A stretch of 41,171 nucleotides of DNA, taken from the NCBI GenBank assembly GCA_002706065.1, contig PAJM01000024.1, positions 14,798 through 55,968 on the forward strand. Direction: 5' to 3'. The DNA comes from Methanobacteriota archaeon (GTDB lineage: Archaea; Thermoplasmatota; Poseidoniia; Poseidoniales; Poseidoniaceae). Within the stretch, counting starts at the first letter, position 1; the number at the start of each line of letters is the position of its first letter. The notes beneath the pieces were generated by a model. It saw only the letters and a program-made list of their open reading frames with translations. It was not told where the DNA came from and made no database searches. Shown piece by piece: positions 1-41,171 of the stretch. Position numbers and translations under genes: made by a program.

Positions 1-255
1 CCGAAATTCGGCGTTGAAATCTTTGAAACAGAAACACATTATCGTCCTAAAACCAGTTCGAGTGGTTGCAAGATTGATATTCCTCGCGAGATTTCCAAGA
101 GGGAAATCACTAGAGAAGAAGCAAAGCAACTCATCGAAAAAGGGGAAGTTGGTCCATTTGATGATTTGATTGCAAAAAAAACTGGGAATCCGTACACCGC
201 AATTCTTTATCTCAAGAAGAATCAACGTGTCGGTTATCGCTTTGCTAAACGGTAG
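1..255 (+). CDS. C-terminal fragment of a DNA topoisomerase I/III-like protein (5' truncated by window edge)
   Basis: Frame 1 is open from base 1 to TAG at 253-255. It encodes ...SSGCKIDIPREISKREITREEAKQLIEKGEVGPFDDLIAKKTGNPYTAILYLKKNQRVGYRFAKR, resembling the C-terminal repeat of topoisomerases (G.C...I.k.i..r.it..ea..Li..g...pf..l..k.G..y.A.L.L). Confidence 0.5.
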   Translation, partial: PKFGVEIFETETHYRPKTSSSGCKIDIPREISKREITREEAKQLIEKGEVGPFDDLIAKKTGNPYTAILYLKKNQRVGYRFAKR

Positions 256-298
256 ATGAAGAAGAAACTTCTTGAAGTTCGGTCCATCGTCACTACAC

Positions 299-1516
299 AT
301 GGACTACGACTATGATGTGATCATCATCGGTGCTGGTCCAGTTGGAGGTTACACCGCTCGTTTACTTTGTGAGCGTGGTCTTTCCGTCGTTATGATAGAA
401 GAACACAACGAAGTTGGGCGGCCTTTCCAATGTGCAGGCCTTGTTACTCCAAGTGCAATGGACGCTGTAGAAGCATACGACACTGTTGTCGCAGATGTCG
501 ATGGAGCCCTCATCCACGGCCCATCAGGAACACTTGTTCCCGTTGGTCGAGAAGGTGAGTTGAGGACCTATGTCGTATGCAGAAAACGATTTGATCAAAC
601 CGTTGTTCAACAAGGCTTGGAAGCGGGTTCCGATTTGCTTCTTGAGTCACAACCCATCTCTGCAGATGTATTGGACGAAGGAGTCGAGGTGCAAATCGTT
701 AATCAACGAACGAAAGAAACGACCACACTTCGATCAAAGCTCCTGATCGGTTGCGATGGAGCACATTCATGGGTTCGACGACGTTTCAAAATGGGTCATC
801 CAAAAGAAATGATGGTTGGCTTCCAAACCGAGGTTGTCGGATACGAGGGCCAGCATCGATGGTTAGAAATGTACAGTGGGTCTGAAATAGCCCCTGGATT
901 TTTTGCATGGGTAATTCCTTCTGGAAATGGCACCCATCGAATTGGTCTATGGTCAAAAGCAGATATGCTCGATGGGAAGACCGTTCTTGATTGCTACAAT
1001 GATTTACTTCAGCATCCCCTTTGGAAAGATAGGTTTGAGAACATAACCGAAACAGCACGCTACTGTGGGCCAGTGCCATCCGGAATGATTCGTCGACCTT
1101 TCAAAGATAGAGTAATGGTTATCGGAGATGCGGCTGGGATGGCAAAACCAACAACAGGTGGAGGCCTTGGCCCAGGGTTCAAACAAATTTCCTCCATTGC
1201 AGATCGCCTTGTACAACGTGTGCAATTGAATCAACTTTCAGAAAAGGATCTCAAATCGATTACCAAATCATCTTGGCCGAAAATGAAGAAAGAGCAAGAT
1301 AGAGCACGAGCACTGAGAGATCTTCTCGTATCAACACGTACCGATGAGGAACTCGACGCTCACTTTGCTAATTTTGCCAAACCCGAAGTCATTTCATTAA
1401 TCAATAAAATCGGGGACATCGAGAAACCAGTCCCACTTGGCCTCGCACTACTGAAAAAAGTTCCAGCTTTTCGTAAACTTGCGTTACAAGCGGGTGTTAA
1501 GCTCCTGTTCAGTTGA
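299..1516 (+). CDS. FAD-dependent geranylgeranyl reductase family oxidoreductase
   Basis: N-terminal Rossmann motif DVIIIGAGPVGGYTARLL, EVGRPFQCAGLVTP, and GDAAGMAKPTTGGGLGPGFK typical of the geranylgeranyl reductase family. The ATG at 299 is preferred over the ORF-track TTG at 272. Confidence 0.85.
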   Translation: MDYDYDVIIIGAGPVGGYTARLLCERGLSVVMIEEHNEVGRPFQCAGLVTPSAMDAVEAYDTVVADVDGALIHGPSGTLVPVGREGELRTYVVCRKRFDQTVVQQGLEAGSDLLLESQPISADVLDEGVEVQIVNQRTKETTTLRSKLLIGCDGAHSWVRRRFKMGHPKEMMVGFQTEVVGYEGQHRWLEMYSGSEIAPGFFAWVIPSGNGTHRIGLWSKADMLDGKTVLDCYNDLLQHPLWKDRFENITETARYCGPVPSGMIRRPFKDRVMVIGDAAGMAKPTTGGGLGPGFKQISSIADRLVQRVQLNQLSEKDLKSITKSSWPKMKKEQDRARALRDLLVSTRTDEELDAHFANFAKPEVISLINKIGDIEKPVPLGLALLKKVPAFRKLALQAGVKLLFS

Positions 1517-1525
1517 GGTGAAAGA

Positions 1526-2659
1526 GTGTCGAGTTGGACAATTCTTCATCGTGTGCGATACCCCCCTTTTGATGATAAGAGAATCATTGCCGATGCGGCA
1601 CCAGTTTCTGAAAAAATCCTTGAACGTGATTTAAGTGATGAAGAAGTCATGAAGCATCTCCCATCCTACAAAATTGAGAGCAAAGAGGGATGGGTTCTCG
1701 AACGAATGATAAGGAGCGACAGCGGAGAGATTTTTCCGAGTTCGACCACCAATCGTACAGACGAGAGACCTTTTGTTGAGCTCGTTAATCAACAGCGAAG
1801 GGGTTGGTATATTCTTCCCAATAATTTACATCGTTACGCACGAGACATGATCAATGTTGCAGTCATCCTTCTTCTGAGTACGTTAGTGTACTTGTTTATC
1901 GAACCACTCTTGAGCGAAATCGGGATTCCGAGTGTTGGTACCAAAAGCATGCAAATTGGCCTCCTCGATTATCCTATTCTCAGTATCATCGTCGTGCCAA
2001 TTATGTTACTCCCAATTGCTTTGCGGCTTGTTGCGAACTTTATCGATTTGAAACGCCAACAAGACTTTTTCAGAACTCCTCTGCAACAACCGATTGTTGA
2101 ATTCGCAGATTCAATTGTGAGTGGCGAACCACTGAGAGGAACAATACGGCTGCCTGAAAGATTGCCTGATTGGAAATCAATGACCGTTCATTGGCAAGTC
2201 GGTACTCTACCTCCATCAAGGGACGCATTGATCGAGATATCAAGCTCATCGGCGACCTCCCAGCCGCCCATTGGCTTATCCACGCCATTGCCGCACCATT
2301 GGGAAGCAGGTCTTGATGATGGGACTGCAGGTGGAGAAGACGCTCCGCTTGAGCGTCAGGACATTCAAGGGGGTGTATTTTTACGGCCTATGCGGTTTTC
2401 AGCGCAAGGGGGACAATCCGAGATTGAAGAAGATGGTACATTTGAATTAGCTCCTCCCGAACAACATTGGCCAGGAACTGTGAATTCCAACCTTCATCGG
2501 ATTCATTGGGAATTTATCCTAAAAATCAAGCGTGAAAGCCAAATGCCTTTGCTTTGGGTATCTCCTGTTCGTGTTCAATTCCCAGATCAGCTTGTACGAT
2601 TGGAGGGTCTTGAGATCAGTGACCCAAGGACTGAACATCTCTACATCGGGCAACGTTAG
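1526..2659 (+). CDS. Hypothetical membrane protein
   Basis: 377-aa ORF with GTG start and two hydrophobic segments (MINVAVILLLSTLVYLFI; ILSIIVVPIMLLPIALRLVANFI). It lies 9 bp after the preceding gene on the same strand. Confidence 0.75.
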   Translation: MSSWTILHRVRYPPFDDKRIIADAAPVSEKILERDLSDEEVMKHLPSYKIESKEGWVLERMIRSDSGEIFPSSTTNRTDERPFVELVNQQRRGWYILPNNLHRYARDMINVAVILLLSTLVYLFIEPLLSEIGIPSVGTKSMQIGLLDYPILSIIVVPIMLLPIALRLVANFIDLKRQQDFFRTPLQQPIVEFADSIVSGEPLRGTIRLPERLPDWKSMTVHWQVGTLPPSRDALIEISSSSATSQPPIGLSTPLPHHWEAGLDDGTAGGEDAPLERQDIQGGVFLRPMRFSAQGGQSEIEEDGTFELAPPEQHWPGTVNSNLHRIHWEFILKIKRESQMPLLWVSPVRVQFPDQLVRLEGLEISDPRTEHLYIGQR

Positions 2660-2689
2660 GTTCATGTTCTTCATGCACATGTAATCAAC

Positions 2690-5600
2690 ATGGCCAAACA
2701 GTCGTTTGTTGCAATTTTCCTCTCGTTCTTGATGCTCTCGGGATGCTTTGGTGATGCAGATTCTACCGAAGAAGTAGAAGAAAATGACGTCGTCATCATT
2801 CCATACAAAATATCGGCTTCTTGGGACAAAGATATACCAACCGGTGATGTTGGCGAAATTGTTGAATTAAGCATCCTTCTTGATACAGATGGTGAAGGTA
2901 CGTTTAGCGTTGAAGCCGATGTGAGTATGAATAACATCTCAATCAACCCCTCAGACTGGAGTGTTAATCAAAGGATGACCACAGTTTCCATTGTTGTGTT
3001 ACCGACCACTCCAGGAATTTATGTGGTCGACGTGAACATTGTGTCTTCCAGTGGTGATACGATTCCATTAACCAATTTCATTGATATTGCAGTGCCAGAT
3101 GAAGGAACAACATCAATTGTTGCACCTCAATACATCGTCGTTGAATCATCAATGGTGGTACTTCAAGGTCAGATTTTGCACCAAAGCTTGGATACATGCA
3201 TCGCACACATGGATGTACCAAACGAGGATGATTCCATCACTTCAAATGCACTTGTGATACAATCCGATGGATCATTTACATCAATTTTAACCGACTTGGA
3301 CTTACGATCAGAATCGTTTGCTGTGGCCATTACAGCGACGTGCGGAGAATACACACAAACCGAATCTTTGCGGAATGTGTCGATCATCATTGAGGCAAAC
3401 AATGATGCTGACGGTGATGGAATAACCGATACGCTTGATAACTGTCCGAATGGATTCGGAGAATCGGACGGCTGGGCTTCAAATCTACCAAGCGATGCAG
3501 ACCAGGATGGTTGTCGAGACTACGACGAAGATCTTGATGACGACAATGACGGAATAACAGATTCAGATGACAACTGTGCATCACCAATCGGATGGTCCAG
3601 TACCCTTGAGAACGATAGAGATCAGGACGGATGCCATGATGATACAAACGATGACGATGACGATGGAGATGGTATTCTTGACCAAAATGATGCTTGTCTT
3701 GATGGAGAGGTGAATTGGCCAGCAAATCTCTACAATGATTGGGACCAGGATGGATGCAACGACCTGCTGGAAGACGATGATGACGATAACGACGGTGAAA
3801 ATGACACAACCGATGCTTGTCCAAAAGGACGGTCAAATTGGGCACACGAACGAACACAAATCACGGATTTTGATATGGACGGTTGTTATGATGCAACCGA
3901 AGATGATGACGATGACAACGATAGCGTAAACGACGTGAATGCTACTGGTGCGACACTTGATTTGTGTCCAACCACGCCAGTCGGTGCTATTGATGTCGAC
4001 GAATTTGGTTGTGCTGCGGTTGAGCGTGATTCCGATGGAGACAATGTGAACGATTTGGTTGATGAATGTGAAGGAACTCCAAACGGACTCCAGGTCAATG
4101 CGGTTGGATGTGCGGATCTTGACGGAGATGGTGTATTCGCAAATGTCGACATATGCGCCAACAGTCCAAGTCGATGGTCAATCGATGTGGATGGGTGCGC
4201 AATTGTGCAAAAACCTGTCCAATGGACCTCTGGAACTACTGTAACGGGACCCATGGATGTCGTTCCTACGTTCACCGTTCCAACACTCGATGGGACCTTT
4301 ACATTCCAAAACAAATGGACTGGGTCCGATGTCTATCTTTTCATGTTCAAGTATACTGATAGCAGTGGCAACTCGAATTCTGGAACCTGGTCAACAAATC
4401 CAGGCACCTTTATTCGGAATTTACCAGACAACACGCACCTGTTCTATGGATCGTTCGACTCATCTTATCACAATGATATCCTTTCGAGGAAAAGCGATGT
4501 TGAAGCACGCTTGAATCCCAGTGAAGAAGAGAAGTGGGACGGACGTATCCACTACATCGATATGGATGCAAGCAACATTCAGGGAGGCCTCGGTGAAATG
4601 ATCTCCAACTTCAACAGTCCATTCTTTATGGGCATTGATCGGTTCCAGAGAGCACGAGATACGGGGTCGATCTATGCATGGATTTCTCAGACAAACGATC
4701 CGTTTCACTACACTTACGAACCCCACCAGTGGAACGCTGAGTTTGAGCCTGAAATTCGACAATACGATTCAGGAATCGAAGTTGTCACACTCTATGATTT
4801 TGAGCGACATTCAGGCGGATGGGGTGCGAACCATAACTCATATCGCAATGCCACGTTTGCACTACCAGAGAATCTAAGTTCCTACGACACCCTTGAAGTG
4901 TTTCATGAGCATGCTTGTGAAGAACGAAGCAATCGGTATCAGAAAAGCGATGGAAGTTATGGTGGATGTCATGAGTGGGATTACCTTGCCCATCTCTACA
5001 TCTGTGATGCTGACAATTCCTCCGTATGCGGTACAGAATTTATGCGATGGATCACAACATACGGCCGAGAGGGGCGCTGGCTTACCGACATTAGCCCATA
5101 CTTGTTCATGCTCGAAGACGATCAAGAACGAAGATTCCGATACAAAGGAGCGAACAAAGGTGATTTAACAATCAAATTCTTATTTTCCAATTGGGGAAGC
5201 GGTGAGCGAGCGTTTGATGCTGAGTTCGGGTTTACAGGTGGACAATTCGATGGATCCTACAACAATGAAAGTCGATATGTACGAAGTCTAAATTTCAGTG
5301 TACCGAGTGAAACGACGCGAGTCGAAATTGTTGCGACGATAACGGGTCATGGCTTCCAGAAGGATGATGCCAATTGTGCAGAATTCTGCGATCACCAGCA
5401 CCACTACTACTTGGGCCCACACCACACATACGAATGGCATCCAATTGTGTATTCAAATACAGGCTGTGAGAATGAGGTCAACAATGGAGTTGTAGCGAAC
5501 CAATTTGGTTCGTGGCCGTTTGGACGTGCAGGATGGTGTGCTGGTCAAGATGTAAAACAATGGAGTTACGACATCACATCATGGGTCGATATGAACGGAC

Positions 5601-5731
5601 AGAACAATGAATTAACTTACCGTGGATTGTACAACGGCCAAGAATACAACCCGACGGGAGAATCGAGTAAGGGTGGAAGAAACATCGCAGCAGAAATCTG
5701 GGTTGTATTTTACACCAATTCAACTGCATGA
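2690..5731 (+). CDS. Secreted lipoprotein with thrombospondin type 3 Ca-binding repeats and C-terminal PNGase F-like domain
   Basis: Signal peptide plus lipobox (FLMLSGCFGD). Multiple D-x-D-x-D-G-C repeats. The C-terminus carries GGCHEWDYLAHLYICD, RWITTYGREGRWLTDI, ITGHGFQ..NCAEFCDHQHHYYL and FGSWPFGRAGWCAGQ, matching PNGase F landmarks (CDEWDRYANVYV, GRFITPY, ISGWGH..GCAEWC..H, APDRAGWCPG). Confidence 0.8.
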   Translation: MAKQSFVAIFLSFLMLSGCFGDADSTEEVEENDVVIIPYKISASWDKDIPTGDVGEIVELSILLDTDGEGTFSVEADVSMNNISINPSDWSVNQRMTTVSIVVLPTTPGIYVVDVNIVSSSGDTIPLTNFIDIAVPDEGTTSIVAPQYIVVESSMVVLQGQILHQSLDTCIAHMDVPNEDDSITSNALVIQSDGSFTSILTDLDLRSESFAVAITATCGEYTQTESLRNVSIIIEANNDADGDGITDTLDNCPNGFGESDGWASNLPSDADQDGCRDYDEDLDDDNDGITDSDDNCASPIGWSSTLENDRDQDGCHDDTNDDDDDGDGILDQNDACLDGEVNWPANLYNDWDQDGCNDLLEDDDDDNDGENDTTDACPKGRSNWAHERTQITDFDMDGCYDATEDDDDDNDSVNDVNATGATLDLCPTTPVGAIDVDEFGCAAVERDSDGDNVNDLVDECEGTPNGLQVNAVGCADLDGDGVFANVDICANSPSRWSIDVDGCAIVQKPVQWTSGTTVTGPMDVVPTFTVPTLDGTFTFQNKWTGSDVYLFMFKYTDSSGNSNSGTWSTNPGTFIRNLPDNTHLFYGSFDSSYHNDILSRKSDVEARLNPSEEEKWDGRIHYIDMDASNIQGGLGEMISNFNSPFFMGIDRFQRARDTGSIYAWISQTNDPFHYTYEPHQWNAEFEPEIRQYDSGIEVVTLYDFERHSGGWGANHNSYRNATFALPENLSSYDTLEVFHEHACEERSNRYQKSDGSYGGCHEWDYLAHLYICDADNSSVCGTEFMRWITTYGREGRWLTDISPYLFMLEDDQERRFRYKGANKGDLTIKFLFSNWGSGERAFDAEFGFTGGQFDGSYNNESRYVRSLNFSVPSETTRVEIVATITGHGFQKDDANCAEFCDHQHHYYLGPHHTYEWHPIVYSNTGCENEVNNGVVANQFGSWPFGRAGWCAGQDVKQWSYDITSWVDMNGQNNELTYRGLYNGQEYNPTGESSKGGRNIAAEIWVVFYTNSTA
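3400..4220 (+). repeat. Thrombospondin type 3-like Asp-rich repeats (protein-level tandem repeat)
   Basis: Recurring DxDxDGCxDxxEDDDDDNDGxxDxxDxCP units in the 2690-5731 translation. Confidence 0.8.
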
Positions 5732-6894
5732 GACGGTGGTTGGCAGATTACGTCAGGAGCATCGACCAGCGCATCTGGAGTTTCCAGAAGATCATAGTCA
5801 CTGTTTCTTCGAACAGGAATAAAGCCAGCACGCTTGATGGAAAGTTGTAGTTCATATTCTGATGCACTCAGTTTTGTGGTACCCGAAGCGGAGACAACAT
5901 TCTCTTCCATCATTGTCGATCCTGCATCATCAGCACCCGCCAGTAATGCCATCTGAGCAATACTGATACCCATTGTTGGCCAAGACGCTTGAATGTGATT
6001 CACGTTGTCGAGGAAGAGACGTGAAATAGCAACGTGCCTCAAATATTCAGTAGGTCCTGCGCCGCGCTCAAGTTTGTTTCGTCCACGATTTCGCTTTCCG
6101 AATGTATTGGTCTCCAATTGTACTGGCCATGCAATAAAGGATGTAAATCCAATCAACCCCTGTTCCAGGATTTCGTCTTGCTGGTCACGAATACGGTTGA
6201 GATGTTGAACACGATCAGCATTTGATTCACCAAAACCAATCACGTTGGTTGCACTCGTTGTTAATCCCAGTAATTGAGCTTCCTTCATGACTCTGAGCCA
6301 GTTATCTGGATGACCCTTTTTTGGTGAAACATCCTTACGTACGGTCTCAACAAGCATCTCAGCTCCTCCACCCGGTAGACCATGCATTCCAGCTTCTTTG
6401 AGTTGAATGAGCACATCCTGCGTCGAAAGTTGGGTTACTTCAGCGATACCTTCAATCTCAATCGGAGAAAAACAATCCAAGTCGATGGTTGGATGCTGTT
6501 CACGCAATTCCTTGATCAGGTCAACATACCAATCGAACTCAAGCGAAGGGTTGACGCCTCCTTGCATGAGGATACGGGAACCGCCTATCGCTTCCAATTC
6601 ATCAATTCGACCATGTATTTCTTCGTAGGATTGGGTGTATGTTTCATCATGACCAGGGGTCCTGTAAAAAGAACAAAATTGACAATTGATAGTACAGACA
6701 TTGGTGTAATTGATGTTTCGATCAACAAGGTAGGTGACCCGGTTACTTGGGTTATGCAGTTTCCTGCGGTGGTGTGCTGCACTCATTAATTGGTGGAGTG
6801 GGGCGTTATCATACAATTCAATGCACTCATCGACTGTTAACCTGAACGTCTCTGTCGAAGACTCGACACGAACAAGAATTTCATTCCAAGCCAT
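5710..6894 (-). CDS. mqnC: Radical SAM protein, MqnC-like (cyclic dehypoxanthine futalosine synthase; menaquinone futalosine pathway)
   Basis: VDRNINYTNVCTINCQFCSFYR (CxxxCxxC), ILMQGGVNPSLEFDWYVDLIKELRE, GLPGGGAEMLVETVRKDVSPKK, GFTSFIAWPVQ, YLRHVAISRLFLDNVNHIQASWPTMG, GADDAGSTMMEENVVSASGTT. The pattern fits MqnC better than CofH or MqnE. Confidence 0.75.
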   Translation of the reverse strand: MAWNEILVRVESSTETFRLTVDECIELYDNAPLHQLMSAAHHRRKLHNPSNRVTYLVDRNINYTNVCTINCQFCSFYRTPGHDETYTQSYEEIHGRIDELEAIGGSRILMQGGVNPSLEFDWYVDLIKELREQHPTIDLDCFSPIEIEGIAEVTQLSTQDVLIQLKEAGMHGLPGGGAEMLVETVRKDVSPKKGHPDNWLRVMKEAQLLGLTTSATNVIGFGESNADRVQHLNRIRDQQDEILEQGLIGFTSFIAWPVQLETNTFGKRNRGRNKLERGAGPTEYLRHVAISRLFLDNVNHIQASWPTMGISIAQMALLAGADDAGSTMMEENVVSASGTTKLSASEYELQLSIKRAGFIPVRRNSDYDLLETPDALVDAPDVICQPPSHAVELV

Positions 6895-6903
6895 ACGGCC
6901 ACC

Positions 6904-8280
6904 TCACATCGTACCAACAATTCGTTCAATATCATCAATTGTTTTTGGACAGGATGCAGTCAGAACATCTGGGTCTCCATCAGTGACAAGAACATCGTCT
7001 TCAATTCGGATTCCAATGTTTGCATACCGCTCGGGGCAATCAACGTCCGGTCGCCATGCTCCAAAATAGAGACCTGGCTCTACTGTGAGGACCATTCCCG
7101 CCTCCAACAATCTCGGCGAGCCATCTGGTTTGTAGGTTCCAACATCATGCACATCGAGTCCAAGCCAATGACCCGTATTGTGCATGTACCATTTCCGGAG
7201 CTCTCCATTTTCCATATCAAGAGCATCTTCTATCGTTTGGCTGATGATACCAAGTCGAATGAGTCCTTCAGCAAGGGCCCGACATGCAACTTCGTGTGGC
7301 ATATTGTAGGGATTGCCAACTCGGCATGCATCAATTGCCTTTTCTTGTGCATCAAGAACAATTTCATAGATTTCTTTCTGAGCATCTGTGAAGGTACCTC
7401 CGATTGGCCATGAACGTGTAATATCAGCAGCGTATCCGTTGTATTCAGCACCAGCATCGATCAAAATTACCTCATCGGATTTGCACGGTGAATTGTTGAC
7501 AGTGTAATGGAGAATGGTTGCATTTTCACCACATCCAACAATGGATGGGTATGCCCAGCCGCTGGTTCCGCCATAGACAAAGAATCCTTCGATGATCGAC
7601 TGGATTTGAAACTCATGGATGCCATCTCTACTTGCACCCATGGCAAGTTCATGTGCTTTCGAGGAGACCTCTGCAGCGTAGCGCATTTGCTGGATCTCTT
7701 CACTCGATTTACGAAGTCTCATCTCGGCAATGCGTCGACTTGGGTCTTCAATACTGATTGGACCTGAACCAAAATGCTGGCGTTTTCTGTCTCGTTTCTC
7801 AACTGCAGATATAACCAGTGAATCGATGGCGGTGTTAACACCTGTCCGTAAGTGGACGCGGACGGATGATTCGAGACGACTGTCCAAATGAGAAAGTAAT
7901 TCTGTGGAGGAATCTGCTTTGTCAACAGCCCAGTGCTCGAGAGCACCCGCAGTACCTGGTCGCCTACCCTCCCAGATTTCCATCAACGTATCCTTCGGTT
8001 GGACAAAAATATGTGAAATCCATTCACCATCTTGGTAATAGAACATCAACGTAGCTTCTGGATCAGCCCATCCACACATGTACAACATATCGCTTGAAGA
8101 GCGATATGGATAGTGGACATCGTTACTACGCGTCACCTCTGGCGATGATGCGATAATGATGAGATCATCAACATCATATTGGGACAGTAAGCGTTTCTGG
8201 CGTTGACGATACAATGCTTTGGGAATAGGTTCTGGCGTAGCCGGTAACGCCTCAAATGCTGCATCAAACATGTCACTCAC
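6904..8280 (-). CDS. pepP: Xaa-Pro aminopeptidase (M24 family, aminopeptidase P)
   Basis: Aminopeptidase P N-terminal domain (ALYRQRQKRLLSQ... DVHYPYRSSSDMLYMCGW.DPEA) and M24 catalytic motifs (LIDAGAEYNGYAADITRSWPIGGTFT, HNTGHWLGLDVHDVG, LEAGMVLTVEPGLYF, GIRIEDDVLVT). Confidence 0.9.
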   Translation of the reverse strand: MSDMFDAAFEALPATPEPIPKALYRQRQKRLLSQYDVDDLIIIASSPEVTRSNDVHYPYRSSSDMLYMCGWADPEATLMFYYQDGEWISHIFVQPKDTLMEIWEGRRPGTAGALEHWAVDKADSSTELLSHLDSRLESSVRVHLRTGVNTAIDSLVISAVEKRDRKRQHFGSGPISIEDPSRRIAEMRLRKSSEEIQQMRYAAEVSSKAHELAMGASRDGIHEFQIQSIIEGFFVYGGTSGWAYPSIVGCGENATILHYTVNNSPCKSDEVILIDAGAEYNGYAADITRSWPIGGTFTDAQKEIYEIVLDAQEKAIDACRVGNPYNMPHEVACRALAEGLIRLGIISQTIEDALDMENGELRKWYMHNTGHWLGLDVHDVGTYKPDGSPRLLEAGMVLTVEPGLYFGAWRPDVDCPERYANIGIRIEDDVLVTDGDPDVLTASCPKTIDDIERIVGTM

Positions 8281-8310
8281 TATGACAATCCAAGCGCCAC
8301 AGTTCTTTAA

Positions 8311-9849
8311 TCAATTCTTTGGCTCTTTGCCACGTTCAGTCCATTTGACGAATCCTGACGACGTATCGGATTGAGCTCGATGTCGCATCACAACAATTGC
8401 AGCTACAACAAGAATGAAGAAAAGCGAGATGAGGGATGAAAAAGGAACTTCATCGAGTCGGTCTGAATTCGCCGTTTCTTGCTGTGTTACATCGAATGTA
8501 AGAGAGCTTGATGCACCATCGTTATCAATAATCTCGATTCGGATTTCACGGTACGATGCAGCTTGAATATCCGAAGACGAGAGGTAGGATTTTCCGCTCA
8601 GCAGTGTTTTACCATCAACAAACCAATAGTACTCAAGTGAGGACAAATCGTTCTCAGAATCGAATGAATCATTAGCAGTGAACACCCAATCACCCGTATC
8701 AGGTACCGTAATTTCTGAGCCGTTCTGTATAAGGAAACCATCGTATCTCACACTAGCCGTAGGAGGGAGATTCTTCACGGTAACGTTGTGACTAACAATG
8801 ACGAGATGACCTCCTAAATCCCGAACAAGAGCATTCACGGTATAAATCCCAGATATGGATGGATTGAATACAAGCCGATTGTCGGCAAGAATTCCAGAAT
8901 CTGCAACCGAACGTGGTGTGCCATCTGGATCAGTTATACTCCACGTAATGACGTAATTTGAACCATCGTATCCATCGTTGACATCAATATCAACAACAAC
9001 AAGTAATGATTCGAAAACCAATTCAACTGCATTGAGTTGTACAACTGGTGGCGATTGATCAATGATTACATACTGGGTTAAATTATTCGAGACTGTCAAA
9101 TAATTGTCTTGAATCTGCACTTGTAACAAGTAGAGTCCATCTGCAAGCAAGTTCTCATCAACATCAACAACCAATTCCAACTCACTATCAAAAGCGATGT
9201 TCGTTGTTGAAAGTACACTGTAATTTTCTAAGCAGATACCGTTGGCTACAGGGCAAATCCTCACAGTAGGGAGTATGTTCAATCCTGCTGTTGTTGTCGA
9301 TTCAAGACCACTTGGTGGGAGTAAGACCTCATAGGAGAGATTCATCAGATTTGAATTGTAAATCTGGGTTGAATATGCTTGATTCAACTCACTGGATAAG
9401 GACGGCCGAAGCACCGGTCGGTGGAACTCATCGCCGATGTAGACAACTCGTCCAAATGAGATAAGATCCGTTTGTTCCATAACTGAAATTTCAACAAAAC
9501 ACGTGCAGTCTATTGAGGTTGTATTGAACGAATGCTGCCACGACCACATTGTTGATTCTGTTGCCACATCAGTGTATGGAATAACGGAATCCAAGTATGG
9601 ACTCGATGTAACCTCAGTCCATTGATCGGGCATTGAAATGTTCCAAATACTGATTTCAACAGATGTAAGAGGAAACGTCGATTCTCCAGATAAATTCAAT
9701 GTTGAATCCGTTGCGTGGTACCCATCGTCTTGGTCAAATGTCAGGACGGGTGTTTCAACCGTTGTTTCATCTGCCCATGAGGTTGGTAGAATGGATGTTA
9801 AGAGCAGACACAAAACGAGCGAAAGTGCTGTTTTGGTCTTATTCAACAT
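8311..9849 (-). CDS. Secreted, C-terminally membrane-anchored protein with Ig/PKD-like domains
   Basis: N-terminal signal peptide (TALSLVLCLLLTSILPTSWA), beta-rich PKD-like segments (PPTASVRYDG...DTGDWVFTANDSFDSENDLSSLEYYWFVDGKTL) and C-terminal TM (LISLFFILVVAAIVVM) followed by a basic tail. Confidence 0.75.
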   Translation of the reverse strand: MLNKTKTALSLVLCLLLTSILPTSWADETTVETPVLTFDQDDGYHATDSTLNLSGESTFPLTSVEISIWNISMPDQWTEVTSSPYLDSVIPYTDVATESTMWSWQHSFNTTSIDCTCFVEISVMEQTDLISFGRVVYIGDEFHRPVLRPSLSSELNQAYSTQIYNSNLMNLSYEVLLPPSGLESTTTAGLNILPTVRICPVANGICLENYSVLSTTNIAFDSELELVVDVDENLLADGLYLLQVQIQDNYLTVSNNLTQYVIIDQSPPVVQLNAVELVFESLLVVVDIDVNDGYDGSNYVITWSITDPDGTPRSVADSGILADNRLVFNPSISGIYTVNALVRDLGGHLVIVSHNVTVKNLPPTASVRYDGFLIQNGSEITVPDTGDWVFTANDSFDSENDLSSLEYYWFVDGKTLLSGKSYLSSSDIQAASYREIRIEIIDNDGASSSLTFDVTQQETANSDRLDEVPFSSLISLFFILVVAAIVVMRHRAQSDTSSGFVKWTERGKEPKN

Positions 9850-9852
9850 ACA

Positions 9853-12850
9853 TCACTGACCTTCAAATGGATCGCACAATTCACCTTGGCCTGGGAAACT
9901 AATTGGATTACGAGGGTTGGTGTCCCATTTGAACTCACAGTAATTTGTGTGTCCGTCTCCATCACTGTCAACCAGCCGATCAGCACCATCAAACGGATCG
10001 AATTCAAAGTGATACTCCCATCCAGTGGCCATACCATCGTCGTCGTGGTCCATGTAATAGACCTCAGGTCCATCTTCCCATGCATCTCCATCCGTGTCGT
10101 TGCTAACTGGATTTGTTCCGTTTTGGAATTCCTCAAAATTGGTATAATTCTCGAGATTATTGTAGAACTTCATTCCATCAGGAGTATCAGGATCAATGTT
10201 GCATTCTGCGTTGGTTGAGTCGTTGTATCCAGGGCAATACTTCTTGATGAGACCCGTGCGATTGAGTCCATCAGAGTCGGGATCTTCCTCTCCATCATTG
10301 ATTCCATCGAGGTCACTATCAGCCATGGACGGGTCCATTACACCACGTGCACCATAGGCATTGATGGTTGAATTGTCAACGAGGTTATTGTTGATGGCTT
10401 CATACGAATATCGGACTTCCCAACCATCAGGCAGCATATCTCCGTCGGTATCATCATCGACAGGGTTTGTGTTCCAGTTGGAAGGCGATTCGGCACCGTT
10501 TGCGAGAGTATCGTTATCGATATCATAGGTATCGTCTTTGAGAGAGTTGAGTGAAGGATCAAGGGCCCATCGTCCTTTACAACCATCACAGAGTGGGTTA
10601 CCTGGAAGGTCGAAACCTGAAAGGTTCATTTCATGAACTGCATATTTCTTCTGCAATTGGAATCCACCCAGCCAATTGATCCATACGTAACCGCCAGGTT
10701 CCATTAGGCAACTGTTCGAGGTGCTTTCAGTGCAACCTGGACGATCCCAACTGGACACCGCTACCCAGAGGGAATGCGAATTTGTGTTTTCTTCTGTTGA
10801 TTTGACTTGCATTTCCCAACCGTCCAACATACCATCGGCATCTGTATCGTTGATCAACGGGTTCGTTTCATACTGGAACGGTCGTGGGATGAAGAGAATT
10901 TCATTTCCATCAATGAGACCATCATTGTCTGTATCAGAGTTGTTGGCATGGGTTACGAAATTGTCTGCACCTGCAATGACTTCTTCTCCATCCTCTAGTC
11001 CATCGTTGTCGGTATCGAACATACACGCTGATGTGTAATATTGTTCGCCATTGAACATGTATCCAAGCATGACTTCTTGTTGATCGCTTTCTCCGTCACC
11101 ATCGGTGTCAACATTGGATGCATTTGAGCCCTGTCCGTCACAGGTCGATGAGAATTCAACGAAATCCGATAGACCATCTGAATCGGTGTCAGCAAGTCCT
11201 GGATCTGAGACGACCCATGTCAGTTGGACACCACGGTTGACGACGAGGATTTCCCATCCACCAACTTCGATACCATCGAGAAGGCCATCAAGATCTGTGT
11301 CGCCGTGGGTAGGATCTGTAGAACGGCCAACTGCATTACCATTCTCATCCAATCGAGCTTGGTATTCCATCAGGTTGGTAAATCGTTCAGATTCTTCAAC
11401 GACATTCATCCAGACGAAGAGTCTTGACTCAACTTGATCACCTGGTGCGACGTTGATGTGATAGACATAACCATCAACAGGAGCGACCATGTAGACGGTT
11501 TGCTTGTTACCTCCACCGAGGGTATACTGGCCACGAGCAACCGTTGAATTTGCGGTGACATAGTCACCTTTTTGCACATAGATATCAACGACCGTTGTCG
11601 TAAGTTCGAGTTCGTCAAAGACAACATCGCCATCACCGTCAGAGTCCCAGCCATCGAAGTCTATGTCGTCGTTAGCATTGCTTGCGTTTCGAGGATTCAA
11701 TGGGTACTCGAGTGTTGTACGATTGTATTGTGTTGCCTCCCAACCATCAGGCATGCCGTCCTGATCTGTGTCTTCAGTCCATGGTGAAGTGAACGATGGC
11801 AAACCGTTGGTTAAATCGAATTTGAGAGCTACCTGATATTCCTCAAGATTGTTTAACCCATCTTCATCCCAGTCATTGTATCCATCGGATGCATTGGATG
11901 GGCTTAGTAGCTCAGCGTTTGCTTTTTGAGGATTTGAACTTGCAAATGGATGGCTGTCCTTGAACGAGTAACAGTATTCGAATCCGTCCGGCATTCCGTC
12001 ACCATCTGTGTCCCAATCGCTCGGGCCGTTAAGATATCCATCACCGTCCATGTCGGAAAGGAACCAGGAGGCACTTACCTCATCAGCAAATGGTGCTGCA
12101 GTAGGTAGGCGCTGGGATGGGGGGGTGATGACTGGTTCACCACACGTAGCACCAAGTTGGAAGTCAAGAATCATGTTTGCATTGTTCACCTCTAGAATGT
12201 CAGGTAGCATATCGTTGTCCGAATCTTTCGCAGCAGGATTTGTCCCGTAGGCTTCTTCCTGGAAATTGAGCAATCCATCATCATCGAAATCAAGAACTTG
12301 GTCGCAGGAGTGGCGTCCTAGAGGGTTCTCGAGTTCTTCCCAAGTTGGGGCGCCTTCAAAATCTTCGAGAAGATCTGACAGTGTTTGTTCAAGAGGACCA
12401 TTGAGAAGTGTGCAATCCCAGTTTCCAGAAAGGGGATTGAATAGCATGACGGTTCCATCTGGAGAAGAGACGTTCATTGTGTAGAGAGATTCCCAACGAT
12501 CGTTGAGTCCGCCGTTATCTGTATCTGCACGTTGTGGGTCAGTTCCCAATTCGGCTTCTTGCTCGTTGGTCAAACCATCGTTATCAGGATCGCCATATTT
12601 TCCTTGGGTTGGATCGGGCCAAGAATCGCTTTCATTGCTAACCTCAGCATCTTCTGCTGTGTTGGTTGAACCAGTCTCTTCTTCTGCAAGTTCAGATTCT
12701 CCGCTATCAAGAGGATTCAAGCCATGAGCCACTTCCCAACCATCGCTCATTCCGTCGTTATCGGTATCAGGATCATCTTTGAGCGTACCATATTGAGACT
12801 CTTCGAGAACATCTGGCAAGCCATCGCCGTCAGTGTCGATTGCTTCCCCA
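9853..12850 (-). repeat. Tandem degenerate thrombospondin-3/EF-like repeats (protein level; degenerate at DNA level)
   Basis: Recurring DNA motif resembling ccatc-gtt-tcggtatc (antisense of DTDNDG-DG) across the gene; translation shows DTDxDGLxDGxE units. Confidence 0.75.
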
Positions 12851-13014
12851 GAGGAAATCTCAATATCAGGGTTGATGTTTTCTTCAGCAGCACTATCAAA
12901 ATCACCTACACCTGAAGAGGTTTGATAAAACCCACTTATCCCTACAAACAGGGACCCGAAAATCAGTGTTGAAATGATAGCAGCATACGCCATTTGGTTG
13001 TGATTAAGTGACAT
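9853..13014 (-). CDS. Large secreted thrombospondin type 3-repeat protein
   Basis: 1053 aa with N-terminal hydrophobic signal (AAIISTLIFGSLFVGISGF) and more than ten DTDxDGxxDGWE-type repeats. It ends only 3 bp upstream of the following gene. Confidence 0.8.
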   Translation of the reverse strand: MSLNHNQMAYAAIISTLIFGSLFVGISGFYQTSSGVGDFDSAAEENINPDIEISSGEAIDTDGDGLPDVLEESQYGTLKDDPDTDNDGMSDGWEVAHGLNPLDSGESELAEEETGSTNTAEDAEVSNESDSWPDPTQGKYGDPDNDGLTNEQEAELGTDPQRADTDNGGLNDRWESLYTMNVSSPDGTVMLFNPLSGNWDCTLLNGPLEQTLSDLLEDFEGAPTWEELENPLGRHSCDQVLDFDDDGLLNFQEEAYGTNPAAKDSDNDMLPDILEVNNANMILDFQLGATCGEPVITPPSQRLPTAAPFADEVSASWFLSDMDGDGYLNGPSDWDTDGDGMPDGFEYCYSFKDSHPFASSNPQKANAELLSPSNASDGYNDWDEDGLNNLEEYQVALKFDLTNGLPSFTSPWTEDTDQDGMPDGWEATQYNRTTLEYPLNPRNASNANDDIDFDGWDSDGDGDVVFDELELTTTVVDIYVQKGDYVTANSTVARGQYTLGGGNKQTVYMVAPVDGYVYHINVAPGDQVESRLFVWMNVVEESERFTNLMEYQARLDENGNAVGRSTDPTHGDTDLDGLLDGIEVGGWEILVVNRGVQLTWVVSDPGLADTDSDGLSDFVEFSSTCDGQGSNASNVDTDGDGESDQQEVMLGYMFNGEQYYTSACMFDTDNDGLEDGEEVIAGADNFVTHANNSDTDNDGLIDGNEILFIPRPFQYETNPLINDTDADGMLDGWEMQVKSTEENTNSHSLWVAVSSWDRPGCTESTSNSCLMEPGGYVWINWLGGFQLQKKYAVHEMNLSGFDLPGNPLCDGCKGRWALDPSLNSLKDDTYDIDNDTLANGAESPSNWNTNPVDDDTDGDMLPDGWEVRYSYEAINNNLVDNSTINAYGARGVMDPSMADSDLDGINDGEEDPDSDGLNRTGLIKKYCPGYNDSTNAECNIDPDTPDGMKFYNNLENYTNFEEFQNGTNPVSNDTDGDAWEDGPEVYYMDHDDDGMATGWEYHFEFDPFDGADRLVDSDGDGHTNYCEFKWDTNPRNPISFPGQGELCDPFEGQ

Positions 13015-13115
13015 TAAATGTAGCCTCCGCGCCTTAACTATTCTATCGACAACATGATTCGGTTATGAACCTTGACCTTATCTGCTCAACGTGTTCCCAT
13101 CAAATTACGCTACAA

Positions 13116-14174
13116 TCAACCGTTTTGGTATTCAAGAAATGATTCAATTTTGACCAGAAATGTTTCATTTTTTGGTTGAAGTTGCATACGGTAGGTGCGA
13201 CCATGAGCTCGCTCCCAAATCCCACCGATGATACCAAGTGTAAATGGAAGACTGGGGCCATGTTGGATGCAGCACGTAAGTTCGAGTGTTGAAGTATCGT
13301 ATTCAAGAATCTCGACAGTTCCCCATCCTCGAACGGCCAGATAATGGTCGAAATATGCATCCCAACTTGTTTGATCGGTGATGTAAACAGGTTGTTCAGA
13401 ACTAAGAAACATCGCTGAAGTCGATTCGATAACAGTCTGGAGTAGATTCGCAAATGGGGACAATGACTCGTTTTCATGAGAAAACCATTCCCTCTTGGAC
13501 GTCTGAAGGTACGGCAAACATGAGCGAAGGAAACGTTCCAATGCTTTGACAGGAATCAGGAGCACACGTTCTCCTTCCATGCGAAGTTCACATCCATGAT
13601 GCTGCTCAAGAGTCATCATCGACGATGATTTGACGTTGACGGAAGACGAGGACCAAGGAAAGGCTTCATGGGGTTTCGGGGGTGGCAAATTGTCCGATTC
13701 CTCCAGCTCCAATTGTACGGTTTGAGGACGAGGTTCAAGCCAACGAATCTTGTATCGTTGCTGAGTGTAAGTTTCGAGGATGTATTGGCCCAAGGCGACG
13801 CAGAGAAGTGAATGGCCACTTTGAACTACACGGTTGGTTTTTAACTCAACACGACCCCATCCCAACGCCGAATAAATTCGTTCCATTGCTTTCTGATTCT
13901 TCCCTTTCCGAAATAATCCACGCACAGGAAGGAATGCTTCTCGGAGTTCAAGGAAATCCACAAATGCATTGACGAATGTCCTGCTCATTGGACGTTGAAA
14001 CATTGGCTCGAAATGATTCCACCACGTATGAAACTCATGCTGTCGCCACACGATGACTTCGCCAAACAACGGATGGTGGATGAGACCACGATCTGGAATC
14101 AACTCGAGACGCTCATTGGTCTCGATGGACTTCACATCCCTTCGTATGCCGGCATTGATTCCGAATCGAAGCAA
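13116..14174 (-). CDS. Conserved-looking hypothetical protein with an apparent internal duplication
   Basis: 352-aa ORF on the coding strand of the cluster. Both halves contain GWG-x-VE followed by a similar beta-rich block. It overlaps the upstream SHMT gene end; an internal ATG start is possible. Confidence 0.6.
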   Translation of the reverse strand: MLRFGINAGIRRDVKSIETNERLELIPDRGLIHHPLFGEVIVWRQHEFHTWWNHFEPMFQRPMSRTFVNAFVDFLELREAFLPVRGLFRKGKNQKAMERIYSALGWGRVELKTNRVVQSGHSLLCVALGQYILETYTQQRYKIRWLEPRPQTVQLELEESDNLPPPKPHEAFPWSSSSVNVKSSSMMTLEQHHGCELRMEGERVLLIPVKALERFLRSCLPYLQTSKREWFSHENESLSPFANLLQTVIESTSAMFLSSEQPVYITDQTSWDAYFDHYLAVRGWGTVEILEYDTSTLELTCCIQHGPSLPFTLGIIGGIWERAHGRTYRMQLQPKNETFLVKIESFLEYQNG

Positions 14175-15475
14175 TAGTGCACATGTTGGAAGTCGGATTT
14201 GAGATGCTTGACATCATTGGATACTTGCTTTGGATCTTCATCGTGAATCAACACTCGTGCGTAAAGTGATGCCACCTCTGACATTTCGGTCACACCCATA
14301 CCGACACGAGTCAATTCCTGTACGCCTAAACGCAGTCCTGAAGGATTCATGGCCTTCGTATCACCAGGTAGCATGTTCATGTTGGTAATAATGCCTGCAT
14401 CTTCCAATTTCCTAGCTGCGATTGCACCAGCACCAGAATCCACTCCACCATGACGCGTCAAGACTTGGTGCGACGCTGTGTAGCCACGTGATTCTGCTAG
14501 GACGTCAAATCCTTCGGAAGCCAGTGCTTCTGCAAACGCTTTTGCGTTTCTCACAATATCGGTTGCGTAAGCCTGACCAAATGCTTCGAACTCCGCAAGA
14601 GCAACGACTTTTCCGGCTACGTGATGGAGATGATAAGAAGAGCAAACACCAGGGAACATGGCATTGTTCAACCGTCGGTGAAATGTTTCATCCTCACTCG
14701 ATGAAAGTAGAAATCCGCCTTGTGGGCCCGGGAACGTTTTGTGCGATGAGCCCGTCATGACATCAGCTCCTTCACGAAGCGGGTCCTGGAAAACGCCTCC
14801 GGCGATTAATCCGAGTACGTGGGCTCCGTCGTACATCACAGTTGAATCGACTTCATGAGCAGCATCGGCAAGTTCCTTCAACGGGGTTGGAAACAAGAAA
14901 ACCGACTGACCAACCAGAGTAATTTTTGGCTTCACATCACGAATAAGGGCACACGATGCATCGATGTCGGGTTCCATTCGATCCTCGTCCCAAGGGTACG
15001 TTGAAACATTGAGATCACGCAAACCAACTGCGCCCATTCGGGCATGCGATATGTGGCCACCATCAGCTGTCGAAACTGCGGTTATGGAATCACCCGGTTT
15101 CGCCAATGCCTTCAATGCTCCAATGTTTGAGACGGTACCAGACGTTGATTGAATGTTGGCAAAATTTGCCTGAAACACCTTCTTTGCAAGAGTGATTCCA
15201 ATGTCTTCAATCGTATCGAAATCGTCACAGCCCTGATAGTAACGTTTTCCTGGCAATCCCTCTGCATACCGTCCGTGCAAATCAGAGTTAATGGCCCGTT
15301 TTACGTTCGGCGAAATGATGTTTTCTGAAGCGATCATCCCAAGGCCTTGACCATACAATCGTGTGCTTTGCGCAGATGCTGCTAGAACGGCATTGACAGA
15401 TTCACGAGGTGAGCGAGTTGTCATAGAGCGACCATGTCGACGAGGTTCATGAAGTCTGTGAACGGGTCTGCTCAC
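14132..15475 (-). CDS. glyA: Serine hydroxymethyltransferase (archaeal type)
   Basis: LGMIASENIISPNVKRAINSDLHGRYAEGLPGKRYYQGCDDFDTIE, VMYDGAHVLGLIAGG and the PLP lysine region DVMTGSSHKTFPGPQGGFLL. The true start may be an internal Met (MTTRSPRESV). Confidence 0.9.
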   Translation of the reverse strand: MSRPVHRLHEPRRHGRSMTTRSPRESVNAVLAASAQSTRLYGQGLGMIASENIISPNVKRAINSDLHGRYAEGLPGKRYYQGCDDFDTIEDIGITLAKKVFQANFANIQSTSGTVSNIGALKALAKPGDSITAVSTADGGHISHARMGAVGLRDLNVSTYPWDEDRMEPDIDASCALIRDVKPKITLVGQSVFLFPTPLKELADAAHEVDSTVMYDGAHVLGLIAGGVFQDPLREGADVMTGSSHKTFPGPQGGFLLSSSEDETFHRRLNNAMFPGVCSSYHLHHVAGKVVALAEFEAFGQAYATDIVRNAKAFAEALASEGFDVLAESRGYTASHQVLTRHGGVDSGAGAIAARKLEDAGIITNMNMLPGDTKAMNPSGLRLGVQELTRVGMGVTEMSEVASLYARVLIHDEDPKQVSNDVKHLKSDFQHVHYCFDSESMPAYEGM

Positions 15476-18400
15476 CTTTTATGGCTACTGGGTCTTCTCG
15501 GCCCCGAATAACTTGAGCGTTCACTTGCGATTGTATGAGTCGGAACGTTCCGCTTTGAGAGGTTCAAATCCGAAACAGGAGTCTTGCTCGGACCAAGGCT
15601 TGTTGAACGGTTGAGGCTTGTTGTTTTCTTCTGAACCATGGTTTGTCGTCCACGATACGCCACCGGGCCAATCAAACGTTCCAATGCTGGAGTGTCAGCA
15701 TCTTCTTCTTTGGGTCGCTTGAGCCACCAACCCGAGGAGAGAATCGATAGTTTCCCAGGCCGATTCTTCGAAATCGAAAGCGCATTACGCTTGAGTCTTG
15801 AACGAATTGTCTTATCGGAGTCTTTGGGCAAGCGCTCGGTCAACCAACCCGGCAACCCAATATCAAGCACCACTCCGTTGACCGTTACAAGTATGCCTGA
15901 AAGAAGGAGGTGTGTTCCTACTGGAATGTTTTCTCTGCTTGGTTTTACTTTCGAACGCTTCATCATCTTCGCATATTCGACCAGTGAACGCTGGTCACGA
16001 TGTTTGATTTGTTTCCGTTGTTGACGGTTGAATCTGTGGAGACCGAACTGGAGAACAAACAACGTCACAGCAGCAACAGCACCCTCTACTGGCCCATATA
16101 CAGAATCCAATCCGATCCCGGTAACAACAAAAATCATGGGAAGCAAGACAAATTGAATGATCTTGTAAAACAATGATGGAGAATACCGGGGCGTCATTCT
16201 ACGTCGTACGGCTTCGTGACTCACAATCATTACATTTGCATTGATTGCCTCATCGATTCCACCTTTGGTCGCCAAACCTGCAACGGGGTTGACAGGTGCG
16301 TCATCCAACCAGCGACGAAGTGATTTGCCTTTTTCGAGGACAAGGGATACTTCGATGTCTTCTGCATCGGCTTCATGGCCAAGGATGACCGACAAGGCCT
16401 TGACGCGAGGATCGTTCACGTCACTCTCACGAAGCTCTTTGTAAATCGAAAGTGCTTGGTGCCAATCTCCGCGGTCAAGTAAACACAAGGCAGCAGCAAT
16501 GCGGGGTCGGACACCAAGCGGGTCTTGCTTTACTGCATCAAGCGCCAACTCCAATGCGTCATCATGGCGGCGTTGCATTCGAAGAGTTGCGATGTTTGAA
16601 ATGGCTGAAATAAGCGAAATTCGGTCAGTGTGTTGTATTGCTTCTTTGGAGTGTGATGGGGCCCAATAGCGCAACATTCGCATTTTCTCATTGAGGTGAT
16701 CGATCGTTGAATTGTTTTCCCAATCCCATAAATCGTCCTCATCGACACTCCCCTGCCATGGGTCAAGCCATTCGCAGATGAAGGCAAGTAGTTCTGGCTC
16801 ATCGTACCCTTCGGGTTGTTGGAGACCCCGCAATGCTCCACGTGCAGCATCCAAGCGACGGGTTGCAATGTAGCCTGTTGCGATAAGCATTCGAGCCTCA
16901 TCATCGTCACCACCGGATTGAGCCAAGACTTTTTTTGCCTCTTCAATTGATTTCGGCCAAAGACCTCGAATTGCACATTCCCACATTTTTGCACGGGCTT
17001 TTTCATGGCGAACAAGTGATTGATCGCCATCAATGGATTGCTTTTGGAATCGGATCAAACCATCAAGGTCTTCTTGCAAAGCAGCATTGTCGATGTATTC
17101 CCGCATCCAGTCACCACCAGCCAACATAACGGCACCTTCTCGACGCTCTTCGGGATCCAGATCAAAACGAATCTGACGAAGTGGGGAGAGACGGGCGATT
17201 GAGAGAAGCCAAGTGAACAAGAAAACAGCGTTACCAACTGCAATGAACATCCATGTGGCGAGGAGGCGCATCTCTTCATTGAATCCTTGATTTTCAAGGT
17301 TCGAGGTAAAGGGCATCAAATCTCCAAATTCTTTGTAGCAAACAAGTATCAAGAGCAAGACAGTGTACCCGGAAAACCCAGCGAATGCAAAGGCGATTTG
17401 GCGTCCTTGTGCGGCTTCTTCAGTGCGGATTTCACGGGGAGTGTCCAACGTGACACCAAACATTCCACCGAAGGTTTGGCCACCGAGAATAAGGTTGCGA
17501 GTAAGTTCAAAAATAAACGCCAATCCAACAATCGCAATGTTTAGGGAGAGATACAATGAGAGGAACTGTGGCATCGATTTGATGAATTCCCAGTGGAATA
17601 GGAACTCAGAGATAAGGTCGATTCGTTCGTAAATTGAATGCCCAATGATACCTCCGAAATTGAGAATTTCTTCAGCATTCGAAGGCCGGTTATAGAGAAC
17701 GTGGAATACCGTCACGATTCCGTTGAGCGCTGTAACTGGCATCGTTATGAGGAACAATACGAGAAGAAGTGAAAACAATCGATTAACGAACGATGGTTTG
17801 TCGGGATCGATTGGATTTCTTCGACCATTTGCTGTTCTCCACTTGTTGAGAAGCAGCATGTTCCATGAAGCACCCATGATTCGACCATAAGCGAGAATGG
17901 TTGGCGCCATGAACACGAGCATCGTAATAGCAAGCCATACGGGAGTGACTTTGCCGTTGTTTTGATTCATTCCGTAAACGATGGTAATGATTGTTGCTGT
18001 GATCAGAATACTCAGTGTCAGTATACGACGAATACCTGTTCCGATGGTTGTCGCTCCGATTCTTGTGTCACCCTTGCCTGCAAGTTGGGCGTTCATGGTC
18101 TCCCAAGGTGAAATTATGATTGGAATCAATACAAACAGACCGATAATCCATAGGTTTGGTTCGAAATAGGTCTCTGGTAAGAACAACAATTCAGCGATCA
18201 GAAGCAATACACCCAACATGCCCATCATGTACAAGCCAACGCCAAAGGCGACACGACCTTGTTGGAGGATATCGCGAGCATCTTCTGTGGTTCTTGTCAA
18301 GCGATGAACTTCGTACAGATTATCATCGATTTCAAACGCGACCTGAAGAGCAGAAAGTTGACGTGGAACAAAGAATTTCCACAAAATGGCTGCGATGAAA

Positions 18401-18552
18401 AGTGAGAGCAAAAGAGGGTAAAGATAGGTGACATCAAATTCTGTCGGTTTCGCAACCGTCGATGCTGAAACCTGCGGAACGAGTGCGATTATTGCGAGCA
18501 ACAACGCAACAATGGATTTCCGCATGGTACCAAGGCTGATATTCTTCATCAT
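15472..18552 (-). CDS. Multi-pass membrane protein with TPR-like helical repeats
   Basis: Signal or first TM (SIVALLLAIIALVPQVSA), many TM helices in the N-terminal half, a soluble helical-repeat middle (ARMLIATGYIATRRLDAARGALRGL; DALELALDAVKQDPLGVRPRIAAALCLLDRGDWHQALSIYKEL), then further TM helices and a basic tail. Start chosen at an internal ATG; the ORF track extends to 18576. Confidence 0.7.
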   Translation of the reverse strand: MMKNISLGTMRKSIVALLLAIIALVPQVSASTVAKPTEFDVTYLYPLLLSLFIAAILWKFFVPRQLSALQVAFEIDDNLYEVHRLTRTTEDARDILQQGRVAFGVGLYMMGMLGVLLLIAELLFLPETYFEPNLWIIGLFVLIPIIISPWETMNAQLAGKGDTRIGATTIGTGIRRILTLSILITATIITIVYGMNQNNGKVTPVWLAITMLVFMAPTILAYGRIMGASWNMLLLNKWRTANGRRNPIDPDKPSFVNRLFSLLLVLFLITMPVTALNGIVTVFHVLYNRPSNAEEILNFGGIIGHSIYERIDLISEFLFHWEFIKSMPQFLSLYLSLNIAIVGLAFIFELTRNLILGGQTFGGMFGVTLDTPREIRTEEAAQGRQIAFAFAGFSGYTVLLLILVCYKEFGDLMPFTSNLENQGFNEEMRLLATWMFIAVGNAVFLFTWLLSIARLSPLRQIRFDLDPEERREGAVMLAGGDWMREYIDNAALQEDLDGLIRFQKQSIDGDQSLVRHEKARAKMWECAIRGLWPKSIEEAKKVLAQSGGDDDEARMLIATGYIATRRLDAARGALRGLQQPEGYDEPELLAFICEWLDPWQGSVDEDDLWDWENNSTIDHLNEKMRMLRYWAPSHSKEAIQHTDRISLISAISNIATLRMQRRHDDALELALDAVKQDPLGVRPRIAAALCLLDRGDWHQALSIYKELRESDVNDPRVKALSVILGHEADAEDIEVSLVLEKGKSLRRWLDDAPVNPVAGLATKGGIDEAINANVMIVSHEAVRRRMTPRYSPSLFYKIIQFVLLPMIFVVTGIGLDSVYGPVEGAVAAVTLFVLQFGLHRFNRQQRKQIKHRDQRSLVEYAKMMKRSKVKPSRENIPVGTHLLLSGILVTVNGVVLDIGLPGWLTERLPKDSDKTIRSRLKRNALSISKNRPGKLSILSSGWWLKRPKEEDADTPALERLIGPVAYRGRQTMVQKKTTSLNRSTSLGPSKTPVSDLNLSKRNVPTHTIASERSSYSGPRRPSSHKR

Positions 18553-18572
18553 CAATACTTCGCCGCCATCAT

Positions 18573-19784
18573 TCACATTTTTCGATGCCTTTTGAGGAAG
18601 GAATCTATCCGATCAAAGGCCTCATGCAGTGTGGGGATATCTGGAAGAAAAACGAGACGAACATGACCTTTACCTTTGTCTCTACTGAAACCTGAACCGT
18701 GTACAAGTAAGACATGTTCTTCATGAAGCAGCTGTAAAACAAATTCCTTATCGTTGTCTTTCCAGTGCGCATCCGTTAATCGAACAAACATGTAGAATGC
18801 TCCTTCCGGTGCTTCGACTTCCAATCCTTCAATCGTCGCAATGCGTTCAAGACAAACATCTCGTCGTTGCTTTACCGTGTGGGAGTAGTCCTGCATCCAT
18901 GAGCGGTCCTGCTCAAGACCTGCCAAAAACCCGAGTTGTGCTGGAGTAGATGCGCACAAACGCGACCGCAGGATACGTTCAATTCCGTCCCGTACAGAAG
19001 TCAGTGTTGATTCTGGGTCGTGCAAAGCCATGTACCCTATTCGCCATCCTGGTGCATAGTAGACTTTGGAAACACCGTTCATGGTTACGACGGGTGTCGA
19101 ATCCGAACAACTGGCTGCACTGACTTGTCGGTTTGAAAAATCAAGCCCGTCATAGATTTCATCTGCAACCAAAATGCAATCTGGCCATTTCTTGAGGATG
19201 TTGAGCAATCGATCGATGTCATCCTTGCCTACCACTGCACCTGTTGGGTTGTTTGGGTTTATGAGTACAAACAAGCGAACTCGTTCGTTCATTTTCGATT
19301 CGATATCGTCAAAATCGAGGGCCCATCCTCCGGCTGAATCAAGTTGGTACTCAATCGTATCAGCTCCATACATCTGCGGATATGCCATGTACGGAGGATA
19401 ATGTGGTCCAGGGGCAAGTACCTGATCACCTTCTTCCAAAGTTGCTTGAAACAATATCTGTAACGCTTCGGTCACGCCATGACACACGTACACATCGTCC
19501 GATGTCGCAGGCCATCCTTTTCTCTTCTCATCTTGTGCGATTGCGTTGCGGAGTTCTGGTAGTCCATAGGAGGGTGAGTATCCGTTGCGACCATCGTTCA
19601 GTGCACGAGTAAATGCCTCAACCATGTGCGCAGGGGTTGGCAATCCAGGGTACGCAATAGGATCCCCAATGTTGAGTTTGATGATGGAATGACCTTGGGC
19701 TTCAAGTTCTGTAGCAGGAACAACAACATCACGTATTGCGTACTCAATGTTGAGTGAACGCTGTGTTGCTGGTATTTCGGGCAT
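18573..19784 (-). CDS. Class I/II PLP-dependent aminotransferase (alanine/aspartate aminotransferase-like)
   Basis: GHSIIKLNIGDPIAYPGLPTPAHMVEA, YSPSYGLPELRNAIA, LFVLINPNNPTGAVV, LVADEIYDGLDF, MNGVSKVYYAPGWRIGYM. Start set at MPEIPATQ because the upstream extension overlaps the preceding gene. Confidence 0.88.
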   Translation of the reverse strand: MPEIPATQRSLNIEYAIRDVVVPATELEAQGHSIIKLNIGDPIAYPGLPTPAHMVEAFTRALNDGRNGYSPSYGLPELRNAIAQDEKRKGWPATSDDVYVCHGVTEALQILFQATLEEGDQVLAPGPHYPPYMAYPQMYGADTIEYQLDSAGGWALDFDDIESKMNERVRLFVLINPNNPTGAVVGKDDIDRLLNILKKWPDCILVADEIYDGLDFSNRQVSAASCSDSTPVVTMNGVSKVYYAPGWRIGYMALHDPESTLTSVRDGIERILRSRLCASTPAQLGFLAGLEQDRSWMQDYSHTVKQRRDVCLERIATIEGLEVEAPEGAFYMFVRLTDAHWKDNDKEFVLQLLHEEHVLLVHGSGFSRDKGKGHVRLVFLPDIPTLHEAFDRIDSFLKRHRKM

Positions 19785-19795
19785 CAACATCACCA

Positions 19796-20272
19796 CTACA
19801 ATTGCGAGAACGTCACTCCACCCATCTGACAAATGTGCTTGAATTCATTTTCTTGTACGGGTTGAATCGAGAGGCGTTGTCCTCGACGAATCAACAACAT
19901 GTCAGCAAGAGCTACTTCCTCTCGAACGGTGTTGAGTGCGACTGTGGTCTCGAGTTCACATACGGGCTCAATGTCGACCATAAACCACCGAGGGGCTTCT
20001 GGTGTTGATTTTTCATCAAAATATTTCGACGAAGAATCCCATGATGTAAAGTCTCCATATCCTTCTCGACAGACCTTCGCAATTCCAGCAACGTGCGGTG
20101 GTTTGCAATTTGAATGATAAAACAAAATGAGATCTCCTATCTTCATTTCATCTCGCATCATGTTTCGCGCCTGATAATTACGAACACCATCCCAGTGCGT
20201 CTTTCCATCGGCTACAAGTTGCGCATAAGGATAAACATCGAGTTCGGACTTCATCAGCCAATACTTGACCAT
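19796..20272 (-). CDS. EVE (PUA-like) domain protein
   Basis: MVKYWLMKSELDVYPYAQLVADGKTHWDGVRNYQARNMMRDEMKIGDLILFYHSNCKPPHVAGIAKV matches the EVE/THYN1 pattern (YWLMKSEP..., W.GVRNYQARN.m..M..GD..lFYHSn). Confidence 0.9.
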   Translation of the reverse strand: MVKYWLMKSELDVYPYAQLVADGKTHWDGVRNYQARNMMRDEMKIGDLILFYHSNCKPPHVAGIAKVCREGYGDFTSWDSSSKYFDEKSTPEAPRWFMVDIEPVCELETTVALNTVREEVALADMLLIRRGQRLSIQPVQENEFKHICQMGGVTFSQL

Positions 20273-20313
20273 GTTTGATGATAGGGATACAGGTCTTATC
20301 CCTTTGCTTGGCT

Positions 20314-23300
20314 TCACCACGCTTCTTTGTTCTTAGAATCTACGACGAGAACGGCTTCCAAAACGTCGGGATGATCTGCTTTCATCTTTCCAAGGCCAAG
20401 ACGTCTCGACATGGCCGAAGGGCCACCAACAACACCAATTCCGAATTTTTCAAGCGTGATAAAGATGGCAGGTAACAAGAGCAACGCGCTCGCTGCAGCC
20501 ACCCAGAGTAAAATTAGGATGACCGTTACGAACGGCTTGATTTCTGGAATCGGAATCTGATATGCGGTAAACATACCAAGCGAAGTGACGACAGCGGCCT
20601 CAAACAGGGACATGCCTGTACCGACAGCAGCAGAACGAATCGCTTCGATGCCGCCGCCAAGTTCACGAATACGATTCGCAATGTGAATAGAGAAATCAAC
20701 CCCGACCCCCACTAAAATGGAACCTATCATCACCGTGACCAAGGATAAGGGAACATCCATTTGCCACATGACCAACCATTGAAGGGCGACTGTAGCAATC
20801 ACTGGCGAGGTTGTTAGAATTGAATAGCGGATGTCTCTGAACACAATTGCAAGAACAATGAGTGTCAAAACAATTGCAAATCCGAGGGAAGTCCATTGCG
20901 AGTCGACGATCAGTTTGTTGACTTCAATAGCGGTTGCAGCGACTCCAGTTAGCTTCTCTGCTCGCTCTTGGTGTGTTCCTTGGAATCCTTCAGAATACTC
21001 GTTGATCTGCTCGACCGCTACCGCCGTATCGGCGACTGGGATAAACGGCATATCGATGTAGATCAGCGTTCGATCATAATTCGAATTGATGAAAATTTCA
21101 CGCATTTCCTTCGTCAAGGATGAGTAGAATACATCCAACAGGAAGATCTGGCTTTGCGTTGAACCTGGCAGACCAAATTCTTCAGGAGTTGTCAGCAAAT
21201 CCCAGAACGTGGCCCCCTGCGTTACTTGCTGATCCAAAAGAATCTCGAAGGTATCTCGAACATCTTCAGGGAGGAATTCATACCCGGGTAACTCTTGAAT
21301 TTGTGAGAGAATGGGTTGACCAGAAATGGTCGGTGCAAGGCCTGTTGCTTTCATTAGGAACACCACTGAAACTGCAGAAGCATTCTCTACCGTATTCAGG
21401 TTCCGTTCTAACCCATCGATAATTTTCAGATTTTGTGCCGGATCGTCGTTTGTAGGATCATTATCTGTCACATCTCCTGATACATTTGCATGAACCAACA
21501 CCATTCCGATTTGACCGGCGTTAAATTCACGACTGTACTGTTTCATCTTGATGACTGGCTGCTCACCTTCAGGTGCCATACCAAGTAAGTCGATGTTTTC
21601 CTCAACATTGGCTTGCCCTAGCGTAGCCGACAACAAAACCAAAATGAGGAAAAAGCCAATGACACTCGTATTTCGCTTGACAGGGACATCAACAGCAGCA
21701 TCGAACACCTTCAGTGGAGGATGTTTGGGTTTTCGTAAGTCAAGGATCAGCGTTAGATTTGGAACCATGAACATCGTAAGAATGTAGACAATGACAATCC
21801 CGCCAGAAAGGGCGATACCTACGGTTTTTATCGGAGCCATCGGAGTGAATATCAGCGAAATAAAACCAATGACCGTTGTAACTGCAGACAAAAATACTGC
21901 TCGTCCCGTCGATTGCATCGACGCTTTCATTTTCTCACTTCGACTTCCTTCTTCTTCCGCGTAACGATTAGTGATGTGAAGGCCATATGAAACGCCAAGC
22001 GCCAACAAAATCGGTCCTACGATAATGACCGTCATGGTCACTTCGTAATTTGAGGCTCCAATTATCCCAAGTGTCCAAAAGACTGCACACAATGTCGGAA
22101 GACCTGCAATGATGACGACTTTAATCCCTTGAATTGGGCGAATTCCGGAAATACCTGCCTGGAGCAGGTCTGAGTGGAAAACGAACAATCCAAGTGCGAC
22201 AAGGACAACAGCCATTGGGAAAATTTCCCAGAACAATCGGAATGAAAATTCTGTAACAGAGTTAGTAATCGGGACCGGACCCGTAAGTGTCATCTTGAGC
22301 CCAAGGTCTTCCCAAGTGCATCGATCAGCACTTGCAGGATTTCCGTTTTGATCAAACTCACACGGGCGTTGCTCAGTTGAGATGTTGTCCAATCGTTCTT
22401 GTGTGGCCTTGATGATGTCTTTCGCTTCAACAGTATCCACAACTGCTACTGCCATAATTGCGCGGTCGAGTTTGAGATCCTCCCCTCCAAGACAACCGTT
22501 GTCATCTGCTCCATCAACTCCAGGCTGACCACTGCATGCATTGGTGTTTCTAGCCAATTTATCCAAACCTGGCGTAGGGGAACCATCGTTCTCGTACATC
22601 TCTCCAATGATGAGGTCAATTGTTGTTTGAGATGGAATTTCATAACCACCTGCAAATTGATCATCACCAGCTGAAAGCGCAGTAATTACGCTTGCAGCAA
22701 AATTCTCACACCCCTCTTGGAAGGATGGACATTGCCGTCCAAGCTCAGTGATGAACGCATCTCGTACACGAGGTAAACTTGAGTTGATTTCCTTCAGGAC
22801 CGTTGATATGGACAGAATGTAAATGACATCATCACTCTCGTTGTCAGAGACATAGGGATTGATGTTCTTTTCAACATAACTTATCTCTTGGAGAATACGC
22901 TGATCCGTAATGTTGTTCTTGTCCGATTCAATGTAAATGACCATGACGTTTGTCGTCCAGTCCTCTTCGACCATGCCGATGAGTTCCTTGACTTCACTAC
23001 CGTCAGGGAGGTAGACCTCCATGTCGCCATTTACGTTGAGGGCAGGTTCGTTTGGATCATCGTCGAATTGCGTGTCATCCAAGAATCCAGATGTGGTCAC
23101 AAAATACAATGTCATCATCAAAAAGAGGGCAACTGTTGCGATTGGAAAGCGAGTAATAACCCCGGTTGCACCGGTTTTTTGCCATTCTCTTTTCAACCTC
23201 TTCGGGGCTTCCAATACAGCATCGACTGCTTTCTTAGCATCGAAGTCTCGAACACGGGCAGAGATGTCAACAGAAGCAACTCGTACACGGTTCCGACTGT

Positions 23301-23427
23301 AATCAGCAATCGCTTGTATGCGTCCGACGTCCTCACCATCAGGGATTGAAGATGTGTCTTCAACTTCGTCCGACATGGTGGAACCCAACACATCCTCGGA
23401 CCCTTCATTGAAAGAATTGCCGTCCAT
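20314..23427 (-). CDS. RND superfamily (MMPL/SSD-type) transporter
   Basis: 1037 aa. Two TM blocks each with an RND-like pattern (GPILLALGVSYGLHITNRYAEEEG; MIGSILVGVGVDFSIHIANRIRELGG), large extracytoplasmic loops after TM1 and TM7. Confidence 0.85.
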   Translation of the reverse strand: MDGNSFNEGSEDVLGSTMSDEVEDTSSIPDGEDVGRIQAIADYSRNRVRVASVDISARVRDFDAKKAVDAVLEAPKRLKREWQKTGATGVITRFPIATVALFLMMTLYFVTTSGFLDDTQFDDDPNEPALNVNGDMEVYLPDGSEVKELIGMVEEDWTTNVMVIYIESDKNNITDQRILQEISYVEKNINPYVSDNESDDVIYILSISTVLKEINSSLPRVRDAFITELGRQCPSFQEGCENFAASVITALSAGDDQFAGGYEIPSQTTIDLIIGEMYENDGSPTPGLDKLARNTNACSGQPGVDGADDNGCLGGEDLKLDRAIMAVAVVDTVEAKDIIKATQERLDNISTEQRPCEFDQNGNPASADRCTWEDLGLKMTLTGPVPITNSVTEFSFRLFWEIFPMAVVLVALGLFVFHSDLLQAGISGIRPIQGIKVVIIAGLPTLCAVFWTLGIIGASNYEVTMTVIIVGPILLALGVSYGLHITNRYAEEEGSRSEKMKASMQSTGRAVFLSAVTTVIGFISLIFTPMAPIKTVGIALSGGIVIVYILTMFMVPNLTLILDLRKPKHPPLKVFDAAVDVPVKRNTSVIGFFLILVLLSATLGQANVEENIDLLGMAPEGEQPVIKMKQYSREFNAGQIGMVLVHANVSGDVTDNDPTNDDPAQNLKIIDGLERNLNTVENASAVSVVFLMKATGLAPTISGQPILSQIQELPGYEFLPEDVRDTFEILLDQQVTQGATFWDLLTTPEEFGLPGSTQSQIFLLDVFYSSLTKEMREIFINSNYDRTLIYIDMPFIPVADTAVAVEQINEYSEGFQGTHQERAEKLTGVAATAIEVNKLIVDSQWTSLGFAIVLTLIVLAIVFRDIRYSILTTSPVIATVALQWLVMWQMDVPLSLVTVMIGSILVGVGVDFSIHIANRIRELGGGIEAIRSAAVGTGMSLFEAAVVTSLGMFTAYQIPIPEIKPFVTVILILLWVAAASALLLLPAIFITLEKFGIGVVGGPSAMSRRLGLGKMKADHPDVLEAVLVVDSKNKEAW

Positions 23428-23462
23428 TTGTGAGGGAACCGTTGAAAAACCAACGGAGACAG

Positions 23463-23499
23463 GGCCAACTGGACCCCCCCATTAACAGGGGGAAGGGCC
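23463..23499 (+). other. G/C-run hairpin potential immediately upstream of valS
   Basis: GGCC...CCCCCCC-attaaca-GGGGG-aag-GGCC. Arms 23476-23480/23488-23492 and 23463-23466/23496-23499, about 10 nt before ATG 23510. Confidence 0.4.
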
Positions 23500-23509
23500 G
23501 GTGTTAAGC

Positions 23510-25972
23510 ATGGGAACGCCTCGACTTCCAGACAAACGATGGTCAATCGACCTCGAAAAGAAAATTCAAGAAGACCACTACGCAGATGAACCGAGCTACC
23601 AAGCTCGCTATGGGTTCAGGCCAGATAGTGGCAAACCTATCTTTGTGATCGATACACCTCCACCGTACCCGTCCGGAACGTGGCATATCGGAGCTGTTGC
23701 TCAATATTCAATGATCGATGTACTTGCACGTTCTCAGCGATTGCTTGGAAAGGAAGTATACTTTCCCTGGGGAGTTGATCGAAACGGAATCAACATCGAA
23801 TTTACTGTTGAGAAAAACACCAAGCGGAAAATGAAAACCTATGACAGGGAGGAATTCCTCAACTTGTGTCGAGAGACGATTGAAACCTTTACTCAAGCAA
23901 TGCGGAAAACAGCCGCTCGTGTTGGGTTATCATGTGATTTTGCAGCCGAATATCTCACGGATGCTCCAGATTACCGTTCCGTTACTCAATCGATTTTTAT
24001 TGAACTGTTCAAAAAAGGAGACATCGTTGAAGATCTCCGACCAAACATCTACGATCCAGTTGAAGGGACGACAATCGCCGATGCAGAAGTTGAACGTGTT
24101 GGCCGCATGACAAAACTTGTCGACGTCCGTTGGACAACGGAAGACGGGGAAGAACTCGTAATTTCTACAACCCGTCCTGAAATGATTTGTGCATGTGGAG
24201 TTGTCGTAGTCCACCCGGATGATGAACGGTATCAACATCTTGTAGGACAACGTGTAACGCTACCTATGCCGGTGAATGGACGTAGTACATCGGTTGAAAT
24301 ACAAACCCACGCATCTGTCAAATCTGAATTTGGCAGTGGAATTTTGATGGTGTGTTCTTTTGGTGATCAAAATGACGTTGCTGTCTTCCGAGAACTTGGG
24401 TTGACGCCATTTCAGGCCATCGATTTGAACGGATGCATGACTGGAATTTCAGGATCCCTTGAAGGTTTGACTGTTCTTGAAGCACGTGCAAAAGCAATTG
24501 AAATGCTTGATTCCAACGGACTCATCGCTTCAGTTGAAGAGCGCCAACAAGAGATTCCTGTCTCAGAACGAGGGAAAAATCCAGTTGAGATTATTCTATT
24601 GAAGGAATGGTATGTACGACAAACCCACATTCAGGACAAGATGCTTGAATTGATTGAAGAGATTGAATTCCATCCACCTCGCAACCGACAATTCTTGCTG
24701 GATTGGATGGAAAACATCAGTATCGACTGGCCCATCTCTCGTCGCCGATGGTACCACACAGAGATTCCGATTTGGTATTCCGAAGATGAAACACACATCA
24801 TCGTCCCTCCTGCGGGACAATATGTCCAACCGTGGAAGGATTCACCACCTGAAGGCTCGAGAGTCTTACGTAGAGATACGCGAGAGGATGTCGGTGATTA
24901 TTCTGCACTTCAGAACGAGATGGGAGAGATTCGCGGAGAAGAAAAGGTGTTCGATACATGGATGGATTCGTCCAACTCCAACCTCTTCGTTAGTGGCTAC
25001 CTCAATCAACCCGATGTGTTCGACAAGGCATTCCCAACAGCATTGCGTCCTCAAGGAAAAGAAATTGTTCGCACGTGGTTGTACTATACACTCCTGAAAT
25101 CTACGTTGCTCTTAGAACAACCCGGTTTCAAACACGTATGGATCGACGGACTTGGAATGGATCCTTGGGGTCGAAAGATGTCCAAATCATTGGGCAACGG
25201 CATCGATGCAGATAGCGTCCTTGAATGTGGAGCTGGTGGCCGAACCGGATCATGGAAAGTTCGTGGACCAGATGGTTCAGTCAATCTGAAAGCCAACAAA
25301 ATTGGAAGCGAATGTTTCCGATTGTGGAAAGCCTGTGAAGCACAAGTTGGTGATGATTTTCACATCAACCCGGAAGAGATTGAATCGAAGTATTTTGGCG
25401 TTTTAACGAAAATCTTCAACGTTGCACGTTTTGCAAGCCAATTCGAATGTCCAGAACAAGAACCATCAACGCCTTACCCCATCGAAGACCGATGGATTCA
25501 ATCCGAGTTTGCAGCGATGATGACATCGGTTGAAGAGTCATGGGCATCTCTTGACATTTACACCGCAACACAGGCGCTCAAGACCTTTGGGACTGGAGTA
25601 CTCCCGTCGCATTGGTTAGAAATGGCAAAATCACGACTGTACGATGGAGATGAACATGCTGCATGGACCATACATCGCGTTCTGAAAGATTTCCTCGCTG
25701 CATTCAGTCCAATATGTCCTTTCTTCTGTCACCACATCTCGATGACATTGTATGATGAAAGCGCGGTTGATGTGGATGCGTTCCCAGAGTTACCAACCAT
25801 CGATACAGAATTGAATGCTCGAACAACCGAAATTGAGGCGTTCAACAGTGAAGTCTGGAAGACCAAAAAAGAAAACGGATTATCACTTAACGCTGAAATT
25901 GAGGGGATTGTCATCCCTGAATCACTTGAAGCATTCCGAATGACGCTAACTCGAATGCATAAATTACTCTGA
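23510..25972 (+). CDS. valS: Valyl-tRNA synthetase (archaeal type)
   Basis: IDTPPPYPSGTWHIGAVAQYSMIDVLARSQRLLGKEVYFPWGVDRNGI, ISTTRPEMICACGVVVVHPDDERY (editing domain), SRRRWYHTEIPIWYSED, GLGMDPWGRKMSKSLGN. An alternative GTG start lies at 23501. Confidence 0.88.
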   Translation: MGTPRLPDKRWSIDLEKKIQEDHYADEPSYQARYGFRPDSGKPIFVIDTPPPYPSGTWHIGAVAQYSMIDVLARSQRLLGKEVYFPWGVDRNGINIEFTVEKNTKRKMKTYDREEFLNLCRETIETFTQAMRKTAARVGLSCDFAAEYLTDAPDYRSVTQSIFIELFKKGDIVEDLRPNIYDPVEGTTIADAEVERVGRMTKLVDVRWTTEDGEELVISTTRPEMICACGVVVVHPDDERYQHLVGQRVTLPMPVNGRSTSVEIQTHASVKSEFGSGILMVCSFGDQNDVAVFRELGLTPFQAIDLNGCMTGISGSLEGLTVLEARAKAIEMLDSNGLIASVEERQQEIPVSERGKNPVEIILLKEWYVRQTHIQDKMLELIEEIEFHPPRNRQFLLDWMENISIDWPISRRRWYHTEIPIWYSEDETHIIVPPAGQYVQPWKDSPPEGSRVLRRDTREDVGDYSALQNEMGEIRGEEKVFDTWMDSSNSNLFVSGYLNQPDVFDKAFPTALRPQGKEIVRTWLYYTLLKSTLLLEQPGFKHVWIDGLGMDPWGRKMSKSLGNGIDADSVLECGAGGRTGSWKVRGPDGSVNLKANKIGSECFRLWKACEAQVGDDFHINPEEIESKYFGVLTKIFNVARFASQFECPEQEPSTPYPIEDRWIQSEFAAMMTSVEESWASLDIYTATQALKTFGTGVLPSHWLEMAKSRLYDGDEHAAWTIHRVLKDFLAAFSPICPFFCHHISMTLYDESAVDVDAFPELPTIDTELNARTTEIEAFNSEVWKTKKENGLSLNAEIEGIVIPESLEAFRMTLTRMHKLL

Positions 25973-27076
25973 TTCTTCATCAAACGCCAACGTCGTTTGA
26001 CGAGTGTCCAGCTCCTCGAGTTGTCCCAAACGAAAACCAATAAGTCGTATTTTTTCCTCCTGGTGAACGTTTTCAGCGAATAAACGTCGAACTTGACGAA
26101 GAAAAACATCCGTATCATCCATTGCAACAGGTATCGAACGACCATGGGTATGGGTTTCAAACCCTGTGTATCGAATTTTGACCTCTGCAAGTCGTCCAGC
26201 AATACCCTCGGTACGTGCCTTATCCAAAACACCGATCGTCAACTGTTCCAAGAGTTCAAGCACGTGTTCATGATCACTTTGGTCGCGTGAAAACGTTCGT
26301 TCCTTTCCAATTGAACGACGCGACCGCAATGGACTTACATCATTCGAAGTCGACCCCTCAACAACTCGCAAGACCCACGATGCAAACCGTTGGGAAGTCA
26401 TTCTTGAAAGCGCAAGTTCGCCCAATTCTGCCGCCTCATCCATCGTTGTAATACCCCACTCTGCGAGAACATTCGCAGTTTTTGGCCCAATTCCCGGCAC
26501 TTCTCGGACGGTTCGACCTTCGAAAAATTCTGCAATTTCATCTGGAAGAACTCGATGAATTCCGTTTGGTTTGTTGACTTCTGAAGACATCTTTGCAATG
26601 ATGCGCGTAGGTCCAATCCCAAACGATGCTGTTAATCCAACGCGTTCATGAATTGCTCGTTGCAATCGTCGGGCAAGACCCATTGCTTCATCCCAATCGC
26701 CTCCGACGAGTTCAGTGACATCCAGATACGCTTCGTCGATGCTGGCTTGTTCAAATTTATCCGAATCGTTTCGAAGCAATTTCATGACTCGACGAGATGC
26801 CATTGAATACAGCGACCGAGTTCCACGAATGAATCGTGCTGGGCCAAAAGGGTGGCCAGGACACCGTCGCCACGCTTCAGAAATCGGCATAGCTGAACGG
26901 ACGCCGTATTCACGAGCAGCATAATTGCAGGTCGAGACAATCCCACGCCCACGTCCCTGCATTGGGTCCGAACCAATGATCAACGGTTCATCTTCGGGAA
27001 ATCCATGATGGAGTATTTCGACCGATGCAAAAAAAGCATCGAGGTCGCAATGAATGATGATTCGTTCCTTGCGCAC
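25964..27076 (-). CDS. dinB: Y-family DNA polymerase IV (DinB)
   Basis: IIHCDLDAFFASVEILHHGFPEDEPLIIG, STCNYAAREYGVRSAMPISEAWRRCP, YSMASRRVMKLL, EQASIDEAYLDVTE, ASFGIGPTRIIAKMSSEVNKPNGI, VREVPGIGPKTANVLAEWGI. Confidence 0.95.
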   Translation of the reverse strand: MRKERIIIHCDLDAFFASVEILHHGFPEDEPLIIGSDPMQGRGRGIVSTCNYAAREYGVRSAMPISEAWRRCPGHPFGPARFIRGTRSLYSMASRRVMKLLRNDSDKFEQASIDEAYLDVTELVGGDWDEAMGLARRLQRAIHERVGLTASFGIGPTRIIAKMSSEVNKPNGIHRVLPDEIAEFFEGRTVREVPGIGPKTANVLAEWGITTMDEAAELGELALSRMTSQRFASWVLRVVEGSTSNDVSPLRSRRSIGKERTFSRDQSDHEHVLELLEQLTIGVLDKARTEGIAGRLAEVKIRYTGFETHTHGRSIPVAMDDTDVFLRQVRRLFAENVHQEEKIRLIGFRLGQLEELDTRQTTLAFDEESE

Positions 27077-27094
27077 ACAACACTACACTTGTCG

Positions 27095-27148
27095 ACAGTG
27101 TTTGAAATTCATCCTTCACTTTTTGGCTACTCTCTCGGAAAACACTGT
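27095..27148. promoter_or_regulatory. Candidate operator: inverted pair of AAACACTGT in the dinB / recA-like divergent intergenic region
   Basis: acagtgttt (27095-27103) and aaacactgt (27140-27148) are exact reverse complements, 45 bp apart. Each is embedded in an imperfect local dyad (acacTtgtcgacagtgt; aaaacactgtggttt). Confidence 0.35.
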
Positions 27149-27185
27149 GGTTTGAGTTCGACGATTGACAATACTTGGTGAGTCA

Positions 27186-27857
27186 ATGCATCCAGTCAGG
27201 CAAACAAATCGAGAATTGCAGATTCCTTCAACTGGAATCACACTTCTGGAAGGTCCCGGATATTTTGGCAAGGATGTTCGCATTGTAGTTCAGCAATGGA
27301 CTGCTTTGTTACTCTCACAAGGTCACGCAGTACATTGGATTGATGGTGGACATCGATTTGATCCGAGTAGTTTTTTCCCCCTTATGCGATCGTTGAACTG
27401 TCACATCGAAGAAGGCCTACGCAGATTGTACATTGGCCGTGGATTCACATTGCATCAACTGCATGCACTTATCGCAAGAGTTCGCCATGAAGTCACACTC
27501 ACAAAGGCTTCAATCATCGTCATCGATGGGATGCTTGCTATGTTTCTTGACGAACAAATCAAGCGTTTTGAATCACGTTCAATATTGCGCCATTGTCTTG
27601 CAGCACTTCAAGAACTGTCCCAATCTTGTCCAGTAGTGGTCCTTGACGGAAAGACAACATCACCCTTGCATCAGCAACTCAAACATACGATGCGGCCATA
27701 CCTCAGTCAACGATTGAAAGGGCAATGGGAGAATCAAAAACGGAGAGGATTGCGTTTTTGGAACAAGGATGAACAATATGTGATCGATACGAAGCCAATG
27801 ATGAATCAACATCAACAACGGCTGAATGAACTCACATCCATTGCTCGAGACGGGTGA
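27186..27857 (+). CDS. RecA/RadA superfamily-like protein with degenerate P-loop
   Basis: GITLLEGPGYFGKDVRIVVQQWTALLLSQGHAVHWIDGG (degenerate Walker A) and SIIVIDGMLAMF (Walker B-like), followed by R.ILRHCLAALQELSQSCPVVVLDGK. The ORF track starts at TTG 27165; ATG 27186 is preferred. Confidence 0.6.
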   Translation: MHPVRQTNRELQIPSTGITLLEGPGYFGKDVRIVVQQWTALLLSQGHAVHWIDGGHRFDPSSFFPLMRSLNCHIEEGLRRLYIGRGFTLHQLHALIARVRHEVTLTKASIIVIDGMLAMFLDEQIKRFESRSILRHCLAALQELSQSCPVVVLDGKTTSPLHQQLKHTMRPYLSQRLKGQWENQKRRGLRFWNKDEQYVIDTKPMMNQHQQRLNELTSIARDG

Positions 27858-30225
27858 GTGATGATTGGAGGAGATTGTCTTCAGACCATCCAAACGGTGC
27901 CAACACAGCCCAGATTGCGCGTACTGCTAAGCGACGATAGTGAGCAAGATCAATACGTCGAAATGGGTGTTGCAGGTGTTCACACTCCTGGGCAAGGAGA
28001 ACACGCTGCAATGGATTGTTCTGATCTTTTGAGCAAACAATGAATCGAACTTTTGACGCCAGTTCAATACGAAAGCCAAGGGAGATGGAGCGTTGATATG
28101 CCAACATTGCAACAGTTTGTGAAGAAGTTTGTGTCGGTTTTCGTGAGATTCGTTGCGCTATGAGTAAGTCTCGTGGAGGTACTTCGAAGTTTTCCAAGCG
28201 ATGTATTTCATCGAGAAGAAGCCGTTGAACACGCAATTGCACTCGATAACTCGGGATTCCGTCGAGTAGATCATCGGATTCAGCAAGGAGATGCAGTGCT
28301 CGTTCCTGCAGTTGAGCAACCCATGGACAGGTTGAATGTTGTCGTAATTCCAAACCCCGAACCTTCATTCCACTCTCTCCATACGCCCAATACTTTGTCA
28401 AGGAACCTCCACTATGCACTCGGCTTGGGAGAAATGCAATGCAACGATAAGTCGCTTCGTATTCAAGAGGGATTCCCGTCACTGAATGTACATGATGAGC
28501 GAGTTCCATAGCTGAGGCATGTTGTTCTTCGAGTGGACGATTCTCACGGTCACGAATCCAAATGGAATCGACAATGGCATGCAATACCTCCCATCCACGT
28601 TCTTGAGCATGCTCAATCGTTTGCAGAAGAAGTTCACGAGCCCATGCACATATGGCTTCATGCGCTTCGATTCGACCAAAACGGGCATTGCGATAGCCGG
28701 TGTATCCAAAACAGGTTACAAGAAGCCACTTGAGCGCATTTTGCTGGCGATCTGCCGCATCCCCCTTAACCACGATTTGTTGTTTGAGGCGGCGGCGGCG
28801 TTCGATAAGTGGAGCAACAACACGGCCAAGAAATCCATGTCTTCGACCACAGGTGTGGGTCATGAGTTCGGGTACCTGAAACGCCGTTGCACACTGCTGT
28901 GGAAACGCCAAACTCGCTGATTTCCACTGTTGCTCCATCACCTGAAATCGCTTCCTTGCCTCATCAGGATGAAGGGGCAACGGTGTGTTGTTTGGGGCTG
29001 GGTCACAGCAACTACAGTTCAGAGTTTCAGGAGAAATATTTCTAGTAGCGATGATGCTTGGAAAGAGACTCGCAAAGTCAAGTTCAATCACATTCGCATA
29101 GACGCCAGGTCGACTATCAAGATAGAGACCTCCTCGGTCGGATTGCAACAAATCCCAAGCCGATTTCGTATCTTCCGGACGTGTCTTTTTCCATGGTACG
29201 AGAACACCGTCCTCCATTGCAACTCTGTATTGAATCGCGCTGATGACAGACCCAGGAGATTTCCTTGCTGCATCACTAATTCGAGTCGCTGAAACACTCG
29301 CGAGTTCATACAGACCATCCAGACCACCTTCTCGAAACATAAAGCTCGATGAAAGATCGATGTGAATACGACCTTCGAGAGGGAACTGAGGATCGCTACG
29401 AAGAACTTGTCCATACGACGAAAGAATACGAGTTTGACCAACCTGACGCAGAGGTGTTGTGTTCCGCCCAAGAGAAAGCGTCAAGTTGTTCCTTTCAAGA
29501 TAGGATAAAAGATGAGGAAATCCTTCAGTCGTACCACGAATTGAGAGAACAAGATCGGGATCAAATTTATTGAACCATTGTTCAAATTTCGTCACGTGTC
29601 CTGAATGATTGAGATCAAATATGATTTCGTTACCAAGCGCATTGCCTGAGGTGTCGCATGGAACAACACGGATTTCAGATGGCTGTCGATTCGACACCGA
29701 GCCACCACGTTGTTGGAAACCGACTTCAATTCGACAGCACCGCCAGGTTCGTCGTACGAGAGTTCCTTCAAACAGTGCGAGTTCATTGTTATGAAGACGC
29801 ACTGAAGAACCAATTGTCAATCGTTTTGAGGTGAGGTACTGCTGTTCTGGACGCACATCCACTGAATAGAGTGTGAAACGTACATGTTCACCTCGTGCAT
29901 CGATGTGTTCTGCTAACGAACGCATTGTGGCACATGACTCGAGTGTAATAGCGAGCAAATGCTCCGTATCGTGCGAACCAAGTTCAGTTCGCTTCATTTC
30001 AAAGGTATAGTCTTGAAGACCGTAGCGGAGACGGAGTTCGGGTTGCCAGAGCCAATCGACCAGATTCCGAAGGTGCTCTCGACGACCAGCTACATGAATG
30101 ACAGGATGCCATGGTTCGCGGAATGATGAGACATGACCTTGTTCTGTAACAATCCAAACCAACATCTCCAATTGTGCTGAACAAAGGTGTACATCCAGAA
30201 TCCATCCAACGTCCTCATCCTTCAT
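27832..30225 (-). CDS. Divergent family B DNA polymerase (PolB2-like)
   Basis: Motif A ELDFASLFPSIIATRNISPETLN, motif B-like QNALKWLLVTCFGYTGYRNARFGRIEAHE, motif C-like VLHAIVDSIWIRD (canonical YGDTDS altered). Start set at MKDEDVGWILDVHL; the 5' extension in the ORF track overlaps the upstream small gene. Confidence 0.8.
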   Translation of the reverse strand: MKDEDVGWILDVHLCSAQLEMLVWIVTEQGHVSSFREPWHPVIHVAGRREHLRNLVDWLWQPELRLRYGLQDYTFEMKRTELGSHDTEHLLAITLESCATMRSLAEHIDARGEHVRFTLYSVDVRPEQQYLTSKRLTIGSSVRLHNNELALFEGTLVRRTWRCCRIEVGFQQRGGSVSNRQPSEIRVVPCDTSGNALGNEIIFDLNHSGHVTKFEQWFNKFDPDLVLSIRGTTEGFPHLLSYLERNNLTLSLGRNTTPLRQVGQTRILSSYGQVLRSDPQFPLEGRIHIDLSSSFMFREGGLDGLYELASVSATRISDAARKSPGSVISAIQYRVAMEDGVLVPWKKTRPEDTKSAWDLLQSDRGGLYLDSRPGVYANVIELDFASLFPSIIATRNISPETLNCSCCDPAPNNTPLPLHPDEARKRFQVMEQQWKSASLAFPQQCATAFQVPELMTHTCGRRHGFLGRVVAPLIERRRRLKQQIVVKGDAADRQQNALKWLLVTCFGYTGYRNARFGRIEAHEAICAWARELLLQTIEHAQERGWEVLHAIVDSIWIRDRENRPLEEQHASAMELAHHVHSVTGIPLEYEATYRCIAFLPSRVHSGGSLTKYWAYGESGMKVRGLELRQHSTCPWVAQLQERALHLLAESDDLLDGIPSYRVQLRVQRLLLDEIHRLENFEVPPRDLLIAQRISRKPTQTSSQTVAMLAYQRSISLGFRIELASKVRFIVCSKDQNNPLQRVLLAQECEHLQHPFRRIDLAHYRRLAVRAIWAVLAPFGWSEDNLLQSSLTRLEQWM

Positions 30226-30508
30226 CGTCTCCACCCAGTGATCGGACATGCTGCTGAAGCTGAGCCAATTGTTGTTCAAGAACGTGAATGCGTTCATGAG
30301 CTCCAAGGAGCATCGAGAGAAGCATCGGTTTCCATGCATCGTGAGCGGGGAGCATGCCTCCTGCGGCACGCCGCATTCGCACATCATGAAGCATCGTGTC
30401 AAAACGACAACGATCTTCGGCTGAAAGTGCTCGTCGATACGGTACAAGAACTTCGATTTCTTGTTCGACACGTCCCCGCCATGTTGGTACTGTTCGGCCC
30501 ATAACCAT
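30215..30508 (-). CDS. Small helical/coiled-coil hypothetical protein, overlapping the polB2-like start
   Basis: MVMGRTVPTWRGRVEQEIEVLVPYRRALSAEDRCRFDTMLHDVRMRRAAGGMLPAHDAWKPMLLSMLLGAHERIHVLEQQLAQLQQHVRSLGGDDEG. Amphipathic helical composition. The stop overlaps the polB2-like ATG by 11 bp. Confidence 0.6.
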   Translation of the reverse strand: MVMGRTVPTWRGRVEQEIEVLVPYRRALSAEDRCRFDTMLHDVRMRRAAGGMLPAHDAWKPMLLSMLLGAHERIHVLEQQLAQLQQHVRSLGGDDEG

Positions 30509-30566
30509 AGCCACAACTACCCATAGGGAAGATTTCTGAGAACCCCTTTTGAAAAGTGAAAATGGT

Positions 30567-31553
30567 TCACACAAGGTCGCTTCGATTCACGGTAGTTTCA
30601 GCCATGTGACCGTCAAGGGTTGCGAGCACTGCATCAACAATATCTAATCCAACGCGACGTTGTGCTTCAATGGTTGCTGCCCCGATGTGGGGCGTACCGT
30701 GGAAATTCCGGTGTTGAAGAAGCGGTGAGGTTGCGTCAACGGGTTCGCGTTCAAAAACATCGAGAGCAAGGGATGTGAGTTGCCCAGATTCCAACGCTGC
30801 ATAGGCCGCATCTTCATCGACGATACCACCGCGTGCACAGTTGACGATGTGATTGCCACATTTGAGATTAAATGGGTCGACACCAGGCATCATATCAATT
30901 CGCTTTGTGTTAATGAGATGGTGCGTTTCTTCGGTCAAATTACAGTGAATGGAGATGTGTGTGCATGTCTTGAAGAGATTGTCAACGTTCTTGTGCATGG
31001 TCACCCCTGTTTTTTTGGCCACGGATAGAGGTAGGTAAGGATCGTACGAGTGGACATCCATGCCAAAAGCCTGTGCGACCCGTGCAACACCCTGGGCGAT
31101 GCGTCCAAAACCGATTAATCCCAATCGCTTACCAAAGAGTTCGGTGCCTTTGAGTTCTTTTTTGGCCCACTCACCAGAACGCAATGATCGATCTGCTCTC
31201 GGGATAAATCGAAGCGAGCCAAGCAAATGACCAACGGTGAGTTCAACAACACTTTGCGTGCTTGCTCGTGGAGCGTTCACTACAGGCAATCCTAATTCTG
31301 ATGCTGCCGAGATGTCAATGTTGTCCACACCAACGCCTGCGCGGGCAACGACTTTCAATCGCGGTTGGCTTTTTTCCAACATTTCTTTGCTGATTTTTGT
31401 TGCACTACGAACGATAATTGCATCAAAATCTGCGAGTGCACCTGAGATAAGAGCATCATGTTCGATGAACTCTTCAACGACTTCACAACCAGCCTGCTCG
31501 AGCTTCTTGACCGCCTCATTCGACATGCCGTCCGTGACCGCAACCCTTCGCAT
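30567..31553 (-). CDS. serA: D-3-phosphoglycerate dehydrogenase (short form, no ACT domain)
   Basis: VVARAGVGVDNIDISAASELGLPVVNAPRASTQSVVELTVGHLL, KRLGLIGFGRIAQGVARVAQAFGMDVHSYDPY, NHIVNCARGGIVDEDAAYAAL, ALDVFEREP, HIGAATIEAQ. Confidence 0.9.
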   Translation of the reverse strand: MRRVAVTDGMSNEAVKKLEQAGCEVVEEFIEHDALISGALADFDAIIVRSATKISKEMLEKSQPRLKVVARAGVGVDNIDISAASELGLPVVNAPRASTQSVVELTVGHLLGSLRFIPRADRSLRSGEWAKKELKGTELFGKRLGLIGFGRIAQGVARVAQAFGMDVHSYDPYLPLSVAKKTGVTMHKNVDNLFKTCTHISIHCNLTEETHHLINTKRIDMMPGVDPFNLKCGNHIVNCARGGIVDEDAAYAALESGQLTSLALDVFEREPVDATSPLLQHRNFHGTPHIGAATIEAQRRVGLDIVDAVLATLDGHMAETTVNRSDLV

Positions 31554-31653
31554 GTTCCAAGGTATCCAAGCAGGTGTTAGAACATTGGGTTTGAATTCAA
31601 TATCTCACAATGGATTGATAGGAAGGGTAAATCTCGGAGAAGACGGTGAGCCC

Positions 31654-32799
31654 ATGGCAACTGAAGTCGACATTCAGTCCCTTATCTGGGCAATGGGCAT
31701 ACTTGCTGTACCTGTTTTAACCGCAATCCCGTTGCGGTTTATTTGGCAGTATTGGATTGGTGGAAGCCATGAAGAATCGGAGTACAGGACGACTGTGCGT
31801 CAGATCATAGACTCAGGTCGGCAACTGGAAAGTTACAGAAATTCTCTCAACGATGTTGCACGTAGTCTTCGTCTCACTCCATCCCGGCAACGGCTTATTG
31901 AGGCAGACATCTTGAATCCGCTTTCAATCTCCCATTTTCTCATTCTTCCTTCTCTGATCATCTTCCCGCTGGCGTTCATCGTGGCATTACCTGTCATGCT
32001 TGTGGGCTTACCTGTGATTCTTCTCGTAGAATTCCTTCTCGTTCGGCAACGCATCCTGATCCGAATCATGAGTTTCATCGAGCGAAGCATGCATTGGCAG
32101 ATCATTCACATACCTCAGGCGCATCGAGGAAATCCTGCACAGGAACGGAACTACACGGAATTCTCTCAGCACATCGAACATTTTCACAAAGTACCTCGAG
32201 GAGTATTTTTGGGGCTCTTTGCCTACCTCATCGTCCATTGGATTTTCAAGTTAGAAAACTTTGGAACCGAAATGATTCTCTCATCATTGCTCTACATTGC
32301 ACTGTTGGCATTGGTTGGTGTCTTGTCAACAGCGTTTGAAACCGATCTCGTTTTTGTCGATCCAGCGAAGGGTCGGTTAATCCCCATCGACCAATGGGTC
32401 GAATCATTGCTCAAACCCTTGGTTGGTGTCGGATTGATTTTCCTACTGGGCAGAGATTTGTTGGAAGAGGCGCGAGGAGGGAATGCTGCCTTGTTTGCGA
32501 CGACATTCTTAGCGATTCTCTACGGTGCGGCAATTGTTGGAATCGCCTATCAGTGGGGTTACTCATCATGGAGGGGCCGGAAAGTTCAGCGTTCGTTTGA
32601 ACAACAAGTCATTGAAACCCTTGATCCACTCTCTTATGACCTGACTCGAAGCAAGGGTCGAATCGAATTTATCGTCCGTAAGCCAATGGCTGAGCGTTTG
32701 CAGGAGATTGAACAAATTCATACAGGCCAGTTGACGTTTGAGGACCTTGATTCAATGCCAAGCAGTACGCCCAAAGAAGCACCGCAAAATCCGCTCTAA
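31654..32799 (+). CDS. Hypothetical integral membrane protein
   Basis: Multiple TM helices (LIWAMGILAVPVLTAIPLRFIW; LPSLIIFPLAFIVALPVMLVGLPVILLVEFLLV; ILSSLLYIALLALVGVL; LFATTFLAILYGAAIVGIAY). The start is trimmed to ATG 31654 because the longer ORF is antisense to serA. Confidence 0.75.
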   Translation: MATEVDIQSLIWAMGILAVPVLTAIPLRFIWQYWIGGSHEESEYRTTVRQIIDSGRQLESYRNSLNDVARSLRLTPSRQRLIEADILNPLSISHFLILPSLIIFPLAFIVALPVMLVGLPVILLVEFLLVRQRILIRIMSFIERSMHWQIIHIPQAHRGNPAQERNYTEFSQHIEHFHKVPRGVFLGLFAYLIVHWIFKLENFGTEMILSSLLYIALLALVGVLSTAFETDLVFVDPAKGRLIPIDQWVESLLKPLVGVGLIFLLGRDLLEEARGGNAALFATTFLAILYGAAIVGIAYQWGYSSWRGRKVQRSFEQQVIETLDPLSYDLTRSKGRIEFIVRKPMAERLQEIEQIHTGQLTFEDLDSMPSSTPKEAPQNPL

Positions 32800-35336
32800 T
32801 CTTCAATAAGTTCAGCCTCTATCGATGATTCAACCAGCAATTTTGGTTCATCAAGACGCCGTGACCGTACCAAGTAACCGATACCAACCGCAGTGAAAAC
32901 CACGAACAAGAAGAAGAAACTCGAGGCTCCAAGGTAATCAGAGAAGAGATTTCCAAGAGCCGAAAAGAATCCATCTTCGTCATCCGTTGGTTCCGTAACC
33001 TTTGGTTCAATGAGAGAAGCGACTGCTTGTTGGTCATACACTGGACGTGTGAAGGTCAGCATGCCATCGTAATCCGAATCGTAATCGTTCGACGGTTCAG
33101 CAGGATCCAAATCGGAATAGAAATCTGGTCGCTGCTCAATCGAGATGTCAACTGGTGAACTCAAATCCAGTGTGAGCGTGACATCGACGGTGTATGGAAT
33201 TCGTGATTCAAAGAATTCAGGGTCATTAAGGATTCCAAGGAAGGTAACTGCCTGTCCGACGACATCAAAGTGCGCCCAAGTGTTCCAATGTGAAGATTCA
33301 ACATCCAAGTCACAAATCCAAGCGTCTGAAACCCGACTGCACGCTCCTTGAGCGTCATTGCTTCCGTCCTCTCCCAAATCAATTTCAAGTTGCAAGGCTC
33401 CACCTTGTGCTGTATCGAGATCAAATTCAGTCGGAACAAAACGTGCTTCAAGTTGCGTTGTTCCGTTTGGAATCCAAACATAATGGGAGTCTTCTGTGTA
33501 ATACACGGCACCTGTAGCACCGTTGTTGAAATGGTTCCAGTCGCCTTTCCAACTGTGACTAACACGGTCTGTATTGACTGGAATTGATGTTTCAACCATC
33601 ATCGATTCGTAAATTTCGAAGGCATCCCATACGGTGTATTCTGGATGATCAACGAAACCGTCCCCGTCTTGATCCCGCATCAATTGGAGTGTACGAGCCA
33701 AAGCCACGGCAGCATCGACATCCGTCAAACCGTGACCAATTCTCCAATCATGGCATTGACCTGTTGCAGAGCGATAGCATTCAGCAGGTATGTCATTGCA
33801 TGCGTCATCAGCGTTCCCATCCTCACAAGAATTGGCCATTCCTTCGTATCTGGCAGTCAGCTCGAGAATCAACTCAAGTTCGTGAACTCGGGAATAATTT
33901 CCTGTGTCCCAATCTTCAAACTGTCCGTATGCTGCAGTACCATCACCACCAACAAGACTGTCGCCTTCGTCGTGATCTTCTCGATGATAATCTGCAACGC
34001 CCAAGGATGGAGCAATGTCAAGAATAACACCTGCCATGCCTCCGACGTGTGGAGTGGCCATGGACGTTCCGGAGATGGCCATGTAGTAGAGGTCTCCTTG
34101 TGTACGGGTGCTTGCGTCAATTGCAGTTCCACGGGGTGCTGTTGCCCAGATATCACGACCGGGGGCACCCACATCAGGCCACGTGTGTTGTTGGTTCATA
34201 CAACCACGAGATGAAAATGAAGTGACCTGTGTCCCGTCATGCGTCAACGCAGCAACAGAAATTGCGGAAGGCGTATTGGCATACACATTGGTTCGTAGAT
34301 CCCCACTGCATTCGCCTCCACCACCGGAACCTCCCGAGTTCGAGGCAGCAAAAATAACAGCAACACCATTGTCAAATGTTAGTTTGTCCGTGATCGTAGC
34401 AATTGCTCCATTGGGGTCGTAATCACCATCAGTACCCCACGAGTTGGAAACAACCCGAATGTGATACGTGTTTTGTGTTGGTATTGAATGTTCATAGGTC
34501 CATTCAAGTCCTTGTTCTGCAGCAAAAATAGAGGCTCCGTCCCCGGTACCTAGCGCCACCATTTGACCGCCTTTGGCAACACCAGCACGGCGGCCTGCAG
34601 AAGCATCACCATTTCCTGCGATGGTTCCCCCAACGTGGGTTCCGTGACCTGATGAGGTATCTGAGTTTCGTGTTTCAACCCATACTCCGTTCCATTTTGC
34701 GGAGTAGATAACTTTCTCACCAGTCCATGGTTCAAGATAGTCAAAATCAGGATGGCCTGAATCGACTCCGGTGTCCAGATCGACGACCGCAGTTCCATCT
34801 CCATCCCATTCTGTGAATGCATTATCCAAATCAAATTGGACATTTCCATCAGCATCGATGATGGCTCGGTGCCACGCATCTGTGGCGCGCACGACGTGGG
34901 TTGTTTCATGCATCAGAACCGAAGGATCTGTTGGATCACCACCCCACTCAGGAGGGAGATAGAAGAAATCCAGCTCACGATTCAACTCGAGATACTTGAC
35001 TCGATTCCAGGTTGAAAGTTCTCGGATGACATCGGGGGTCGCTTCAAGAAGTCCTCCGTTGATCAACTTTGCATCGTTCAAATGGACTGCACCCAATTGG
35101 TTGATGCGATTCAGGTCCTCGGTAGATACCTGTGATTGAAGTTGAAAAATGACTTCAAAGGATTCATCACTATCGGTAACTGAATGTAACGCTAATTCCA
35201 AGGCTTGATCCATCTTATCGACATCACCGTACGGGTTTGTTCCCTGAACGAGGGGTGATGTAAGAGAGAGTAAAAATACCAATTGAAGGAAAAAAACCAA
35301 ATGGATTTTCTTACACTGTATTTTGGCCATAAACAT
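32796..35336 (-). CDS. Subtilisin-like serine protease (S8), secreted with C-terminal membrane anchor
   Basis: Catalytic motifs VVDLDTGVDSGHPDF (Asp), GHGTHVGGTIAG (His), ISGTSMATPHVGGMAG (Ser). Signal peptide LVFFLQLVFLLSLTSPLVQG; C-terminal TM SSFFFLFVVFTAVGIGYLVRSRR. Confidence 0.9.
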   Translation of the reverse strand: MFMAKIQCKKIHLVFFLQLVFLLSLTSPLVQGTNPYGDVDKMDQALELALHSVTDSDESFEVIFQLQSQVSTEDLNRINQLGAVHLNDAKLINGGLLEATPDVIRELSTWNRVKYLELNRELDFFYLPPEWGGDPTDPSVLMHETTHVVRATDAWHRAIIDADGNVQFDLDNAFTEWDGDGTAVVDLDTGVDSGHPDFDYLEPWTGEKVIYSAKWNGVWVETRNSDTSSGHGTHVGGTIAGNGDASAGRRAGVAKGGQMVALGTGDGASIFAAEQGLEWTYEHSIPTQNTYHIRVVSNSWGTDGDYDPNGAIATITDKLTFDNGVAVIFAASNSGGSGGGGECSGDLRTNVYANTPSAISVAALTHDGTQVTSFSSRGCMNQQHTWPDVGAPGRDIWATAPRGTAIDASTRTQGDLYYMAISGTSMATPHVGGMAGVILDIAPSLGVADYHREDHDEGDSLVGGDGTAAYGQFEDWDTGNYSRVHELELILELTARYEGMANSCEDGNADDACNDIPAECYRSATGQCHDWRIGHGLTDVDAAVALARTLQLMRDQDGDGFVDHPEYTVWDAFEIYESMMVETSIPVNTDRVSHSWKGDWNHFNNGATGAVYYTEDSHYVWIPNGTTQLEARFVPTEFDLDTAQGGALQLEIDLGEDGSNDAQGACSRVSDAWICDLDVESSHWNTWAHFDVVGQAVTFLGILNDPEFFESRIPYTVDVTLTLDLSSPVDISIEQRPDFYSDLDPAEPSNDYDSDYDGMLTFTRPVYDQQAVASLIEPKVTEPTDDEDGFFSALGNLFSDYLGASSFFFLFVVFTAVGIGYLVRSRRLDEPKLLVESSIEAELIED

Positions 35337-35368
35337 ACCACGAGAGTGCACTTCAAATGTGTTTGCAC

Positions 35369-36076
35369 TCACTGTGGAAGCCAAGGAATATCTTCAGGGA
35401 TTTCTGCAAAGAGATTCGCGGGGAGTGCGGTTTTGATTTTTGAAACCGAGCCCAATTGTTCAGCAGTCTTGTTTTGCCACTGAGCGAATTCATCGTAGGA
35501 CGTCATCTTCAAGATCGGGTTGTTGGCACGGTTCCAACCCAGCGTCTGCAACACTGTACCCGGCGGCTCATGGCCACTGCAGACGAGAACATCATCCGAT
35601 AATCCCGAAAGCGACTGAATTGAATTCCAGTGTTCGAGGAGACGGCCACTTGGCAAATCATCTCGACCGACACCTGCGGTACCGTTGAACAAGAAATCGC
35701 CAGTGAAGATATGGCCATCAATCTCGATAATGACCGAATCACCAGTGTGTCCCGGGACGTGATGGAATCTGTAAGTAACTCCGGCGATTGTAAGTGTAGT
35801 CGACTCGTCTATGTAGTCCGTAACACCGAGAGAGGCTGTATCCTTCCACATGTAAAAGGGAATGTCATACTGACTTGACAGTGAGAAACAGGCGGTGATG
35901 TGATCTGCATGAGTGTGGGTCGCCATCGTTGCAACCAGTTCAAGACGACGCTCGGTAAGAATGGATTCATAATGGCTGATGTAATCGTATACCGGATCGA
36001 TAAGAACAGCTTTGTCATCGTTTGAGACAAGATACGTACAGGCCCAACCCTCTGGTCGAATGTCTTCAACTTGCAT
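35369..36076 (-). CDS. MBL-fold hydrolase (ETHE1/persulfide dioxygenase-like or glyoxalase II-like)
   Basis: ATHTHADHITA (HxHxDH), FHHVPGHTGDSVIIEIDGHIFTGDFLFNGTAGVGRDD, LVCSGHEPPG. Confidence 0.85.
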   Translation of the reverse strand: MQVEDIRPEGWACTYLVSNDDKAVLIDPVYDYISHYESILTERRLELVATMATHTHADHITACFSLSSQYDIPFYMWKDTASLGVTDYIDESTTLTIAGVTYRFHHVPGHTGDSVIIEIDGHIFTGDFLFNGTAGVGRDDLPSGRLLEHWNSIQSLSGLSDDVLVCSGHEPPGTVLQTLGWNRANNPILKMTSYDEFAQWQNKTAEQLGSVSKIKTALPANLFAEIPEDIPWLPQ

Positions 36077-36156
36077 GATTCGGCGAGAAGGAGGTCCTAC
36101 TAAAATTCATTCCAGCCAAGACGAGGCTTCATGAGGGACCACTTTGACCATTCAAC

Positions 36157-36876
36157 ATGCACCCGACAACCGTGGTCTATCTTGAGCATGATGGGAAACT
36201 TTTGTTGGTCGATGAAAACGGTTCGGGACCACAAGACTGTGTCATGGGACGACTCAGCAACGGTGTGATACGCTTTCCAACGGTGGAAGAAGTTGAACGA
36301 ATGGGCATACCGTGGGAAGAAGAGCGACAAACGGATGTCAGGTTTGGTGATTCTATCTTCACTGTCGTCCATGGCAATCCGTTGATTGACTGGCCCGAAC
36401 ATTGGACATGGAAAGACAAGGTGATTTCGGACAACGCAGTTCATCCAATCGTTCGTGAAGCTGTCTACAGATCGGTACACAGACTTGTGTCAAAAGTAAT
36501 AATCCGAAACGACAAACAACACATTCTGATGGCAAAAGTTGAGCGTGGATTTTTCAAAGGTTATTGGGGTCTTCCCGGAGGTTACATGAATCATAGTGAA
36601 GAACCAGCTGAAGGTTGTGTACGGGAGACTGAAGAAGAATTAGGCATAACCGTCGAACTTGAGCATCGCCAGCCTGTCATTACCCAACGAAGCTTCCACA
36701 GAGATGGAGTTTCATTCATGAGTTTCACTTACTGTGGCCGTTGGAACGGTGCGATTGACGAATTAAAATTGAAAAAAGGAGAGATTGCAGAAGCAAAATG
36801 GTTTACCCTCGAAGAAGCCATTGAGAATGCAGCCTCGGAATTTGATCGAATCGCGTTGGAATCGCTTCAAGATTGA
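36157..36876 (+). CDS. Nudix hydrolase with N-terminal extension
   Basis: Nudix box GYMNHSEEPAEGCVRETEEELGI (GX5EX7REUXEEXGU). About 110 aa precede the domain. Confidence 0.85.
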   Translation: MHPTTVVYLEHDGKLLLVDENGSGPQDCVMGRLSNGVIRFPTVEEVERMGIPWEEERQTDVRFGDSIFTVVHGNPLIDWPEHWTWKDKVISDNAVHPIVREAVYRSVHRLVSKVIIRNDKQHILMAKVERGFFKGYWGLPGGYMNHSEEPAEGCVRETEEELGITVELEHRQPVITQRSFHRDGVSFMSFTYCGRWNGAIDELKLKKGEIAEAKWFTLEEAIENAASEFDRIALESLQD

Positions 36877-39716
36877 AGCATGTCCTTTGCAGCTTGTAAG
36901 GCAGCATCAAGACCTTCCGCATCAGAGCCACCACCTTGTGCCATGGTGGGTCGGCCTCCGCCACCTCCCTTGATGTGTGGGATTATGGAGCGTAGAAGGT
37001 CAACAGCATTGTATCGTTCAGCAGCAATTGTGTTTTCCGTTGTTGCAACCATGAGTTTGCCTCCACCTTCCTTGGATCCGAGGATGGCCAAGGTAGGCGT
37101 ATCGCCATCACGTGTCAATTCTTGCAACATCGAAGTGAGTTGTTTGAGGTTACCCTCGACCTCCATGATGACGACACGTACACCATCAATCGTGGTTGAA
37201 TCGTCACCTCCACCAGAGGTTCGCAAACGAACAACTTCTGCTTCAAGTTGCTCAATTCGCTTTCGCTGGTCTTTCCATTCTGAAAAAAATCGTTCAGCTG
37301 TTTTTGGCAAATCCTCTGCCGATACCGCAAACGTCTGCGATGTGGTTCGTAGGAGTTCATCTTGGTCGCGAGCAAATTTCAGCGCAGATTCGCCAGCAAC
37401 GATGTGAAGGCGTTCCACCCCGTCTTGCACTGCTGTCGAACGAACGACGCGAATTGAACCGATTTTACCTGGTTCATCGTGATGCGTTCCTCCACATGCT
37501 TGAACATCGTGATCTGAAATACGAAGCACACGTATTTCATTGCCTTTTGGCGCACCACCCTGATACAAGTCAAAGCCATACTTTTTGTCGGCTTCATGCC
37601 GAGGAAGAATTGTTTTCTCGGTTCTGGACACTTGACCAAGCACTTTGTTTGCAAGAATCTCAATGGCATCCAAATCATCGCGTGCAAGGCGTCGATAATG
37701 TGTGATATCAAGGCGAGCAAGATCGGTTGATTTGTTGGCTCCTGCTTGATAGATGTGCGGGCCAAGGATTTTACGCGCAGCACCGCCAACGATGTGAACA
37801 GCAGTGTGATGATCCATCAGTTGTTTTCTCCTTAACCAATCGATGGCACCATGGACAAGGTCACCAACTTCGAACGGCCCATCACACAAATGAAGGATGA
37901 GACCATCTTCTTTTTGTGTATCTAAGACTAAGCGAGAAGTCCCGTCTGTGGTAAGAGAGCCATAGTCTCCTTCCTGTCCACCGCCTTCTGGGTAAAAGCA
38001 GGATTCTGATAGCACAATTGCGTGCGTGGCTCCATCGGGACCAACACCTTCTCGAAGTGGAATCGATGCGAGTACGCTGGCATCAAAGCTGCGTTGTTGA
38101 ACATCGTTGTAGTACAATGGAACCGTTTCAGGGAACGAGGGTAACTCGTCCACAAGTGAAGTTTGCTGCGTCGATGCTGCAGCCGCTTTTGCCAACCTTG
38201 CATGACGTTCTGCCATTTCAGCGGAAAATCCAGTGCGCAAACGCAAATGAGTCCAACCGCTCGATTGAGCCATGTTAATGACCATATCAGGCGGAAGTCC
38301 ATGTGAGTCATTGAGTTGGAACAGCAACTCATCTGGTAGTTGTTCAGCATCCTTCGCAACGGATTTCAATGATTGATTGATGAGATTCGTTCCCTTTCGA
38401 AGGACCTCCGTGTATCGTTCTTCTTCAAGGTTCATGATGGTTAACAACCCATCTCGGGTCTGTTTCATCTCGTGTCCATGCATGTTCACATCGAGGTGAT
38501 GATTGATCAGTTCAGGCAGTGATACATCAAGTCCGAGATCGTCACGCATCCGAAGAATCCTTCGAGCAAGCATCCTAGCAAGGTAGCCTGCCTTCGCGTT
38601 TGATGGAACTAGGCCATCGCCAAGCATATGGGTCAATGCATGAAGGTGATCGGGTATCGCATAGACTCTGGACAACGGTTCTGTGACGGCGATAAACTGT
38701 TCGTGTGTCAACTGAACTCCACGCTGAGAGAGACGAGAAATGAACAGTTCAGAGAGTTGGTCTGCGTCGACACCAGGCTCAATGTTCATGATACCGTTCA
38801 AACGGCTCATTTCACCGAGCAAGCGGTCGAGGTCCAAATTGGGCCACTGTGCTGCGACATCAGAAAATCCAGAAATCGATTTGAGCCATTCAACCGTTTC
38901 AGGGTAGATTGCCTCATATATTGTTGGCGTGCCAGCGGCAGCCCAACAAAATCGCTCAAGTCCGTACCCTGTATCAATGATTTGCAATGGCATCTCTTTG
39001 TATCGGTCACCTTTGAGTTCAACGTCACCGTCTTCGGACTCTTCGAGATTCATGAACACCAGGGTTGCAAGTTCTAGACCACCGACGATGACTTCCACAG
39101 CAGGTCCTGCATTGCCTCCACCACACCACGGATTTTCGACATAGGTAATTTCATGTCCTGCTACTCCAAACGTCTCAGTAAGCATGGTGTGGCAGTATGA
39201 AACACATTCTTCCATCCAGTAATACATTTCATCCTCGTCTGGTCGATTAAAAACATGGTGCGCCATCATTTCAAACGTGGTCAAATGCCGTCCAGAACGA
39301 CCAACAGCATCAACATCGGTCAAGCGAATGCACGGTTGTGAAATCGTCAACGGATTGGCAGGGGGTGCGACTTGCCCTGAGGTGACATGCGGTTGAAAAT
39401 CAGCAATTGATGCAATGGTCAAATGGATGTCGTCCCGCCAACGGGCGAGGACTGGATATGGGTCAACACGATGGTGATCGTTGGTTTCAAAGAATGACAA
39501 GAACGCTTCGCGCATTGCGTCTTTCAGCGCTTTACCTCGTTGATTGAATCCTTCAATCAGTGGTTTTCCGATGAACGTATATTCGTCCTCGTGCGTGTCA
39601 CCACATGTCGTACGGGCCTCATCGCATGTCCAGAACCACAAATTTGTGATTCGGCACTGTCGGCGAACGTAACCATTGTTATGGAATACTGCCAAGTCAA
39701 TAGGGGGTAGACTCAT
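36867..39716 (-). CDS. alaS: Alanyl-tRNA synthetase (archaeal type)
   Basis: Class II core (RWRDDIHLTIASIADFQPHVTSGQVAPPANPLTISQPCIRLTDVDAVGRSGRHLTTFEMMAHH), editing domain HHTAVHIVGGAARKILG and VQACGGTHHDEPGKIG, C-terminal GGGGGRPTMAQGGG. Start set at MSLPPIDLAVF; the ORF-track extension overlaps rtcB. Confidence 0.93.
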   Translation of the reverse strand: MSLPPIDLAVFHNNGYVRRQCRITNLWFWTCDEARTTCGDTHEDEYTFIGKPLIEGFNQRGKALKDAMREAFLSFFETNDHHRVDPYPVLARWRDDIHLTIASIADFQPHVTSGQVAPPANPLTISQPCIRLTDVDAVGRSGRHLTTFEMMAHHVFNRPDEDEMYYWMEECVSYCHTMLTETFGVAGHEITYVENPWCGGGNAGPAVEVIVGGLELATLVFMNLEESEDGDVELKGDRYKEMPLQIIDTGYGLERFCWAAAGTPTIYEAIYPETVEWLKSISGFSDVAAQWPNLDLDRLLGEMSRLNGIMNIEPGVDADQLSELFISRLSQRGVQLTHEQFIAVTEPLSRVYAIPDHLHALTHMLGDGLVPSNAKAGYLARMLARRILRMRDDLGLDVSLPELINHHLDVNMHGHEMKQTRDGLLTIMNLEEERYTEVLRKGTNLINQSLKSVAKDAEQLPDELLFQLNDSHGLPPDMVINMAQSSGWTHLRLRTGFSAEMAERHARLAKAAAASTQQTSLVDELPSFPETVPLYYNDVQQRSFDASVLASIPLREGVGPDGATHAIVLSESCFYPEGGGQEGDYGSLTTDGTSRLVLDTQKEDGLILHLCDGPFEVGDLVHGAIDWLRRKQLMDHHTAVHIVGGAARKILGPHIYQAGANKSTDLARLDITHYRRLARDDLDAIEILANKVLGQVSRTEKTILPRHEADKKYGFDLYQGGAPKGNEIRVLRISDHDVQACGGTHHDEPGKIGSIRVVRSTAVQDGVERLHIVAGESALKFARDQDELLRTTSQTFAVSAEDLPKTAERFFSEWKDQRKRIEQLEAEVVRLRTSGGGDDSTTIDGVRVVIMEVEGNLKQLTSMLQELTRDGDTPTLAILGSKEGGGKLMVATTENTIAAERYNAVDLLRSIIPHIKGGGGGRPTMAQGGGSDAEGLDAALQAAKDMLQS

Positions 39717-39819
39717 ACCAACGCCTCCGGTTTGCGGGTGGCTGCTGTTGCTTTCAATCCTCCCTCTGAATATCGTGGAAAAGTGGAAATCATAAAATGA
39801 AAGACGGAAAGCGAGGAAC

Positions 39820-41171
39820 ATGGCTGCTGAGTGGACCAAGCACGTCGACCTTTCCTCACCGGGGGTTGTACGTATCAAGGCCCATGACCGAATGAAAGTA
39901 GATGCGGCCATTATCTCTACGATGGATGAAATAGAACATTACCAAGACGGGCGAGGTCCAATCCAATTGATGAACGCTACAGAGCTTCCAGGCATTGTTG
40001 GAACTGCTTGGGGAATGGCAGATTGGCATTATGGATACGGTCTGCCGATAGGAGGCGTCGTTGCAACCGATATCGAACATGGCGAACAAGGGGGCGCAAT
40101 ATCACCTGGTGCTGTTGGATTTGACATCAATTGTGGTGTGCGCGCTGTAGCACTGAACATCGAAGCGACAGAGATTCCTAATTTAGAGAAATTAGCGCGA
40201 CGTCTCAACGGTCGAATTCCTGCAGGAGGTTCCGGAAAAGGCGGTATCGACATCACAGAATCTAATCTCAATACAATTCTTCAGGGAGGCTTGAAAGAAT
40301 TGGATTCCATCGATGTTCAACAGCATCACATCGAAGGTACTGTCGAATCGGATGGATGCTTTGAGGTCGATGAGATCAGCATCAGTCAACGTGCAATACA
40401 GCGTGGAATGAAAGCGCTCGGAACACTTGGGAGCGGTAATCATTTCCTTGAACTACAACGTGTATCAGAGATTGTTGACGAGGAGACGGCAAGAAAGTGG
40501 AACCTCTCGCACAACCAAGTAGTGGCAATGATTCATTCCGGTTCCCGTGGATTGGGACATCAGGTGTGCAGCGATCACATTCACCAACTCGAACTTCGAC
40601 TCAAACAAAGAGGAAAGATGTGGGTTGATGAGGAATGGGGCTACTCTCTACCAGATCGTCAACTTGCCTCTGCACCGATTCACTCAAGAGAGGGGCAAGC
40701 CTACCTGAACGACATGAAAACTGCCGCAAATTATGCATTCACAAATCGAGCTGTTCTCACAGACCGTTTGTTCAAAGGATTGAGAGCAGAACTTGGAGAA
40801 AAGATTGAATTATCCACATTGTACGATGTGTCTCATAACATCGCTAAAATCGAAGACCATGTCGTTCACGGAAAGAACTGCACGTGTGCAGTTCATCGGA
40901 AAGGAGCCACGAGAGCATTCAGTGGAGACCAACAAGAGTTGCACGCCACATTTGCCACAACAGGTCAACCGGTTGTTGTACCTGGCGATATGGGGCGAGG
41001 CTCATGGTTGATGGCCGGACCATACTCCAATCAGAATCAAGCCTTTGGAAGTGCATGCCATGGTGCAGGTCGAGCATTGTCGCGTACTGCAGCTCGAAAC
41101 CAAATCAATGCTAAAGCGAAGGAAAACGAACTCCGGGACAAGGGTATTATCGTTCAGGCGGCGAGCAAAAA
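39820..41171 (+). CDS. rtcB: RNA-splicing ligase RtcB (3' truncated by window edge)
   Basis: Not in the ORF track because it runs off the end. Translation from ATG 39820 gives GPIQLMNATELPGIVGTAWGMADWHYGYGLPIGGVVATD, GFDINCGVRAVAL, GTLGSGNHFLELQ, IHSGSRGLGHQ, VHRKGATRAFSGD, SACHGAGRALSRTAARNQI. Confidence 0.95.
   Translation, partial: MAAEWTKHVDLSSPGVVRIKAHDRMKVDAAIISTMDEIEHYQDGRGPIQLMNATELPGIVGTAWGMADWHYGYGLPIGGVVATDIEHGEQGGAISPGAVGFDINCGVRAVALNIEATEIPNLEKLARRLNGRIPAGGSGKGGIDITESNLNTILQGGLKELDSIDVQQHHIEGTVESDGCFEVDEISISQRAIQRGMKALGTLGSGNHFLELQRVSEIVDEETARKWNLSHNQVVAMIHSGSRGLGHQVCSDHIHQLELRLKQRGKMWVDEEWGYSLPDRQLASAPIHSREGQAYLNDMKTAANYAFTNRAVLTDRLFKGLRAELGEKIELSTLYDVSHNIAKIEDHVVHGKNCTCAVHRKGATRAFSGDQQELHATFATTGQPVVVPGDMGRGSWLMAGPYSNQNQAFGSACHGAGRALSRTAARNQINAKAKENELRDKGIIVQAASK

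Follow-up and report, generated by a model that had tools for sequence, protein, structure and literature searches.

The window, that is, the whole stretch of 41,171 nucleotides analysed here, carries on its minus strand (27832..30225) an open reading frame which is archaeal PolB2 of the Poseidoniales (Marine Group II), a protein of 797 amino acids to which profile search, motif alignment, structural model and dN/dS point as the putative catalytic subunit of a translesion polymerase. The frame is open from an ATG at 30225 to a stop codon ending at 27832; mechanical ORF calling gave 894 amino acids because a TTG lies upstream in frame, and we took as the start the ATG which overlaps the end of the preceding gene by 11 bp. 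This preceding gene, directly upstream, is PPB2 (30215..30502, minus strand), recognized by alignment as a small helical subunit of 95 amino acids with the N-terminus MGRTVPTWR. On the plus strand, alignment and modelling identified iRadA (27186..27857), a RadA-fold protein of 223 amino acids whose ATG follows GGTGAG, and the coding regions of PolB2 and iRadA, as called in the window, overlap tail to tail by 26 bp (27832..27857). Next to iRadA and divergent from it lies a gene for a DinB-type Y-family polymerase (25964..27076, minus strand; Pfam IMS, E=1.3e-36) with a C-terminal PCNA-box-like QTTLAF. The cluster is flanked, in the window and in much of the family, by genes for a class I tRNA synthetase (23501-25972; probably ValS) and for a SerA-like D-isomer 2-hydroxyacid dehydrogenase (30567-31553). 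Two short elements were also noticed, a box TTCACTTTTCA upstream of PPB2-PolB2 (30550..30560, minus strand) and, in the divergent dinB/iRadA promoter region (27101..27123, plus strand), a conserved TTTGAAATTCATCCTTCACTTTT which contains TTCACTTT.

The PolB2 protein matched Pfam DNA_pol_B with E=1.3e-25, and its top NCBIfam matches were the archaeal type B models PRK05761.1-4 (E=5.9e-106) and -2 (E about 1e-101), all below the curated cut-offs; scores so far above noise and yet under the cut-offs indicate that the PolB2 of the window is divergent. Its close relatives come from metagenome-assembled genomes of Poseidoniales/Poseidoniaceae (Marine Group II), one of them labelled MGIIa-L2. The gene was present in 20 of the 23 genomes of the genus searched (two fragments counted), in 6/12 genomes from other genera of the same family and in 6/24 genomes of the second family of the order. 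Most relatives also encode a separate family B polymerase of roughly 850-930 amino acids, which in the PolB2-bearing genomes matched only at E values of 1e-8 to 1e-4; in the assembly to which the window belongs, 83% complete, PolB2 was the only family B polymerase found. An AlphaFold2 model of PolB2 built with 27 sequences (pLDDT 76, pTM 0.57) fell below pLDDT 50 around motifs A and B; in a Foldseek search with it the highest-ranking hits were family B polymerases of archaea (TM about 0.5, E 4.5e-36). The model supports the family B fold, at a quality at which individual carboxylates cannot be placed in three dimensions.

An earlier note, made from the sequence alone, had described this gene as a family B polymerase with partly eroded catalytic motifs, and its reading of the individual motifs was borne out by alignment. 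Motif A, DFASLFPSII (29050..29079, minus strand, as are all the motifs that follow), retains the catalytic Asp and has LFP in place of LYP; motif B, KWLLVTCFGYTGY (28693..28731), keeps its Lys while VTCFG replaces NSxYG; and in motif C, HAIVDS (28564..28581), the first Asp is changed to Ile and the metal-binding second Asp is kept. The Exo II region PDLVLSIRGTTEGFPHL (29509..29559), which the note found to be without the usual N...FD, aligns to DPDIIVTYNGDSFDFPYL of Pfu PolB with both the Asn and the Asp absent, and it varies among relatives; for Exo I (RIEV) and Exo III the assessment comes from inspecting a low-confidence alignment only. In front of motif A, SDRGG (29128..29142) corresponds to the PolB2-specific D(K/R) motif, of which the DR is invariant across Poseidoniales and outgroups; PMC11791011 predicts that this motif contacts the PPB2 arm. 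The inference of a specialized polymerase devoid of proofreading likewise found support.

What did not hold was the view that the motifs are eroded and that polymerase activity is uncertain. Motif C reads H[AG]I[VI]D in 78/78 readable Poseidoniales homologues, with H, I and D invariant and with H[AG]IVD wherever it was readable in about 80 named loci, and HGI[VI]DS in 20/20 other Thermoplasmatota; among 27 aligned PolB2 proteins H548, I550, V551, D552, D382 and K498 are invariant (numbering begins one residue past the Met). HxxxD is the motif C state of PolB2, its second Asp being the metal ligand (PMC8764526), and the same position reads IID in S. islandicus PolB2 according to PMC11791011. 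The supposed erosion is thus the normal condition of the known PolB2 family, conserved among relatives and not random damage, and the idea of a uniquely eroded polymerase was discarded, as the motif states are common to the whole family. Within the genus, dN/dS of PolB2, where dS was computable, was 0.06-0.08, an approximate ratio since dS is near saturation, which indicates strong purifying selection and argues against decay. A gene drifting toward a pseudogene would agree with the patchy presence in the order (6/24 genomes of the second family), but full-length open frames, this dN/dS, invariant motifs and conserved partner genes are all against it, and we regard decay as ruled out for practical purposes. 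That the enzyme has lost catalysis and serves as a scaffold or regulator, an idea put forward for PolB2 between 2008 and 2014 (an inactive PolB2 in PMC4104785), deserves more weight, because the first Asp of motif C and the NSxYG of motif B are indeed lost. However, there is no variation in the HxxVD pattern, in the Lys of motif B or in either metal-ligand Asp, and the PolB2 proteins of Sulfolobus islandicus and S. solfataricus, in which the first Asp is likewise lost, are robust exonuclease-free polymerases that extend mispaired and lesion-bearing ends (PMC8764526), so that a dead scaffold appears improbable. In the manner of the S. islandicus enzyme, the Poseidoniales PolB2 would polymerise without proofreading.

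The reading that we prefer, and hold with high confidence, is that the PolB2 gene of the window specifies the catalytic member of a translesion-synthesis complex formed with PPB2 and iRadA; the upstream box would co-regulate the genes. PPB2 with its MGRT arm, as this arm is defined in PMC11791011, and a RadA-fold iRadA adjoin PolB2 in essentially every locus. Published work on the activity and genetics of Sulfolobus PolB2, which carries the same substitution, also speaks for this reading (PMC8764526, PMC11791011). The MGR, W8 and R9 of PPB2 were invariant in 20 aligned sequences, while the iRadA model (pLDDT 83) gave RadA, Rad51 and Dmc1 as its best PDB matches. Walker A of iRadA is degenerate, reading GPGYFGKD in the window, and is lost altogether in the second family; the iRadA proteins of the genus retain the GK of Walker A, with T/S changed to D/E, and this counts against our reading in that iRadA may still bind ATP there. 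Under a loose search pattern, a PCNA-box-like tail is found on PolB2 in certain species and on iRadA in others, and 11/81 have it on both. Such tails moving between PolB2 and iRadA agree with the 'shuttling' motif described in PMC11791011; their presence on both proteins in several second-family species differs from the mutasome described there.

The arrangement of these genes is distinctive. PolB2 and iRadA lay on opposite strands in 80/80 measured Poseidoniales pairs, and the order PPB2>PolB2> <iRadA was found in all Poseidoniales loci where both were readable. The pairs mostly overlap, in relatives (L069-L148) by as much as about 200 bp, and the transcripts could be mutually antisense across this 3' overlap. 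In other Thermoplasmatota iRadA was present in 19/20 loci, always on the strand of PolB2 and mostly in the order iRadA-PPB2-PolB2. The inverted state in Poseidoniales versus the co-directional state elsewhere indicates that an inversion split the operon in the ancestor of the Poseidoniales or earlier. The measured Poseidoniales loci do not have the three genes as one co-directional operon, iRadA being inverted and convergent with PolB2. Since the three genes share orientation only 'in most cases' according to PMC11791011, the inverted iRadA does not disqualify the locus from membership of the mutasome family; the main text of that paper makes no mention of the convergent form. The dinB gene adjoins and diverges from iRadA in the window and in 40/80 loci, and its absence from the other half counts against the reading advanced here.

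We then examined the upstream box, TTCACTTTCA or TTCACTTTTCA, which is often tandem and precedes PPB2-PolB2, iRadA/dinB, radA and a gene for a beta-propeller-like protein. A word around TTCACTTT[C/T] sits 60-75 nt before PPB2. TTTCANTTT was found upstream of PPB2 in 28/50 representatives (shuffles 0.56, maximum 4), the exact tandem ANTTTCANTTTC in 12/50 (shuffles 0.04), and TTCACTTT[CT] upstream of iRadA in 18/46 (shuffles 0.3); these counts are to be read with the facts that the pattern was refined after the PPB2 upstream regions had been viewed and that, all belonging to one order, the genomes lack independence from each other. The box at 30550..30560 is assigned on this enrichment and on the same 11-mer at the radA of its own genome. 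In the PolB2 operons of other Thermoplasmatota the box was not found (best matrix score 5.4).

To follow the box beyond the locus we scanned 1.67 Mb (81%) of the Poseidoniales chromosome G033, 90% of which is coding. TTCACTTTCA occurs there nine times, and five of the nine copies immediately precede, respectively, radA, PPB2-polB2, iRadA/dinB, the propeller gene and a gene for a protein of 78 amino acids. A matrix made from radA boxes of other genera only placed radA 1st and PPB2 4th of 1507 gene starts, and radA was preceded by the box, under a relaxed pattern, in 30/30 genomes. The same matrix scores the PPB2 box of the window poorly because this genus uses TTCACTTTTCA; for the window's own genome, the exact 11-mer common to radA was used in place of the matrix; among its six occurrences are one ahead of PPB2 and one 109 bp upstream of radA. 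In the genus the radA box (L302, the genome's own radA, L303 and L304) is a tandem TGAAAGTGAATGAAAAGTGAA which precedes the gene by about 110-130 nt, in the orientation opposite to that of the PPB2 box. Together these positions suggest co-regulation of the PolB2 locus and radA by the box. It is somewhat unlikely, in our estimation, that the box is instead a general Poseidoniales promoter element or a chance word, an explanation which concerns only the regulatory part of our reading. In its favour are the shortness and AT-richness of the word, the ANTTTCANTTTC matches in the G033 chromosome, which fall mostly inside genes, and a second Orc1/Cdc6 paralogue there that lacks the box; against it are the five of nine TTCACTTTCA copies directly upstream of the named genes in so densely coding a sequence, the rank of PPB2 under the radA matrix and the shuffled sequences, which give almost none. 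The raw ANTTTCANTTTC excess in G033 (15 matches, against 1 when the pattern was reversed) was not accepted as a regulon, as most matches lie inside genes.

Other genes with the box were also noticed. The beta-propeller-like gene, of 199 amino acids (L334:1561-2157; L356-L371), is preceded at about -60 by TTCACTTTCA(CTTTCA) in 16/16 genomes, across which the proteins fall to 29% identity, and on this pattern it is a candidate new damage-response gene. The 78-aa protein is without a Pfam match and is followed by a DUF3860 protein (L335:978-1450); the box lies upstream in several genera, and in G033 it lies near tRNA-Glu. The box is also present in an intergenic gap close to the gene for the RFC small subunit, and a conserved 58-aa ORF beside that gene, with TTCACTTTTCA just upstream (L333:1280-1471; L353:1093-1284; L346), may be a small regulon protein. 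Two Orc1/Cdc6 paralogues, one of them divergent, were found per Poseidoniales genome (G000, G033 and six others), and such a paralogue is a possible regulator of the box. No box was found upstream of the divergent second paralogue in G033, and we dropped the notion that it is an autoregulated regulator.

The proposed complex can be compared with systems already described. Like S. islandicus Dpo2/PolB2 (PMC8764526, PMC7390963), the Poseidoniales protein is a family B enzyme of the HxxxD type with the first Asp lost, the motif A Asp kept, the exonuclease residues lost and the D(K/R) motif present; it differs in being longer (797 amino acids here) than the very short Sulfolobus PolB2 and in being known from sequence. 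With the PolB2 mutasome of PMC11791011, a complex of PolB2, iRadA and three PPB2, it shares the three genes, the MGRT arm, a RadA-fold iRadA, a decayed ATPase site and clamp-binding tails, whereas the inverted, convergent iRadA and the adjacency of dinB in half of the loci set it apart. Eukaryotic Pol zeta is similar as a proofreading-free family B extender with accessory subunits and differs in having other subunits, so that the likeness is one of analogy and not of membership. The damage-response element of the Sulfolobales Orc1-2 system is ANTTTC (PMC9738581), and the Poseidoniales box, often a tandem ANTTTC (ACTTTCACTTTC; exact in 12/50 PPB2 upstream regions vs 0.04 in shuffles), likewise stands upstream of the polB2 unit; the two belong to different phyla, each copy has only five fixed bases, and the resemblance may be due to chance.

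On the mechanism we propose, which draws on family biochemistry, the motif A Asp and the second Asp of motif C would bind the catalytic metals for polymerization, and the exonuclease fold, retained with its active site gone, would allow mismatched or lesion-distorted primer ends to be extended and not removed. Published models and the conserved features predict that the MGRT arm of PPB2 reaches in close to the PolB2 active site and that iRadA docks on PolB2 in the manner of a RadA protomer, without using ATP. PCNA would be reached through a QxxLxxF/W tail which, according to species, belongs to PolB2 or to iRadA. Insertion opposite the lesion would presumably fall to an enzyme like the DinB encoded next door, after which PolB2 would extend. 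With iRadA inverted to face PolB2, both halves of the locus and radA share the box, and they would be co-regulated on DNA damage. We infer each of these elements, namely polymerase activity, complex formation, the division of labour with DinB and induction by damage.

Existing literature on PolB2 accounts for the polymerase, which belongs to a known enzyme family. What is new is that the PolB2 mutasome operon is split and inverted across the lineage, and that a candidate damage box, recognized from sequence, links it to radA. We found no description of a damage regulon of Poseidoniales in the literature searched. We give about an even chance to a broader proposal, that TTCACTTTCA / TTCACTTTTCA marks an SOS-like Poseidoniales regulon comprising radA, the PolB2 mutasome (with iRadA inverted and separately promoted, its promoter region being common with dinB in half of the lineages), the beta-propeller-like gene and the small gene beside the DUF3860 gene, and that the box and the Orc1-2 element of Sulfolobales may have a common origin. 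Poseidoniales are abundant uncultured archaea of the sunlit ocean, and it is in these organisms that the candidate box would link the mutasome to radA.
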